A stretch of DNA of 64,000 nt from Planctomycetota bacterium (lineage in GTDB: Bacteria; Planctomycetota; Phycisphaerae; Phycisphaerales; Phycisphaeraceae): NCBI GenBank assembly GCA_024276075.1, contig JAJRXX010000062.1:1-64000 (forward strand), given 5' to 3'. This document shows positions 1 through 64,000 of this stretch, in pieces. The notes below the pieces were generated by a model. That model saw nothing but the letters and a program-made list of their open reading frames with translations. It was not told where the DNA came from and ran no database searches. The position numbers were made by a program, and so were the translations under genes. Positions within the stretch are counted from its first letter, which is position 1. Each line of letters opens with the position of its first letter.

Positions 1-3000
1 ACCCCATACCTCCATCTCGCCGAAACGCTGCCCCCCCGTTCGGGCCTTGCCGCCCAACGGCTGCTGTGTAATCAAGCTATACGGGCCAGTAGCACGAGCG
101 TGGATCTTGTCGTCCACCAAATGGTGCAGCTTCAAGAGATACATGTAGCCGACAGTGGTCTTCTGATCGAATGGCTCGCCGGTGCGCCCATCGTAGAGCT
201 GGACCTTGCCGCCCCGGGGCATCTTGGCCAACAACTCATGCGCAGCGGGCGATTCTTTCTTCTGAGCCAAGTCACTGATCCGATCGTCGATGTACTGGTT
301 TGCCTCTTCGACCGCAGCATGGACCTCATTCTCGGTCGCACCGTCGAATACCGGCGTGACCGCCTGAAAGCCCAACACCCCACACGCCCAGCCCAAGTGC
401 GTCTCCAGAATCTGCCCAACGTTCATACGTGACGGCACGCCAAGCGGGTTCAGCAGCACATCGACAGGCGTCCCGTCTTCCAGGAACGGCATGTCTTCTT
501 CTGGCACGATTCGGGCGATGACCCCTTTGTTACCGTGACGGCCGGCCATCTTGTCACCTACCGAAAGCTGACGCTTCGTAGCCAAGTAGACCTTGACCAT
601 CTCCAGCACACCCGAGGGAAGTTCATCGCCCCGCTTCATGTGCGCCGCTCGGCGTTCTTTTTCTTTCAATATGGCCTGGATGCGGGGCCAGAATTGACCA
701 TGCACCTGCTCAGCTTGTTCACGAGCCGCTTTTGAGCCCTTGATCCACTCAAGCTTAAATGAATCAATCTGCTCCATCACCACTTCGGTGATCTCCGAAA
801 CGCCAACCTTCTGCCGGGTCGTGGGGTCGACCATGGGCGTGCCGGTCAATTCGTTGATCTGCTCGACCAGTTGGCGGAACAATTCCGCTGCACGCTCATC
901 CATCGAGGTTTCATATTTGCGCATATCACGCCGCAGGGCACGCTTTTGATCATCATTAAGGTGCATCCGTCTGCTGAAACGCTTCGCACCGATCACGATC
1001 CCCTCGGTCCCGGCCGGCACTTCCAGCGAATCGTTTTTCACGTCTTCGCCGGCACGACCAAATATCGCGTGCAGCAACTTCTCTTCGGGCGACAGTTCGC
1101 TCTTGGACTTCGGACTGACCTTGCCAACAAGGATGTCACCCGGATTCACGTAAGCGCCGATCCGGATCACGCCTTCCGCATCGAGCATGCCCAGCATCTT
1201 TTCGCTGACATTGGGGATATCGCGCGTGAATTCTTCACGACCCAGCTTGGTCTCACGGATTTCAACATCAAACTCGTCGATGTGAATCGACGTAAATACG
1301 TCGTCTTTGACCAGCCGCTCCGAGATCACAATGGCGTCCTCGAAGTTGTAGCCGTCGAACGTGTTGAACGCGACCAATACGTTCTTGCCTAATGCCAATT
1401 CCCCTTGGTCGGTCGCGGCACCATCGGCGATGATCTGCCCCTTCTTGACCCGCTGACCTAGCTTCACGATCGGCTTCTGGTTTAAACACGTCCGTTCATT
1501 GAGGCCTACGTACTTTCTCAGATCGTATTCCTCAGCGTTGTCTATCACGATCCGCGTCGCATCCACGTCGGTCACCGTGCCCGCGCTCTTGGCGCAGACC
1601 ACCATGCCCGAATACAGAGGCACCTGCTTCTCCATCCCTGTGCCCACACAGGGCGGCTGCGTCTTGATCAGCGGAACCGCCTGACGCTGCATGTTCGAGC
1701 CCATCAGTGCACGGTTGGCGTCGTCGTGCTCCAAGAACGGGATCAGTGCAGCGGAAACACCCACAATCTGCTTCGGGCTGATGTCGATGTAGTCGATCTC
1801 ATCGCTACCGACCTGCGTCAGATCGCCATCGACCCGAGCCAACACAGCACCTTTAATCACCCTGCCTTCCTCGTCGAGGACATTGGTCGGCGCCAGGGTC
1901 ACCTTCATTTCTTCATCGGCACGCAGATACGCTACCCCATCCGGCGTCACCTTCTCGTTCTTGACCGGCTGGTACGGCGTCTGCAAAAAACCGTACTCAT
2001 CGATCTTCGAGTAGATACCCAACGACGCGATTAACCCGATGTTCGTGCCTTCGGGCGTCTCGATGGGGCATATACGGCCATAGTGAGAGATGTGAACGTC
2101 GCGGACCTCAAAGCCCGCACGCTTACGGTTTAGCCCACCCGGGCCCAACGCGCTGAGCCGACGCTCGTGTGTCAATTGGCTCAACGGATTGGTCTGGTCA
2201 ACCACCTGCGACAGTTCGCCGCGACCGAAAAACTGCTCGATCGCGGAGCTGATCGACTTGGAATTGATCAAGTCGGCAATCTTGGCTAACTCGTCGGGGT
2301 CTTTCACGCTCATACGCTCCTGGACCGTTCGACGCAGCTTCAGGAATCCCTTGCGCATCTCCTCCACGGCCAACTCGTCGAGCGTGCGCAACCGACGGTT
2401 GCCCAAGTGGTCGATATCGTCGATGTGCGCTTTGTTTCGGTTGTTGCGCAGGTCCAGGATGTACATGATGACCTTGAGAAAATCCTCACACCGCAGACTC
2501 ATCTCCGTCTCCGGCAGGTTGAGATCAAACTTCCGGTTGATCCTGAACCGTCCCACTTTGCCCAGCCGATACCGGTTGGAGTCGAAAAATTTCTCGGCAA
2601 ATAGCTGGCGAGCCTTCTCCACCTGAGGCGGATTACCCGGTCGCAGACGTGCATAAAGCTGAAGCAGCGCCGCTTCGTGCTCCGAAACGCTTAAGCCCAG
2701 GTCCGCCTGCCCCTCCTCAGCGATCGTGTTCAAAATAAGCTCGTCGCTCAGATTGCTGATCACATTGATTTTCTTGATTTTGGATGCCAACACCGTCTCG
2801 ATTGCTTGCTCACCGATCGCCGCTCCCGCCTTTACAATCTCTTCGCCCGTCTCCGTGTCAACGATCGGAGAGACCGCCACGTGCTCGGGCTGCAGCTTCT
2901 TGACGTCGATGCTGTGTACATCATAAAACGTGCGCAAAATCGCTTCTGTCGTAGAGTATTTTTCATCGATCGCACGCAAGAACGTCGTCGCGGGGATTTT

Positions 3001-3573
3001 CGTCGATTGGTCGATCCGCATGTGAAGAATGTCTTTCTTAGACACCTCCAGTTCGATCCACGAACCGCGCTCGGGGATAATACGCGCCGAGTGCAACGGC
3101 CTGTCGCCTTCTGCCGACGCGATCGAAAAGTCCACGCCGGGCGAGCGGTGCAACTGATTAACGATCACGCGCTCGGCACCGTTGACGATAAACTCTCCGC
3201 CGCCCATCATCACCGGAATCTCACCCAGGTAGATCTCTTCCTCGGGGATCTCCGCGACGTCTTTTCGGACCAGCCGGATACGAATCCGTAACGGTCGGCC
3301 ATAGGTCAACCGGAGCTGGCGACACTCATCGGGCGTGTACCGCGGCTCGTCGAGTGTGTACCGCACGTATTCAATCTGCATGTTCCCGTCATAGCTGACG
3401 ATCGGGAACACCTCGCGCAAAAGAGACTCCATCCCCATGTGGGCGTCTCTCTTGTCAGGTGCCTTGGTGAGCTGTATCAACCGCTCGTAAGCAGTCAACT
3501 GGACCTGAATTAGGTTAGGGATGGGTAGAGCATCACCCCGCTTGGAGTATTCGCGCACCGTCTTCAGAAGCAT
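1..3573 (-). CDS. rpoB: DNA-directed RNA polymerase subunit beta (partial, 3' end outside window)
   Basis: Beta subunit of RNA polymerase, forming one half of the active-site cleft with RpoC. The frame is open for 1191 codons from the ATG at 3571-3573 to the window edge without a stop. Around residues 112-135 it reads [12 protein letters not shown] followed by a VNGAERVIV-like stretch, a hallmark of bacterial RpoB, and the last residues ([12 protein letters not shown]) are the conserved C-terminal region, so only the extreme C-terminus is missing. The start is supported by GAGGTGATC (plus-strand positions 3575-3583), fully complementary to the 16S anti-Shine-Dalgarno sequence. rpoC would be expected beyond the left edge. 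No rplJ/rplL lies upstream; the next gene upstream is an unrelated hypothetical on the same strand. Confidence 0.97.
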
Positions 3574-3662
3574 CGATCACCTCGAGCCATTAAGCTTAAA
3601 TTGGTTTAATTAAACAACTTATAGAGGATTATCCGCACGCCGACACACGCTACAAGCCGTAT

Positions 3663-3691
3663 ACTTTAGTCGAACATGTTATCATACACAA
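3663..3691 (-). promoter_or_regulatory. candidate sigma70-type promoter for rpoB
   Basis: Read on the minus strand, TTGTGT (3686-3691) and TAAAGT (3663-3668) are separated by 17 bases. Each matches four of the six consensus bases. The surrounding 3600-3720 stretch is much more AT-rich than its neighbours. Transcription would start about 80-85 bases upstream of the rpoB ATG. This is inferred from consensus only. Confidence 0.35.
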
Positions 3692-3788
3692 GTCGTGGTT
3701 CAAAAAATTTGATTATTCAGATTCCCCCACCTTGTCAGACGTGCCTTTGTTTGGCACAGAACCCCAAATTACCCCAGCTACCCCTTTT

Positions 3789-4490
3789 CTACCTTATCCC
3801 TCCCGCACCCTCAACTCGCTGAATGTAAAACATCGAGTCCGTAGGACGCGGACCAATAAGATGCCAACTCAGCGAAAACCGTGGCTTAAGAGCCGTATAC
3901 GCCGCAAAAATCTGTTGACCCCACTCGTATTGCTGATCTACATTCCGCTCAATTTTGCTCATATCCGTGGCTCGGATCGGCCGAGATACGCGGTGATCCC
4001 AAACAGGGTCCAGTTTAACCAATAAATGCCCTTCCTTCCACTCGATCGGATAACCCCGGATAAAACCGCTCCCCGTACCCGGTGTATAAAACCAATAGTA
4101 AATAAATCGTCCCCTCTCGACCACGTGCATCTCGTGTTTCGTACCGGCAAAAAGCTGGGCATGACCAGCGCGTATCGGATCGACACCAAACCGCTTCTTG
4201 GCAACCCACAACTGCTGTTGCAACACGTCATACAATCCGATATGCGCATAATCAGTGCGCAGCTTGCGTGTGCAATAATGTCGGCTAATGTTTTTTTCAG
4301 TTGCCACTATATTCCGATATGTTCCGAGACATGTATTCGCTTCGGCAAGCCGTGCCAGTTCAAACGCCGCCACACCGCCCTTGCCGTTTGCATTATTAAA
4401 TTCTCTCCAGATCAGCACGACCAATTGTATCACCAAGCCTTGGCCGGTATCCTGCTGACCATTATCAAGCTGCATAGGCCAGCACGACAA
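3789..4490 (-). CDS. hypothetical protein, 5' end uncertain
   Basis: An open frame of 233 codons with no family I recognise. The C-terminal two thirds looks like genuine protein: aromatic-rich motifs such as RFIYYWFYTPG and HLLVKLDPVW, and a balanced composition. The only start available in frame at 4490 is TTG with no Shine-Dalgarno sequence, and an in-frame TGA lies two codons before it. In another frame just upstream, an ATG opens a short hydrophobic run (MAVVMFVVLAYAA) that ends in TGA TAA and resembles a signal peptide. One reading is that a frameshift separates the signal peptide from the body. The alternative is a later start. It lies upstream of rpoB on the same strand, but the 215-base gap and a separate promoter candidate argue against one operon. 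Confidence 0.5.
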   Translation of the reverse strand: MSCWPMQLDNGQQDTGQGLVIQLVVLIWREFNNANGKGGVAAFELARLAEANTCLGTYRNIVATEKNISRHYCTRKLRTDYAHIGLYDVLQQQLWVAKKRFGVDPIRAGHAQLFAGTKHEMHVVERGRFIYYWFYTPGTGSGFIRGYPIEWKEGHLLVKLDPVWDHRVSRPIRATDMSKIERNVDQQYEWGQQIFAAYTALKPRFSLSWHLIGPRPTDSMFYIQRVEGAGGIR

Positions 4491-4520
4491 ACATCACGAC
4501 CGCCATACATATTATTCTAA

Positions 4521-4934
4521 ATGCCACAGGCTAATCCTAAGAATCCCGGCATCGCACAAGGCACACTACTCGAACAGCGTGACGGCATGATCGTCTTGGG
4601 CCTACCAGGTACTGAATACCAGCTCCACCTGCGGGTAAGCAACCCCTTACAAACCCCCGCCCACCGCCCCGTCTCTGGCAAGATCGTCGCCCGGGCAAAA
4701 CGAGTTGATGTCGTACAAACCGGGGGACGCTTCATCGAGCCGATCTACGGCCGACCCCGCCGGCTCCAAGGCGCGGTCGTGGCCACCAATCCGGGCCGAA
4801 GCTCCATCACCGTCGACTGTGGCCCATGCCCCTTTGAGTGCGTACTCACTGCCAATCAGCGGGCCGCCTCGTTTCCCATCGGAGCCCTTGTTAGTTTCGA
4901 CGTTGAGTCGGGGGCTGTATTTGAGACATCGTGA
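4521..4934 (+). CDS. hypothetical protein (137 aa), small beta-rich
   Basis: Unrecognised small soluble protein. It has no signal peptide or membrane segment. The sequence alternates short beta-like stretches ([52 protein letters not shown]), compatible with a small barrel, and carries a CGPCPFEC cysteine cluster at about residues 98-105. Divergent from the gene at 3789-4490, with only 30 bases between them, and 73 bases upstream of the UXS gene on the same strand, so it may be co-transcribed with UXS. No obvious Shine-Dalgarno sequence. Function unknown. Confidence 0.6.
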
Positions 4935-5007
4935 CCACCCCGCTGCGTGGGCCAAATCGGTCCACATATGAACCACGGCTTACACAACCCACGACACCGA
5001 GTCCTAT

Positions 5008-5997
5008 ATGTCCAACACTTTCAAACGTATCCTGATCACCGGCGGAGCGGGCTTCCTCGGAACGCACCTATGCGAACGGCTCGTGGACCAAGGTCACGAC
5101 GTGATCTGCGTCGATAATTTCTTCACCAGCCAAAAAAACAACATCCTCCACCTGCTGCCCAAGTCAAATTTTGAGCTTATCCGCCACGACGTAACCCACC
5201 CGCTGTACCTGGAAGTCGACGAAATCTACAACCTCGCCTGCCCCGCTTCACCCGTCCACTACCAGTACAACCCAATCAAAACAATCAAGACGTCGGTTCT
5301 AGGAGCAATCAACGTCCTGGGCCTGGCCAAACGTGTAAACGCCAAGGTCTTTCAAGCATCCACCAGCGAGGTCTACGGCGACCCGACCGTCCACCCCCAG
5401 CCCGAATCCTACCGAGGCAACGTCAACCCGATCGGCCTGCGTGCCTGCTACGACGAGGGAAAACGCTGCGCCGAGACCCTGTTCTTCGACTACCACCGCT
5501 CAAACGGCGTCAATATCCGCGTCGTGCGCATCTTCAACACCTACGGCCCACGCATGCACCCCTACGACGGGCGTGTGGTCAGCAACTTCATCATCCAGGC
5601 ACTCGCGGGCCACGACATCACCATCTACGGCGACGGCTCGCAAACCCGGTCCTTCTGCTACGTCGACGACCTGATCGAAGGCTTCATCCGCATGATGAAC
5701 GGCCCAGACGACTTCGTCGGCCCGGTCAACCTGGGCAACGCAGGCGAGTTCACCATCAAAGAGTTAGCCGAACTCGTGCTTGAATTGACTGGGTCCAAGA
5801 GCAAGCTCGTCCCCCGCCCCCTGCCTTCGGACGACCCCCTGCAGCGCCGTCCCGACAACACCGTCGCCAAAAAACACCTCGGCTGGGAGCCAACCGTGCC
5901 GCTGCGAGAGGGGTTAGCCAAAACGATCGAATACTTCCAGTCGATCGACCTGACCAAGTTCCGCAAGCCCACCGACTACGCCTACACCGGGCAATAG
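5008..5997 (+). CDS. UDP-glucuronic acid decarboxylase (UDP-xylose synthase)
   Basis: Extended short-chain dehydrogenase/reductase that converts UDP-glucuronate to UDP-xylose with bound NAD+, supplying xylose for surface polysaccharides. The N-terminal Rossmann motif GGAGFLG is at residues 12-18. The active-site region has STSEVYGDP (about residues 119-127) and Y148-D-E-G-K152, the YxxxK catalytic pair. The 329-residue length, the NTYGPRMHP motif and the [10 protein letters not shown] segment are typical of single-domain bacterial UXS. The last 16 bases overlap the convergent 3' end of the PEP-CTERM gene. Related 4,6-dehydratases are less likely because of the UXS-type C-terminal half. Confidence 0.93.
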
Positions 5998-8873
5998 CAA
6001 CTCATCCTGCTCCTGCAGGCACCCAAACCAGCCACCGCGCCCAATAGCAATACAAGGCTCGTCGGCTGCGGGACCGCTTGAGCAGCGGAAAGGCTTTGGC
6101 CAAATACGGCGCTCTGCCCAAACGACGTCAACAACAAACTCAGGTCGGCGTCATCGACCAAGCCGTCACCTGTAAAATCGCCGTTGATCCAAGTCGCCCC
6201 CACCGACCCAAACGATGTTAAAACCAGGCTCAGATCGGCATCGTCGACGAGCAGATCAAGATTCGCATCGCCAGGCAGCGTGGCAAATAGGGTAAGACTA
6301 TTCGGCGCAGCGGCGAAAGGCGTATTGGCAAACAACGGATCGCCAATACCCGGAAAATCGTAGACCGGTGCCAAAGCCAAGTCCGCCCGCAGCGACAATA
6401 TCCCGCCATTGACGGTCACCCGGTCAAAACTGCCCGACCGTGAGGTATAAGTCAGCACTTCAAAACCATCGCCGTAACGGGGCACAAACGCGACCGGCAC
6501 CGTCACAGCCAACTCGCCAGCCAGGGTTATGCTACCGGTGCTGGTGATCCTTCCAAAACCACTGCTTGGATTGGTCCCATTTAGTTCAGTCCCGACCACC
6601 GTCGTGCTGTCTAACACGATATTGGTTGCCGACAAGGCCCCACCACTGGCAACAGAAAATGTGACGTTATTACCGACCCCAAGCGAACCCGCCGACAGCG
6701 TCGAGGCCTCGCTAATCACGAAAGCTGAGTCGTTGACACTCTGCAGCGAGCCAACGGTCAGCGAAGACCCGCCGCTCAGCTCAACCCTCAGATTATTCGC
6801 ATTGCTCAGCGATACCACCGAAGCATTGCCCCCCGCTGTCAGAAGAAACTGCGCATGACTGGCCGCCTGAATCGCCCCGACGGTTATCGTGGCGTTATTA
6901 ACCACAAAATGCGTCTGACCACCCGTGCTGGCCACCGTCCCCAACGAGGAAAGATTAATATCCCCACCACTATTTGCGACAAACTCGAGCCGATCGCTGG
7001 GGTCTAAAGGGGCGTTAATAGTCTGCACGCCCGACAAGTCGATCGCTGCGCCGTTCGCTGCGGTGATCGTGTGGACACTTATGCCGGGGGTGTTGCTAAA
7101 ACTCGCGTCTATAGTCGTTATGGGTCCAAGATTCAGTTGCGTAGCCAAACCGTCTGCCCGGATCAGCGCCTTGTTAAACGACATACCCGCGGATGAATAC
7201 GACACCGGTGTTGGGGTTGTTAGATTGAGTTGAGACCCACCCGACACGTCGAATGTCACGTTGGTTGCGGTTTCCAGGGCCGGAAGATTCTGCACCGCGG
7301 CGCCCGACAACACAAACGAAACTTGGCCGACTGTTCTTAACGCCGACAGAGAGATCGCCGACGAACCGATGACGTTAAACTCTACAAAATCCTCCGCACG
7401 GATCGGCGGGAGGATCGTCTGCAAGTTTGCCAGATTGATTGAAGCCCCATTTGTAGCGACGACCTTATGCGCGCCCGCCGTCGCCCCCCCGTCATCGTAA
7501 CGTGCATCAAATATCGATACCGCCGAAAGGTCTAACGCTGTCGTAGCGCCGTCGGCCGCAATGACGGTGGTTGAAAATGGCAACCCCACCGATGAGTAGG
7601 TCAACGCAGCGCCGTTTAGGATCACCTGCGAGCCGCTCGACACATCAAAAAGCAAATCCTCTGCTGTCTGCAGACTCGGCAATGACAGCGTGACATTGTT
7701 AGCCAATGCAAACATCGTCCTGCCACCGACACCGTTAACAGTCTGAAGATTGCCAAGCGATATCTGCGCACCGGGACCCGTGATCTCAAATCGCAACCAA
7801 TCCTCCGCACGAGCCGGAGGGTTAATGGTAGTCAGTCCTGAAAGGTTCAACTGCCCCCCGTTTTCCACAGCGATGGTCTGAGTCCTGTGAGCTCCGTTGC
7901 CGTCGTTAAACCCCGCATCAATGCTATTAATAGCTGATAGGTCCAATACGGAACCCGGGCCCTCCACCCAAAACAGCGTGGTGAAAAACGGAAAACCAAT
8001 CGACGAATACGCAACCGGCGCGGCGCCGGCGGCGGTCAATTGCGACCCGCTGAACACGAAAAAATGCACGTCTTCGACCGTCTGCAACGATGGCAAGACC
8101 AGGGTGGCGTTATTCGTCAATGCAAACATCGTCCTGCCACCGGTTCCATTGATCGTGGCCAACGACGACAGACGGACCTCTGAATTCGCATCCGTTAACT
8201 CCACCCTGGCAAAGTCAACAAGCCTCACCGGCGGGCTGATGCTCTGCAAACCGGACAGGTCCACCAATCCGCCGTTGGTCGCCGTGATCTTGTGGATCGT
8301 GTGCAGCGGGCTTGTGGTGTTAAATCCTGTGTCTATGTCGGTAATCGAAGAGGCATCCAAAATCGAACCCACACCGTCGGCAGACATAATCGTCACGCTG
8401 TTTGGCTGGTTCACGGAGGAGTACACCGTGCCGCCGACGGTGAGCTGTGCTTGAGTATCGACGATATTTGGCAATGACACAGTACCACCGCTGTTTGACG
8501 AAGCGGTGCCGACGATGGTAACCGGATTGATCACATTCAACCCACCACCCGGCAGAAATGTAAGCGTCACGTCGCTGCCTAAGTTACTGCCTAATTCGAG
8601 TTCCGTAACATCCGATATCCCTCCCGGGAGCGTCACGTTCACCGCAAAACCAGAACCTCCCGGAATGATCGCGCGAAAGGTGTTGCCCCCCCCATCGATC
8701 GGAACAACAGGACCATTAATGGAAGTCCAATTATTGAGGTCGGTGTAGCTGACGCCATCACCATTCCCGGTCCACGTCACATCCGTTTGACCATGAACAG
8801 ACACGGATAGGCCCATCGCAACGACGGCACAAACAAACGAGCAAATCCAGCATGACGAGTTTTGTTGATTCAT
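5982..8873 (-). CDS. large secreted repeat protein with dockerin-like repeats and PEP-CTERM-like tail
   Basis: A 963-residue secreted protein starting at ATG 8873, after AAGG; a GTG two codons earlier is also possible. An N-terminal signal peptide ends near SVHGQ. The body is composed of about four divergent repeats of roughly 150 residues, each with an 'IxxIDAxF' segment, an 'LSGLxTINPP' segment and an 'LPSLQT' segment, rich in G, S, T and N and predicted to be a beta-helix. Near the C-terminus two calcium-loop repeats ([15 protein letters not shown] and [15 protein letters not shown], about residues 868-912) form a dockerin type I-like module. A PEP-CTERM-like sorting tail follows: [18 protein letters not shown], then CRSR. 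Exosortase and EpsH genes are not in the window. The likely role is a cell-surface or matrix protein. A candidate structured leader lies upstream. Confidence 0.82.
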
Positions 8874-8901
8874 TAGCACCCAACCTTGTTTACAGTTAGC
8901 C

Positions 8902-8996
8902 GTAGCAGGATCCCCTCGGGCCCTGGTGGCTATGCGGACACCTACTTCCGAGGCCGACTCGGCTCTTCACCCACCCCAGACTGGGCTGTGCGCTAC
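8902..8996 (-). ncRNA. candidate structured 5' leader of the PEP-CTERM gene
   Basis: On the minus strand this 95-base stretch is closed by GTAGC (8992-8996) pairing with GCTAC (8902-8906). It contains several internal helices: CCCA/TGGG, CCGAG/CTCGG and GGTG/CACC. It ends about 30 bases before the start codon. The stretch is much more GC-rich than its surroundings. It does not match any riboswitch consensus I could recall, including c-di-GMP-I and cobalamin, so this is a structural inference only. Confidence 0.3.
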
Positions 8997-9111
8997 ATCG
9001 GTTTTTAGTTGGTGATTTCAGGAAATATCTGTGCCAGGGGTATCGAAAAAAGGAAGATTATTGGACTTTGCATCGCAACCCTACCAGCACAATTCGCGTC
9101 TTAGAGCACCC

Positions 9112-9131
9112 ACAGTCGCGGCTCGTCGTGG
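9112..9131 (-). repeat. family E fragment (GAGCCGCGACTGTG)
   Basis: On the minus strand this reads ACGACGAGCCGCGACTGTG, the conserved left part of the family E repeat, without the GAGCGGGC right part. It lies about 70 bases from the family C element, which contains a second copy in the opposite orientation. Together with that element, A1 and a terminator it fills the 740-base gap between the PEP-CTERM gene and the regulator gene. Confidence 0.55.
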
Positions 9132-9170
9132 ACGCTACACATGGATAAAAAATACTCTAATACCCGCGTC

Positions 9171-9274
9171 ATACGGATTCTGATTAATCCTTGTGCGTAC
9201 ACAACGAGCCGCGACCGTCAAGAAGCGGGCCTCTTTGCTGCGATTGAAACACGAGAATTAATCAGAATGCGTAT
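9171..9274. mobile_element. family C MITE-like element (98 bp between TA flanks)
   Basis: The ends are near-perfect inverted repeats: ATACGGATTCTGATTAAT on the left, and the right end reads ATACGCATTCTGATTAAT on the opposite strand (17 of 18 identical). TA dinucleotides flank a 98-bp core at 9174-9271, the same core length as family B. A family E repeat (9204-9230) sits in the middle. No coding capacity. Confidence 0.75.
9204..9230 (+). repeat. family E repeat inside family C element
   Basis: Full-length short form, ACGAGCCGCGACCGTCA followed by AGAAGCGGGC. CCGC and GCGG can pair into a short hairpin. It is nested centrally in the family C element, so either E is a cargo of C or it forms C's central hairpin. 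Confidence 0.7.
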
Positions 9275-9420
9275 CAGCTCACCTCGTCCCGGAAGACTTA
9301 TAACCGTCCCGTTTAGACTCGTACTTGAGGCTTTCTATAAACACCGCGGTCGAAAGCTGAACTGATAAGTCGTGTATCGTCCTGGGATGGCTGCCGTTTT
9401 CGATGGCCCATTCGAGTTCT

Positions 9421-9548
9421 CTAGAGCGGCTGGCGTCAATATTTTCCATCGTGATTGGATAGTAGGTGTAACAAACATCTGTATTTCACGGCTTGCAAGC
9501 AAGCCGTGCCACCCGGTCAATGAAGATTAATGACGCCAGTTGCTCTAG
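9421..9548 (-). mobile_element. family A MITE-like element, copy A1
   Basis: 128 bp including flanking CTAG; the core between the TA dinucleotides is 122 bp. The terminal inverted repeats are TAGAGCGGCTGGCGTCA and, on the opposite strand, TAGAGCAACTGGCGTCA. A central perfect palindrome, CACGGCTTGCAAGCAAGCCGTG, begins at 9487. It is the reverse orientation of copies at 31151 and 57438, and all three are exactly 128 bp. It directly abuts the terminator-like element downstream of the regulator gene. Confidence 0.85.
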
Positions 9549-9550
9549 AG

Positions 9551-9581
9551 CCAAAAAAACCGCTTGATGACGCGCGCGGCT
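9551..9581 (-). terminator. probable intrinsic terminator of the FixJ-like gene (family E type)
   Basis: On the minus strand, GAGCCGC, a loop and AAGCGG are followed by seven T residues. This is a hairpin plus T-run about 35 bases beyond the stop codon at 9617-9619. The sequence is a diverged family E repeat, suggesting that this repeat family works as, or derives from, transcription terminators. Confidence 0.6.
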
Positions 9582-9616
9582 CACTGAGAATCCCACATGC
9601 GAAATCAGAAAACGCT

Positions 9617-10225
9617 CTAAGCGCTCAGCGACAACCGTATAAGGCCGGCGATGTTCTCTGCGTTTAATTTATGCATAATGTGAGCGCGGTGGGCCTCTAC
9701 CGTCTTATAACTTATCCCTAGTTCAGAAGCGATCGTCTTATTCGGCCTACCCGCAACGATTAGGTCCAGCACCTGCTTCTCACGCGGCGTTAGCTTGCCC
9801 ATCAGTATCTCGGTCTGCGCAGCCCGACTCCGCTTGGCCCTGTGCTCCAAATCCTGTGTTAAAGCTGTCTGGACACGATCCAACAACAACTGATCATTAA
9901 AAGGCTTTTCGATGAAATCGATCGCCCCCCGGTGCATCGCCCGTACAGCCATTGCCACATCGCCGTGACCGGTCAGCATAATAATTGGGATATCGATACC
10001 CAATTCACCAAGCCTCTCTTGCAACTCCAGGCCACTCATCCCCGGCATCCGAACATCTAAAATCAAACACCCCGCTTCGCTAGGGCTATAGGAATCGAGA
10101 AATTCTTGCGCAGATGCAAACGCTTTGGCTTGAAGGCGTACAGACTCAATGAGCCCGATCAATGATTTTCTAACCGAACTGTCATCGTCCACCACGAAGA
10201 CTGTGGATTGATTCTCTGCCACCAT
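9617..10225 (-). CDS. FixJ/LuxR-type two-component response regulator
   Basis: A 202-residue regulator. The N-terminal receiver domain has the acidic pocket DDD at 13-15, phosphoacceptor D57 in LILDVRMPG, the LTGHGD switch motif and K in IEKPF. A C-terminal LuxR/FixJ-type HTH follows (LTPREKQVLDLIVAGRPNK, then KTVEAHRAHIMHKL). The start at 10225 is chosen for the AGGAGG eight bases upstream; an upstream in-frame extension lacks a ribosome site. It lies downstream of the PAS kinase on the same strand, which is its probable partner, although a 251-base AT-rich gap suggests an additional promoter. The stop codon is the TAG of a TAGAGC sequence that begins the downstream repeat. Confidence 0.9.
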   Translation of the reverse strand: MVAENQSTVFVVDDDSSVRKSLIGLIESVRLQAKAFASAQEFLDSYSPSEAGCLILDVRMPGMSGLELQERLGELGIDIPIIMLTGHGDVAMAVRAMHRGAIDFIEKPFNDQLLLDRVQTALTQDLEHRAKRSRAAQTEILMGKLTPREKQVLDLIVAGRPNKTIASELGISYKTVEAHRAHIMHKLNAENIAGLIRLSLSA

Positions 10226-10476
10226 GTTTACCGCCTCCTCAACGCCTCTAAAATCCTTTAAACTCAACGAATACACCCTCTCGTCAACTCTTACTCTACT
10301 TCCCACCCCCAACAACCTGACAATATCATAGAAACCTTATTTTAGGGTATTTTAAGCCTAATTCAAACACACTTATATATCATTCATCCACCTTGTTTTA
10401 CAAAAACACAATCCCGTTTTACTTCTGTTCAAAAAGATGTTTAATAGGTTATACGCACTACCGCCTATTTTTCATC

Positions 10477-12657
10477 TTAAGAAATCGGAAGCTTGAATTT
10501 AAATACCGTACCACCCTCGGGATTATCGTGACAAAACAATCGGCCGCGATGGGCTTCGATAATCGATAGACTAATGGGTAGGCCCATCCCGAGACCATCC
10601 TTTTTGGTCGTGTAGAACGGTTTGAAGACTTCCTTCATTTGACCGCTATCAAGGCTTGATCCATCGTTGCGTACGGACACCTCGACACCGCCATCGGCTG
10701 ACAATCGGCTGGCGATCACCACATCACGACAAGACTGATCTGTAATGCCCACCGCTTCGATGGCGTTACGCACCAAGTTGAGCACAACCTGTTCAACCTG
10801 AACACCATCCGCCAATATCGACGGCAGCCCATCCATCAAGTCAGTCTTCAACTCGATCCGATTGCAACGCGCCTCATGAGCCAATAGATCGATCGCCTCC
10901 CTCAAGACATGGTTCAGATTAACCTGCGTGCGATGCGGCTCACGCTTGCGTACCAAGTTTCGCAGCCGTTTGATAATCTGGCTGGCCCTGCGGCACTCGG
11001 CGGTGGCGTCCATCATGACACCTGTCAGCTTCTGTGTATCGCATCTGCCCGCTCGTATCAGACGCAAGCTTGTCTGATTATACGTGCTGATTGCAGTCAG
11101 TGGCTGGTTGAGTTCATGGGCCAATCCCGTCGCCAGTTCACCCATTGATGTAAGCCTCGACATATGCGCCAGTTCTTCGAGGTGCTGACGGTTCTGCTCC
11201 GCCAGTTTTGTACGCAGTGTGATATCCCTGTTGATCGATACCCAGTGTGTGATCCGCCCCTTTTCGTCGCGGATTGGATCAATACGCCACTCCATAAGGA
11301 ATTCGCTGCCATCTTTGCGGTAATTAATCGCCTCACCCACAAACGGCCTGCCTTCTGATAGCTGGCCGCGTAGCCGATCAAGCACCACCCGGTCGGTTTT
11401 CGCCCCCTGTAATATCCTCGGCGACTGGCCGATGGCCTCCTGGGCTGTATACCCGGTGATCTGAGTAAACGCGGGATTCACGTAAACAATCTGTGGGCCG
11501 GGAGCGTCCAATTGGGCCGTTGTGATCGCGATGCCGTCGTAGGAGTACTCCACCGCTGAACTGACCAGTCTCAGATTTTCTTCCGCAGCCTTCCTCGCGG
11601 TTATGTCGATCATAAAGCCGCGTAGCAATCGCGGGCCTTCCTCGCCACGCACCACATGCACCACGTCATGCAGCCAGATGACCCGCCCGTCCGCCGCGAT
11701 CATCCGGTAATCAAACTCATAATCATCGGTCTCCATTGAGCGTTCGTGACAGTAGTTTGCCGCCCACTGCCTATCATCAGGGTGAATGTGTTTTTGCCAG
11801 AACGACTCCGAATACCAGTCTTCGATTTCATAACCGAAAATTTGTTTGGCTTGTGGCCCGACAAACGTAAACCGCCAACCCCGCGAGTCTGCTTCCCATG
11901 GAATCACACACGTCGTTTCCGTTAGCGCCCTGAACCGCTCCTCGCTGCGTCGCAATGAACCTTCAGCATTTATACGCTCCGTGACATCATTAGCCAATAC
12001 AAATAAGCCACTCACTACGCCGTTGGCGTCAATATCTGGAAGCAAATCGATGTGGAAACACCATTCGTTCTGATCGGGCAGAGAAATCGCTTCATCAAAC
12101 GAAACCGCCTCGCCCGCCAACGCAGCCAAAATGTAAGGTTCAGCTACTTGGTAAACGGCACCCGGAAGGATCTCACGCACCGTCTTGCCAACGATCGCTT
12201 CCCGCGGCAAGCCGAATTTTTGAGTATACCGATCATTGACAAAGCAGTATTTTTGATCTCTGTCCAGATACGAAATCAGCGCGGGCACCCCGTCCGTAAT
12301 CACCCGCAGTTCGTGTTCACTCCTGCGCAGTGATTGCTCGACCCGGCCCCGCTGATACCCCAAAAACCCCACTGCCCAGACCGCGATGATGGTCAACACC
12401 CGGTTGGCCACCACCTGCAAAACCATGCCTCCCTCCGACAAGCCGTACCAACCCATAATAATTAAACCGGTGCACACCCCCGCCATAACGAATGTGTACT
12501 TAGGCCATCGTGACCAGGTCGCCAAAAAGACAACCGCCACATATATCGCACCACAGGCGGCACTCAGTGGGATTAACAGGTCACACACCAACCCCGCCAC
12601 TGCCATGACGACAGTCAACGCAATCAACCACGACTGTTTGTTCACCAAAACACTCAA
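10477..12657 (-). CDS. membrane-associated PAS sensor histidine kinase (FixL/TtrS-like)
   Basis: A 726-residue kinase. Three or four hydrophobic segments occupy about residues 10-95 (MASE-like anchor). Three PAS domains follow at about 115-230, 240-355 and 360-480, the last with a PAC motif. The HisKA helix has the phosphoacceptor H514 in GLAHELNQPLT, followed by a HATPase domain with the N box NLVRNAIEA and G boxes DGLGMGLPIS. The HELNQPL type is typical of FixL-like kinases that pair with FixJ-type regulators, such as the one just downstream. No heme-binding histidine was identified in the PAS domains. Start at TTG with GAGGTGAG seven bases upstream. Confidence 0.9.
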   Translation of the reverse strand: MSVLVNKQSWLIALTVVMAVAGLVCDLLIPLSAACGAIYVAVVFLATWSRWPKYTFVMAGVCTGLIIMGWYGLSEGGMVLQVVANRVLTIIAVWAVGFLGYQRGRVEQSLRRSEHELRVITDGVPALISYLDRDQKYCFVNDRYTQKFGLPREAIVGKTVREILPGAVYQVAEPYILAALAGEAVSFDEAISLPDQNEWCFHIDLLPDIDANGVVSGLFVLANDVTERINAEGSLRRSEERFRALTETTCVIPWEADSRGWRFTFVGPQAKQIFGYEIEDWYSESFWQKHIHPDDRQWAANYCHERSMETDDYEFDYRMIAADGRVIWLHDVVHVVRGEEGPRLLRGFMIDITARKAAEENLRLVSSAVEYSYDGIAITTAQLDAPGPQIVYVNPAFTQITGYTAQEAIGQSPRILQGAKTDRVVLDRLRGQLSEGRPFVGEAINYRKDGSEFLMEWRIDPIRDEKGRITHWVSINRDITLRTKLAEQNRQHLEELAHMSRLTSMGELATGLAHELNQPLTAISTYNQTSLRLIRAGRCDTQKLTGVMMDATAECRRASQIIKRLRNLVRKREPHRTQVNLNHVLREAIDLLAHEARCNRIELKTDLMDGLPSILADGVQVEQVVLNLVRNAIEAVGITDQSCRDVVIASRLSADGGVEVSVRNDGSSLDSGQMKEVFKPFYTTKKDGLGMGLPISLSIIEAHRGRLFCHDNPEGGTVFKFKLPIS

Positions 12658-12797
12658 CTAATTGCTCACCTCGACTATGCCGTGTTCAATAGTAGTATTC
12701 AGAATGACGTATGATTATACGCCACACCTATGGCTCACTCCATGCGTCATAGCCTCAACGACCCCGAATAATTTTCTCAATCTTAGACTCTGACACC

Positions 12798-13424
12798 ATG
12801 AGCACTGAGAACAAACAACACAAACCGGCGATCGGCCTGATCGGAGCAATCGGTTCGGGCAAGAGCCTGGTCGCGCGCCAGTTGGCGTCGTTGGGGTGTG
12901 CGGTAATTGACGCCGACGAACTAGCCAAATCGGCCATCAATCAACCGATTGTCCGCGACGAGTTAATCCGTTGGTGGGGGCAAAAAATTATCGACCCCAC
13001 CGGCAAGATCGATCGACGAGCAGTAGGCCGTATCGTCTTCAACGAACCTCAGCAGCTTCACCGGCTAGAAGCCCTGGTACACCCGCTGGTCCATCAAGCC
13101 CGCCAACAACTACGGCGACAATTCCAACAAAATGACTCTATCGTGGCGATCGTGGAAGACTGCCCGCTGCTACTGGAAAAAAAAATCGACGACCAGTGCG
13201 ACACCATTATTTTCGTAGATACCAGCTTGCAGAATCGGCTGCGGCGGATAGCATCTGCTAGGGATTGGTCTGAAGAAGACTTGGCCCACAGAGAGAATTT
13301 TCAGTTGGGGCTTGACATCAAGGCAAACCGTGCCGATTATATTATTGACAACAACGGCGACGAGGGGGAATGTCTCTTACAGGTTCGCCGGGTTCTTTCC
13401 CAGATTCTACAAGCTCCACCCTGA
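12798..13424 (+). CDS. coaE: dephospho-CoA kinase
   Basis: Phosphorylates the 3'-hydroxyl of dephospho-CoA in the last step of coenzyme A synthesis. P-loop GAIGSGKS at residues 16-23, then the DADELAKS motif, LEALVHPLVH (the conserved LExIxHP segment) and a late DPLL-type equivalent, EDCPLLLEK. The 208-residue length is normal. The gene starts 140 bases from the divergent kinase gene. It precedes rho on the same strand with a 228-base gap; transcription of rho may begin in that gap. Confidence 0.94.
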   Translation: MSTENKQHKPAIGLIGAIGSGKSLVARQLASLGCAVIDADELAKSAINQPIVRDELIRWWGQKIIDPTGKIDRRAVGRIVFNEPQQLHRLEALVHPLVHQARQQLRRQFQQNDSIVAIVEDCPLLLEKKIDDQCDTIIFVDTSLQNRLRRIASARDWSEEDLAHRENFQLGLDIKANRADYIIDNNGDEGECLLQVRRVLSQILQAPP

Positions 13425-13652
13425 TTCAATCGCCTCTTGCTTGTAAAACAAGACCTCTCGGGTAAATGCAAACCCGATTCTGATCAACAGATCGTCGACT
13501 ACCAATAGTCTTTCCTAATTACTTTTTGCACAAAGGGTCAATATCAGACTCACAGACCATTACCTCCTCCGCTAGTAACACCACGTCGATTCTAGCACCA
13601 CCCCCTCTATTTCAATTCAAACCACATCACCAACCCAAGCAGGAGCCACCCG

Positions 13653-15062
13653 ATGGCTAAAACACACTCGTCTCGACCCAAGAAAAAATATCACAACTCA
13701 GGAAACCGACCCTCACAGGCGGTGGCTGTCGATCAGCCCCAGACCTCTGACGAACAGCTAGACGCTGAAACGCAACAGCGGTACGAGCAGGCTAAAAAAT
13801 CCGAGCTGTCAATCCGCGACCTGCAGAAGCTGACCATCGACGAGCTACACGAGTTGGCTAAAAAAGAAGACATCGAAAATTACACCGGGCTCAAGCGGCA
13901 GGACCTGAATTTCAGAATCCTCAAAGCACGCATCGCCAAGCAGGGCCTCATGTACGGCGAAGGGGTCTTGGAAATATTGCCCGACGGTTTCGGGTTCCTA
14001 CGCAGTCCAGAATATTCATACCTAGCCTGCCCCGACGATATCTACGTCAGCCCCAGCCAAATCAGACGCTTCGGGCTCAAAGTCGGACACATCGTCCAAG
14101 GCACCATACGACCCCCAAAAGAGAGCGAGCGCTACTTCGCACTGCTCCGCGTGGATGCCATCAACGGCAACCCACCCGAGATGCTAAACGACACCTCAAA
14201 CTTTGAGGACCTCACACCGCTGCACCCCAAGGACAGGCTCATCCTCGAAACCCCCGCCGAGGACATCGCCATGCGGATCGTTGACCTGGTCACGCCGATC
14301 GGTCGCGGCCAACGAGGCCTGATCGTAGCACCACCACGCACAGGCAAGACCATCCTTCTACAAAAAATGGCCAACTCCATCATCACCAATCACCCCGAGA
14401 TTAAGGTCATGGTGCTCCTGATCGACGAGCGCCCCGAAGAAGTCACCGACTTCCGCAACAACACCCCCGACGACGTCGAGGTCGTCGCCAGCACGTTCGA
14501 CGAAGCCTCGTCCCGACACGTACAGGTCTGCGACATGGTCATCGAGAAAGCCCGCCGAATGGTCGAGTTCGGTGAGCACGTGGTCATCCTGCTCGACTCC
14601 ATCACGCGCATGGCCAGGGCGTACAACACCGAGATGCCACACTCGGGCAAGATACTCACCGGCGGTTTGGATTCAAATGCGCTGCAACGGCCCAAAAAGT
14701 TCTTCGGCTCCGCACGCGCCATCGAAAACGGCGGCAGCCTCACCATACTCGCTACCGCGCTGGTCGACACCGGCTCGAAGATGGACGACATCATCTTCGA
14801 AGAGTTCAAAGGCACCGGCAACAGCGAGTTGCACCTCGACCGCAGGCTCGTCGAGAAACGCGTCTACCCAGCGATCGACATCTCCGCTTCCGGCACCCGC
14901 CGCGAAGAGCTCCTGCTCGATCAACGCGAATTGGAACTGGTCTATCGGCTGCGAAAGGTACTCGCCGACATGAACGTCGTCGAAGCCATGGAACTGATCA
15001 AGAACCGGCTCGAAAAGGTCAAGACCAACGCCGAGTTCCTCTTGACGATGAACCTCGACTAG
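13653..15062 (+). CDS. rho: transcription termination factor Rho
   Basis: Hexameric RNA-dependent ATPase that releases transcripts. A basic, Q-rich N-terminal extension of about 50 residues precedes the Rho N-terminal domain ([16 protein letters not shown]) and the RNA-binding cold-shock-like domain with GFGFLR and [13 protein letters not shown]. Walker A is APPRTGKT near residues 227-234. Walker B ([15 protein letters not shown]), the Q loop and the R loop (GGLDSNAL) are present. 469 residues. AGGAG lies seven bases upstream of the ATG. The stop is the TAG of TAGAGCATC, the outer end of a downstream repeat. Confidence 0.97.
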
Positions 15063-15120
15063 AGCATCTCAACTTTGGGCGTAGCGGTTGCATACGAGCC
15101 GCGACCGTCAGAACATTATG
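15060..15120 (-). repeat. family E long-type fragment at the rho stop codon
   Basis: Begins TAGAGCATCTCAAC, which is the reverse complement of the outer end of the long family E copies (GTTGAGAATGCTCTA at 51293). It also carries ACGAGCCGCGACCGTCA at 15094-15110, in plus orientation. The first three bases are the rho stop codon. The same arrangement of 'CGTCAGAACATxATGCAC' occurs at 26579-26610. Confidence 0.6.
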
Positions 15121-15157
15121 CACGTATCACACGGGAATAGCTGTCAAGGAACAGTGG

Positions 15158-15189
15158 GTGACACTGGTTGCTTGCAACCAGTGAGTCAC
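15158..15189. repeat. palindromic hairpin repeat (CACTGGTTGC type)
   Basis: GTGACACTGGTTGC and GCAACCAGTGAGTCAC form a near-perfect inverted repeat around TT. It lies between the convergent rho and TPR genes and matches copies at 26668 and 51147. It could act as a bidirectional terminator or as a REP-like sequence. Confidence 0.7.
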
Positions 15190-15203
15190 GGCTACCCCAA
15201 CCC

Positions 15204-16196
15204 CTACAGCCGTTGATACCGCGATAACAGATCCACGATATGCGACTGCCCCGGCTCAAGCAGCAAGCTGCGACGCCACACCGCCAGCGCCTCGTCACGC
15301 TGACCTACGTCCACCCGGTTTGATTGAAGGTACAACGCCATCAGACACACGCCCACACCGTTTAACGCCACGGTGTCTTCGCCACCCATGACCAACGCGG
15401 CACGGTAGTTGTTGAGCGACAGATCAAACCGCAGCGACTTAAAGTAGGCATACCCCATGAGCTCGAACACCTCCGCCGTGGGGTCGCCGCGGTTGAGCGC
15501 TTCGAGGACATTGATCGCGCGATCATAATGCTTGAGCCTGATATGCACATTGGCTAACCCCAAGAGAATCGGGGGCGCCGCTTCGCCTAATTCCAACGCT
15601 TGCCGGTACGCGTCTACAGCCTCCTCGTACCAACCCATCTCAGTATACGCAGCAGCAAGATTCGCCCAAGCCGACTGGTCTTCGCCTCTCAGTTCGGTCG
15701 CACGGATCGCGTAGGGCAACGCATCCGCGGGACGCCCCAGTTGCAGGTATGCCGCAGCCAGATTGAGATTAGCCTCAAAACTCTCCGGGCTGATTGTCAG
15801 CGCACGCAGGTAGCTCTCGATCGCCCCCTGGATATTCCCCATCAGGTGCTGCATCCATCCGTAGTTGTACCGGGCTGTGTAGCTGTTGGGCGCCAGATCA
15901 ATCGCCCGCTGATACGCACGGCTCGCCATATCGTAGTCGCCACGCTCCCGAAAGATGTTGCCCATACTCAGATGCGCGTCCACGAGCTTGGGGTCCGCCT
16001 CCAGCGCCATGCCAAACGCCGCCAACGCCGAGTCCGACAGCCCCTGATCCAAAAACGCGTGCCCCCGGTCCATAAAGTGACCCGAACCTTGAAGCGCAGT
16101 ACCCACGTCACGAATAAAATGACACCCCGCTGCCAGGCAAAGGACAGCCGCAGTGTAGACCACGACCCAGAATCGATCAGCACGCAGGTAAATCAT
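15204..16196 (-). CDS. TPR-repeat lipoprotein
   Basis: 330 residues from ATG 16196; a TTG three codons earlier is a less likely start. A signal sequence ends in a lipobox-like VLCLAAGC near residue 22, so the mature protein is probably lipid-anchored. About seven tetratricopeptide repeats of 34 residues follow (for example ALEADPKLVDAHLSMGNIF and AIDLAPNSYTARYNYGWMQ), giving a helical protein-binding scaffold. Partners unknown. TPR lipoproteins of this kind occur in type IV pilus (PilF) and outer-membrane assembly systems, but no such genes are adjacent. It is convergent with rho and divergent from nadE. Confidence 0.8.
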   Translation of the reverse strand: MIYLRADRFWVVVYTAAVLCLAAGCHFIRDVGTALQGSGHFMDRGHAFLDQGLSDSALAAFGMALEADPKLVDAHLSMGNIFRERGDYDMASRAYQRAIDLAPNSYTARYNYGWMQHLMGNIQGAIESYLRALTISPESFEANLNLAAAYLQLGRPADALPYAIRATELRGEDQSAWANLAAAYTEMGWYEEAVDAYRQALELGEAAPPILLGLANVHIRLKHYDRAINVLEALNRGDPTAEVFELMGYAYFKSLRFDLSLNNYRAALVMGGEDTVALNGVGVCLMALYLQSNRVDVGQRDEALAVWRRSLLLEPGQSHIVDLLSRYQRL

Positions 16197-16289
16197 GTCC
16201 AACAACGTTAGGGTGATCTTACCTGATGGTCAATCCACACCCGCCACTCCCCTTGGGTATTACAATGCCTAAAAGTTGGGAACCCACTC

Positions 16290-18026
16290 ATGCGTATCGC
16301 GCTGGCACAGATCAACTCCGTCGTAGGCGGTATCACCGAGAATACCCGCCGGATACGGCTCGCCATCGAGCGGGCTCGTGACGCCGACGCGCAGCTCGTG
16401 GTCTTCCCCGAGTTAGCGGTCATCGGGTATCCCCCCAGGGACCTGCTGCTCAAGCCCGCGGTCATCGATAGCTGCGTTCGGGCCGTCGACGAACTGGCAG
16501 CCGCCTGCACCGACATCGCAGCCATCATCGGGTACCCATGCCCCACAGGCCTCGCCAAAGGCATGCCCCTCTACAACGCCGCCGCTCTGTGCCACCACGG
16601 CCGCGTCACCCACCGATACGCCAAGAGCCTGCTACCCACCTACGACGTATTCGACGAGCACCGGTATTTTGAACCTGGCCCGCGGACGGATGTCGCCGAC
16701 CTTTCGGGCTGCCCATTGGGCGTGAGCATCTGCGAGGACCTGTGGAACGACCAAGAGGTCATGCCCCGTCAGCTCTATCACGGCGATCCCATCGAGGACC
16801 TGTCACGCGCCGGAGCCCGGGTATTGATCAACTGCTCCGCCTCGCCCTTTGTCGTGGGCAAACACGACTTTCGCTTACGACTGTTGCAGTCAGCCGCACA
16901 GCGAAACAAAATCCCCGTCGTGTTCTGCAACCAGGTCGGCGGAAACGACGAACTGGTCTTCGACGGCAATAGCTGCGTGATCGACAGCGACGGCCGCGTC
17001 CTCGCACACGCCAAAGACTTCCAGGAAGACCTCTTAATCGCCGACGTCCCGATCGATGGCCAAGCCCCACCTGCCTCGAGCCGAGTCGAGTCGCCCAAGA
17101 CGGGCATCGAATCCGCCTACCACGCGCTGGTCCTGGGCCTACGCGACTACTGCGGCAAGTGCGGGTTTAAGTCCACGCTCCTAGGCCTATCAGGCGGGAT
17201 CGACTCAGCGGTGACCGCTGCGTTGACCGTAGCCGCACTGGGACCCCAGCAAGTCCGTGGCGTCGCCATGCCTTCACGCTATAGCTCCGAGGGATCGCTC
17301 ACCGACGCAGCCGAATTAGCCCAGCGTTTGGGTATCCGCTTCCAGACCATCCCGATCGACGACGCTCACGGTGCCCTCGAGCGCATGCTCACACCGCACT
17401 TCGAAGGGCTCCCTCCCGACGCCACCGAGGAGAACATCCAGGCACGCATCCGCGGCGTCATCCTCATGGCTCTGAGCAATAAGTTCGGTTCGCTACTGGT
17501 CTCCACGGGCAACAAGAGCGAACTAGCCGTCGGATACTGCACCCTCTACGGCGACATGGCCGGCGGCCTGGCGATACTCAGCGACGTGCCCAAGACCCTC
17601 GTCTTCGAACTCGCAAAATGGATCAACGACTCACCCGATTCGCCGCTACGCCAGCAGTTCGGTAGCCCCGTCATCCCCGATAGCTCCATCACCAAGCCCC
17701 CCAGCGCCGAGCTGCGCCCCGACCAGACCGACCAGGACTCACTACCCCCATATGAGCTGCTCGACCAGATCATCGAGCGCTACGTTGAAAGGGAGCAATC
17801 CTCACAACAGATCATCACCGAAGTGCCAGGCGTCGATCCCGCCACGGTCGCGCGTGTGATCCGCCTGATCGACCTGAACGAATACAAACGCAAGCAAGCC
17901 GCCCCCGGCCTGAAGATCACCGGACGTGCTTTCGGCTTCGGCAGACGCATGCCCATCGCACAGCAATACGACAGCAGCTTCACACCCAACCCATCGAGCA
18001 ACGCTAATTCAAATTCGCCGCGGTAA
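16290..18026 (+). CDS. nadE: glutamine-dependent NAD+ synthetase
   Basis: Amidates nicotinic acid adenine dinucleotide to NAD+ with ammonia taken from glutamine. The N-terminal nitrilase-type glutaminase has the triad E41 (VFPELAV), K112 (YAKSLLPTYDVF) and C148 (GVSICEDLW). The C-terminal synthetase has the PP-loop GLSGGIDSAV near residue 300 and the GTGNKSE-like STGNKSELAVGYCTLYGD segment. The 578-residue length matches two-domain NadE. Its last 23 bases overlap the convergent glycosylase gene. Confidence 0.95.
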   Translation: MRIALAQINSVVGGITENTRRIRLAIERARDADAQLVVFPELAVIGYPPRDLLLKPAVIDSCVRAVDELAAACTDIAAIIGYPCPTGLAKGMPLYNAAALCHHGRVTHRYAKSLLPTYDVFDEHRYFEPGPRTDVADLSGCPLGVSICEDLWNDQEVMPRQLYHGDPIEDLSRAGARVLINCSASPFVVGKHDFRLRLLQSAAQRNKIPVVFCNQVGGNDELVFDGNSCVIDSDGRVLAHAKDFQEDLLIADVPIDGQAPPASSRVESPKTGIESAYHALVLGLRDYCGKCGFKSTLLGLSGGIDSAVTAALTVAALGPQQVRGVAMPSRYSSEGSLTDAAELAQRLGIRFQTIPIDDAHGALERMLTPHFEGLPPDATEENIQARIRGVILMALSNKFGSLLVSTGNKSELAVGYCTLYGDMAGGLAILSDVPKTLVFELAKWINDSPDSPLRQQFGSPVIPDSSITKPPSAELRPDQTDQDSLPPYELLDQIIERYVEREQSSQQIITEVPGVDPATVARVIRLIDLNEYKRKQAAPGLKITGRAFGFGRRMPIAQQYDSSFTPNPSSNANSNSPR

Positions 18027-18960
18027 AGCTCGCCCCGTCCCGGTCCGCGTCCCATGTACGTGCGTCGCCCACCCGTGCCTCGTAAGCCCGCCACAGCTCA
18101 AACCAGTATTTGAGAAATTGATACGGCGCATACTTGGCGTAGTGCGCCTCGATCCGCTTGTGGAGCTTCTTGGGATTGTCCGGCGTGGCCAGACCGTACG
18201 CCTGACGAAAGTGACGATACGTCTCCGTATCGATCGCCAAACGATCGTACCGCCCAAGCAACTGGCAAAGGTTGCCCGCCGCGTACTCACCGATGCCGTA
18301 TATCTCTAGCAAGCCCCCAAACACCTCATCCGTCGTATGCCCGGGGTCCTCGAACCAATCCAGGTCCAGCTTGCCCTTGACCACGTCTCTAGCCAACAGC
18401 ACGATCCGCTTGGCACGGTACCCGATCTTGCAATGTCGTTTGAGCCAATCGGGCCGCACCCCCGCCAACTGTCTGGGCGTCGGAAACCCACCACCCCCGA
18501 CGTGTTCGCACAGCAGCGCGTTCATCCGCATCGTGTTCGGCCAAGTCACGTTGCAGCCGGTCATCGTCTTGACCACATCCTCAAACAGCGTAGGCGAGCG
18601 GAACAGCCTACTAAACTTCGCTCGACGAGCCTCGGGGCAGACCCGGTACCACAGCCGAAAGTCCTCATCCAACCGGAGCATCCGCGACACCTGCCGCCGC
18701 AGCCCCGCCGCCTCGGCACGGCTCACACGACGGTCGCACGCCACATTAAGAACATCCCGACGCCGCCCGCTAATCACCGTATGGATCAGGCGATCGTTGT
18801 CTCCGCGTAGCGAACAGCACAACCGTTTAGCTGCTCCCTCCCACCGGTTCGGTGCCAACAAAAAGTAACCGTAGCTGCACACCGCTCTGGGCAGATCAAA
18901 CCCACGCGGAACCTTAACCGTGATCACCGATCCGCTTGCTGCCACACCTGCTCCGTTCAA
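18004..18960 (-). CDS. HhH-GPD superfamily DNA glycosylase (OGG/AlkA-like)
   Basis: 318 residues with the helix-hairpin-helix/GPD fold of base-excision glycosylases. The hairpin and catalytic region is EIYGIGEYAAGNLCQLLG followed by RLAIDTETYRHFR, where the aspartate of AIDTE is at the position of the catalytic Asp. No lysine is at the usual OGG1 position, where the hairpin reads GIGEYAAG, so a monofunctional AlkA-like enzyme is more likely. No iron-sulfur cysteine cluster is seen at the C-terminus. The start is probably TTG, overlapping the stop of the amidotransferase gene by three bases, so the two are translationally coupled. Substrate not known. Confidence 0.78.
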   Translation of the reverse strand: MNGAGVAASGSVITVKVPRGFDLPRAVCSYGYFLLAPNRWEGAAKRLCCSLRGDNDRLIHTVISGRRRDVLNVACDRRVSRAEAAGLRRQVSRMLRLDEDFRLWYRVCPEARRAKFSRLFRSPTLFEDVVKTMTGCNVTWPNTMRMNALLCEHVGGGGFPTPRQLAGVRPDWLKRHCKIGYRAKRIVLLARDVVKGKLDLDWFEDPGHTTDEVFGGLLEIYGIGEYAAGNLCQLLGRYDRLAIDTETYRHFRQAYGLATPDNPKKLHKRIEAHYAKYAPYQFLKYWFELWRAYEARVGDARTWDADRDGASFTAANLN

Positions 18961-19667
18961 CGCTTATCAATCGGAAACAGATACGCCACGATCGCGTGGC
19001 ACAACCGGTCTCCCAATCGGCGGTATTCGTCGTAACACCCGTCGCCTTGCTTCAGAATCGCGTCTCTCGATAAACCCGCCTGTCCTATAAAGGGATCCTT
19101 GACCATCTCTCTCAGGTCCAACCGGTCCCACTCGAAGTGATACTGAAACCCATAAGTGGTCATGCCGACCCGAAAGGCCTGATTCCCGCACCGCTCCGAA
19201 CCCGCTAGGGGTACCGCACCCGCTGGCAGCTTGGCCACCTCCTGTCCGTGCAGGTGGAATTGAGCGCTCTCCCACGCCATCCCCGTCATTAACGAATCGG
19301 TCATACCAGGAAACGTCAGCTTAATCGGGTACCAACCGATCTCAGGCTCCGCCATCGCCGCCACCTCGCCACCCAGAGCCGCCGCGATTAACTGAGCCCC
19401 CAGACACACCCCGACGATCGGGACTCGAGCTTCGTGCGCCGCTTTGAGGTATTGCATCTCCTGGTCAAGCCAAGGGTATTGACCCGCCTGATCCACATTC
19501 ATTGGCCCGCCCATGCTGATCACGCCTGCCACATCGTCCAGATCGGCCGGCACAGACGCTCCAGCGTAGAGCCTGACCGTGCGTAGACGATGACCGTAGC
19601 CGTGCAGAACCGCGCCCAAAACAGCAGGGCCTTCCGATTCGATGTGCTGTAAAACAAGCAAATCCAT
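18957..19667 (-). CDS. class I glutamine amidotransferase-like protein (GMP synthase-like)
   Basis: 236 residues resembling the stand-alone GATase1 family. The nucleophile elbow is VGVCLGAQLIAAALGG, with the catalytic cysteine near residue 88. Oxyanion-strand motif GVISMGGPMNV, and a histidine-glutamate pair in FQYHFEWD near residue 175. Such proteins either hydrolyse glutamine for an unknown synthetase or deaminate or hydrolyse gamma-glutamyl compounds. It forms a coupled pair with the downstream glycosylase gene, which is an unexpected partnership with no known joint function. Confidence 0.82.
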   Translation of the reverse strand: MDLLVLQHIESEGPAVLGAVLHGYGHRLRTVRLYAGASVPADLDDVAGVISMGGPMNVDQAGQYPWLDQEMQYLKAAHEARVPIVGVCLGAQLIAAALGGEVAAMAEPEIGWYPIKLTFPGMTDSLMTGMAWESAQFHLHGQEVAKLPAGAVPLAGSERCGNQAFRVGMTTYGFQYHFEWDRLDLREMVKDPFIGQAGLSRDAILKQGDGCYDEYRRLGDRLCHAIVAYLFPIDKR

Positions 19668-19790
19668 GGCCGAATGTCCTAACCAAGCAATAAGTTAAAA
19701 GTCTGCCCACCGTAATGCACACTGTCAAACGCCTCGACGCGGCCCGCCAGGATTGGACCGCCTGGGCGTCTGTTGTCGATACCATTATTC

Positions 19791-20423
19791 ATGGCCAGAA
19801 CACCTGTCGTCATTCTCAACAGCGGGGGCATACGCAGCCTCATCGCCACCGCCGCCACGGTCGCTGACCCCGATCGGCCACACGTTGTACTCTTGCACGT
19901 GCTCGACAACCGAACCAACACCAAATCTCGCTCGCAGTACGCCCACCGCCAAGCCGAGCACTTCAAAATTAATCAGGTGCTGGAATTGGAGTTGCCCCGG
20001 TTCAAGACCACGCCCACCACCGACGACCCAACACCTGGATCACCGTTGCTGCGGTCTCAGATACTGATCGTCGCGCTGGCACGCGCCGTCGCTATCGGCG
20101 CCAATCGCCTGATCTGGCCCACACAGTCAAACGGCGACTTTAATACCGCCACACGTATGACCGAGCAGGCGCTCATCGCTCAACACATGGCCAAGCTCGA
20201 ACATCCATTCCCGCCCAACATTGAAACCCCCCTGCTGGAAATGTCGGATAAGCAGCTCATTGAGCTGGGAGGACAAATGGGCGTACCCTGGCAACACGCC
20301 TGGTCATGCCAGATACAAAGCGACAAGCCCTGCCGGGTATGCCCCTCCTGCCGACACCGTGAAGCCGCGTTCGAAGCCGCAGGCATGACCGACCCCTCCG
20401 CACAACCCCTCGCTAGCCGTTAA
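19791..20423 (+). CDS. QueC-like PP-loop ATPase (degenerate ATP motif)
   Basis: Resembles 7-cyano-7-deazaguanine synthase (QueC/ExsB), the last step of preQ0 synthesis. The C-terminal zinc-binding cluster is clear: SCQIQSDKPCRVCPSCRHR has four cysteines in QueC spacing, followed by EAAFEAAGM. The N-terminal PP-loop reads LNSGGIRSLI (S11-G-G-I-R-S16) where the family has SGGxDS, so the aspartate is replaced by arginine. The Asn-gly segment WPTQSNGDFNT corresponds to the substrate loop. The start at 19791 was chosen over an in-frame ATG six codons earlier because homology-like sequence begins there; neither has a clear ribosome site. It may be a paralogue with another substrate or an inactive copy. 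No queD, queE or folE is nearby. Confidence 0.68.
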   Translation: MARTPVVILNSGGIRSLIATAATVADPDRPHVVLLHVLDNRTNTKSRSQYAHRQAEHFKINQVLELELPRFKTTPTTDDPTPGSPLLRSQILIVALARAVAIGANRLIWPTQSNGDFNTATRMTEQALIAQHMAKLEHPFPPNIETPLLEMSDKQLIELGGQMGVPWQHAWSCQIQSDKPCRVCPSCRHREAAFEAAGMTDPSAQPLASR

Positions 20424-20495
20424 AACCCCACCCCTCGCACATACCGAACCACTGCCTTGTATAATAACAGAACCTATAAGGATTCGGAACCAGCC

Positions 20496-20723
20496 ATGGA
20501 CCTATACCACTTCCACCGCGTGCTTATTTCGTCAGCGATCCTATTCTTCTTGGGCTTTGCCGTGTACTCATACCGCCAATACGAATCACTCGAATCAAGC
20601 ACGTACCTCGCCATGACAATCGCTTCGGGCACCGCATCAATCGCAATGGTCGGCTACTTGATCTATTTCAACTACTCACTGCGTCGTCTTCAGATTCAGA
20701 AAAACTCACACGCCCACTCCTAG
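20496..20723 (+). CDS. small two-helix membrane protein
   Basis: 75 residues from ATG 20496; a longer in-frame version from 20457 has no ribosome site. Two hydrophobic segments (VLISSAILFFLGFAVYSY and an 18-residue stretch around AMTIASGTASIAMVGYLIYF) are separated by a short polar loop. The charged C-terminus (LRRLQIQKNSHAHS) is probably cytoplasmic. Not recognised. It follows the QueC-like gene by 72 bases and may share its transcript. Confidence 0.6.
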   Translation: MDLYHFHRVLISSAILFFLGFAVYSYRQYESLESSTYLAMTIASGTASIAMVGYLIYFNYSLRRLQIQKNSHAHS

Positions 20724-20739
20724 TCACGTCCAGCAATTC

Positions 20740-20843
20740 ATACGCATTGCGTATATTTCTAGCGCGTTGTAAAGAATGTAAGTGATTGTCTGTTTTGCCT
20801 TCGCGTTCGCAGATGACGCACAAGTATTAATCTTGATTGGTAT
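20740..20843 (+). mobile_element. family B MITE-like element, copy B1
   Basis: 104 bp from ATACGCATTGCGTAT to ATTGGTAT, with TA at both ends and a 98-bp core. B1 and B2 lie in opposite orientation with a family D fragment between them, filling most of the 20724-21187 gene-free stretch. Confidence 0.85.
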
Positions 20844-20867
20844 CACCTGTGACATCTACAACGAACC

Positions 20868-20965
20868 GCTGGCTGACGAGCAGCATGTATATTTGAGTTT
20901 GTCGTTCTCTGACCTGCATGATTCTTAATGCATTGATCAGCAGCTTGGCGTACATCCACAACTTT
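20868..20965 (+). repeat. family D fragment, copy D1
   Basis: About 95 bp matching 24694-24790: both share TATTTGAG, TTTGTCGTTCTCTGAC, GCATTGATC and CAGCTTGGCG at the same spacing. The left end keeps GCTGGCTGACG; the right end with its inverted repeat is missing, so this is a truncated copy. Confidence 0.7.
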
Positions 20966-20978
20966 ACCCGTTGAAATC

Positions 20979-21083
20979 ATACCAATCACTCTATTGTATT
21001 GCCCTATTGTCCTTGTACGTGGTAGTAGATGCCACAAACACTTGTGCATATACAACGCGGTCAAAACATACGCGGATGCGTAT
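20979..21083 (-). mobile_element. family B MITE-like element, copy B2
   Basis: 105 bp from ATACCAATCAC to GATGCGTAT, TA at both ends. Inverted relative to B1. It ends about 100 bases before the histidine kinase start and contains an ATG (21029) in frame with the kinase, which is not the likely start. Confidence 0.85.
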
Positions 21084-21187
21084 CGCCACGTCCATGGCGA
21101 CAGTGGGGTCAGCCCCCCCGAGGGGTCAAGGGCAAAGCTGATAAGACCGATGCAGGCGATAAGAGAACGATTCAGGGAAGAGGCCCG

Positions 21188-22828
21188 ATGGCGCAGGGAT
21201 ATAGTAGTTCTACCGCGAATTTATCAGGACCGAAGCGATCTAGGCCGCGGCACCCGATGCAGAGGAAGCTGGTGCTGTGGACGGTGCTGATCGCGTGGGT
21301 GTCCACGTTTATCTGTGCAATCTGGCTAACGGAGATCGCACGTAGCGCGATGAGCCAGAGCCACGCGCGTAACGTAAAAATGCTCAACCAGACGCTTTCG
21401 GCGGCGTTGAGTGACAAGATGGTAAACGGGTGGAACTCAGAGGCTGGTCGTGTCTTGCAGGTTCTGGAGAAAGACCCGCGTGTGGCGTTTGTGACAGTCG
21501 ATGACGCTGGCGGTAGCCCGTTGCAGCGTCATGTGATCGATCCCGGTGCGTGGGCGACCTATCAAGAGTGGTCACAACAGCGTGGCCAAAGCGGGGCGGT
21601 GCCTACGGGACATACGGTGGTGTTGGGGAAGTACGGCGACCTGATCGTCCACAGACTACCGATCTTTAGCTCATCGGTGTTGCCCAATGGACAAGGGGCG
21701 GTACAGGGTAATGGCACGGGTGGGCTTGAAGGATTCGTTGCTGTAGCGGTGCGTGAGCCTCAGTTGCCTGGGACGCTGGCGATGCTGCGAAAGACGCAAT
21801 TGGTCGCGGCGTGTGTGGTTTGTTTGATTGGCTTGGTGATTGTTGTGTGGGCGGCACGGCGATGGACGGCTCCGATCCGATCGTTGCTAGAAGCCACGGA
21901 GCGTCTGGGAGCGGGAATCGAGCCGGCTCCTGTGTTGGTACAGACCGAAGACGAAATGGGGCTGCTGGCACAGTCATTTAACGATATGGCAAGGAATCTA
22001 TTTGAAGCCCATCGTGAGCTTGAGCGGGCCAACAGTGAATTGGAGGGGCAGGTTCGGGTGCGGACGGCGGAATTGGAACAGGTGAATAAACAACTGGAAT
22101 TGGAAATCCGTGGCAAGGATGAATTCCTGCGGGCGGTGACGCATGACCTCAACGCACCGTTGCGAAACGTCGCGGGCATGGCGGCGATGCTAACCACGAA
22201 ACACAAGGCTAACATTCCTGCTGATGCGTTGCACAAAATTGAGCGTATCCACGAAAATGTGAAGTCGCAGATGGACCTGATTAACGATCTGCACGAGTTT
22301 AGCCGTGCACGCGCACGAACCGGTCGTCGCCAGTTGGTCGATCTGAACGAATTGGTAAGCGGGTTGCGAGAAGGGTTTGGCTACGAGCTTGAACGCGCGG
22401 GCATCCGTATGGATATGGAAGATCAATTGCCTGCGGTGGTCGCTGACCGCAATCGCCTTCGCCAGGTCTTCCAGAACCTGTTAGATAACGCGATCAAATA
22501 CACAGCGGGGCGGGGGGGTGGGAGGATCACAATCCGATACACGCGTCGGGGTGACGAGTTGCATTTTAGCGTTATGGATACAGGTGCGGGCATATCGCAG
22601 GATGACCTGTCGACGATATTTCAGGTATTTCGCCGATCGACGTCGTCGGGTACGCACAAGATTGCCGGACGCGGGATTGGCTTAGCGGTGGTGAAGTCGA
22701 TCGTTGAGTATTACGGGGGGCGGGTATGGGCCCAGAGCAAGCTCGGCGCAGGCAGCACATTTCACTTCACACTTGATGGTCAGATGGTAGACCCTAGCAG
22801 TGCCGCTACGGCTACCAAATCGGCCTAA
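21188..22828 (+). CDS. membrane sensor histidine kinase (HAMP, HisKA, HATPase)
   Basis: 546 residues from ATG 21188, which has GGGAAGAGG five bases upstream; an upstream in-frame ATG lies in repeat B2 and was rejected. TM1 (residues about 28-50, LVLWTVLIAWVSTFICAIWL) and TM2 (about 210-230, VAACVVCLIGLVIVVWA) bracket a periplasmic sensor domain of about 155 residues. HAMP, a coiled coil (REL..ANSELEGQVRVRTAELEQV) and HisKA with the phosphoacceptor in AVTHDLNAPLRNV follow. HATPase boxes are NLLDNAIKY, DTGAGIS and GRGIGLAVVKSIVEYYGG. Phytochrome/bacteriophytochrome-type HisKA. The neighbouring REC-GGDEF gene is a plausible partner. Confidence 0.9.
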   Translation: MAQGYSSSTANLSGPKRSRPRHPMQRKLVLWTVLIAWVSTFICAIWLTEIARSAMSQSHARNVKMLNQTLSAALSDKMVNGWNSEAGRVLQVLEKDPRVAFVTVDDAGGSPLQRHVIDPGAWATYQEWSQQRGQSGAVPTGHTVVLGKYGDLIVHRLPIFSSSVLPNGQGAVQGNGTGGLEGFVAVAVREPQLPGTLAMLRKTQLVAACVVCLIGLVIVVWAARRWTAPIRSLLEATERLGAGIEPAPVLVQTEDEMGLLAQSFNDMARNLFEAHRELERANSELEGQVRVRTAELEQVNKQLELEIRGKDEFLRAVTHDLNAPLRNVAGMAAMLTTKHKANIPADALHKIERIHENVKSQMDLINDLHEFSRARARTGRRQLVDLNELVSGLREGFGYELERAGIRMDMEDQLPAVVADRNRLRQVFQNLLDNAIKYTAGRGGGRITIRYTRRGDELHFSVMDTGAGISQDDLSTIFQVFRRSTSSGTHKIAGRGIGLAVVKSIVEYYGGRVWAQSKLGAGSTFHFTLDGQMVDPSSAATATKSA

Positions 22829-23071
22829 TTTACATCAAACGAGGATATGGGGCTGCGCATCCAGGCGGGGTGTGTCTGTATCGGTTGTAAGGGTTGGCGC
22901 GGTTATGCGGACTATCGGGGTGGAGGCAACTGGAGAGGTTGTCGCGGTTGTGCGGTCAATCGCGCCTTGGATCTCGCCGATGGGATAGATGAGAGGCCCT
23001 ACGTCGGCTCCGAGCAATCGAGGCTCGATTGCCCGCGGTTTGTCAGCAATTTCCAAGGCTGTATCTTTGGC

Positions 23072-24121
23072 ATGTCTAACCATCCGTCGCCACGTCTGTT
23101 GTTGGTCGAAGACGACATCGATACCGCGTGTTTGATCGCGGAGACTCTGGAAGATCATTTCGGTGCGGGTTGCATTGATAAGTGTGCGCTGGTTGCCGAC
23201 GCGATGGCGGTGGACCTTGATAAATACGATCTCGTGTTGTCGGATATGAACCTACCCGATGGCAATGGCCTGAAACTTTTAAATGAATTCTTGCGTAAAC
23301 GCCCGGACCTGCCGTTTGTGCTGATCACCGGCGAAGGCATCCTTGAAAACGCCATTGCTGCGATTCGGCGTGGCGCGTACGACTACATCGTCAAGGCGGG
23401 GGATTACCTGTTTGCAATCCCGCTGATTGTAGAGAAGAACTTGGCGATTTGGCGTACCAAACAAGACAACCAGCGGCTCCAAGAGCAGTTGGCCAAGACG
23501 CTCAAAGAGGTCCAGGTCAAGAACGGTCAGCTAGCCAAGGCGGTGCGCAAGCTGCGAACCATGGCGGCGACCGACCCATTGACACATCTGTTTAACCGTC
23601 GCAGTTTCGGGCAGGCGCTGGACAGGTGCTTTGCCGAAGCCGACCGTTACGGCCACGACGTGGCGTGTGTCATGATCGATCTGGATAATTTCAAGCAGAT
23701 GAATGACACGCTGGGGCATCAGGCGGGCGACGATCTGTTGCGTCTGACGGCGCGCGTCCTGAAGGCACAGTGTCGACGCAGCGACGTGATTGGACGATTC
23801 GGCGGTGACGAATTTGTCGTCTTGCTACCTCAGACCGATGAGCAGACCGCGCGGCAGGTGGCGTCACGTATCGGTGAAGAGTTCAAAGCTGGGGTCAACA
23901 AGCTGTACGGTGGGGAGGGCATGTCTTTTGACGTGAGCCTGAGTATGGGGGTGGCTACATTGAATCAGGCGCGGCCGTCGACCCCGCAGCAATTGGTGGC
24001 TTACGCGGATAAGGCGCTGTACTGCGCCAAGCAAGCGGGCAAGACCTGCCTGGTTACATACAGCAACCTCCAGGATGATCAGAGGCATTGGGCCAGTGAT
24101 GATTTGGCGAGACACGCGTAG
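23072..24121 (+). CDS. response regulator with GGDEF domain (diguanylate cyclase)
   Basis: 349 residues from ATG 23072; the in-frame upstream extension to 22847 is Gly/Cys/Arg-rich and looks non-coding. The receiver domain has VEDD, phosphoacceptor D in VLSDMNLPDG, ITGEG and K in YIVKAGD. A coiled coil (LQEQLAKTLKEVQVKNGQL) links to the GGDEF domain with the intact catalytic motif RFGGDEFV. The allosteric I-site RRSD lies five residues before GGDEF, so feedback inhibition by c-di-GMP is expected. It likely makes c-di-GMP in response to the upstream kinase. The 243-base spacer between the two genes is G-rich with no feature I can name. Confidence 0.9.
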   Translation: MSNHPSPRLLLVEDDIDTACLIAETLEDHFGAGCIDKCALVADAMAVDLDKYDLVLSDMNLPDGNGLKLLNEFLRKRPDLPFVLITGEGILENAIAAIRRGAYDYIVKAGDYLFAIPLIVEKNLAIWRTKQDNQRLQEQLAKTLKEVQVKNGQLAKAVRKLRTMAATDPLTHLFNRRSFGQALDRCFAEADRYGHDVACVMIDLDNFKQMNDTLGHQAGDDLLRLTARVLKAQCRRSDVIGRFGGDEFVVLLPQTDEQTARQVASRIGEEFKAGVNKLYGGEGMSFDVSLSMGVATLNQARPSTPQQLVAYADKALYCAKQAGKTCLVTYSNLQDDQRHWASDDLARHA

Positions 24122-24167
24122 CTCATTCTATTTGGATATCCGTCTACCACATGTTGATAGGGTGTAT

Positions 24168-24482
24168 TTAGCCTAGCGATTCGAGCAGCTCGGTGATTTC
24201 GCTGTGCGCATGGTCATCGCCCGCTTGAGTGGCGGTCTCCAGGCCCACGCGCAGGACGGCTCGGGCAGACTCGTCTTGGCCGATGTCGATTAGTAGTTTG
24301 GCTTTGTGGTAATAGGCGTAACAATAGGCGGGGTCGGCCTCGATCGTCTTGTCGAACCACCTGATCGCTTCGTCGTGTTGCTGTGCCTTGACGTGTTCAA
24401 GTGCGATGCCATACGCACAGAACGGGTCGGTAGGGTCGGCTTCGTGAAGCTTGGTTAGTTGTTCGAGGCGGCTAGAACTCAT
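24168..24482 (-). CDS. small TPR protein
   Basis: 104 residues from ATG 24482, with GGAGG eight bases upstream. Two and a half TPR units: DPTDPFCAYGIALEHVKAQ, then DEAIRWFDKTIEADPAYCYAYYHKAKLL and DESARAVLRVGLETATQAGD. No signal peptide, so cytoplasmic. Convergent with the REC-GGDEF gene. A protein-protein adaptor of unknown partner. Confidence 0.75.
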   Translation of the reverse strand: MSSSRLEQLTKLHEADPTDPFCAYGIALEHVKAQQHDEAIRWFDKTIEADPAYCYAYYHKAKLLIDIGQDESARAVLRVGLETATQAGDDHAHSEITELLESLG

Positions 24483-24515
24483 CCCAAAACCTCCGATGGG
24501 GGTTGAATCGGGTGC

Positions 24516-24538
24516 CACTGGCTGCTTGTCAGCCAGTG
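24516..24538. repeat. palindromic hairpin (CACTGGCTG)
   Basis: CACTGGCTG, CTTGT, CAGCCAGTG: a perfect 9-bp stem upstream of the small TPR gene, related to the other CACTGG hairpins. It opens the gene-free stretch 24483-24924. Confidence 0.65.
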
Positions 24539-24687
24539 TAAATGACGAAGGTTTACACCGGTAGATCAGTTGTCGGTGGTCTATATGTTTGGGTTTTGGG
24601 ATGGGTTTTAGTCATCAGAGATTGGAAACAATCAATGAAATCATTTAAATCATTCGTAAAAGCGTTCTGTATCGTTGCATTAAACAA

Positions 24688-24844
24688 GCCTGCTAGCTGA
24701 CGGACATTCTGCATATTTGAGGTTTTGTCGTTCTCTGACCCGCATAATTCTTACATGCATTGATCCGCAGCTTGGCGCATCAACAACCAACCTTCGCACA
24801 AATGCTTGCGCAAACACGTGCATTATGTCCGCCAGCCAGCAGGC
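24688..24844. mobile_element. family D MITE-like element, complete copy D2
   Basis: 157 bp bounded by 20-bp inverted repeats: GCCTGCTAGCTGACGGACAT on the left, and the right end reads GCCTGCTGGCTGGCGGACAT on the opposite strand (18 of 20 identical). The left half matches the fragment at 20868. It has no coding capacity and is unrelated at its ends to families A to C. Apart from this and one hairpin, the 24483-24924 gap shows nothing. Confidence 0.75.
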
Positions 24845-24924
24845 CGCTTCTCGTCTAATATACCAGCAAGCCTCTTACAACGCCCAGTTGCCGGCCGCAT
24901 CCTAATTAACATAAACTTTTACGA

Positions 24925-25599
24925 ATGCGCAATCGTTTACCCATCTTCCAACACCACCACTCCGGACGAATCGCCGCCGTGTCGGCACTCTTAGCAGCCC
25001 TACTCACAGGTTGTTCGCAACGGACCGTCACAGCGCCCAACCCGATCGACATCGACCGCGTCGAGTTCACACGCATGTACAACGCCGCCGTACAGACACT
25101 GCGCGATTATGGATTCCGCATCGACCGCCGCAGCCACCGATTCGGCGTCATCACGACAAAATACCTGGGATCGCCCACCGCTTTCGAGCCGTGGCAACGC
25201 GCCAACTCAACCAACGACCAGGCATGGGAGAGCACCTTTAACGACCAACGCCGCTTCGCCACCGTCACGCTCGAACCCCTCAATGACCAAGCCCCCACCC
25301 ATAATAAGCCGACCGTCTCCGAACACGCTGGCCCCGCTGCATACCGCTTGCGCGTCGAGGTCTTTGTCGAGCGTAGCCAGCACCCCGATCGCAGACTCAC
25401 AGGCTCAACCAACGGCCACAACATCTTTGGCACGCTCAGGTCCATGCCCACCGAGCTACGCAAGCGTGGTATTGAAAGCTCCTATTGGCGGCCACTGGGC
25501 CGAGATACCTACCTCGAACAACGGCTACTCGCTGAAATTGTCAGACGTTCGCTGGGCGCAGATTGGGTAAAAAACAACACGATCCGACCCACGCCATAA
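24925..25599 (+). CDS. putative lipoprotein of unknown function
   Basis: 224 residues. A signal sequence ends in a lipobox, ALLTGCS (cysteine near residue 31). The mature part is a single soluble domain with no family I recognise. It includes YGFRIDRRSHRFGVITTKY, reminiscent of small outer-membrane lipoproteins that handle paired beta strands, and a C-terminal LEQRLLAEIVRRSLG helix. It lies 75 bases upstream of mqnD on the same strand and may be co-transcribed, but no functional link is evident. Confidence 0.7.
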   Translation: MRNRLPIFQHHHSGRIAAVSALLAALLTGCSQRTVTAPNPIDIDRVEFTRMYNAAVQTLRDYGFRIDRRSHRFGVITTKYLGSPTAFEPWQRANSTNDQAWESTFNDQRRFATVTLEPLNDQAPTHNKPTVSEHAGPAAYRLRVEVFVERSQHPDRRLTGSTNGHNIFGTLRSMPTELRKRGIESSYWRPLGRDTYLEQRLLAEIVRRSLGADWVKNNTIRPTP

Positions 25600-25674
25600 C
25601 CCCATCAACCCTACAATCTCACGAAAACGACTCGCAGATATGCACAACACCCCTCGCTGATTACACTATTAATT

Positions 25675-26571
25675 ATGAACACCATCACACAACGCCGAAC
25701 ACTACACATCGGCCACTCGCCCGACCCGGACGACGCGTTCATGTGGTACCCCTTAGCCAATTTCCCCGACGGATCAGGGCCAGGCGGCAAATCCTACACA
25801 CCCACCATAGACACCAGCCCCTACGACTTTGTACACGTGCTCGAAGACATCCAATCGCTCAACGACCGATCCGAACGCAGCGAACTCGAGATCACCGCCA
25901 TATCCATCCACCAGTACCCCTACATCGCCGATCGCTACGCACTGACCAGTTGCGGCGCCTCCATGGGTGACGGCTACGGCCCCATGGTCATTGCACGCGA
26001 TCAACTCACTCTCGACGACCTACGTCGTGTCAAGATCGCCATCCCAGGCCGACGTACCACCGCCTTCCTCGCACTCTCACTGCTGTTAGGCAAAGACGCG
26101 TTCACTTATGAGGTATTAGACTTCGACCAGATCATCCCCGCAGTAACCCAAGGCCGATTCGACGCAGGCCTGATCATCCACGAGGGACAGCTCACCTACG
26201 CCAACGCAGGCCTGAACTGCGTAACCGACCTAGGCAAGTGGTGGACCCAATCCCGAGGCCTGCCCCTGCCCCTGGGTGGCAACGCCATACGCCGCGATCT
26301 CGGCGATGCCATGCGACCCATCTGCAAGATACTTCTCGACTCGATCCGCTACGCGCTCGATCACCGCGACCAAGCCATCGAATACGCCCAAAATTACGCT
26401 CGCGATATGGGCAGCGACTTGGCCGACGAATTCATCGGCATGTACGTCAACCAGTGGACCCTCGACTTCGGCACCAAAGGCCGACAAGCGGTCCAACAGC
26501 TACTGGCCGAAGCCGCCGACGCAGGCCTCGTTCCCCCCTGCAAACACATCGACTTCGTCGAGCCCGCCTGA
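25675..26571 (+). CDS. mqnD: 1,4-dihydroxy-6-naphthoate synthase, futalosine menaquinone pathway
   Basis: Converts cyclic dehypoxanthine futalosine to 1,4-dihydroxy-6-naphthoate in the alternative menaquinone pathway. The N-terminus IGHSPDPDDAFMWYPL is diagnostic. GRRTTAFLALSLL, FDAGLIIHEGQLTY (with the catalytic-region histidine) and LPLPLGGNAIRRDLG also match the family. 298 residues is normal. This implies that the organism makes menaquinone by the futalosine route. Other mqn genes are not in the window. Confidence 0.93.
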   Translation: MNTITQRRTLHIGHSPDPDDAFMWYPLANFPDGSGPGGKSYTPTIDTSPYDFVHVLEDIQSLNDRSERSELEITAISIHQYPYIADRYALTSCGASMGDGYGPMVIARDQLTLDDLRRVKIAIPGRRTTAFLALSLLLGKDAFTYEVLDFDQIIPAVTQGRFDAGLIIHEGQLTYANAGLNCVTDLGKWWTQSRGLPLPLGGNAIRRDLGDAMRPICKILLDSIRYALDHRDQAIEYAQNYARDMGSDLADEFIGMYVNQWTLDFGTKGRQAVQQLLAEAADAGLVPPCKHIDFVEPA

Positions 26572-26578
26572 CTTTGGA

Positions 26579-26699
26579 AACGAGCCGCAACCGTCAGAAC
26601 ATGATGCACAAGCAGAAGTGTAGGGGCCGCTGTGCGGACCGCTCGAATCGCTCATCCAACGACGGGGGTGGCACTGGTTGCTTGCAACCAGTGAGTCAC
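26579..26699. repeat. repeat cluster after mqnD (family E fragment and two hairpins)
   Basis: Three units in a row. A family E left half is at 26579-26600. A palindrome, GGGCCGCTGTGCGGACC, lies at 26624-26640 and resembles 53975. A GTGGCACTGGTTGC/GCAACCAGTGAGTCAC inverted repeat lies at 26668-26699 and is nearly identical to the one at 15158. They fill the gap between mqnD and the convergent terminase gene. Confidence 0.7.
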
Positions 26700-26718
26700 G
26701 ACCAACCCAACCTATTTT

Positions 26719-28230
26719 TCACAGATAGCTCCGCGTCCGAAGACGACTCGCACCGCGTTCAAGACTGATAACCAAGTACCTCAGCGCGTCACACACATGG
26801 TCCGGCCCATCCTTGACCGGATCATCCCGACTCGGATGGTTAGGATCAAAGTGGTACAGCACCATCGCCTCGATCAAACGGCGACACCTCGGGTGTACCC
26901 GCAAGCCCCCATGGTCCAGGCGCCGACGGATACTCTCGATCCCCTCACGGATCATCGACCGATACACCCTGACCTGGTACCCCCTGCGGCGCAGAATCTG
27001 CACGTCGCTTAGACCTGTGTGCGAGTTCCGCTGCCCACCCGCGGGGTCCACCCCGACCCACGCCAGCTCCGGCCAATCACGCTGACCAATCACATCCAGA
27101 TGCTCATCGAGCGTCAACCCACGCTCTACGTATTCGTCGACAATGACAATCTCATCTCCAACGCGATCCCCTCCAAGGTCTTCGCCCAGCCCAACGCGAG
27201 CCCACAACATCACAAACGGACTCCGCAGACCAAAGTCCATACCACCCACCAGTATCTCTCCATCCCCGGGAGGCATCACACCGGGAACACCGCCCTCACA
27301 CACCTCGTCATCATCAACACCAACCGCCAACACATGCTTGCCCCCAGATGCCGGATCAAAACCCGGGTACACCCCGTCACCGTGTCGCGGTCGTCGGCAC
27401 ATCATCTCGCTAGCCCACGTGTCACCGCTTGATCGGTGCCATTGCGTCACCAGATCGTCCACCGACACAAACCCCTCTGCCTCTTTAGCACGACCCTGGC
27501 AGTCTTTCCACAACACACACGACCCGCACTCACGCTCCGGCGCGCAACGCTCGATCACGTCCAACGCACACCATCGCATCACCCGCGTCTGACCACAACC
27601 ACCCGCAGCACTCCGCTCGATCAACCGGTGCATCAACCCAAACGGCCTGTGCATCGTCGACAACGCTTCAACGGTACCCTTGACCGCCACGTCTCCGCAC
27701 ACACCCGACCGCGTCACAAGCTGCGCCGCCTCCCATATGTCCGACTTGAAATCCTCGACCTCATCGCATCGCAATTTATGCACACGCTGACCACGCACCG
27801 ATCGCTGCGATTGGCTTAATAACTCAGCCCTGCTCCCGTTGATCAACTCAACCCCGCGTTGTGTCGGCGTACCCACCACCAACCCCCGCAGCACCGCCAA
27901 ATCGAACATCTGCCGCAGGTACCGGAACATCTTGCTCGATTGCTCAAGGCTACCCCCAAGGATACGCACCTGAATCCCAGCCTTAAACACCATATCCAGA
28001 AGCGTCGCCACCGCACCGAGGTAGGTCTTGCCGCCACCCCGGCTAGCCCAAACAACCAAGTCACCGCCACCCGAATCATTGCCCTCAAAAAAAGTATGCA
28101 CGAGGTACTCAAACGGCGGCGTGCTCCCCTCCATCACCGCGCGACGCGGCACCCGTAGCCCCAGCACCACCGACACAAACCGGTGCAACTCATCCGGCGT
28201 CTCCGGACGCAACACCTTGATCTGTTCCAT
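26719..28230 (-). CDS. phage-type terminase large subunit (ATPase plus nuclease)
   Basis: 503 residues from ATG 28230, preceded by a GGAAG-type ribosome site. In phages TerL pumps and cuts DNA. The N-terminal ATPase has a Walker A variant, ASRGGGKT, at 62-69, GGSLEQSSKMFRYL motor motifs and Walker B LRCDEVED (D156, E157). The C-terminal RNase H-fold nuclease shows three acidic positions: D332 in GGMDFG, D395 in VGVDPAGG and the DHVCDALRY motif (477-485). All catalytic residues therefore look intact. A Cys-rich insert near residue 240 (CAPERECGSCVLWKDC) is unusual and could bind metal. It is the last gene of a minus-strand cassette that lacks portal, capsid and integrase genes. Confidence 0.88.
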   Translation of the reverse strand: MEQIKVLRPETPDELHRFVSVVLGLRVPRRAVMEGSTPPFEYLVHTFFEGNDSGGGDLVVWASRGGGKTYLGAVATLLDMVFKAGIQVRILGGSLEQSSKMFRYLRQMFDLAVLRGLVVGTPTQRGVELINGSRAELLSQSQRSVRGQRVHKLRCDEVEDFKSDIWEAAQLVTRSGVCGDVAVKGTVEALSTMHRPFGLMHRLIERSAAGGCGQTRVMRWCALDVIERCAPERECGSCVLWKDCQGRAKEAEGFVSVDDLVTQWHRSSGDTWASEMMCRRPRHGDGVYPGFDPASGGKHVLAVGVDDDEVCEGGVPGVMPPGDGEILVGGMDFGLRSPFVMLWARVGLGEDLGGDRVGDEIVIVDEYVERGLTLDEHLDVIGQRDWPELAWVGVDPAGGQRNSHTGLSDVQILRRRGYQVRVYRSMIREGIESIRRRLDHGGLRVHPRCRRLIEAMVLYHFDPNHPSRDDPVKDGPDHVCDALRYLVISLERGASRLRTRSYL

Positions 28231-28264
28231 CAACGTCCCGCTTCCCAGCGCACGCCCCCGATCA

Positions 28265-28753
28265 TCAGACACGCTCAATCTCCCCGTCCACCGTTTCCCC
28301 TCGCAACGATTCGCCATTGTCCCCGCCCGCCGCTGCCCCATACAACAACCGCCTCAGCGACAAGACATCCGCCATATCCTCAGACCCGCCCGCTTCCGCA
28401 GCACCGCTCGCCATACCCACAGCCTCCGCACGCTTCAAGTCCATCTTCAACAGGTCCACACAAGCACGCCTAGCCACATCGCGACCACCGTCCGGCCCGT
28501 CTTCCGTCGCCAGCCTGATCAACCGCCCCGCAGCCAGCAACCGGTACCGGCTCAACAACACCTGCGTCTGGAGATCAGCCAACAGGCACAACCCGCTCAA
28601 CGTACGCTGATTTTCGGGTTCCGCGATCCACGCAGCCAAATCGTCAGCATCCAGACCATGCTTTTCGCCCAGCATCACCGGGTCCTGCTGCGCAGCGATG
28701 ATGTCCCCAATTAAACGCTGTCTGCATTCCGTATCTATCTTCTTCTTGCCCAA
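28265..28753 (-). CDS. putative terminase small subunit-like DNA-binding protein
   Basis: 162 residues. The N-terminal half has an HTH-like stretch, LGEKHGLDADDLAAWI, followed by AEPENQRTLSGL. A long helical segment around LQTQVLLSRYRLLAAGRLIRLA and an alpha-helical C-terminal part follow. The position immediately before terL (34 bases) and the HTH plus helical oligomerisation layout fit a small terminase subunit, which recognises DNA and recruits TerL. Family assignment is by context and composition only. Confidence 0.6.
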   Translation of the reverse strand: MGKKKIDTECRQRLIGDIIAAQQDPVMLGEKHGLDADDLAAWIAEPENQRTLSGLCLLADLQTQVLLSRYRLLAAGRLIRLATEDGPDGGRDVARRACVDLLKMDLKRAEAVGMASGAAEAGGSEDMADVLSLRRLLYGAAAGGDNGESLRGETVDGEIERV

Positions 28754-28780
28754 AATACCCCCTCAGCCACACCGCTACAG

Positions 28781-29041
28781 CTACGACACATTCTCATCCA
28801 CCCGATCGACTAGCCCCATCAGTGCCTCTTCACGCGACCCGCCGATCTTTCTCAAACAGTGATTCAGCCGCTTAACCTGCTCCGGCAGCAAGAAAAAATG
28901 CACCGACACCGGCATATCATCCAACCGGACCGGCGACCGGGGCGACGGCGGCGCCTCGTGCAACGCCAACAACCTTTGCAAACCCTCCACCTCCTCGGGC
29001 AACATCTCAGCCAACGAATCCAATCCAAAACGCTCACTCAA
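28781..29041 (-). CDS. small unknown protein of the terminase cassette
   Basis: 86 codons starting at TTG; an ATG at codon 13 is an alternative. No family recognised. It contains VSVHFFLLPEQVKRLNHCLRK, an amphipathic helix after a beta strand, followed by GGSREEALMGLVDRVDE. It sits between the ParB-like gene (9-base gap) and the small terminase-like gene (27-base gap), so it is almost certainly part of the same transcript and function. Confidence 0.6.
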   Translation of the reverse strand: MSERFGLDSLAEMLPEEVEGLQRLLALHEAPPSPRSPVRLDDMPVSVHFFLLPEQVKRLNHCLRKIGGSREEALMGLVDRVDENVS

Positions 29042-29050
29042 CCGCGTGAC

Positions 29051-29371
29051 CTAACCCGCACGTTTAAAAACGTCGTCACCACCCCGCAACTGATTGAGCG
29101 TCGCCAACAACACCAACGCCTCATCATCACCCACCTCCCATACCACGCAGCAAGCCTCTGCCCTACCGATCTTTCTCAACGCCATAACACGATGATGCCC
29201 GTCAAGAATCTGATACCCATCCCCATCACCCAACAGCCGAACAATGATCGGGGGGTACCTCTCACTTTTCTCAATATGCCCAGCCAGCTTGGCCAACAGG
29301 TTAGCTGGCATCTCGTTGCAATTTGCCGGGTGTGGCCGCAATAGATCGATTTCGATTTGCTTGGTGTTCAT
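29051..29371 (-). CDS. ParB/Srx-fold domain protein (single-domain ParB-like)
   Basis: 106 residues forming only the ParB N-terminal nuclease/CTPase-type fold: IDLLRPHPANCNE, PIIVRLLGDGDGYQILDGHHRVMALRKIG (the GHHR box) and VWEVGDDEALVLLATLNQLRG. No HTH or C-terminal dimer domain of chromosomal ParB is present, so it is not a partition protein. Its ATG overlaps the stop of the GNAT gene (ATGA), showing translational coupling. Single-domain ParB proteins of this type can be nucleases, ATPases or CTP-binding switches. Confidence 0.8.
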   Translation of the reverse strand: MNTKQIEIDLLRPHPANCNEMPANLLAKLAGHIEKSERYPPIIVRLLGDGDGYQILDGHHRVMALRKIGRAEACCVVWEVGDDEALVLLATLNQLRGGDDVFKRAG

Positions 29372-30231
29372 AACGATCCCCCATCCACAACCGCGTCACA
29401 ACGGGGAACACCGCCAACCTCGCCCCCGCCCGCCCTGTTGTCCTTGAGAAAGTAAACCGGCTCGCACAACAGCCGCTGCTGCGCCAACCGCAAACGCTCG
29501 CCCACACTGTCGCTCCGATTCCGCCTCCGCCCCATCACCTGCCGATACCACCTATCCAACTCGCCTAGCAACCACCGACGCTCACCATCTGCTAGTCCCA
29601 TGATCCGCCGCTCGGTCTCGTCTAACACCGCCAAGTCCATCGGCTCGATACCCACCCACTTCAGCGCCGCACCTAACCTGGCGTCGTACACATGTGCCGG
29701 ACGACGGTACGCGGTCATCCCCGCCCTCTCGAAAAACGGGTGCACGCTACCCATCGCAGCCAGTGCCTCAGTAAAAGCCGTCTCCGGCTTGGTCAACGAC
29801 GCCTTGACCAGCCTCACCGCCAAACCCAGACCACGCCACTGTGGGTGCACAACCACCCTGCTGATGCACCGGACCTCCGCGTTGATGACCACCGCTCGCT
29901 GACGCATGTCCCTAATCTGCCCGTACCGATTATGCAACGCAAAATCACGTAGCCGGCAGCTCAGCGTTGAATACGACTCGACCAACACACCCACCACACG
30001 CCCGCTGCCCCCCCGACCCAGGTACCGATCACCCACCCCGCCACATTTATCTCGCAGCACAATCACTCTGCCAAACGTAACCGGTGCCCGAGCCTTGTAA
30101 TGGTGCCCCGCCAGCACCGCGTAATCACGCCTGCCGCCCTCTTCCAAAACCAGACGCCCCTCGACCCCGCCCGCAGGCAATCTTGCAAACCGCTCTTTGA
30201 CCGTCCTCTCTTTCTCCATTTCATGCGTCAT
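29368..30231 (-). CDS. GNAT acetyltransferase-like half of a split ABC-ATPase/GNAT gene
   Basis: 287 residues from ATG 30231, whose first bases are the TA flank of element B3. An in-frame upstream extension to 30285 lies wholly in the element. The central GNAT fold has motif A VVVHPQWRGLGLA at 126-138 (the V-x-P-x-x-R-G-x-G acetyl-CoA loop), followed by AMGSVHPFFERAGM. This combination is characteristic of ATPase-acetyltransferase fusion proteins of the COG2401 type, where this part is C-terminal. A basic C-terminal tail (about residues 200-260) may bind nucleic acid. If the upstream element were removed, this frame would be continuous with the ATPase gene. Confidence 0.8.
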   Translation of the reverse strand: MTHEMEKERTVKERFARLPAGGVEGRLVLEEGGRRDYAVLAGHHYKARAPVTFGRVIVLRDKCGGVGDRYLGRGGSGRVVGVLVESYSTLSCRLRDFALHNRYGQIRDMRQRAVVINAEVRCISRVVVHPQWRGLGLAVRLVKASLTKPETAFTEALAAMGSVHPFFERAGMTAYRRPAHVYDARLGAALKWVGIEPMDLAVLDETERRIMGLADGERRWLLGELDRWYRQVMGRRRNRSDSVGERLRLAQQRLLCEPVYFLKDNRAGGGEVGGVPRCDAVVDGGSL

Positions 30232-30333
30232 ACCAATCACCATAAGTATTGTCCTACTGTCCTTGTACGCGGAACCAGATGTCACAAATACTTATGTCTA
30301 TGCGACGCGGTCAAAACATACGCGGATGCGTAT
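30230..30333 (-). mobile_element. family B MITE-like element, copy B3, splitting the ABC-ATPase/GNAT gene
   Basis: 104 bp from ATACCAATCAC to GATGCGTAT. The TA flanks are at 30231-30232 and 30331-30332, with a 98-bp core between. It supplies the last residues (THPRMF) and stop of the ATPase frame and the upstream in-frame residues of the GNAT frame. Removing 30231-30330 joins the two frames. Confidence 0.9.
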
Positions 30334-31033
30334 CAGACTGATTCAGCACCTCGACTCCCTCACCAAATTCTTTCACCACCAGCACGTCAGGCTCAAGCGG
30401 CTCAAGCAAGTCATCGTGCGTCGTCGCCGCGATGAAACACACATTCGCCTGGCGACGCGTCCACTTACGCACATTCTTAGCGATCACCGCAGCCGTCAGG
30501 CGGTCGAGCGTCGAGCCAAACTCGTCACCCAAGACCACCTGTAGCACCCCGCCATCCCCCGCGCTTACCATCGCCAGCACATGCGCCAGCCTCAGGCGAT
30601 ACCGCTGACCATCCGACAATTCGCTAGGCTTACGCAACATCACAAACGCATCATTCAAACCCGCCAAGCTCAGCACTCGCAACACGTCCTCCAACGCCAT
30701 ACTGCCCACCGCTTCTGAAAGACAGTCCACCAGCGCCCGATCAGCGAGCACCGGCAAGTCATCAAAACGAATCAGCCTCGCACTCTTATCACCCCCAACA
30801 GCCTCCGCGATCAATCTCAAGATGGTGCTCTTACCACTCCCACTAGGGCCGGTGACGAACACCAACTCACCGCCCCGCAACACCAGCTTCGTCGCGGTCA
30901 CGACCACCTGCGTCCGGCGCTCATCGATCCCCAGACCGAACATCGTCGCCACCCGCAACACGTGCGGCGACACCTCCACTGCCGTGCCGTAAAGGCACTC
31001 TAAATCAACTTCTAATACCAGCCCTTGATTCAT
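30311..31033 (-). CDS. ABC-type ATPase half of a split ABC-ATPase/GNAT gene
   Basis: 240 residues. Soluble ABC ATPase without transporter features: Walker A GPSGSGKST (62-70), signature LSDGQ (139-143), Walker B VVLGDEFGSTLD (D170, E171) and switch histidine H206 in ATTHDDLL. All motifs are intact, so it could hydrolyse ATP. The final residues THPRMF and the TGA stop come from element B3. In related COG2401-type proteins this domain is followed directly by the GNAT domain. The protein ends exactly where that linker would start. AGGG lies nine bases before the ATG. Confidence 0.85.
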   Translation of the reverse strand: MNQGLVLEVDLECLYGTAVEVSPHVLRVATMFGLGIDERRTQVVVTATKLVLRGGELVFVTGPSGSGKSTILRLIAEAVGGDKSARLIRFDDLPVLADRALVDCLSEAVGSMALEDVLRVLSLAGLNDAFVMLRKPSELSDGQRYRLRLAHVLAMVSAGDGGVLQVVLGDEFGSTLDRLTAAVIAKNVRKWTRRQANVCFIAATTHDDLLEPLEPDVLVVKEFGEGVEVLNQSDTHPRMF

Positions 31034-31069
31034 AGATCATGCCCTGGTTTGAAATCAAGAATGACCACC

Positions 31070-31141
31070 ACAAACCGCGAACGTCAGGGAGCGGGCAATT
31101 TGTTACAACCAAACACTACCTATGCGTTGAAAATGCTCTAG
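31070..31141 (+). repeat. family E long-type repeat
   Basis: Reads AAACCGCGAACGTCAGGGAGCGGGC, then a conserved extension CAACCAAACACTAC.TATGCGTTGA and ends AATGCTCTA. It matches 51239-51308 along its full length of about 70 bp. It lies between the ATPase gene and element A2, upstream of the cassette's ATPase start. Confidence 0.7.
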
Positions 31142-31150
31142 GCAACATCC

Positions 31151-31278
31151 CTAGAGCAACTGGCGTCATTAATCTTCATTGACCGGGTGGCACGGCTTGC
31201 TTGCAAGCCGTGAAATACAGATGTTTGTTACACCTACGATCCAATCAAGATGGAAAATATTGACGCCAGTTGCTCTAG
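31151..31278 (+). mobile_element. family A MITE-like element, copy A2
   Basis: 128 bp, terminal inverted repeats TAGAGCAACTGGCGTCA perfect at both ends (core 31154-31275 between TA dinucleotides). The central hairpin is CACGGCTTGCTTGCAAGCCGTG. The TA plus the first G of the element form the stop codon of the HTH gene. Confidence 0.9.
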
Positions 31279-31685
31279 GCCTCAGCCAAAGCCTGCACAA
31301 TCTGCATATGTTGACGGGTTTGGTGCAGGCTCTGATTACTGATCTCGCTGGCACGCCGCAAGCTGCAACCTTTGAGCACCACAAGGTCCGCCGTACGACG
31401 GGTCGCCTCTGATAGCAGATCGCTGTGCGCCAACATGAACGAAAACAGCGGCCCGTTTATGTGCTTCAATAATTTGTCAACACGTCTGCGTAAATTCTTC
31501 GGCGACTGACCGCTCAGCCGTGCAACATCAACAATCCCAACCCCATGACGGTACACCTGCTCAATCAATAGCCGATCTGATTCCTCCAGGTGCACAGCCC
31601 GATCCAGTAGCCGCTCGACCCGCTCACGCCGTCTATGACGCCGCGCAAGACCCGCTTCGGTGGCAATTTCAATTGCGTAAGACAT
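31275..31685 (-). CDS. helix-turn-helix (sigma region 4-like) protein between two MITEs
   Basis: 136 residues from ATG 31685. Two HTH-like segments: GVGIVDVARLSGQSPKNLRRRVDKLLKHI, and later KGCSLRRASEISNQSLHQTRQHMQIV. The first resembles sigma70 region 4. The stop TAG is made by element A2, so a native C-terminus could have been longer. Element B4 ends 11 bases upstream of the ATG, and a GTG four codons earlier is at the B4 edge. Upstream of and co-oriented with the ATPase-ParB-terminase genes, it may be their regulator. No ribosome site is evident because B4 occupies that region. Confidence 0.65.
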   Translation of the reverse strand: MSYAIEIATEAGLARRHRRRERVERLLDRAVHLEESDRLLIEQVYRHGVGIVDVARLSGQSPKNLRRRVDKLLKHINGPLFSFMLAHSDLLSEATRRTADLVVLKGCSLRRASEISNQSLHQTRQHMQIVQALAEA

Positions 31686-31695
31686 ATGCAAACTC

Positions 31696-31798
31696 ACACC
31701 AATCCTGTTTAAAACTTGTGCGTGTTTACGAACGCGGAAACATGACAGGCAATAACTTACAGACTCTCCGACGCGCTAAAAACATACGCAATGCGTAT
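31696..31798 (-). mobile_element. family B MITE-like element, copy B4
   Basis: 103 bp from ACACCAATCC to ATGCGTAT. The left TA has become CA. It replaces the immediate upstream region of the HTH gene. Central sequence is more diverged than in other copies. Confidence 0.75.
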
Positions 31799-32119
31799 CA
31801 GAGATGGCTATGAACCAATCACCCAAACGTCAGCCATATGGATCGTGGCAACCCCCCCCTACCGCCCCTCGTTCTCACCACCCGCCTCCAGTGAAAATTA
31901 ACACCCGCCTCTACTTCTAACCGCTCCAAACCCCCATTTGTGCGCATATATCCGGCACCTCGTGATCAATTAAACAAAATTACCCGCTCCCACATTCGTT
32001 ACAACCGTTACAACCCCTACAATCGATACCCGCAAACCAAACAGGAGCGATAACCACAACCACGCACATGTCTACAGCATGCAGCACAGGGTAAACGCTT
32101 ATCGGATATGAAAATCAGC
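31799..32119. other. gene-free stretch between the HTH gene and the debranching enzyme
   Basis: No supported gene or known RNA seen. A short direct run of TTACAACCGTTACAACCCC-type sequence occurs near 31995-32015. The 3' end of the debranching gene (minus) faces this region, and it may hold promoters for the HTH gene. Confidence 0.5.
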
Positions 32120-34207
32120 CTAATGAGATTGGCTATTCAACATACAGCACACCCTCATAGCCTCAGCGACCAACCGGGCATCAGCGGCTCGGCACACAGC
32201 CTCGGACATACCACCGCATTCGAACTTTTCAGGCAATTGCCCTAGACCCCGCCCCGCCAACCATTCCAACAGCGGACGTATCACGCCGCGGGCTTGCGAG
32301 ACAGCCGACGAGTTAAACCCACCCGCTCGCAATATGCTCTCAGCGTAGGGACCCAGCAACCACGGATACACCACCATAGCGCCGCCACTTCCGTGATCAC
32401 TCCGATTAACTTCCGCCTGTGATCGCAACCCGTTTGGCGTCAACAAACCCTCACGGATGACTTTGAGCACACGCCGTTTTTTTGTATTGGGAAGCGGGGA
32501 ACGCGGGAGACTCACCGCAAAGATTTGGTTTGAACGCAACGATTGATCGTCACGCTCATTGCCGTTTTCATCCGACCACACACGGTCCCGCAAGTAGCCG
32601 ATACTCTCATCCCAAAACATCCTTCCAAACGATCGCTTCACCCGCTTGGTCAGCTTCGTGTAATGTTCAGAAGCCGATCTGTGAGTCTCCGTTACACACG
32701 CCGCTACCCCAGCCAGCGCGTTGTACCACAGCACATTGATCTCGACCAACTTGCCGTACCGGGCTCCGACCCCTTCCTCGCCACGCGCCTCTCTCGATCT
32801 CTCACACCCATCCGCGTGTGCAGGATCGATGACGATCAGCCCATCGCCCGCCATGCTCACACCGTCCTCCGTGCCATGGAGAATCGCTTCGATGACCTTC
32901 ATCACGCTACCCGCCAGCCACCCGTCCCAGTTAACGCGATCACCGCTCGCCCCCAAATACTCGATCGCCGCGTGAACAAACCACAAGCTCGCATCCACAC
33001 TCAGCGGGCATCCCCCCCGCCCTCTTCCACCATCCAGACTTTCTGTCATCAATCCATCTTGCAGTGACCCCGCCAACCGCTTCAGCACGCCACACGCCTC
33101 TTCGAATCGGCCCGTCGCCAGCAGCAGCCCAGGGATCACTGCACAAACCTCAGCACTACAAACACCCGTTGCCGGGTAGCCCTCAACGATCGATTTCACC
33201 AACCCGTTTCCACCCTCTATCTCCACCACAAAATCATCCGTAGCCATCGCCAACACCCTGGCAACAGAATCATCTGCTATCTCTCGATCAATTTTCTCCC
33301 GAACATAATCGACAATCGGCTCCAAGTGGCACCGCCGAGCTTGCTGTGTCTCCTCAAAGGTAATCGCCGACATATCACCCAGCGTGACGGTCAGCGCGAT
33401 CGATGCCTCCGCACCATCGCCCAGCCCCACCTCAAACCAACCGGGAACAACCCAATACTCTGTGACACCGTCACGCTCATCAGCTTCCCTGTGATAGCTG
33501 ACACCGCGTTTCTGCCCGCTCCTAGAGCTGTCTCCGACAAACGCCCCACCCTCGCAGCAAATCGAAACCCCGACGCTTCCCCTACAGACTCTGATTACCT
33601 CACCGTCCTTGATGGGCTCAACCGACAAGCCCCCCGTTTCTCCTCCTTTATCCTTGGGCCCCAGAGCCTCTCGAAGCGTCAGCATGGGCGCTAGTCGCAG
33701 CACCGCCCCTGATAAGCTCCCGCTCAAGCTGCGCACCGAGTACCGAATCGTGGCCCCCTGATGCCTCCAGTGCAAACACAATTCCCGAACAAACTCGATC
33801 TCCCCCTCCTTCCCCGCAACCCCCTCGAACAGGTACGTCCACCGCACACTCAAACCTTTTTCAAAACTTAGAAGATTCGATTCCCCCCATACACCGCTAG
33901 CCTCGTCTTCTTCGCTACCTCCGTTCCCATGAGCCATGCCACACACCGCGACCTCACCCCCGCTAAATCTGATCTGCTCGAGCATCTGGTGGACCGCCAC
34001 CACGTGTCCCAAAGGAGGATTTACACAAGGCACGAACAACCCATGCCATCGACGTGTGTTGACACCCGAAGCGGTACCCATCGCATACGCACCCGCCCCG
34101 TTGGTCAGCAGCCATTCGTCGCCAGCAGGTTTGAGACCTATCTCGCCCGTCCCACCACTCAACTCGTGTGTTCGCCAATCTAGATCCATACCAGAAATGT
34201 AGTCCAT
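32120..34207 (-). CDS. glycogen debranching enzyme (amylo-alpha-1,6-glucosidase type)
   Basis: 695 residues. The N-terminal GDE domain has EWLLTNGAGAYAMGTASGVNTRRWHGL, and FVPCVNPPLGHVV follows directly. This is the signature of the archaeal/bacterial single-enzyme debranching family. The C-terminal (alpha/alpha)6 GH133-like barrel includes VDASLWFVHAAIEYL and LVEINVLWYNALAGVA. It hydrolyses alpha-1,6 branch points of glycogen. It is monocistronic by spacing: 45 bases from mraY on the same strand. An alternative start at codon 7 (ATG) is possible. No other glycogen genes are in the window. Confidence 0.88.
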   Translation of the reverse strand: MDYISGMDLDWRTHELSGGTGEIGLKPAGDEWLLTNGAGAYAMGTASGVNTRRWHGLFVPCVNPPLGHVVAVHQMLEQIRFSGGEVAVCGMAHGNGGSEEDEASGVWGESNLLSFEKGLSVRWTYLFEGVAGKEGEIEFVRELCLHWRHQGATIRYSVRSLSGSLSGAVLRLAPMLTLREALGPKDKGGETGGLSVEPIKDGEVIRVCRGSVGVSICCEGGAFVGDSSRSGQKRGVSYHREADERDGVTEYWVVPGWFEVGLGDGAEASIALTVTLGDMSAITFEETQQARRCHLEPIVDYVREKIDREIADDSVARVLAMATDDFVVEIEGGNGLVKSIVEGYPATGVCSAEVCAVIPGLLLATGRFEEACGVLKRLAGSLQDGLMTESLDGGRGRGGCPLSVDASLWFVHAAIEYLGASGDRVNWDGWLAGSVMKVIEAILHGTEDGVSMAGDGLIVIDPAHADGCERSREARGEEGVGARYGKLVEINVLWYNALAGVAACVTETHRSASEHYTKLTKRVKRSFGRMFWDESIGYLRDRVWSDENGNERDDQSLRSNQIFAVSLPRSPLPNTKKRRVLKVIREGLLTPNGLRSQAEVNRSDHGSGGAMVVYPWLLGPYAESILRAGGFNSSAVSQARGVIRPLLEWLAGRGLGQLPEKFECGGMSEAVCRAADARLVAEAMRVCCMLNSQSH

Positions 34208-34252
34208 TACATCAAAAGGGGAAAGACGCCGTCACCAGACCCTAACCCTAGG

Positions 34253-35437
34253 TCACCGCAGCTTAATCGTCGCCAACGCCAACGCCACGAACATCGCGCT
34301 CAGCAACCAGAACCGCACTACGACCTGTTGTTCCGTCCACCCACCCAGATGGAAGTGGTGATGAATCGGCGCGCACCGAAAAACACGCCGCCCACCGCTA
34401 AATTTAAAATACCCCACCTGGACCATGACACTCAACGCCTCCATCACGAATATCCCCCCAACGATCAACAGCAAAAATTCCTGCCGAATCACCACCGCGA
34501 TATACCCGATCAATCCCCCCAACGGCAGCGAACCCGTATCGCCCATGAACACCTGTGCCGGGCTGCAATTAAACCATAAAAAACCCAAACAACTGCCCAC
34601 GATAGCACCCGCCACCACCGACAACTCCGCGCTCAATGGAATGTAAGGTACCAGCAGCCGTTTCGCCTCGATTTCACTGCCCGCAATCAGCGATAAAATC
34701 ATGAATGCAAACCCCACGATACCCATGATCCCACTAGCCAAACCATCCATACCATCCGTGAGGTTGACCGCATTCGACGAGCCCGTGATGACCAACACCG
34801 TCACAACCACAAACGACAACGAGCCCAGGATGATCAGGTTCGGCGACGGCACATATGAGTTCATCGACGGGTCAAACACCCACGTCTTGCGAAACGGCAG
34901 CGTCAAGCTAAACGCCATCTTCGACAGATCGTTCGACCACCCGTGGTGGTGGATAAACAACCCCAGCAACACCGCCAACCCAAACTGAAATACCAATTTC
35001 TCCCAGAAATAAAGCCCCTCACGTGAGCCGGGCTTGCGACGCGCCGACGTGAGCTTCAGCCAGTCGTCGACCCCCCCCAGCACCGATAGCCACAGCAGAC
35101 ACAGCAGCGCCATCTGTACGTAAAAACTCCGCAGGTCCGCCAAGAGCAGCGTCGTGACCAAAATTGCGCCGCTGATCAAAACACCCCCCATCGTCGGGGT
35201 GTTCGCCTTCTGCTTCATGATCTGGTTCAGGTCACGATGATAGAACTCCGGGTTGTCCCCGATCTTCAGCCGAAGCAACGCCCGGATCGTCCGCCGACCC
35301 AGATAGATCACCAGTAAAAAGCTCAGAACAATCGAGATCACCGCCCGGAACGAGATAAACGTAAACACCCTGCAATACCCGTACAGCCCGTGTTTAATCA
35401 GCCACGGCTCCAGAATAGCAATGAGGTTGTAGACCAT
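34253..35437 (-). CDS. mraY: phospho-N-acetylmuramoyl-pentapeptide transferase
   Basis: Makes lipid I by transferring phospho-MurNAc-pentapeptide to undecaprenyl phosphate at the inner membrane. 394 residues from ATG 35437; a GTG 12 codons earlier lies in a hairpin repeat. About ten membrane segments. Family motifs: KANTPTMGGVLI, NAVNLTDGMDGLASG (the catalytic NLTDGxDGLA) and APIHHHFHLGGWTEQQVVVRFW near the C-terminus. Last of the murE-murF-mraY series. Its presence supports a peptidoglycan wall. Confidence 0.96.
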   Translation of the reverse strand: MVYNLIAILEPWLIKHGLYGYCRVFTFISFRAVISIVLSFLLVIYLGRRTIRALLRLKIGDNPEFYHRDLNQIMKQKANTPTMGGVLISGAILVTTLLLADLRSFYVQMALLCLLWLSVLGGVDDWLKLTSARRKPGSREGLYFWEKLVFQFGLAVLLGLFIHHHGWSNDLSKMAFSLTLPFRKTWVFDPSMNSYVPSPNLIILGSLSFVVVTVLVITGSSNAVNLTDGMDGLASGIMGIVGFAFMILSLIAGSEIEAKRLLVPYIPLSAELSVVAGAIVGSCLGFLWFNCSPAQVFMGDTGSLPLGGLIGYIAVVIRQEFLLLIVGGIFVMEALSVMVQVGYFKFSGGRRVFRCAPIHHHFHLGGWTEQQVVVRFWLLSAMFVALALATIKLR

Positions 35438-35470
35438 GTGAGGCTCTGCGAAACCCTGCTCAAAGAGTGC

Positions 35471-35493
35471 CACTGGCGGCTCGTCCGCCAGTG
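35471..35493. repeat. palindromic hairpin (CACTGGCGG) between murF and mraY
   Basis: CACTGGCGG, CTCGT, CCGCCAGTG: a perfect 9-bp stem 34 bases upstream of the mraY ATG, in the 145-base gap after murF. It could attenuate read-through or merely be an inserted hairpin repeat. Confidence 0.65.
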
Positions 35494-35582
35494 CTTGGTT
35501 AACTCATTCCCGTAACGACGTGTTGTTTCTCGCCAATAAACATGCTACCCAAGCAAGGATTTCAACAGAGCCACCATGTGAC

Positions 35583-37187
35583 CTAACACGCGGAGGGGGT
35601 TATCAGATCGGTTCGCGTACCGTCACGCCGCACCCGCGACGACCAATCAGCCGCCACACCCTCAAACGCCCCCACCAATCGCTCCAGCCCCATACCCCGC
35701 GAAGCCTTAATCAGCACCACGTCCCCCGGCTCCAACAACGCAGCCACCCGGTCGGGCAATGAATCGTTCCACGAATCTAACACATGCACCGCCCCACCGA
35801 AACGCATGCTAACCATCCCCTGTGCCGTGTGCGACGACAGCGAGCCGATCAACACGACCACGCCGATCGCGTCACCCATCCGACCAATCGCCCTTCCTAA
35901 TTCACGGTGTAGTTTCGGCCCTGCTTCACCCAATTCAAACATATCACCCAAGACCAATACCCGCCGCCCCCCATCGCCGACACCTTCAAGCCCGTCAACC
36001 GCAGACACAGGGTACGCACAAAGTGCTTCCGCAGCCCCGATCACGGAATCCGGGTTCGCGTTGTACGCATCATTAATCACCGTCAACACCTCACACCCCT
36101 TACCCATGTGCGTGACACTCAGCCGCATAGGAACACCGCCTGCCTTCGCCAGTGCCCCAGCAATGACACGATCACCCACCCCCATCCATCTCCCAATCGC
36201 GATCGCCGCCAACGCATTGACCGCGTTGTGACGACCAAGCAGTGGCAACGCAAACCGATTAGCCGCTTCATCTGCCCCGCTATCCTCGGGCATGACCTCA
36301 AACGCCAATCCCGACCGATCTTGTTTGCAACCTGTCAGCCGCAGATCGTTCCCCTCACCGCAACCGAACCGGACCAACGCCATCCCTTCCCTCAATTGCC
36401 CGCAATACCCACCCAACAATGGCTCGTCACCCAGCACCACCGCCACCCCACCCATCTGCACGTGTTTTAACAGCGACGCTTTCTCCGCCGCGATCTCTCG
36501 TCGTCCACCCAGCGTACCTGTGTGCGCCAGACCAATATTCGTGATCACCGCCGCGTCGGGGCCTGCTAACTCCCCAAGCGACGCGATCTCACCGGGCCCA
36601 TTGCTGCCTAACTCCACCACGACGAACCGATCCCCCGGCTCCGCCGCCAGCAGCGTCAACGGCACACCGATGTGATTGTTATAACTTTTCGGGCTCTGCG
36701 ATCCCATGTATCGTGCCGATAGCACCGCGTGGATCAGGTGTCGCGTCGTGGTCTTGCCGTTCGACCCCGTCACCGCGATGACCTTTGTGCCTCCCTCACG
36801 CAGCCGAGCACGGTAGCTACGCGCCATCCCCCACAGCGCCGCCAGCGTGTCCTGCACCTGCAACACGCCCACTCCCGCCTCTCGCACCATTCCGATTTTT
36901 GTCGCATCAGACACCACCAAAACCACCGCACCCGCCGCCACCGCCTGGGTCAAAAAATCGTGGCCGTTAAACCGCTCACCCTGAAGTGCCACAAAAACCT
37001 GTCCCGGCTTGATCGTTCGGGTATCGGTACTCACCCCCACAGTCAAAGTAGCGCCCACATCTCGAGGCTCGATCAACCACCGACCCGACGTGCACGCTTG
37101 GATCGACGACGCGGTCCAGAACCCTACGCCACCGCCGCCCTGCCCCGATCGTTTGGCAGCAGGTAACTCCTGCCCGGTTAGCGCCAT
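35583..37187 (-). CDS. murF: UDP-N-acetylmuramoyl-tripeptide--D-alanyl-D-alanine ligase
   Basis: Adds D-Ala-D-Ala to the UDP-MurNAc-tripeptide. 534 residues from ATG 37187 (GAGAG upstream); a GTG five codons earlier is an alternative. The N-terminal domain (VSTDTRTIKPGQVFVALQGERFNGHDF) is followed by the ATP-binding motif VTGSNGKTTT, the VELGSNGPGEIASL motif and NDAYNANPDS. C-terminal domain VLGDMFELG. The 145-base gap to mraY is long for an operon. The gap to murE is 27 bases. Confidence 0.95.
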   Translation of the reverse strand: MALTGQELPAAKRSGQGGGGVGFWTASSIQACTSGRWLIEPRDVGATLTVGVSTDTRTIKPGQVFVALQGERFNGHDFLTQAVAAGAVVLVVSDATKIGMVREAGVGVLQVQDTLAALWGMARSYRARLREGGTKVIAVTGSNGKTTTRHLIHAVLSARYMGSQSPKSYNNHIGVPLTLLAAEPGDRFVVVELGSNGPGEIASLGELAGPDAAVITNIGLAHTGTLGGRREIAAEKASLLKHVQMGGVAVVLGDEPLLGGYCGQLREGMALVRFGCGEGNDLRLTGCKQDRSGLAFEVMPEDSGADEAANRFALPLLGRHNAVNALAAIAIGRWMGVGDRVIAGALAKAGGVPMRLSVTHMGKGCEVLTVINDAYNANPDSVIGAAEALCAYPVSAVDGLEGVGDGGRRVLVLGDMFELGEAGPKLHRELGRAIGRMGDAIGVVVLIGSLSSHTAQGMVSMRFGGAVHVLDSWNDSLPDRVAALLEPGDVVLIKASRGMGLERLVGAFEGVAADWSSRVRRDGTRTDLITPSAC

Positions 37188-37214
37188 GTTGCTCTCTACC
37201 ACGGTGTACCAATC

Positions 37215-38768
37215 CTATGTTTGGGCGCAGCCGATCGGATGGTTCTTCCGCCGCCGTAGCGCCGCGCACGCAACCTCACGATCGTCAAAGTGAAGCCGCT
37301 GTGTCCCGATGATCTGATAATCCTCATGCCCCTTACCTGCGATCAACACCGTATCGCCTGCGCCCGCCCCGTCAATCGCCAGATCAATCGCCTTCGCACG
37401 ATCCAGCTCGACCTCCACTCGGCTACGCGCATCCGCCGGCACACCACTGAGCACCTCCTCGAGGATCGTATTCGGGTCTTCACCACGAGGGTTATCGCTG
37501 GTCACCACCACACGGTCCGCCCACCTGCACGCCACGTCCGCCATCTTCGGCCGCTTGGTTCGGTCACGATCGCCCCCACACCCAAACACCACCGTTAGCC
37601 GACCGCTCGCTACACCACGCACAGCCGACAGGACGTTCTCCAATGCGTCGTGTGTATGAGCGTAGTCCACCAGCACGACAGGCCCCACACCACCACCGGC
37701 TACCCGTTCGAGCCTGCCAGGGACAGCAGGGCAGCAGCGTAGCGACCCCTCCAACTCCGGCCCGGACCCCACCACCCCCCCCACGACCTGATCAACCCCC
37801 GCCACAGCACCGAGCATATTCGCCACGTTGTGCCTACCCACCAAAGGCAAGCTCACCTCCACCTGCCCCCAAGGCCCCCGCAGCCGAACGTCACTGCGGT
37901 CGTGCGTTAGCCTAATTATCTCACCGCTATACTCCGGCACGTCAGCCCCACACGGTTCGCCTTCGTTCACGATGCCAAACCGCACCCTCTTTGCTACACA
38001 ACCACGCAGCATCCGCCCCCCGTACGGGTCCTGGGCATTGATCACCGCGCAAGCCTCTGGCCCCAACCGCTCAAATAGCTTCGCCTTCGCTGCTGCGTAT
38101 GCGTCCATATCACCGTGGTAATCCAGGTGGTCACCCGTAAGATTCGTGTAGATGGCCGTGTCAAAGTCCAACGCCTCCACTCGGCCCTGGTGCAGCGCAT
38201 GACTCGAAACCTCGACCACCGCCGCACCACAGCCGTTCGCCGCCATTTCCGCCAGGTGTCGTGACAACACCACCGCCCCAGGCGTGGTCAGCCCCGCGGG
38301 TAATCGCTCCATCCCATTGTCGATAAAAATCGTGCCCACCAGCCCACACCGACACCCCGCCTGCCCCAGCAGGTGCTGCACCAGAAACGCCGTCGTCGTC
38401 TTCCCGTTGGTACCCGTAACCCCGATCAAGCGTAGCCGCCTGCTGGGGTAGCCGTAAAACCGCTCCGCCAGCCGGCCCGTCAGCCGCTGATCAACCTCAC
38501 TCGCACAAGCCCACGCCACCGACCAGTGTTCCCCCTCGACGCACAGGTCTTCATCAGTAGGCCGGTGATCCGTGATGATTGCAACCGCTCCCCGACGGAT
38601 CGCTTCGCCGATATACCGCCTGCCGTCCACTGCCGCCCCGCCACGTGCGATAAACACGCCCCCACGCTCAACCGTCCGTGAGTCATCCGTAATACCCTCG
38701 ATCGAAACGCCGCCACCGCCCGCCACCAACCCAATAGCCTCGCCTTCGATCAATTCTCCAAGGTACAT
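37215..38768 (-). CDS. murE: UDP-MurNAc-tripeptide synthetase, meso-diaminopimelate-adding
   Basis: Adds meso-diaminopimelate to UDP-MurNAc-L-Ala-D-Glu. 517 residues. N-terminal domain ITDDSRTVERGGVFIARGG, ATP site VTGTNGKTTTAFLVQ near residue 118, and central VEVSSHALHQGRVEALDFD. The substrate motif is TSDNPRGEDP, where DNPR specifies meso-DAP rather than lysine. First gene of murE-murF-mraY; ftsI, murD, ftsW and murG are not in the window. The upstream 38769-39025 gap is free of recognisable genes and should hold the promoter. Confidence 0.96.
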   Translation of the reverse strand: MYLGELIEGEAIGLVAGGGGVSIEGITDDSRTVERGGVFIARGGAAVDGRRYIGEAIRRGAVAIITDHRPTDEDLCVEGEHWSVAWACASEVDQRLTGRLAERFYGYPSRRLRLIGVTGTNGKTTTAFLVQHLLGQAGCRCGLVGTIFIDNGMERLPAGLTTPGAVVLSRHLAEMAANGCGAAVVEVSSHALHQGRVEALDFDTAIYTNLTGDHLDYHGDMDAYAAAKAKLFERLGPEACAVINAQDPYGGRMLRGCVAKRVRFGIVNEGEPCGADVPEYSGEIIRLTHDRSDVRLRGPWGQVEVSLPLVGRHNVANMLGAVAGVDQVVGGVVGSGPELEGSLRCCPAVPGRLERVAGGGVGPVVLVDYAHTHDALENVLSAVRGVASGRLTVVFGCGGDRDRTKRPKMADVACRWADRVVVTSDNPRGEDPNTILEEVLSGVPADARSRVEVELDRAKAIDLAIDGAGAGDTVLIAGKGHEDYQIIGTQRLHFDDREVACAALRRRKNHPIGCAQT

Positions 38769-39025
38769 CGATAGCAGACTCTCTAGTTAAACAATACTTT
38801 TTGCATCATCTGTAACTAATTCAGCCCCCATCCTTCCTGAACGCCGATCACGCTATCATCGAACACACGTCACGACTCGTCAATCACCGCGCAGCCGAAA
38901 CGAATCGCAACGCCCCTGATCAATGCGACAATAGGCATTCAATAAGCCCAACACGCGCACCAAAATCCCGTCCCCTCCCGCCTATAGGTTGGGCTGCCAC
39001 ACAGACCTAAATGTCTTGATTTTCC

Positions 39026-39220
39026 CTAATTCAGCCGTGTGACGACCGCAGGCGACTTGCCTTCACGCACCCAATGGCTCGCCCGACCCCGTCCCCCACG
39101 CAACAACGACAACCGCTTGAGGTAGCTACGCAGTGCCTGCTCGTCGAACGACGTCAGAAACGCCACTGCTGCCGATCGGTTCTGCCTGCGAATCGCGTCG
39201 ATGATTTCGTGTTTGCTCAT
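39026..39220 (-). CDS. small conserved-looking protein (64 aa)
   Basis: Starts at ATG 39220 with AAAGG upstream. Predicted to be two or three helices (HEIIDAIRRQNRSAAVAFLTSF, then DEQALRSYLKRLSLLRGG) and a basic Ser/Arg C-terminal tail. I recall similar very short helical proteins in planctomycete genomes but know no function. Divergent from the OppA-like gene with MITE B5 between them. Confidence 0.55.
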   Translation of the reverse strand: MSKHEIIDAIRRQNRSAAVAFLTSFDEQALRSYLKRLSLLRGGRGRASHWVREGKSPAVVTRLN

Positions 39221-39454
39221 GGGACTTACCTTTCTGCTACAAGGGTCTGGACTTTCGATACCTGTGTCGACAACCGTCACACCAACTTCTCACCCCAGCC
39301 CATCCACGATCGACCACGCCAGCCCAACCGCTTGAACGCACACCGGCACAAGCCCGATAACACGATATCCCACACTGCCACTACTGATAGCCGGGGTAGA
39401 CGACCCGCGCAGCCACACAGCCGCCACTCTGATAGGTTGACGAAACCCCGCCTA

Positions 39455-39558
39455 ATACCAATCATCAAAGGTACTGTCATGGGGTCCGTGTACGCGGAAA
39501 CAGATGTCACAAACACTTATGCATACACGACGCGGTCAATACATACGCGGATGCGTAT
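39455..39558 (-). mobile_element. family B MITE-like element, copy B5, immediately upstream of the OppA-like gene
   Basis: 104 bp from ATACCAATCA to ATGCGTAT with TA on both sides. It ends 22 bases before the chosen ATG of the OppA-like gene and contains an ATG (39551) in frame with it. It lies in the 360-base divergent gap 39221-39580, which otherwise shows nothing. Confidence 0.85.
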
Positions 39559-39580
39559 AAACGCTCTGCTGCAGCCACAA

Positions 39581-41317
39581 ATGAAACCATCGCCACTCCT
39601 GCTCATTCTTGGGGCCCTGTCCCTGCTACCCACCGGCTGCGATCCCGGCACCCAAGACGCGGATTTCCGTTTCGTCTCCGCCAGCGCACACCACTACCTC
39701 GACCCACAAAAAATCAGTTGGTCACACGATTTCCGCATCGTCGAATGTCTTTTCGAGCCCCTGGTCAAAGTCGAGCCCGACGACCTGCGCATCGAGCCCG
39801 CCGTAGCATCTGCCTGGGACGTCGCCGACGACGCCAAGACCTACACGTTTCACCTACGCCCCGACGCTAGGTGGAGCAATGGCGACCCCGTCACCTCCCA
39901 CGACTTCGTTTACGCTTGGCGACGCGCCATGCTCCCCGACCTCGCTGCCGACTACACGCAATTGTTTTTCCACATCGAAGGCGCCGAAGCATTCTTCGGG
40001 TGGCGCAGCAAACAACTAACCGAGTATCAACAACCAGGCACCACCCGCAGCCCCGCAGCCGCCCAGCGCCTCTGGGAACAAGCCCAGCACCAGTTCACCC
40101 GCTCCGTAGGCCTGTCCACACCAGACGACCGGACGCTCGTCGTTAAGCTTACCCGTCCCACGCCCTATTTCCTGCAGCTATGCGCCTTCGCCACGTTCAT
40201 GCCCGTCCACGCCGCCAGCCTTGAGTCCAAAACCTCGATCAACCCCGAAACGGGAATGCTCACACAGGACCCCACCTGGACCAAACCGCCCCACCTCATC
40301 AGCAACGGCCCGTACACGCTCAACGAGTGGAAATTCAAACGCCACCTGCTACTGACAGCCAACCCGCACTATTGGAGTCGCGCCACCATGGCCAACGACA
40401 GCATCCTCGAGATGATTATCGAGTCGCCCCAGACCGCCCTGCTCAGATACGACAACAACCAGGTCGATTGGCTACCGGACATCCCCACCGCCAAGCCAAT
40501 CGCCGCCGACCTGATCCATAGCCGTCGCCCCGACGTCCACGCCGGTCCCGCAGCAGGGACCTACTTTTACAACTTCAATTGCAAGCCCCAGCTCAACGAC
40601 GGCTCCGCAAACCCGCTAGCCGACCCGCGCGTGCGCACCGCACTGTCCATGTGCATCGACCGCCAAACAATCGTCGAACGGGTAACCCGTCTCAGCAGCG
40701 TACAGCCAACCGCCTCGACGTTTGTCCCCCCCAACACGCTTCAGGACTACGCACCCCCGACCGACACCGGCGTCCGGTTCAACCCCCAACGCGCCACCTC
40801 GCTGTTAGCCGAAGCGGGTTACCCCGACGGCCAAGGCCTGACCGGGCTGTCCATCCTCTACAACACCGAAGGCGGGCACGGCGACATCGCACAACAGATC
40901 AGACACGCCTGGCTCGAACACCTCGGCGTCACCATCAAACTCGAAGCCGTCGAGAGCAAACGGTTCAGCGAAAGGCTCAAAAACCAAGACTACACCATCT
41001 GCCGCGCCAGTTGGTTCGGCGACTACCGAGACGCCACCACGTTCCTCGACAAAATGGTCACCGGCAACGGCAACAACGACTGCGCCTGGAGCGACACACG
41101 CTACGACACCCTCATCCGTAGCGCCGCCGACCAGACCGACCCCGCCAAGCGCACCGTAACCCTCCAAGAAGCCGAAACGCTCATGCTCAAACAGCAGCCC
41201 ATCGCCCCGATTTTCCACTACATCAATCTTTGGCTCTACGACCCCGACCGGGTCCAAGGCCTACCCCTAAACCCCTGGCGGGTCCGCCGACTCGAGCGAG
41301 TCAAGATACTCAAGTAA
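39581..41317 (+). CDS. OppA-like peptide-binding lipoprotein (SBP family 5)
   Basis: Periplasmic solute-binding component of an oligopeptide ABC transporter. 578 residues from ATG 39581. A signal peptide ends in a lipobox, SLLPTGC (cysteine near residue 20). Family 5 motifs: YLDPQKISWSHDFRIVECLFEPL, TYTFHLRPDARWSNGDPVTSHDFVYAWRR, NGPYTLNEWK and DPRVRTALSMCIDRQTIVERV. No permease or ATPase is adjacent, so it is an orphan here. An in-frame ATG in MITE B5 ten codons upstream could serve as an alternative start. Promoter and ribosome site must lie within or very near the MITE. Confidence 0.88.
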   Translation: MKPSPLLLILGALSLLPTGCDPGTQDADFRFVSASAHHYLDPQKISWSHDFRIVECLFEPLVKVEPDDLRIEPAVASAWDVADDAKTYTFHLRPDARWSNGDPVTSHDFVYAWRRAMLPDLAADYTQLFFHIEGAEAFFGWRSKQLTEYQQPGTTRSPAAAQRLWEQAQHQFTRSVGLSTPDDRTLVVKLTRPTPYFLQLCAFATFMPVHAASLESKTSINPETGMLTQDPTWTKPPHLISNGPYTLNEWKFKRHLLLTANPHYWSRATMANDSILEMIIESPQTALLRYDNNQVDWLPDIPTAKPIAADLIHSRRPDVHAGPAAGTYFYNFNCKPQLNDGSANPLADPRVRTALSMCIDRQTIVERVTRLSSVQPTASTFVPPNTLQDYAPPTDTGVRFNPQRATSLLAEAGYPDGQGLTGLSILYNTEGGHGDIAQQIRHAWLEHLGVTIKLEAVESKRFSERLKNQDYTICRASWFGDYRDATTFLDKMVTGNGNNDCAWSDTRYDTLIRSAADQTDPAKRTVTLQEAETLMLKQQPIAPIFHYINLWLYDPDRVQGLPLNPWRVRRLERVKILK

Positions 41318-41318
41318 A

Positions 41319-42305
41319 TCACCCACCACCTACCAGCCTGTCGCCCGCCTTCAACCGATGCCCCCGCACAAACTCATCGATCCGCATCGGACGACCGCCC
41401 GGCACCTGCACTTCCAAGAGCCTCACCCAACCGTCACGCACCACCACGCGATGATCCTCCGCCACCGTCCCCGGCACCGGCCGGGTTTCGCTGCTATCCA
41501 ATCCTATAAAACACGACAAGTCAGGCTCCGCCGCCACCCGCCGCAGAATCAGCGCCGTACCATCGCCCTCCTGCTCAGACCCCCGCGCTCCCCTCACCCA
41601 TCGCACTCGCACGCCCGGCCAAGGCGTTAAACCCTGCACTCTGCTGCGCACCGTCTGCGCGTCTGCGTCGAAATCGACCCACCCATCCGCCTTCGACAAC
41701 TTCGGCGCCTTCGTGACGCAAGACTCTTCCTGTACTTGCCCTTGCAGCGCACCGCGTCGAAAGTCGTCGAGTACCTTCGCTACCAACTCAGGCCCCATCT
41801 GTGCCAAACGGTCATGCAACTCACCCGCCGTTTCCAACGAGTCGATCCGCGTGCCCGCCTGACCGTAGATCAGACCGCCGTCCATGCGCTGCGAAAGACC
41901 GATGACCGATAGCCCCGTCTCTTGTTCGTCGTTGATGATTGCCCAATTGATCGGCGCCGCGCCCCGGTATTTGGGTAGTAGCGATGCGTGAAGATTAATC
42001 GCCAGCCCCCCCATACTCTCGATCAACTGCTGACCAAGTTTCTGACCAAATGCGATCACCACACCCGCGTCCGGGTTAAATGCCTTTACCTTTTCTATAA
42101 CCTCTGGATCGTTGACACCTTCAGACTTGAGCACGGTCAGCCCCGCGCCCTGCGCCCACGCAGCGATCGGCGTCGACACCGCTTGACGGTGGCGACCCGC
42201 AGGCCGATCCGGCTGGCTCAATACCGCCACCACCTCATGGTGATCACGGAGATACCTAAAGGTTGGTAGGCCAAACTCACCGGAACCCAAAAAAATCAAT
42301 CGCAT
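41319..42305 (-). CDS. fmt: methionyl-tRNA formyltransferase
   Basis: Formylates initiator Met-tRNA using 10-formyl-tetrahydrofolate. 328 residues from ATG 42305. Motifs: FLGSGEFGLPTFRYL at the N-terminus, the catalytic region INLHASLLPKYRGAAPINWAI (N, H and the SLLP loop) and MDGGLIYGQ. The C-terminal OB-like domain follows KADGWVDFDADA. Downstream of def (49 bases) on the same strand, the classic def-fmt pair. Its stop is convergent with the OppA-like gene, one base away. Confidence 0.96.
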   Translation of the reverse strand: MRLIFLGSGEFGLPTFRYLRDHHEVVAVLSQPDRPAGRHRQAVSTPIAAWAQGAGLTVLKSEGVNDPEVIEKVKAFNPDAGVVIAFGQKLGQQLIESMGGLAINLHASLLPKYRGAAPINWAIINDEQETGLSVIGLSQRMDGGLIYGQAGTRIDSLETAGELHDRLAQMGPELVAKVLDDFRRGALQGQVQEESCVTKAPKLSKADGWVDFDADAQTVRSRVQGLTPWPGVRVRWVRGARGSEQEGDGTALILRRVAAEPDLSCFIGLDSSETRPVPGTVAEDHRVVVRDGWVRLLEVQVPGGRPMRIDEFVRGHRLKAGDRLVGGG

Positions 42306-42354
42306 AGTTTTATGTGATAACAACAGATATTGATCCCGCACCCACCGGGCGCGT

Positions 42355-42876
42355 CTAGTCTTCGTACTCCTCTTCCAGCTCTCGAAGCACCTTCTTGTTC
42401 GCTAACCGATCGATTTCCGTCATCCGATCGATGATCAGAACACCCTCCAGGTGATCAAATTCGTGCTGCCACACGCGAGCCTCCAGGTCTTCGCCCCGCA
42501 TCTCAAACCGCTTCCCATCCAGGTCCAGCGCTTCGATCACAATGGCGCTGGGCCGTCGGATCACCCCACCGATATCCGGCAGGCTCAGGCACCCCTCCTC
42601 CCGCTCCACCGTTTCTCGACTCGGGTCACGCAGCACCGGGTTGATAAATACCCGATCGTCACCCGCTTCACCGGTGGGGTTCGCCACGAACATCCGCCAA
42701 CCCAGCCCCACCTGAGGCCCCGCCAGACCCACACCCGGAGCCTCGTGCATGATCTCGAGCATCCGCACACCCACCCGGCGCACTTCGTCCGTAACTGCCT
42801 CTACAGCCTGGGCCTTAGACCGCAAAATAGGGGCAGGGTAGTACATCAGTCTCAACTGTTCGATCCGTAAAGCCAT
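42355..42876 (-). CDS. def: peptide deformylase
   Basis: Metalloenzyme removing the N-formyl group from nascent proteins. 173 residues. Three family motifs: GVGLAGPQVG (usually GxGLAAPQ), EGCLSLP with the metal-binding cysteine, and QHEFDHLEG with two metal-binding histidines and the catalytic glutamate. First gene of def-fmt. The C-terminal acidic tail LEEEYED is short. Confidence 0.96.
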   Translation of the reverse strand: MALRIEQLRLMYYPAPILRSKAQAVEAVTDEVRRVGVRMLEIMHEAPGVGLAGPQVGLGWRMFVANPTGEAGDDRVFINPVLRDPSRETVEREEGCLSLPDIGGVIRRPSAIVIEALDLDGKRFEMRGEDLEARVWQHEFDHLEGVLIIDRMTEIDRLANKKVLRELEEEYED

Positions 42877-43118
42877 AATTTAGCCCGAATATTAGGCCTG
42901 TCCCTTTCCCATCACAAGCTACAGAAAAAGATTATCGCAAATCAGACAGCCTTACCTTGACCGAGGGGTAATCCATTGTCATACTAAAGGGGAGCGGTGG
43001 AGAGCATCGGTAAAACCTACAAGCGAATCAACTTGGGTTGACGCCCGGTACTTGAGAAACCGTCACGAACCGCATCTTTTAATACAAAATACTTTTTGTT
43101 GGGCTGGGAGTTCCACTT

Positions 43119-43421
43119 ATGGCCACAGTGACAAAGAAAGAACTGATTGACCAGATTGCCGAAGCCACCAAGCAAAAGCGCGTGGTCGTCAAAAAAATCG
43201 TCCAAAGCTTCCTCGACAGCATCATCGCTGAGCTTGGCAAGGATAACCGGCTTGAGTTCCGTGACTTCGGTGTCTTTGAGGTCAAACAACGCCGCGCACG
43301 CACCGCGCAAAACCCCAAGACCCTCGAACCCGTCCATGTGCCCCCGAAACGAACGGTGAAGTTCAAGGTCGGTCGCCTCATGAAGCAGACCCTTAGCGAC
43401 AACCCAAACCCACCCCAGTAG
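43119..43421 (+). CDS. HU/IHF-family DNA-binding protein
   Basis: 100 residues. Histone-like fold: TKKELIDQIAEATKQKRVVVKKIVQSFLDSIIAEL, then RLEFRDFGVFEVKQRRARTAQNPKT (beta arms, with the NPKT motif around the conserved intercalating proline) and KRTVKFKVGRLMK. It bends and compacts DNA. GGGAG lies eight bases before the ATG. It could be HU or IHF-like; the sequence alone does not decide. Upstream 42877-43118 contains a T-rich block before the start. Confidence 0.93.
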   Translation: MATVTKKELIDQIAEATKQKRVVVKKIVQSFLDSIIAELGKDNRLEFRDFGVFEVKQRRARTAQNPKTLEPVHVPPKRTVKFKVGRLMKQTLSDNPNPPQ

Positions 43422-43493
43422 CCCCGTCGTCCTCCGCGACTGTTCAGAACCGTTTTATACCCGCACCGCATACCCACCTCTGATCGTGATCAG

Positions 43494-44705
43494 ATGGACA
43501 GTTGGCTCGGCCAGCTTCGAGAACATTTAAACCAACTAGGGACAAAACACCTACACCGAGACCTCCACCCGATCGACCCAGGTGGCCGCATCGTTCGCCG
43601 TGACGGGCAAAAACTCGTAAACCTCGCCAGCAACGACTACCTCGGCCTGAGCACGCACCCACACCTCAAATCTGAAGCGGTCCGAGCGATCCAGGCTCTA
43701 GGCACCGGCGCGACCGCCAGCAGACTCGTAGCAGGGAATTTTCCGATCCACGAGCGCGTCGAAGCACGCTTCGCCCAGTTCAAGCACGCCCAAGCAGCAT
43801 TGATCTTCCCCACCGGCTACATGGCCAACCTCGCCGCCGTAACCGCCCTGGCACGACAAGGCGACCTGATCTGCGTCGATAAGCTCAACCACGCCAGCCT
43901 CCTGGACGCCGCCCGCGCTAGCGGCGCCACCGTCCGCGTCTTCCCACACCGCAATACCGCCAAGCTAGAACGCCTCCTAGCCCGCCACGATCTGTCATCC
44001 GCCGATCAATCCAAACACGCCACTCGCCGGATCATTGTCACCGACAGCGTTTTCTCGATGGACGGAGACACCGCCGACCTCCCCGCTCTGTGCGACCTCG
44101 CCGACCAATACGACGCTGTACTGATTGTGGACGAGGCCCACGCCACCGGTGTCCTGGGCGATTCCGGCACCGGTCTGTGCGAATTGCAGGGCGTAACCAA
44201 TCGCGTCGACGTGACCATAAGCACCGCCGGCAAGGCACTGGGTGGTCTAGGTGGGATCGTCACAGCCCAACGTGAGGTGATCGAGACACTGGTCAATCAC
44301 GCTCACTCGTTTATCTACACCACCGCTGTCCCACCCGCTCAAGCCGCGGTCATCGGTGCCGCACTAGACGTCGTCCGCGACGAACCCTGGCGGCGCCATC
44401 ACGTGCTCACATTAGCCAAACACCTACATGACTTGCTGGCATCCCTTAACCTGGCACACCCTCACAACGCCCATCTAAACATCATCACCCCCATCATCCC
44501 GATCGTCGCCAGCACACCCGAAAGCGCGCTGAGCCTCAGCCGTCACCTGGCGGACCATGGCTTCTTCGCCCCCGCCATCCGCCCACCAACCGTGCCGCCC
44601 AACACCGCTCGCGTCCGCATCAGCCTGCGCGCCGACCTCGAAGACGCCGACCTTGATAACCTCACCGCCGCACTGCGGTCGTGGCTAGGTTCAACTGTCC
44701 ACTAA
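43494..44705 (+). CDS. bioF: 8-amino-7-oxononanoate synthase (BioF family)
   Basis: PLP-dependent alpha-oxoamine synthase that condenses pimeloyl-ACP/CoA with alanine in biotin synthesis. 403 residues. The N-terminus NLASNDYLGLSTHP, TGATASRLVAGNFPIHE, DSVFSMDGDTADLPAL, VDEAHATGVLG and the PLP lysine K247 in STAGKALGGLGG are present. The near relative 2-amino-3-ketobutyrate CoA ligase is the main alternative. No other bio genes adjacent. Follows the HU gene by 72 bases. Confidence 0.87.
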   Translation: MDSWLGQLREHLNQLGTKHLHRDLHPIDPGGRIVRRDGQKLVNLASNDYLGLSTHPHLKSEAVRAIQALGTGATASRLVAGNFPIHERVEARFAQFKHAQAALIFPTGYMANLAAVTALARQGDLICVDKLNHASLLDAARASGATVRVFPHRNTAKLERLLARHDLSSADQSKHATRRIIVTDSVFSMDGDTADLPALCDLADQYDAVLIVDEAHATGVLGDSGTGLCELQGVTNRVDVTISTAGKALGGLGGIVTAQREVIETLVNHAHSFIYTTAVPPAQAAVIGAALDVVRDEPWRRHHVLTLAKHLHDLLASLNLAHPHNAHLNIITPIIPIVASTPESALSLSRHLADHGFFAPAIRPPTVPPNTARVRISLRADLEDADLDNLTAALRSWLGSTVH

Positions 44706-44777
44706 ATGTTTCACGTCAATCGCTTGCTATCGTGTCAACAACCACACGTATCTACAGCCACTCCCGAACGACCTCGT

Positions 44778-45869
44778 CTAACTCATGCTGATCGTCGGTT
44801 GCGTGTACCCGCCGCTCAACGCTTGGACGCTGATCTGCCCCGCCATGTTCCGCACGACATTCTCAAGCTCGCCAGCCAACTTAGGGTCATCTGTAAAATT
44901 AGCCGTCACGTCGCCTTTGTCGCTGTTGGCACGCAGCGCCATATTGATAGGCACTGCCCCCAAGTAAGGTACGCCCATGTCCTGGGCCATCGTCTGGGCA
45001 CCGCCGCGCCCGAAGATGTCGTATTCCTTGCCATCGTCCCCGATGAAATAGCTCATGTTCTCGACCACGCCCAGCACCGCGATCTCTAATTGTCGAAACA
45101 TCCCGATCGCCCGCTTCGCGTCGTCCTGCGCAACCTTCTGAGGCGTGCACACCACCACCGCACCCGTCAGGGGCAGCAACTGCGACATCGTCAACGGCAC
45201 GTCACCCGTCCCAGGCGGCAGATCGATGATCAGGTAATCCAGGTCGCCCCAGTCCGTTTGCGTCGCCAGTTGACGAAACGCCCCGTGTGCCATCGGTCCC
45301 CGCCAGATCAACGGCTTGTCCACCTCCACCAGCTTGCCGATCGTCATGGCCTTCACGCCGTGCACCTCAAACGGCACGATCATGTTCCCGCCCGTCGTGC
45401 GAGTCTGGTGGGCGTCGAGCCCCAGCAGCGTCGGCAGCGACGGGCCGTAGATATCGCCGTCCATCACCCCGACGCTCGCCCCCTCGCGTGCCAGCCCCAC
45501 CGCCAGGTTCACCGCGATCGTGCTCTTACCCACGCCGCCTTTGCCCGCGCCCACTGCCACGATCTGCTTCACCCCAGGCAACGGGTTGCTCTTGCCCGCT
45601 CGCTGCTGAGGCGACGCCTGCGCCACATTAGCACCGAACTCCACGTTCACCTCCTCGACACCCCCCAGCTCACGCACCGCCCCCTGCACGTCCTTTAAAA
45701 TCTGATCCTTCATCGGACACGCCGGCGTCGTCAGCTCGATCTTCACGCTCACCACACCCTCGCACACCGCCACGTTCTTGACCATGTTGAGCGTCACGAG
45801 GTCTCTGTGCAGCTCCGGGTCATTGACCTTGCGTAGCTGGTCGAGCACCTGTTCCTTCGTTACCGCCAT
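44778..45869 (-). CDS. Mrp/NBP35-type P-loop ATPase
   Basis: Iron-sulfur cluster carrier of the Mrp/ApbC family. 363 residues. An N-terminal MIP18/DUF59 domain (LRKVNDPELHRDLVTLNMVKNV, TTPACPMKDQI) is followed by the deviant Walker A GKGGVGKST near residue 111, DGDIYGPSLPTLLG and IDLPPGTGDVPLT. The stretch where many family members have a CxxC pair reads NMSYFIGDDGKEYDIFG, with no cysteines, so cluster binding may differ. 54 bases downstream of the disrupted ABC ATPase gene on the same strand. Confidence 0.9.
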   Translation of the reverse strand: MAVTKEQVLDQLRKVNDPELHRDLVTLNMVKNVAVCEGVVSVKIELTTPACPMKDQILKDVQGAVRELGGVEEVNVEFGANVAQASPQQRAGKSNPLPGVKQIVAVGAGKGGVGKSTIAVNLAVGLAREGASVGVMDGDIYGPSLPTLLGLDAHQTRTTGGNMIVPFEVHGVKAMTIGKLVEVDKPLIWRGPMAHGAFRQLATQTDWGDLDYLIIDLPPGTGDVPLTMSQLLPLTGAVVVCTPQKVAQDDAKRAIGMFRQLEIAVLGVVENMSYFIGDDGKEYDIFGRGGAQTMAQDMGVPYLGAVPINMALRANSDKGDVTANFTDDPKLAGELENVVRNMAGQISVQALSGGYTQPTISMS

Positions 45870-45923
45870 AGCCTGTGTCTCCTGCTGTTAAATCGTTTCC
45901 CTTATCGCATTAAATTTATCTGG

Positions 45924-46862
45924 CTACTGCACCAGCCCCTTGGTCAGGTGCATAAACGCGGTTTCCAGATCGACTTTCTCCTCTTCGAGTTTTGTTAATC
46001 CAAAGCCGCCCGCGACCAGCCGGCTAGCAACCTTCGACGGGGCACCCTCCTGTGCGTCGAGCATAACGCGAATATCACGCGACCCGTCCACAGGCTGTTG
46101 CACCTTCACCACACCCGCCACGTCACGCAACAACCCCGCCGCCTCACCCGCGCGATCGGCGACGCCGATCACCAGGATACGCCCCACCCGTGCGCGATCG
46201 AGTATCTCCTGCACACTCCCCGTAAAGACCAGCTTACCCTGCTCGATGATACCGACCTTATTACAGAGGTCCGCCAACTCCGGCAAGATATGGGAACTGA
46301 TCAATATCGTCTTACCCAGCCGGTGCAATTCCTTGAGCAATTCGCGTATCTCGATCCTCGCGCGCGGGTCGAGCCCACTGGCCGGCTCATCGAGCAGCAG
46401 CACTTTCGGGTCGTGAAGCAGCACCCGCGCCAAGCTAAGCCGCTGCTGCATACCCCGCGACAGACTATTGACCTCCGCGTCGATCTTGTGGCTCAGGTCG
46501 GTCAATTACAACACGTCCCGCACCACCCCGGTGCGCTTCGGCCCGTGGATCTGATACGCCGCGGCAAAAAAATCGAGATACTCCTGAACCACCATGTCCT
46601 GATACGAGCCGAAATAGTCCGGCACGTAGCCGATGATCGACCGCACCGCCCTGGCGTTTACCGGGCCCACCGATAGGCCATCGATCCGCGCCTCACCCCA
46701 CGTCGGCTTCAGCAGCGTCGCCAATATCTTGATCGTCGTCGTCTTCCCCGCGCCGTTCGGACCGATGAAACCAAAGCAGTCACCCTGTCCCACCTTCAGG
46801 TTCAGGTTGTCCAGCGCCAACAATTCACCGTACCGCTTCGTCAGATTGATGGTCTCGATCAT
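45924..46862 (-). pseudogene. ABC transporter ATP-binding protein interrupted by an in-frame TAA
   Basis: A 313-codon frame from ATG 46862 that would encode a complete ABC-2 exporter-type ATPase, except for TAA at codon 119 (46506-46508). Codons 1-118 carry the A-loop region (LTKRYGELLALDNLNL) and Walker A GPNGAGKT (34-41). After the stop the same frame continues without a shift: signature LSRGMQQ (134-140), Walker B VLLLDEPASGLDP (D158, E159), the H-loop ISSHILPEL and a C-terminal accessory domain. The expected residue is an acidic or polar one (…DVL-x-LTDL…), so a single GAA-to-TAA or CAA-to-TAA change would explain it. Restart from the TTG after the stop would give a piece without Walker A. 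It is preceded by a large membrane protein gene (19-base gap). Confidence 0.85.
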
Positions 46863-46881
46863 TTTGTCATCACCACGAAAT

Positions 46882-49173
46882 TTACTCGTCAAACGTGCCG
46901 AACCACCGCACCACCGTCCAGCCGCTGCTGTCGACCTCCATGCCATCCACCGTGACCGGCGCTGGCAACGCAGCCCGCTCCAGATGCCCCATGATCAGCA
47001 ACCCGCGTAGCTGCGTCCTAGCCGTCACGTCCAAATCCCGCGCCAGTGTTCGGTCGTAATTGACCGCGCGAGCCATCGGGTCTGTATTACGGTAATCCGG
47101 CGGTGGCAAGCTGTCATAAAACCCCAGCATCTCGACCGCCCCGACGATCTCGCTCTGGGCAACGACCGTCTGATCCGACTCTTCATCACCCCAGCTCTGA
47201 CCCGTCCTGTACGCGATCAGTCGGCCCAAGTACCCCTCTCGATTCCAATCCCGATTCCCTTTGTCATCGTAGCGAACCGGCCCCACCAACAAGTCGTACT
47301 GCTCCGGCGGCGCCACGGTCATCACCTGTCCAGGCTCCCAAGCCTCACGACGACGCCAAACCCGAGGCACCCTCCCATCCCCCGGACAGTAGACGATCAA
47401 CACGTTCCGTAACCCTCCCGGCAGACCATGCGTCAGCGTACCCCGAGGCCAACTATCGACCACCCGCAGCCGACCACGAGGCATCGACCACGCATCACTT
47501 GACGATCCGCCCTCGCCGCGACGACCTAGATAATTGATCTCAAATTGCTTAGCCGTCGCACGCATCGCAACCACCGCACGATTCGACTTACCCGCGTCGA
47601 TCGAGTACAGCCGTTGATCGAGAAACTCACCCCCACCCGATCTGTCGAGCCCCGGGCTCGCTAGCGTGTTTACCTTGTCTCGGTCGTCGCCACCGCCCAC
47701 AGCGACCTCGACCTGCCCGTGCTTGGGTACAAACAACGACAGCCAGCTACGCACGCGCACCAACCCTGAATCGCCGTCACCGTCGAGCACCGTAAAATGT
47801 GAAACCGTGGTCCTGCCCGGGCGAACCACCCACGCACCACCCCAGCTTATCAACGAAAACACCACCACCACCGCCAAAAACACAGCCCAACTATTCTTCA
47901 CCCTGCCCCGCTTTTTGAGAAACCCAAAACCCACCGGGCCAGCCGCCAGCCAATACGCGCCGAACACCACGATCGCCGCCAGCAACGCCGGTGTAGCCGT
48001 GTCACGCATCGCAATCAGGTGAGCGACGAACCGATCCAGTTCGACGTGTCGGCGAAACTGGGCACCCGACATCCGCCGTTGACGGGTTTCTTCCTCCAAA
48101 TACGACTTCGCATACGCCGGGCCACGCCAACCAAACACCGCCGACCACAACCCTCCTCCGTTGGGCATCCCCGCCCGCACCACCGATGGCTCCGTCAGAT
48201 CAACACCGATACACGTCACCCGCCCCAGTCCAAATGGCCACGCCGCGACGATCGGCCTACCACCACCGTCACGCAACAGGATCGAGACACGACCCTCAGC
48301 CCCGTCGATCGGTTCCACAGCCCGCATGTAGATCATTAATTTTTCACGCTGTACAGGACTTCCCAGCCAATTCTCACCCCCCACACGGTTGACCAGCCAC
48401 CGCGGTGCTACCCCAGCCTCCGCCTTGGCCAGCTTGATCGGAGCAAGCAGGTCGCTTAACGGTGATCGGCTCCAATCGTCACCCACCACGCCCGGCACCA
48501 CAATCAGATGCCCGCCGCGTTGCACCCATTGGCGAATCGCGCGATGCGTCTGAATAGAAATTCCCGCCGACCCCGGATCGCCACCGTCCGCCGTCCAAAT
48601 CAATGCCTGCAAGCTCGATAGGCCATACCACCGATCGGGCAGCCGACCCGGTTCGATCCCACGGACCAATCGGCTCCCCTCATGCCGAACCACGTTCGAC
48701 TCATGGAATTCCAGCCCCAGCGACCTCGCCCCTGTGATACCGATCGCCCTCGTATGGGTATCCAATAGGTGCATCGGGCCGACGCTCTCAGCAGCCAATT
48801 CCTGCCCTTGGTCTTCGTCGATGACCCGTACCCGCCAAACAGACTTCGTATCCGTTGAAAAAGGTGGCACTGTGTATAGCCATGCCTGTGCATCGCGATG
48901 CGGCGTCAGCGTGACAACCCGCTGCGCAACGACCAGATCACCGTCGCCGTCCGGCACCACCCATTCGCAGCGAACTCGCCTGGGACTCGCCGACGGATTC
49001 CCCAGCGTTAGCAGCAAAGGCGTCCAATCCCCTGGCCGAACCACACCCACAAGCCCCACGTGCTCCGGCTCAATCCTCAGCGTTACCCCGTCCGCCCGTG
49101 CGCACACAGCCACCGCCGCACACAGCCACCACGCCAATACAGCACCAAAAAATCGTCGCTTCACACCGTTCAT
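46882..49173 (-). CDS. large secreted/membrane protein upstream of the ABC ATPase
   Basis: 763 residues. A signal peptide at the N-terminus ends near VCARADG. A periplasmic beta-rich domain follows, then a GATase1/flavodoxin-like region (IRQWVQRGGHLIVVPGVVGDDW, about residues 235-260). Two membrane helices lie near residues 395-450 (ATPALLAAIVVFGAYWLAAG and WAVFLAVVVVFSLISWGGAW), then a further soluble domain. The organisation resembles membrane proteins that accompany ABC ATPases and gliding-type transport modules, but I cannot name the family. Probably co-transcribed with the downstream disrupted ATPase, which may have lost its function together with this gene. No dedicated ABC permease is present. 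Confidence 0.7.
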   Translation of the reverse strand: MNGVKRRFFGAVLAWWLCAAVAVCARADGVTLRIEPEHVGLVGVVRPGDWTPLLLTLGNPSASPRRVRCEWVVPDGDGDLVVAQRVVTLTPHRDAQAWLYTVPPFSTDTKSVWRVRVIDEDQGQELAAESVGPMHLLDTHTRAIGITGARSLGLEFHESNVVRHEGSRLVRGIEPGRLPDRWYGLSSLQALIWTADGGDPGSAGISIQTHRAIRQWVQRGGHLIVVPGVVGDDWSRSPLSDLLAPIKLAKAEAGVAPRWLVNRVGGENWLGSPVQREKLMIYMRAVEPIDGAEGRVSILLRDGGGRPIVAAWPFGLGRVTCIGVDLTEPSVVRAGMPNGGGLWSAVFGWRGPAYAKSYLEEETRQRRMSGAQFRRHVELDRFVAHLIAMRDTATPALLAAIVVFGAYWLAAGPVGFGFLKKRGRVKNSWAVFLAVVVVFSLISWGGAWVVRPGRTTVSHFTVLDGDGDSGLVRVRSWLSLFVPKHGQVEVAVGGGDDRDKVNTLASPGLDRSGGGEFLDQRLYSIDAGKSNRAVVAMRATAKQFEINYLGRRGEGGSSSDAWSMPRGRLRVVDSWPRGTLTHGLPGGLRNVLIVYCPGDGRVPRVWRRREAWEPGQVMTVAPPEQYDLLVGPVRYDDKGNRDWNREGYLGRLIAYRTGQSWGDEESDQTVVAQSEIVGAVEMLGFYDSLPPPDYRNTDPMARAVNYDRTLARDLDVTARTQLRGLLIMGHLERAALPAPVTVDGMEVDSSGWTVVRWFGTFDE

Positions 49174-49570
49174 CGATCAAAAGTGTATCCGCTGTCGCCT
49201 AACCGGGCACAAAGCCCTTTATCCACCCGACCCATCCGTCATAACCCCAACACCTCGCTAGGCCTTAACGATCAAACGTGCAGTTTCACGCCCCGACCGA
49301 CCGATATATCTAAACAGTGAATTTGGAACCGATTCATACTGTTTGGCCAATTCTCGGCATACTCGTCTACACATTTACGATGTGTATGGTGCGTGTCCTA
49401 TCTGCGAGGCTTACGTATCGCATCCACCTGCACAACCGGATATGCAAAGCCCGGAACATGCGACGGCAGTACCTCGAGGGGTTCGATCAGGATTAGCACT
49501 TGCCTTTGCACCCCTTGTCTACATACAAATTCCATGAATGCCTCTACGCCATCGTGGTAAACTACCAACC
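49174..49570. other. gene-free stretch upstream of pyrC
   Basis: The divergent intergenic region between the large membrane protein and pyrC. No gene, tRNA or known riboswitch recognised, and no match to repeat families A to E. It presumably carries both promoters. Confidence 0.5.
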
Positions 49571-50968
49571 ATGTCGTCACTGACCATCATCCGTGGCCGG
49601 GTTATCGATCCAGCCAACAAGATCGACCGGGTCACCGATCTGGTGATCGAGGGTGGCCGCGTGACGTCGCTGGGCGACAAGAGCAGGCCCCGCACGGATC
49701 GCGTCATCGACGCGTCGGGCTGCATCATCTGCCCGGGGCTGATCGACCCACACGTGCATTTCCGTGAACCAGGCCAAGAGGAAAAGGAAACCATCGCCAC
49801 CGGTGCCGCCGCCGCCGTCGCCGGGGGGTTTACCAGCGTCTGCTGCATGCCCAATACCGAGCCCGCCATCGACGACGATGGGCGCGTTGATTTCATCTAC
49901 CACCAAGCCGCCCGCGCCAAGCAGGCAAACGTCTTCCCCGTCGGCGCGGTGACCAAGGCGCGCGCCGGCCGGGAGCTTGCGGAAATCGGATTGATGGCAG
50001 CCAGTGGTGCGGTCGCGTTCTCAGACGACGGCGTCGCAGTCGCTTCCGCAGGCACCATGGCCAAAGCACTGACCTACATTGCCATGACAGGCAAGGTCCT
50101 CATGCAGCACTGCGAGGACCCGGAACTAGGTGGTGGGGTCATGAACGCCGGCTCACTGGCCTCACGATTGGGGCTCGCCGGTTGGCCTCGCGTCGCTGAG
50201 GAAGTCATCATCCAACGCGACATCCTGCTGAACCTCCACCAAAATATCGGTGCCAGGTACCACGTTCAACATGTGTCCAGTGGCGGCAGCGTCGAACTGG
50301 TGCGCCGGGCCCGCCAGGACCTCTTCGGACAGGCACACGTCACTGCGGAGGTGTCACCACACCACCTGCTGCTGACCGAAGACGACTGCGCCAGTTACGA
50401 CACCCACTTCAAGGTCAACCCCCCCTTGCGCAGCCGACGCGACATTGAGGAGCTCCTCGCCGGCGTGCGCGACGGCACCATCACCGTCCTGGCCACCGAC
50501 CACGCACCGCACACCCAAGAGGAAAAAGAATTGGAATTCGCAGCCGCACCCTTCGGCATGATCGGCCTCGAATGCGCGCTACCTCTGTATATCAAAGCCC
50601 TGATCGAGTCCGAAACAATCGATTGGCCCACCATGATCTCGATGATGACCGTCAACCCCGCCCGACTTTGCTCGCTGACGGGCAAGGGCACACTCACCCC
50701 CGGCGCCCACGCAGACGTCACGATCATCGACCCGAAAGAAAAATGGACCATCGACGCAAACGAATTCAAGAGCAAGAGCCGCAACTGCCCCTTCCATGGT
50801 TGGAAGGCCACTGGCCGAGCGATTACCACCATCGTCAGCGGCGACGTCAAGCTGCTGCGCGACCCCGACCGTTTAAAGGATCAAACCGACGCGCACGATC
50901 GGTCTAAGCCGACCCAACACCAGCCTTCGCAGATTGTCGCCCAAAGCCTACACGACTCGAAAATATAA
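49571..50968 (+). CDS. pyrC: dihydroorotase (class I, PyrC/AllB-like)
   Basis: Cyclises carbamoyl aspartate to dihydroorotate in pyrimidine synthesis. 465 residues from ATG 49571. Zinc ligands in GLIDPHVHFREPG, histidines in LMQHCEDPELG, VQHVSSGGSVEL and catalytic aspartate in VLATDHAPHTQEEK. The order and length match class I dihydroorotases. Allantoinase and hydantoinase share the fold, but FREPGQEEKETI favours dihydroorotase. The C-terminal 30 residues are polar and extended, perhaps a lengthened tail. No pyrB adjacent. Confidence 0.92.
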   Translation: MSSLTIIRGRVIDPANKIDRVTDLVIEGGRVTSLGDKSRPRTDRVIDASGCIICPGLIDPHVHFREPGQEEKETIATGAAAAVAGGFTSVCCMPNTEPAIDDDGRVDFIYHQAARAKQANVFPVGAVTKARAGRELAEIGLMAASGAVAFSDDGVAVASAGTMAKALTYIAMTGKVLMQHCEDPELGGGVMNAGSLASRLGLAGWPRVAEEVIIQRDILLNLHQNIGARYHVQHVSSGGSVELVRRARQDLFGQAHVTAEVSPHHLLLTEDDCASYDTHFKVNPPLRSRRDIEELLAGVRDGTITVLATDHAPHTQEEKELEFAAAPFGMIGLECALPLYIKALIESETIDWPTMISMMTVNPARLCSLTGKGTLTPGAHADVTIIDPKEKWTIDANEFKSKSRNCPFHGWKATGRAITTIVSGDVKLLRDPDRLKDQTDAHDRSKPTQHQPSQIVAQSLHDSKI

Positions 50969-51001
50969 CGCTGCGCGACTTGCCCCGCTCCGCTCCGATG
51001 G

Positions 51002-51023
51002 CACAGCTTGCTTGCAAGCTGTG
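51002..51023. repeat. palindromic hairpin (CACAGCTTGC) after pyrC
   Basis: CACAGCTTGCTTGCAAGCTGTG is a perfect inverted repeat of two 9-base arms about a four-base TGCT centre, 35 bases beyond the pyrC stop. It is probably a REP-like or terminator hairpin. It opens a repeat cluster that fills 50969-51305. Confidence 0.7.
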
Positions 51024-51042
51024 GTGGGGCCAATCGTGACTC

Positions 51043-51146
51043 ATACACATTGCGTATATTTCTAGCGCGTCGCAAGTAATGTAAGCTATTGCCTATTCTG
51101 TTCCCGCGTTCGCAGATACCGCGCAAGTATTAATCTTGATTGGTCT
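51043..51146 (+). mobile_element. family B MITE-like element, copy B6
   Basis: 104 bp from ATACACATTGCGTAT to ATTGGTCT; the right TA has changed to TC. Followed without a gap by a CACTGGTTGC hairpin. Confidence 0.85.
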
Positions 51147-51213
51147 CACTGGTTGCAAGCAACCAGTGCCATTCAACCGTCCCAATTTAGCCACGGGTGA
51201 TTACACCCGTGGC
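51147..51213. repeat. two adjacent palindromic hairpins
   Basis: 51147-51168 is CACTGGTTGC/GCAACCAGTG. 51190-51213 is GCCACGGGTG/CACCCGTGGC with ATTA loop. The second recurs exactly at 54055-54078. Both lie between MITE B6 and a long family E repeat. Confidence 0.75.
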
Positions 51214-51238
51214 ATCCGGCACCACCATACGTCACCGC

Positions 51239-51308
51239 GACGAGCCGCGTCCGTCAGGGAGCGGGAATTGTGGCAACCAAATACTACAGATGCGTTGAGA
51301 ATGCTCTA
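51239..51308 (+). repeat. family E long-type repeat at the isomerase stop codon
   Basis: ACGAGCCGCGTCCGTCAGGGAGCGGG, then CAACCAAATACTACAGATGCGTTGA and AATGCTCTA at the right end. Matches 31070-31141 over about 70 bp. Its terminal TA plus the adjacent C on the plus strand give the TAG stop codon of the gene at 51306-52205. Confidence 0.8.
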
Positions 51309-52205
51309 CCCCGCCTTGGCTCGCGGCTGCGGCGCGTTCTTCGCAGCTACTTTCGCCACGGCGGCTTGCCCCTTCTCCACCGACTCTTTGATCCCATCGA
51401 GCCACCCCTGTAACCGCTGATGCGCGTCGGGCAGGTATTCCTCCGCCGGCGTCAGAGCCGGCAGCCACAACCGATCCCACTCCACGCTCACGTACCCCTC
51501 GTAGCCGATACCCAAGAGCCGCTTCACAAACTGCTCGATCCCGACCGTCCCCTCGCCCAACGCGACAAACCCGCTGCCCTCGCCGACCCGGGTGTCTTTC
51601 ACCTTGGCCAACCGGATACGACTATTGAGCATCGACACGGACACGCTCGACGGCTCGCCCGCCGCAGCCGCGTTCGCCACGTTCCAGCACAGGCCCACCA
51701 TCGGGTGGTCCACCACGTTTAGCAGCCACCACCATTCTTTCGCTTTGGCGATGCTGCCGACGTTTTCGAATAGCAACTGCACGCCCAACTCATCCGCCGC
51801 ATCGGCCAGCGGTGCCACGTGCTTCGCGATACGCTCGATCGCCGACTGACGGCTCTCCCCCGTGGCGATGTCGTACCCGAACACACGGACCGCTTTACAC
51901 CCGATCGCCGACGCCAATTCCAAGCTGCGTTTGACCTGCCAGTGAGACTCTTTCGTAGCTGTGCTGTCCTTGTGGTGCAGCGCCAGCGACGTGCTCAAGC
52001 ACACCGGCTCGATCCCACTGGCTTGCAGCGCGTCACGCGTCTTTGCCGGATCACCCAGCGCCGGATCGCTCGCCAGCCCACCCCCGCCGGCCCCCAGCGT
52101 GCGCAGCTCCACCCCTTGGTAACCCATCTCCGACGCTTGTTTCGCCACCTTTTCGATCGTCCAATCGGGACATGCCACCGTGCTAAACGCTAGTTTGATT
52201 GCCAT
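51306..52205 (-). CDS. sugar phosphate isomerase/epimerase-like TIM-barrel protein
   Basis: 299 residues of the AP endonuclease 2/xylose isomerase-like TIM-barrel superfamily. GYQGVELRTLG, IGCKAVRVFGYD, LLFENVGSIA (metal-binding glutamate) and VSVEWDRLW (second glutamate) mark the barrel. Substrate unknown; planctomycete genomes have many paralogues acting on sugars or inositols. The C-terminal tail is Lys/Ala-rich (KVAAKNAPQPRAKAG). The stop TAG is formed by the end of the adjacent family E repeat. No partner dehydrogenase nearby. Confidence 0.82.
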   Translation of the reverse strand: MAIKLAFSTVACPDWTIEKVAKQASEMGYQGVELRTLGAGGGGLASDPALGDPAKTRDALQASGIEPVCLSTSLALHHKDSTATKESHWQVKRSLELASAIGCKAVRVFGYDIATGESRQSAIERIAKHVAPLADAADELGVQLLFENVGSIAKAKEWWWLLNVVDHPMVGLCWNVANAAAAGEPSSVSVSMLNSRIRLAKVKDTRVGEGSGFVALGEGTVGIEQFVKRLLGIGYEGYVSVEWDRLWLPALTPAEEYLPDAHQRLQGWLDGIKESVEKGQAAVAKVAAKNAPQPRAKAG

Positions 52206-52445
52206 AACTGTTTCCTAAAATTGTCATCGGACCCGGTGCGCCTCGTAATCACAACACACCACCAGCCAAATACCCGACTCGGCAAGCAATAATAAACGAA
52301 TTCCAACAAAATAACGAGAATCGGCTTCACGACCCGGGCTTATCTTCTAAACGCCACCGTCACCATCCTGAAATAACCCGCTCCCAGCAATGGATTATTT
52401 GGGTTGTCGTATAATTATCCCTCTTCAGTAAAAGGAACTTCAGAC

Positions 52446-53033
52446 ATGAACGCTACACCGTTGATAACGTTTCAATTGATCGCTGCCTGTATCTTTTCTG
52501 TTTTGGCCACGTCGTCGCCAGCAATAGCCGCTGATCAATACGCGCTGGACCCGGCCCACGCCGCCGTTGTCTTCCGCATCGAACACCTAGGCATGAGCTA
52601 TACCTATGGCCGGTTCAACCACGTCCAAGGCAAAACCACCGTCGATGCTCAGAACCCTAGTGCGTCTTCGTTCTCACTCACGATCAAGTCCGACAGCATC
52701 GACACGGGCTTGAAAAAACGCGACGACCACCTGCGCAGCCCCGATTTCTTTAACGTCAAACAGTTCCCCGTCATCACCTTTCAGAGCACCGCCGTACACG
52801 CTACCGACGACGGCTACCGCGTCACCGGCGACCTGCTCCTGCATGGCGTGACGAAATCGGTCACCGTCGAGTTGACCAAAATGGGCCAGGGCGACGACCC
52901 CTGGGGCAACTACCGCATCGGCTTCGCCACCGAACTCACGATCAAGCGATCCGACTTCGGCATGACCAACATGCCCGAAGCCGTCGGCGATGACGTGCAC
53001 CTGATGATCAGCTTCGAGGGGTTGCGCCAGTAG
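52446..53033 (+). CDS. YceI family periplasmic lipid-binding-like protein
   Basis: 195 residues from ATG 52446, with AAAGGAA eight bases upstream. A signal peptide ends at SPAIAADQ. Lipocalin-like YceI barrel: YALDPAHAAVVFRIEHLGMSYTYGRF, then SFSLTIKSDSIDTGLKKRDDHLRSPDFFNVKQFPVITF and VTGDLLLHGVTKSV. Family members bind polyisoprenoids and are exported. Function in this organism unknown. The following membrane protein gene (35 bases) may share the operon. Confidence 0.92.
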   Translation: MNATPLITFQLIAACIFSVLATSSPAIAADQYALDPAHAAVVFRIEHLGMSYTYGRFNHVQGKTTVDAQNPSASSFSLTIKSDSIDTGLKKRDDHLRSPDFFNVKQFPVITFQSTAVHATDDGYRVTGDLLLHGVTKSVTVELTKMGQGDDPWGNYRIGFATELTIKRSDFGMTNMPEAVGDDVHLMISFEGLRQ

Positions 53034-53068
53034 CAACGCCGTTTCTCAATTAACCCCAAACCGCTGCC

Positions 53069-53959
53069 ATGATCGAACCGCTGTGGTTATTGCTGGGTCT
53101 GCTGCTACCGGCCGTCGCCAGTGTGGCTGTCCTGTTAGCCACGCGCCACCGCCGTTGCCCAGCCTGGTTAAGTCAATCCGGTCCGAGCTTGGCGATAGCC
53201 ACGGGATTCGTCGTCGGGTACACCGCCACCTACGGCACACCTGTTTTTCCGCCCGTCGAGTCTCAACAATGGCTGCTCACCGCGGTCCTGCCCGCGACAC
53301 TGATCGTATCGATCCTGGGGGCCATCAACACCGTCCCCTCACCCATCGCATGGATCGGAAGATTAGCCCTCGCGCTGGGCACACCGCCACTACTGCTGCA
53401 ATCCTACCTCCGCTACACATGGTCAACCGGCCAAGCATTCACGTGGATCGCTTCACTGGGCGTAGCCATCGCAACGGTGTGGGCCTTGCTCTCGCGCCTC
53501 GACGCCAAATACGCTCAGGCACAGACACCCTCGACTCGCTGGTGGCCCCTGTTATTGGCAATCGTCGCCGGTGGCACAGGCATAGCGATCATGATGTCAG
53601 GCAGCCAAACCATCGCGCAGCTAGGCCTGACACTCGCCGCGGTGCTCGTCGCTGTCTTGATCCTACCGGGTGGCTCCGATCAGCGCACCCCGCGCAGCAG
53701 CCCCATTGATATCCCTTTCGCTGTGCTGGTCGGCCTGTGGCTAAACGGCTACTTCTACGCCGAACTCCTGGCTTGGCACACCGCACTGCTGGTCTTGGCG
53801 TCTCTAATGCCGTGGGTCGGTCTGATACCTGCGCTGCGAAACCGACCGCCCTGGCAAAACACCGCCATACGACTCATCGCCACCGCGATACCCATCATCA
53901 TCGTCATCGCCACCGCTGCGATCCGTTTCAACCGTGAGATGACCGATTACTATGGCTAA
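53069..53959 (+). CDS. multi-pass membrane protein of unknown function
   Basis: 296 residues with about eight to nine hydrophobic helices (for example LWLLLGLLLPAVASVAVLL, WTAVLPATLIVSIL-like region 70-95 and IRLIATAIPIIIVIATAAI) and few charges between them. No conserved motif recognised. Follows the yceI gene on the same strand, where cytochrome b561-type proteins sometimes occur, but no paired histidines in the expected positions are evident. Confidence 0.7.
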   Translation: MIEPLWLLLGLLLPAVASVAVLLATRHRRCPAWLSQSGPSLAIATGFVVGYTATYGTPVFPPVESQQWLLTAVLPATLIVSILGAINTVPSPIAWIGRLALALGTPPLLLQSYLRYTWSTGQAFTWIASLGVAIATVWALLSRLDAKYAQAQTPSTRWWPLLLAIVAGGTGIAIMMSGSQTIAQLGLTLAAVLVAVLILPGGSDQRTPRSSPIDIPFAVLVGLWLNGYFYAELLAWHTALLVLASLMPWVGLIPALRNRPPWQNTAIRLIATAIPIIIVIATAAIRFNREMTDYYG

Positions 53960-53974
53960 GGATCGCAGCTTGTA

Positions 53975-54078
53975 GGGTCCGCAGTGCGGACCGCTCCGGT
54001 TGCCTTACAGAAGCCCACGGCATTGCAATGCGCAGGGCCTCATGCCCCCACTTAGCCACGGGTGATTACACCCGTGGC
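53975..54078. repeat. hairpin cluster upstream of tRNA-Ala
   Basis: 53975-53991, GGTCCGCAGTGCGGACC, is a perfect palindrome around CAGTG and recurs, diverged, at 26624. 54055-54078, GCCACGGGTG/CACCCGTGGC, equals 51190-51213. They probably separate the transcripts of the membrane protein and the tRNA. Confidence 0.7.
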
Positions 54079-54217
54079 ATCTTGAATGGCAAACCCTGCA
54101 AAAAAATTCAAACTGACCCACTACCTTCGCAACAGCTCGCCCCGGCAAAAGCTTTGCAAGCCCCTCCAACAACGGTATGATTCGGCGACAACCCCAGCAA
54201 ACTTTTTGTGTTGCACC

Positions 54218-54290
54218 GGGGCCGTAGCTCAATTGGGAGAGCATCGCGTTTGCAACGCGAGGGTTACCGGTTCGAGTCCGGTCGGCTCCA
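54218..54290 (+). tRNA. tRNA-Ala (anticodon TGC)
   Basis: 73-base cloverleaf without encoded CCA. The acceptor stem GGGGCCG/CGGCTCC has the G3:U70 pair that specifies alanine. The D arm begins GTAGCTCAATTGGGAGAGC. The anticodon stem is TCGCG/CGCGA around the loop TTTGCAA, giving anticodon TGC. The T arm is CCGG-TTCGAGT-CCGG. Discriminator A73. A CTTTTTT run immediately downstream suits termination. Confidence 0.96.
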
Positions 54291-54352
54291 CTTTTTTGCC
54301 CTCACGGGCTACTGAATTCACCGCATCTCGTAAGAAAGGATCGTGGAACACT

Positions 54353-54610
54353 ATGCCTGATATCTTCCGGGCCCCGCCCTGGGCATGGCTATTCGCGTCG
54401 ATCTGCGGCGCCACCATCCTGCTCACCGGCGATGTACTAACCGCATTCCAAGGCCTCGTCAGCGTCGGCGCCACCCTAGGGTGCCTCATCATCGCTGCAG
54501 ATACGTCCAAGACCACAAAGACGAGACTCCTCCTGTGCCTAAACATCACGGTCGTCTGCTGGTTTGTCTTCCTGGCTGTGCAATTGGGCAAACGAGCGTT
54601 GTACTCATAA
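54353..54610 (+). CDS. small membrane protein (85 aa)
   Basis: Starts at ATG 54353, with AAGAAAGGA about 14 bases upstream. Three hydrophobic segments: WAWLFASICGATILLTGDV, LVSVGATLGCLIIAAD and LLLCLNITVVCWFVFLAVQL. A longer frame runs upstream through the tRNA gene and was rejected. Not recognised. It sits 62 bases after tRNA-Ala. Confidence 0.6.
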   Translation: MPDIFRAPPWAWLFASICGATILLTGDVLTAFQGLVSVGATLGCLIIAADTSKTTKTRLLLCLNITVVCWFVFLAVQLGKRALYS

Positions 54611-54767
54611 CACGCCCCGTCGCTATGACCGCCACCTTACGACCGTCATCTTTCGATAAATTGGTTTAATCCGCTGGCCCTGAGTGGGTATGCCCTGCTA
54701 ATGTTCTATGCCCACCGGGCCGTCTGGCCGAAAAGGAAACACAGCGGGCAAATAAGCCCTCGACACG

Positions 54768-56762
54768 ATGAGCGTATCGTCTATCCAATCCGACATGATG
54801 CTCTGGGACGCCCTTCGCACGCGCCGACGCTGGCACGATCCGATGCGGGGCCTCGACGCCGTGGCGTACCGCTGGCAGACACGATTCAAGCACGCTCGCA
54901 TCGGGCTGCGCCAGCTACGCGCCGACGCCGACGCGGTGGTGGCCATGGACGAACGCCTATCCGCGCTGACTGACGAAGCGCTCGACGAAGAGATCGCATC
55001 CATCCGCAGTGTATTCGCTCGCCGCAACCACACACGCGACCACACTCGCACCGCCATGGCACTGATCCGCGAGGCCGCGTTCCGGGAGACCGGCGAAAAA
55101 CCCTTCGCCGTCCAGATCATGGGGGCGCTGGGCTTGTTCCACGGCCAGATCATCGAGATGCGCACCGGAGAGGGCAAGACCCTCACCGCGTCGCTAGCCG
55201 CGTCCATACTCGGCTGGCTGCGACGACCGGTCCACGTCATCACGGTCAACGACTACCTCGCCCAGCGCGACGCCGACAGCCGTCAGCCCATCTACCGACG
55301 CTGCGGGCTCAACGCCACCGCTGTCATTAACGAAACCCCCGAGCCCGAACGGATGATCGCCTACCAACAGCCCATCGTCTACACCACGCAAAAAGAACTC
55401 GTCGCCGATTGGTTACGCGATCAACTGCGTCTAAAACGAATCGCCGATCCCGTTTCCACACGCTGGCGGCTCGACACCATGGCGTCACGCAAGCAACGCG
55501 GCATCAGCTCGCCCATTCTCGTCCCCGGTCTACACACCGCCATCGTTGACGAAGCCGACGCCGTGCTAATCGACGAGGCCGTCACACCGCTGATTATTGC
55601 CCAACCAAGAGGCGAAGACGCACAGGCCAAAATCTACGAGCGCGCACGCGACTTGGCTGGCCAACTCGAATTAGAAAAGCATTTCACCGTTGAACTCGTC
55701 AAGCGTCGCGCCAAGCTCACCACATCCGGCCGCGACACCCTCGATTCTCTGATCACCCCCGAGGAACACGCGATCTGGCAGGCCAAACGACGACGCGAGG
55801 AGCTCGTCGAGCAGGCGCTCGTCGCTGCCAATTGCTACCACCACCGCCAGCACTACCAGATCGTCGAGGACCAAATCGTCATCGTCGACGAATACACCGG
55901 CCGATTTATGCCCGATCGACAGTGGCAACACGGCCTGCACCAGGCCGTCGAGGCGAAGCACAGCCTACCCGTCACCGCAGACCGCGATACCCTTGCGAGC
56001 ATGAGCTTTCAGCGGTTCTTCAGACAATACTCGCACCTCTGCGGCATGACAGGCACCGCCGCCGACGCCCAGGCAGAGCTCGAAACCACCTATGGGCTAC
56101 CCGTGCGGATCATCCCGACAAACCGACCAATCAAGCGCACACAAATGCCCGACCTGATCTATCTCACCGCCCAGGAAAAGTGGCGTGCCATCGTCGCCGA
56201 CATCGCCCGGGCAAACATGACCAGCCGACCGGTGCTGATCGGGACTCGATCAATCGAGGCGTCGGAGATGCTCAGCGAAATGCTCACCGAACGGGGCTTG
56301 GAGCATCAGGTGTTAAACGCCGTCCACCACAAAGCCGAAGCGCAGATCATTGAACTGGCCGGCCAACGCGGCGCCATCATGGTCGCCACCAACATGGCCG
56401 GACGAGGCACCGACATCAAGCTCGGCGACGACGTCGCGGAAATAGGTGGGCTGCACGTCATCCTCACCGATCGCCACACCGCCAGGCGGATTGATCGTCA
56501 GTTATTCGGCCGAGCAGGCAGGCAGGGTGATCTCGGCTCAACACGTACCGTCTTGAGCCTTGAAGACGACCTGGTCATCAAGTACGCGCCGAGGCTATCT
56601 GAATCGCTGCGCAAGGCGTTCGCGGGGCGGACCACGCCACTACCTCTGTGGACAAAAGTCGTGCACGACCTCGCCCAACGCCGCGCCCAAAACAAAGCAT
56701 TTCGCAGCCGCGTTGAGGTCATGCGCCACGACCAAGAGCTTGACCGAGCCCTACCCCGCTAA
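54768..56762 (+). CDS. SecA-like ATPase lacking the C-terminal domains
   Basis: 664 residues, against 850-1000 for canonical SecA. The N-terminal motor has MRTGEGKTLTASLAAS (Walker A), HVITVNDYLAQRDAD, YTTQKELVADWL and the DEAD-type VDEADAVLIDEAVTPLI. A reduced preprotein cross-linking region follows. The second RecA domain has SFQRFFRQYSHLCGMTGTA, TNMAGRGTDIKLG and QLFGRAGRQGDLGST. The sequence ends just after this with AQRRAQNKAFRSRVE, so the helical scaffold/wing domains and the zinc-binding tail are absent. It is not the housekeeping SecA and probably drives a dedicated export or another protein-remodelling task. No SecY or partner nearby. Confidence 0.85.
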   Translation: MSVSSIQSDMMLWDALRTRRRWHDPMRGLDAVAYRWQTRFKHARIGLRQLRADADAVVAMDERLSALTDEALDEEIASIRSVFARRNHTRDHTRTAMALIREAAFRETGEKPFAVQIMGALGLFHGQIIEMRTGEGKTLTASLAASILGWLRRPVHVITVNDYLAQRDADSRQPIYRRCGLNATAVINETPEPERMIAYQQPIVYTTQKELVADWLRDQLRLKRIADPVSTRWRLDTMASRKQRGISSPILVPGLHTAIVDEADAVLIDEAVTPLIIAQPRGEDAQAKIYERARDLAGQLELEKHFTVELVKRRAKLTTSGRDTLDSLITPEEHAIWQAKRRREELVEQALVAANCYHHRQHYQIVEDQIVIVDEYTGRFMPDRQWQHGLHQAVEAKHSLPVTADRDTLASMSFQRFFRQYSHLCGMTGTAADAQAELETTYGLPVRIIPTNRPIKRTQMPDLIYLTAQEKWRAIVADIARANMTSRPVLIGTRSIEASEMLSEMLTERGLEHQVLNAVHHKAEAQIIELAGQRGAIMVATNMAGRGTDIKLGDDVAEIGGLHVILTDRHTARRIDRQLFGRAGRQGDLGSTRTVLSLEDDLVIKYAPRLSESLRKAFAGRTTPLPLWTKVVHDLAQRRAQNKAFRSRVEVMRHDQELDRALPR

Positions 56763-56897
56763 CCGCTGACACCCACAGACTTACCGCATTACCCCGCACC
56801 TATAAGTAGACTTTCCGCTATACCGTTGCTAGTATTATCAGTCTATTTGATGTGGCAAATTTCCGGTTAAAATATAGATTAGAAAGTGGAGGACACC

Positions 56898-57311
56898 ATG
56901 GACAGTACAGTGGAGAATCAAGCCCCAAATACCATCGACACGATCAGTTCCGCAGCCACCGATCAGCCCCAGCAGATCAAGATCGAGGTCGACGACGCCC
57001 AGACACCCGTCACGTATAGTTCGACCGTCCGGGTCTGGGGCTCTGCTGAGGAGATCAACCTCGACTTCGCCAGCCAACTCCGACCCACCGGCAACAAATC
57101 AGCAAAGCTCAAAATCGAGCAGCGCATCATCATGACCCCTTGGGCGGCCAAACGGCTCTGCTTGGCAATGAACCAAGCCGTCGCTCGATACGAGCAAGCC
57201 TACGGCCCCATCGAGGTCGACCCACGCAAGCGCCTGATAAACCCACCCAAGCAAGACGGTGGCACCCGCCCGGCACCAGTCAAAGCTCAAAAGCCGATGA
57301 AGCTCTCCTAA
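56898..57311 (+). CDS. DUF3467 family protein
   Basis: 137 residues from ATG 56898, with GGAGG six bases upstream; a GTG that overlaps the ribosome site is not the start. Core: YSSTVRVWGSAEEINLDFAS, then IEQRIIMTPWAAKRLCLAMNQAVARYEQAYGPI, the helix-strand pattern of DUF3467. The N-terminal 35 residues and the basic C-terminus are low complexity. Function unknown; family members are small soluble proteins found in many bacteria and archaea. Confidence 0.8.
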   Translation: MDSTVENQAPNTIDTISSAATDQPQQIKIEVDDAQTPVTYSSTVRVWGSAEEINLDFASQLRPTGNKSAKLKIEQRIIMTPWAAKRLCLAMNQAVARYEQAYGPIEVDPRKRLINPPKQDGGTRPAPVKAQKPMKLS

Positions 57312-57437
57312 ACGAGCCCCGCATCCCTTCGATCGGGCTTATTTATCCGCTCTCCGCTGCTTACCGCATCGGCCACATGGGTTTTGCGCCCTTGTTCGCC
57401 CACGCCGCCGCAGCGCGGTGGCTGCCATTCGACCATA

Positions 57438-57565
57438 TTAAAGCGTCTGGCGTAATTAATCTCCATTGACCGGGTGGCACGGCTTGCTTGCAAGCCGTGA
57501 AATACAGATGTCTGTTACACCTGCGGTCCAATCAAGATGGCGAATATTGACGCCAGTTGCTCTAG
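57438..57565 (+). mobile_element. family A MITE-like element, copy A3
   Basis: 128 bp with intact right end TAGAGCAACTGGCGTCA (opposite strand) and diverged left end TAAAGCGTCTGGCGT. Its interior is nearly identical to A2 (central hairpin CACGGCTTGCTTGCAAGCCGTG). It lies in the gap 57312-57647 before the PilZ gene; the rest of the gap shows nothing. Confidence 0.85.
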
Positions 57566-57647
57566 CCCAATGGCCAATAGCGCCAAACAGGTTCCGATAA
57601 AAGCATTTAACAATTCCCCGTCATGAAGCCGATATTAAATAACGGCT

Positions 57648-58001
57648 ATGACTTTCCCAACGGCGTCAACCCGACTCAGCACCGCCAAGATCGAACGCAG
57701 AAGCTGCGCACGCCGGCCCTTTGCAGCTCCTGTAAAGCTGCGGTGTATCCAGACCGGTCGATACCTCGCCGGCCAAACGCACAACGTCTCCGCCTCCGGC
57801 GCGCTCATGGAAATCTACCACCCCTCCAAGCTGGTCCGCGGCCAGCGCATGGAGGTCGGCATCGCTTGGCAGCCAAATACCGCGGTGCTCGAGTCTGATC
57901 AATTGGTCACCGCCACGGTCGTCCGCAGCCTAGCCATCGGAGCGCTGCAATACGTCGCTCTGCGATACGATCAGCCCATGGAGCTGGCCGCCTCCGCGTG
58001 A
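57648..58001 (+). CDS. PilZ-domain protein (possible c-di-GMP receptor)
   Basis: 117 residues. The N-terminal RRSCARRPF corresponds to the RxxxR motif. NVSASGALMEI corresponds to the (D/N)xSxxG motif that binds c-di-GMP. Strands follow (QRMEVGIAW, VVRSLAIGALQYVALRY). With both motifs present it probably binds the second messenger made by proteins such as the REC-GGDEF protein at 23072. A second frame (57623-57898) covers part of it but shows no motif. Single-domain, no signal peptide. Confidence 0.82.
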   Translation: MTFPTASTRLSTAKIERRSCARRPFAAPVKLRCIQTGRYLAGQTHNVSASGALMEIYHPSKLVRGQRMEVGIAWQPNTAVLESDQLVTATVVRSLAIGALQYVALRYDQPMELAASA

Positions 58002-58085
58002 ACTGCGTACCTACCCGTTCCGGATCGACCCACGACAAACAATCTTCTGATCCCGGTTGGCACACGCCCGCAGCCCGCCTAGATT

Positions 58086-59330
<1,245 letters not shown>

Positions 59331-59352
59331 TTTGAAACCGAGCACCACCGTA

Positions 59353-59387
59353 ACGAGCCGCGACCGTCAAGGAGCGGGCTTTTTTTT
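59353..59387 (+). terminator. intrinsic terminator after trpB, made of a family E repeat
   Basis: AGCCGC and GCGGGCT pair with a single bulged G across a loop of about 12 bases, followed by eight T residues. It begins 23 bases after the trpB stop. The repeat is the full-length short form of family E (ACGAGCCGCGACCGTCA, AGGAGCGGGC). Confidence 0.7.
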
Positions 59388-59406
59388 GATCCTCAATACA
59401 CACCAA

Positions 59407-59513
59407 TTAGAGCACCTTGCATAAATAATCGCCATGTCAGTTCTGGAGTAGGGCAGGTCATTGACCTGCCTTCTTCTTGGGGAGATGGAGAATAATTACG
59501 CAAGTTGCTCTAA
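59407..59513. mobile_element. family A-related element, copy A4 (diverged, 107 bp)
   Basis: Bounded by TTAGAGCACCTTGC and, on the opposite strand, TTAGAGCAACTTGC. A central perfect palindrome GGCAGGTCATTGACCTGCC lies near 59452-59470. It shares the TAGAGCA ends and a central hairpin with A1-A3, but its interior differs, so it is a separate subfamily. Confidence 0.7.
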
Positions 59514-59552
59514 TCTGAATCCGTATCCCCTGCGATCGGCGTCGCCAGCGAT

Positions 59553-62315
59553 CTACAGGTCATCTGCCGATAGGGCCATATTCAGCACACCCGGCCCGGT
59601 GCTCTCCCGTACACCCACACGCACAGAATACTTCTCAAGCTGATCCGCGGAGTCCCGGAAGCGGAACCGCCGTATCACCGTCTGGCCCGATTCGAGCTTG
59701 GGCACGATCCGTTCCTGGCTGGGATTACCCGGTAGCCTGGCAAATGCGTACAGCGCCAGCGGGCCGTCCGACTTGTTCGTAATCATCTGCGTCACCACCA
59801 CGTCGCGCCGACCCGTCGCGGGATCGGTCTCGATCGCCAGCGTCGCATCAAAATCGAGATACGACAGCCCCAACCTCATCGGCGCGAACACGTCCACGAC
59901 GTACCGCCCAAACGCGGTGAAATCAAAATGCGCTATCAAGCGCTTTCTGCCCACCAGTTCCGCTACCGGAAAGTTGATCTCTACCGGAATCGCTGCGCTC
60001 TGTCCCGCCGCAAGCGAAAAATGGTGACGTGTAGGAGATATCTCCCATTTTTCCGGGTGCGTAAACGTCAGGTGCCCGGTGATCGTGTAAGGCCAGGGAT
60101 TGGAAAACCGCACCACGCGGTCCTGGCGTGCCGCATTCGACTCAATAAACGAAGGCTCGATCTTGAACGACGCGCGGAACATCGCCAACTCCGGGTCGAT
60201 CCCCTCAATGAATATCGGCTCACCGCTCAGTGCTACCCGGTGGCGCCCCTCGACAATCGGCAGCGACGCGCGGTTGCCCCACACGTCCACCGAACGCGGC
60301 GACGGGCCCAGAAACATGTCTATGGCAGCTTCCTCCACCGGTGCCGCTCGGTTCCAGGCTGCCAGCAAACCGCCCTCCGGCCCATTGAGAATCATGCACT
60401 CAAGCCCGTCACCCAGCGGCAGGTGGCCGATGACCCGACGCCCCGCTAATCGGTGCGCCACCGTGCTGAAGACACCCAGCAACGGGCTCGGTAGCAAATT
60501 CAATCGTCGGCCTTTGGAACTTGCCCACGGGCGGCTTATCGCCAAGCCCGTTGGCCCAAGCTCCCAACCGTACAGCATGCGCAGCACCAGGTCTTCGATC
60601 CGTTTCTGGTGTGCTAATTCCGTCGCCGGCGGCTCACGCAAGTGCAACCACGTCTCGACAGACGGGGACTCCAACCACGGCCCCATGTAATCACCGAACC
60701 ATTTGGGTGCTACCGACACCGGCACATCGATCATGTACGCCATATCCGACGAAACATCACGCCTTCGCGACTGGTCGAGCCGCCAGGGCAGCAATAACTG
60801 AGGCTGGGGAGACATATCGCGGAAGTCACGGTAAATCGATTCAATCCGGCTAGGCAAATCCTCAACAAAAAACGCCAACGGGTAATCCACACTGCCAAGC
60901 TGCCACTGACGCACACGCTGACCATGACGCATCAGCACAGGTGTGAGATACGGCACCCATACATCCGACGGCTTGTCAAAGAGACCTATCGGATCGTGCT
61001 CGCCGACGTCGTGGCTTTGAACCACTGTTTCAGGTACCGGGCTAAGGCTCACCGAGACCTGACGACCTCGGCTGATTATCGTTTGAATTGTTTCGCCTAG
61101 ATCACGCTGGAGATGATCCACGTTAACGACCGTTGTCTGGCGATCCCACCCGCTGATGATCACCGAATCCAAGTGGGCACGATCGAGTATTTGAGGCAGA
61201 TACTTTCGCTCATTTTCCGACGCGTCTTCGGCGATCAGCCGGAATCGATGAGCATCGCCAGCGTTCAACACCGACTCCTCGGGCAACCACAGCACCGTTG
61301 TGATCGTCCTGGCAATCTGTACCGGCGATTTCCCTTTCTGATGCGCAGGCTCCAAAACTTTCAGGTCCGCCAGGTACCAACCGAACTTGTCCACCGGCGG
61401 TTCCCACTTCCAATTAGCCGGCGCCCACTCGTGGACCTGCCTGCGGCTCTGGGCGACCACCTCCAACCGATGGTCATATAACTTCACCTGTGCAATCAAC
61501 GGCCGAGACGTCAGATCACGAACGGTTATCCGCAGCCGAAGCTTGTCTGGGGAACGGATGATATTAACCCGGTTCGAAAACTCGACCGCCAAATAAGGCA
61601 ACTGCCAAACACTGATGTCATCAAACCACGCATAGCCGTCCACCTCTTCGTAAAACACCTCGTGCTTGCCGGGTTCGCGGCCCGGTTGGCGCTGTGGCTG
61701 CAACAGCTCCGTCTGTATCCCGATCCACGCCGCTTCGGAATAGTCGCCGTACAGTTTTACCGACACCACTTGATCGCGCCCGTCGGTCTGGATCAGATCA
61801 CTCGTCGCGACGCTTTGTTCGATCCGTCGGCCCGTGTTATCGACAAAGTACGCCACCAGCCTGGCTCGCGCGTACCGAAGCGTGGACGTCCGAACCTTTG
61901 CCGTGATCAGATAATCGCTAAACGGAACCGCCGGCAAAGCACCGACTTCCAAAAATGCACCCACACTCCCACCGTTCAACCCCAACTCAAGCCGATGCTC
62001 GCCAGGCTCTCGCTGGGGCTTGTCGAACCCGACCGCTGTGTACGCAGGGAATCCCCCCTTCGATACCAACATCCCGTGCAACGGCTGTCGCATGAAGCCC
62101 GCATCCGTTGTGATCGCGGGCCGACCCATCACGTACCAATACATGGGTAGGTCTTCAAAGTTATTGTGCTTGGCTTCCTCGAAGTCGAACCGGCGTACCA
62201 ACCGCTTGCTACGCAGCAACAGAGCGCTGTCCACCTCTTGTGCATAACTCACCCATGGCAGCGTCGACAGACACAACCACAGCCCCAAGCAGGTTCTTAC
62301 CGACCTTAGACGCAT
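59553..62315 (-). CDS. large secreted protein of unknown function (920 aa)
   Basis: A signal peptide ends near SYAQEV. The N-terminal third looks like a carbohydrate-binding or lectin-type jelly roll (MYWYVMGRPAIT, WFDDISVWQLPYLAVEF). The middle has long stretches with a TIM-barrel flavour (DSVIISGWDRQ, ISRGRQVSVSLSPVPE). The C-terminal 250 residues form beta-sandwich repeats ending in a polar tail. No catalytic motif was recognised. One reading is a glycoside hydrolase-related secreted protein. It is on its own on this strand, between a MITE and B7. Confidence 0.7.
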   Translation of the reverse strand: MRLRSVRTCLGLWLCLSTLPWVSYAQEVDSALLLRSKRLVRRFDFEEAKHNNFEDLPMYWYVMGRPAITTDAGFMRQPLHGMLVSKGGFPAYTAVGFDKPQREPGEHRLELGLNGGSVGAFLEVGALPAVPFSDYLITAKVRTSTLRYARARLVAYFVDNTGRRIEQSVATSDLIQTDGRDQVVSVKLYGDYSEAAWIGIQTELLQPQRQPGREPGKHEVFYEEVDGYAWFDDISVWQLPYLAVEFSNRVNIIRSPDKLRLRITVRDLTSRPLIAQVKLYDHRLEVVAQSRRQVHEWAPANWKWEPPVDKFGWYLADLKVLEPAHQKGKSPVQIARTITTVLWLPEESVLNAGDAHRFRLIAEDASENERKYLPQILDRAHLDSVIISGWDRQTTVVNVDHLQRDLGETIQTIISRGRQVSVSLSPVPETVVQSHDVGEHDPIGLFDKPSDVWVPYLTPVLMRHGQRVRQWQLGSVDYPLAFFVEDLPSRIESIYRDFRDMSPQPQLLLPWRLDQSRRRDVSSDMAYMIDVPVSVAPKWFGDYMGPWLESPSVETWLHLREPPATELAHQKRIEDLVLRMLYGWELGPTGLAISRPWASSKGRRLNLLPSPLLGVFSTVAHRLAGRRVIGHLPLGDGLECMILNGPEGGLLAAWNRAAPVEEAAIDMFLGPSPRSVDVWGNRASLPIVEGRHRVALSGEPIFIEGIDPELAMFRASFKIEPSFIESNAARQDRVVRFSNPWPYTITGHLTFTHPEKWEISPTRHHFSLAAGQSAAIPVEINFPVAELVGRKRLIAHFDFTAFGRYVVDVFAPMRLGLSYLDFDATLAIETDPATGRRDVVVTQMITNKSDGPLALYAFARLPGNPSQERIVPKLESGQTVIRRFRFRDSADQLEKYSVRVGVRESTGPGVLNMALSADDL

Positions 62316-62428
62316 TGAGTTGTTATCGGATCAAGCCACCGATGGACAACAAATAAGCATCCGGGTAATGGCCTGCCGCTGCCCCCAATTCGAGGTAGTG
62401 GATAACTTTGAATCCAAACGTCATCACG

Positions 62429-62455
62429 ACGAGCCACGATCGTCAGGGAGTGGGC
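62429..62455 (+). repeat. family E short-type repeat
   Basis: ACGAGCCACGATCGTCA followed by GGGAGTGGGC, a diverged copy 24 bases before MITE B7. Together they fill the 62316-62660 gap between the large secreted protein gene and prfA. Confidence 0.6.
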
Positions 62456-62478
62456 ATCTTCTGCTTTGAAAACACCTT

Positions 62479-62590
62479 ATACGCATTGCGTATAGTTCTA
62501 TCGCGTCGTAGGTGATGTAAATGATTGTCTGTTCTGTTCCCGCGTTCGCAGGCACCACGCAAACACGCAAGTATTAATCTTGATTGGTAT
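62479..62590 (+). mobile_element. family B MITE-like element, copy B7
   Basis: 112 bp from ATACGCATTGCGTAT to ATTGGTAT with TA at both ends; eight bases longer than the other copies because of a short duplication around ACGCAAAC near 62557-62569. Confidence 0.85.
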
Positions 62591-62660
62591 TATCACCGAC
62601 GTCTCGAATGATAATTCCCGCCAAGATATTCAACATGACCCACTACCCAATTCGATCGGT

Positions 62661-63743
62661 TTATAACGCCGCCAAACGCCTGGCGTGGTCCTCAGCCACC
62701 AACGCCGCTAGCAGCTCATCGAGCTTACCCTCGAGGACTGACCGCAGGCCAAACGATCTGTCTAGCCGATGATCCACGACGATGTTCTCCTTGTACCGAT
62801 ACGTCCGCACCCGCTCGGCCCGGCCAGCGGACCCGATCATCTTCGACCTCGCCTCGGCGCGCTGGGCGTCGAGCTGACGCTGATTGTGGTCATACACACG
62901 GGCACGCAGCAGTTGCCACGCCTTGATCCGGTTCTGGTGCTGGCTCTTCGACTCTTGCATACGCACCTCGATCCCCGTCGGCTCGTGAACCAGGTGCACC
63001 GCTGTGGCGACCTTGTTCACGTTCTGACCGCCCGGCCCCTGTGCCGTCGTGATGTGTACCTTGACCTCCGACTCAGGGATGTCGATCTGCACGCGATCCG
63101 GCTCGGGCAAGACCGCCACCGACGCCGTCGACGTATGCACCCGCCCCTGCGCCTCGGTCGCTGGAACCCGCTTCACACAGTGCACGCCACCTTCGTAGCC
63201 CATCCCCTGCCACACGCCCGAGCCCTGGACACTCGCCACCGCGTGACGCACGCCGCCCTGATCGCCCCCCGAAAACTCCATTACCTCAAATCTCCAACCT
63301 TGCTGCGCCGCAAAACGCTGGTACATTTCAAATAGGTCCCCCGCCCACAGTGCCGCCTCCGCGCCGCCCGTTCCCGCGCGCACCTCCAGAATCACCGCCC
63401 CCACCGATCGGTCCTGGGCTGTGACCAATTCCCCCGCGATCTCGTCGAGCAACGCCTGCGCCTCGCCACGCAACGAGGGCAACTCCTCACGTGCCAACTC
63501 GACTAGTTCCTGATCGCCGCCCGCGTCGATGATCTGCTGATGATCGACGATCTGGCACTCCAAGCCTGCGTAGCGACGGTAACGCTCCACAAGATCGGAC
63601 AACGCCGCACGCTTGACCGACAGTTCCTGGACCAAGCGGTGATCCGTGACCACAGCCGGGTCTGACAACTGCCGCTCGAGTTCGTCATGCTGGACCGCAA
63701 GGGATTTGAGCTTCGCAATCAGGTTGGCGTTTTCTTCAGGCAT
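62661..63743 (-). CDS. prfA: peptide chain release factor 1
   Basis: Recognises UAA and UAG and triggers peptide release. 360 residues from ATG 63743. The PAT anticodon-like tripeptide is at 194-196 (VKRVPATEAQGRVHTS), as expected for RF1 rather than RF2 (SPF). The GGQ catalytic loop is QGPGGQNVNK with GGQ at 238-240. The N-terminal coiled-coil domain is normal. Downstream of rpmE on the same strand, the usual neighbour, with a family E copy between them. Confidence 0.96.
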   Translation of the reverse strand: MPEENANLIAKLKSLAVQHDELERQLSDPAVVTDHRLVQELSVKRAALSDLVERYRRYAGLECQIVDHQQIIDAGGDQELVELAREELPSLRGEAQALLDEIAGELVTAQDRSVGAVILEVRAGTGGAEAALWAGDLFEMYQRFAAQQGWRFEVMEFSGGDQGGVRHAVASVQGSGVWQGMGYEGGVHCVKRVPATEAQGRVHTSTASVAVLPEPDRVQIDIPESEVKVHITTAQGPGGQNVNKVATAVHLVHEPTGIEVRMQESKSQHQNRIKAWQLLRARVYDHNQRQLDAQRAEARSKMIGSAGRAERVRTYRYKENIVVDHRLDRSFGLRSVLEGKLDELLAALVAEDHARRLAAL

Positions 63744-63782
63744 GTTATTGACACGAACCTGGATTATCCGCTCGTAACCGTA

Positions 63783-63807
63783 ACGAGCCGCGACTGTGAG
63801 AGCGGGC
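63783..63807 (+). repeat. family E short-type repeat between rpmE and prfA
   Basis: ACGAGCCGCGACTGTGA followed by GAGCGGGC, slightly shortened. It lies upstream of the prfA start and 90 bases beyond the rpmE stop. Confidence 0.6.
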
Positions 63808-63895
63808 CTTTCGACAACGTGCATTGCCCTAGCCCAGATCGGCGCACGCAGACACCGCCGTCACAATACGAACGCGGCTTACGAGTTAAACGCGG

Positions 63896-64000
63896 CTAGG
63901 CTTTTTTAGCGGAGCTTTTTTTATCGAAGTACGAGCCCTGGAACTTCTTCTGGAACTTCTCTACCCGACCTGCGGTATCGATGAACTTTTGCTTGCCGGT
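63896..64000 (-). CDS. rpmE: 50S ribosomal protein L31 (partial, C-terminal 34 residues)
   Basis: The frame read from the window edge gives TGKQKFIDTAGRVEKFQKKF, then QGSYFDKKSSAKKA and TAG (63896-63898). TGKQKFIDTAGRVEKF is the characteristic C-terminal motif of bacterial L31. The N-terminus and any zinc-binding cysteines are outside the window. The rpmE-prfA order is common in bacteria. Confidence 0.9.
   Translation of the reverse strand, partial: TGKQKFIDTAGRVEKFQKKFQGSYFDKKSSAKKA

What the first reader, a model, noticed from the sequence alone, without database searches (positions are those of the whole stretch)
29368..31033. A MITE splits an ABC-ATPase/acetyltransferase fusion gene, and its removal restores the frame
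The ATPase ORF ends in residues THPRMF and TGA that lie inside element B3. The GNAT frame begins at the other side of B3. If 30231-30330 (98-bp core plus one TA, 100 bp) is removed, the codons read ...CAG TCT GAT ATG ACG CAT GAA... in a single frame of 521 codons, running from the ATPase start to the GNAT stop. Fused ATPase-GNAT proteins of this kind are known (COG2401 type), with the same domain order. The insertion therefore looks recent, and the two halves might still associate as separate polypeptides.
Basis: seen in the sequence. Interest (0 to 1): 0.85.

Follow-up and report, generated by a model that had tools for sequence, protein, structure and literature searches.

The report
Mini-transposon between two partner genes
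A 98-bp mobile element sits exactly at the joint between an ATPase gene and an acetyltransferase gene, and cutting it out does join their reading frames, but nearly all relatives (including the closest) keep the two as separate, usually overlapping genes, so it most likely pushed two neighbours apart rather than breaking a long-standing fusion gene.

Summary
Observation confirmed: core 30233-30330 flanked by TA on both sides; removing 100 bp gives one 521-codon frame. The element is a family of about 40 copies in this 2.88-Mb genome, seen in none of 60 related genomes, with TA duplications in a palindromic ATAT-type target, as for IS630/Tc1-type MITEs. This copy is among the least mutated (5 of 98 positions from consensus).

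Of 54 distinct homologous loci with both parts adjacent, 48 encode two genes, 30 of them with the 4-nt or 1-nt overlap typical of translational coupling; 6 are fused. The tree needs at least three fusions, all outside the window's supported clade. A short-lived fusion in this lineage is not excluded: about even odds against one small post-insertion change in the ATPase tail. The element now supplies the ATPase's last six codons and stop, and possibly the GNAT's ribosome site and start.

The pair belongs to a syntenic chromosomal cassette (sigma-like, ATPase, GNAT, ParB, two small ORFs, terminase large subunit) shared across Phycisphaerales.

The parts
30314..31033 (-). ABC-type ATPase, 240 aa; its last six residues (THPRMF) and stop (30311-30313) come from the element
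   Evidence: Pfam ABC_tran 2.3e-9; phage ABC-ATPase family phrog_293 3.9e-27; Walker A GPSGSGKST, signature LSDGQRYR, Walker B VVLGDEF, ATTHDD conserved in 15 relatives
30233..30330 (.). 98-bp core of the MITE (copy B3)
   Evidence: alignment of 40 genomic copies with flanks, conserved block starts and ends here apart from the flanking ATA/TAT; 5 differences from the consensus
30331..30332 (.). TA target duplication, ATPase side
   Evidence: sequence and copy alignment
30231..30232 (.). TA target duplication, GNAT side; its A is the first base of the GNAT ATG (30231-30229)
   Evidence: sequence and copy alignment
30241..30255 (-). element-borne AGGA (30255-30252), 8-nt spacer, ATG (30243-30241) in frame with the GNAT: candidate new ribosome site and start (MVIG-MTHEMEK...)
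   Evidence: read directly from the sequence; function inferred, not tested
29368..30231 (-). GNAT-type acetyltransferase, 287 aa from the ATG at the element edge; intact
   Evidence: phrog_886 2.6e-11; weak N-acetyltransferase hit; QWRGLGLA motif and about 50 invariant columns in 14 relatives; ends TTATGA, ATGA overlap with ParB start
29051..29371 (-). ParB_N-domain protein, next gene of the cassette, coupled to the GNAT by an ATGA overlap
   Evidence: Pfam ParB_N 3.4e-6; same position in 10 of 10 relatives
28781..29041 (-). conserved 86-aa ORF of the cassette
   Evidence: found in the same place in 10 of 10 relatives
28265..28753 (-). conserved ORF in the position of a terminase small subunit (162 aa)
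   Evidence: found in the same place in 10 of 10 relatives; no family hit, so the name is by position only
26719..28341 (-). terminase large subunit homologue, 540 aa
   Evidence: Terminase_6C 2.5e-5; phrog_2 1.6e-20
31275..31697 (-). sigma-70-region-4-like protein, first gene of the cassette (140 aa)
   Evidence: weak sigma-70 hit 4.8e-4; same position in 9 of 10 relatives

Best explanation
A non-autonomous IS630/Tc1-type element (98-bp MITE) inserted with TA duplication at the joint of two adjacent genes of one operon, an ABC-type ATPase and a GNAT, in the lineage of this Phycisphaeraceae bacterium. In this gene family the pair is normally two genes, mostly overlapping by 4 nt (ATGA type), that is, translationally coupled. 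The insertion moved the two apart by about 80 nt, gave the ATPase a new six-residue tail and stop, and left the GNAT with a start at the element's edge (ATG 30231) or inside it (ATG 30243 behind an AGGA). Both proteins remain full length with intact motifs and can work as separate polypeptides, as they do in relatives. The in-frame empty site is explained either by a short-lived lineage-specific fusion or by one small change in the ATPase tail (1-nt indel, or loss of a stop codon) after the element had made the tail free to drift. Shown: element, target duplication, two-gene state in relatives. Inferred: coupling, new start, order of events.
For: 48 of 54 distinct loci separate, 30 with -4/-1 overlaps, 5 in phase with a stop between; window clade of 27 rows holds 26 separate and 1 unscorable, fusions elsewhere at least 3 times; the GNAT-ParB joint in the window itself is an ATGA overlap; with the ATPase tail one base shorter, the empty site reads NQSD-TGA, exactly an ATGA overlap with the GNAT ATG. 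Multi-copy MITE private to this genome; TA and palindromic target; other copies lie at gene edges, three of them (L016, L023, L027) directly behind a stop codon of the form TRA|TA.
Against: The simplest reading of the empty site is one open frame; no stop lies between the two parts. The element is young (5 of 98 differences), so little time has passed for a frame change in the tail: from the indel/substitution ratio in the copies (27/511) the chance is only about 3-7% for an 11-25-nt tail.
Confidence: 0.8

Rival explanations
1. The lineage had fused the two genes into one 521-codon gene shortly before, and the MITE split that fusion again (gene fission by a mobile element).
For: Exact in-frame empty site; fusions of the same order arose at least three times among relatives; young element. 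Parsimony rate of fusion gives about 4% for the window's end branch, similar to the chance of the alternative path, so the odds are about even.
Against: No fused homologue in the window's supported clade; the sister is separate. One extra event (a fusion) is needed that left no other trace.
Confidence: 0.42
2. Fusion is the ancestral state of the family and the window shows recent damage to it.
For: Fused forms exist.
Against: 48 of 54 loci separate; window clade wholly separate; the related phage genes are also separate, with a small ORF between them.
Confidence: 0.03
3. The repeat is not a transposable element but a conserved regulatory or structural repeat placed between genes.
For: Copies lie mostly between genes, some just before starts; it can fold (-29.7 kcal/mol).
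Against: Folding is not exceptional (z -1.3); TA at both ends, palindromic insertion preference, graded divergence of 5 to 24 changes, no copy in 60 relatives; a decayed IS630-type element with a matching end ATACGCATTCA is in the same genome.
Confidence: 0.06

Closest known systems
IS630/Tc1-type MITEs of bacteria
   Same: About 100 bp, non-coding, about 40 copies, TA duplication, ATAT-type target, hairpin-forming, a transposase of the DDE_3 family with a similar terminus in the genome
   Different: Terminal inverted repeat is short and imperfect (ATACGCATC against ATACCAATC, 7 of 9); the parental element was not identified with certainty
MITEs that interrupt genes, e.g. hupL in Candidatus Thiomargarita nelsonii (PMC4853749)
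   Same: Small multi-copy element interrupting or sitting between coding parts of an uncultured bacterium; fusion or disruption ambiguous there too
   Different: Here both parts are complete proteins and relatives show that the joint is a natural gene boundary
ABC-ATPase plus GNAT genes next to the terminase in Nickievirus and SSU5-like phages (phrog_293, phrog_886)
   Same: ATPase 40% identical over 215 aa; GNAT related by profile (probability 97.8%); same neighbours ParB and terminase
   Different: In phage the two genes have a small ORF and a methylase nearby and are followed by a portal gene; here no virion gene adjoins
ABC ATPase-acetyltransferase fusion proteins (COG2401 type, from memory)
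   Same: The two domain types and, in six planctomycete relatives, the same order
   Different: In the window they are two polypeptides; COG2401 itself was not tested

Membership tests
IS630/Tc1-type MITE | Multi-copy, short, no coding capacity | tested here: met
   41 matches in the genome, consensus core 98 bp
IS630/Tc1-type MITE | TA target duplication | tested here: met
   TA at the left end in 37 and at the right end in 35 of 40 copies, flanks otherwise unrelated; palindromic preference T.ATAT.A; no empty site was available
IS630/Tc1-type MITE | Terminal inverted repeats | tested here: inconclusive
   Only 7 of 9 positions match; no repeat of 12 or more found
IS630/Tc1-type MITE | Related autonomous element with the same ends | tested here: inconclusive
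   Decayed DDE_3 element on contig C74 with 11-bp end ATACGCATTCA on both sides and TA flanks matches one MITE end; the other end differs
ATPase-GNAT fusion protein | Both domains in one open frame | tested here: not met
   Two frames in the window; one frame only after removal of 100 bp
ATPase-GNAT fusion protein | Fused in the closest relatives | tested here: not met
   Sister and whole supported clade separate
ABC-type ATPase / GNAT gene pair of the phage terminase-side module | Homologous ATPase and GNAT next to ParB and terminase genes | tested here: met
   the TerL itself is only remotely related to phage TerLs

The most novel reading that the evidence does not exclude
A mobile element split a young natural gene fusion in frame and at once gave the downstream half its own ribosome site and start codon (AGGA, 8 nt, ATG at the element's end), so that a MITE carried out gene fission with both products kept.
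Probability: 0.2. Interest if true: 0.45.

Novelty: new member of a known kind. Interest (0 to 1): 0.25.

Why it matters
It is a clear case of a MITE landing between two translationally coupled genes and a warning about inferring an ancestral fusion from a restored frame: at a joint of two adjacent genes this happens by chance in about one case in three. The homologues also show repeated fusion of this ATPase-GNAT pair, which suggests that the two proteins act together. The neighbouring cassette, a phage-type packaging gene set kept at one chromosomal place across an order of planctomycetes, deserves more attention than the insertion.

Tried and rejected
Target duplications longer than TA: tested against shuffled flanks, none. 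Promoter or terminator in the element: none found. Structured RNA: folding not exceptional; alignment A3 mixed element orientations and was not used. A repeat insertion at the same joint in G028 (500-nt gap): single copy there, so no element. Gene transfer agent: Phage_portal and HK97 Phage_capsid are missing from most genomes that hold the cassette, so a GTA of that type is unlikely; other portal and capsid families were not searched. Literature on COG2401 and on Phycisphaera terminases: nothing useful. Transfer of the MITE's open frame into downstream genes (L002, L028 look similar to B3): expected by chance in one of three insertions, not pursued.

Full report
What is there. On the minus strand an ABC-type ATPase gene (31033-30311) is followed by a GNAT gene (ATG at 30231, stop at 29368-29370). 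Between them lies a 98-bp core, 30233-30330, with TA on both sides. The other frame offsets stop within a few codons, so an in-frame result at such a joint has a chance of about one in three.

The element. BLAST in the own genome (2.88 Mb, 77 contigs) gives 41 matches. Aligning 40 copies with their flanks shows a sharp conserved block ATA-CGCATCC...GATTGG-TAT with unrelated flanks. TA stands at both ends in most copies, the surrounding preference T.ATAT.A is palindromic, and no longer duplication is found. This fits IS630/Tc1-type transposition. The inverted ends are short and imperfect (ATACGCATC and ATACCAATC). Five DDE_3 transposase matches, mostly partial, exist in the genome; one decayed element on contig C74 has the end ATACGCATTCA at both sides. 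None of 60 relatives has the MITE. B3 differs from the consensus at 5 of 98 positions and has no indel, which ties it for the youngest copy; the search started from B3, which may favour this slightly.

The relatives. A search of 61 genomes of the family and order, one of the whole family and one of named genomes gave homologous loci. Reading every joint (tally): 54 distinct loci have ATPase and GNAT adjacent; 48 are separate genes, 30 with a 4-nt or 1-nt overlap, 5 with other overlaps, 13 with gaps; 5 of the 48 are in phase with a stop between. Six are fused, all in the order ATPase-GNAT. On a tree of 61 GNATs the fused rows need three changes and all lie outside the supported clade that holds the window; that clade has 26 separate rows and one that cannot be scored; the sister of the window (L100, the same locus as L032) has TAA directly followed by GTG. 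The ancestral state before this lineage was therefore two genes.

What happened just before the insertion. Two paths lead to the present sequence. (a) A fusion arose on the window's own branch and the MITE split it: with 3 fusions over a tree length of 32.4 the chance on a branch of 0.43 is about 4%. (b) The genes were separate, and after the element had supplied a new stop the ATPase tail changed by one small step. If the tail were one base shorter, the empty site would read NQSD-TGA with the TGA overlapping the GNAT ATG, the commonest arrangement in the relatives and the one still seen at the GNAT-ParB joint of the window (TTATGA). The copies give 27 indels per 511 substitutions, hence about 3-7% for an 11-25-nt tail, halved for the right phase; loss of an in-phase stop (for example TAG to CAG three codons before the element) adds about 1% (own estimate). 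The odds are about even and only an empty site can decide.

How it works now. Both proteins are complete against 14 to 15 relatives with conserved motifs, so the insertion did no visible damage. The ATPase gained THPRMF and a TGA from the element. The GNAT can start at the ATG formed at the edge (30231) or at the element's own ATG (30243), which stands 8 nt behind AGGA in the right frame; this is inference. No promoter or terminator was recognised, and the RNA fold is not exceptional, so one transcript across the element is expected.

Surroundings. The two genes are part of a cassette sigma-like - ATPase - GNAT - ParB - 86-aa ORF - 162-aa ORF - terminase large subunit, present with homologues of all the listed core genes in ten of ten relatives inspected, often between glycogen debranching enzyme/MraY and MqnA genes as in the window (in G005 the GNAT lies before the sigma-like gene). 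Nickievirus and SSU5-like phages carry homologous ATPase and GNAT genes beside ParB and terminase, and there too the genes are separate. Portal and HK97-capsid families are absent from most cassette-bearing genomes. A packaging-type gene set without virion genes, kept at one place, looks domesticated; its function is unknown and lies outside the finding.

Verdict. Observation confirmed, interpretation partly supported, ordinary in kind.

Noticed in passing
window 26719-31697 (minus) and L089-L098: Syntenic chromosomal cassette sigma-like, ABC ATPase, GNAT, ParB, two small ORFs, terminase large subunit in ten of ten Phycisphaerales relatives inspected, without adjoining portal or capsid genes; homologous to the terminase side of Nickievirus/SSU5-like phages. 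Looks like a domesticated phage packaging module.
   Followed up: partly
L127, L132, L142, L146, L147, L150: Independent ATPase-GNAT fusions, at least three origins, always ATPase first.
   Followed up: partly
L074 1240-2497 (contig C74 of the own genome): Decayed IS630-type element with 11-bp ends ATACGCATTCA and TA flanks; possible relative of the MITE's parent.
   Followed up: partly
window 20738-20846, 51041-51149, 62477-62585, 31722-31801: A second repeat family; copies read near the end show the same ATTGGTAT terminus as the B3 family.
   Followed up: no
window 9421-9548, 31151-31278, 57439-57568: A third repeat family of about 128 bp, 89-97% alike, with one copy just upstream of the ATPase gene and overlapping the end of the sigma-like ORF.
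   Followed up: no
L016, L023, L027 (own genome): MITE copies inserted directly behind a stop codon of the form TGA|TA or TAA|TA; the target preference makes stop codons natural landing sites.
   Followed up: partly
L053 and L123/L056 (G005, G034): Gene order changed: GNAT lies upstream of the sigma-like gene and the ATPase follows.
   Followed up: no
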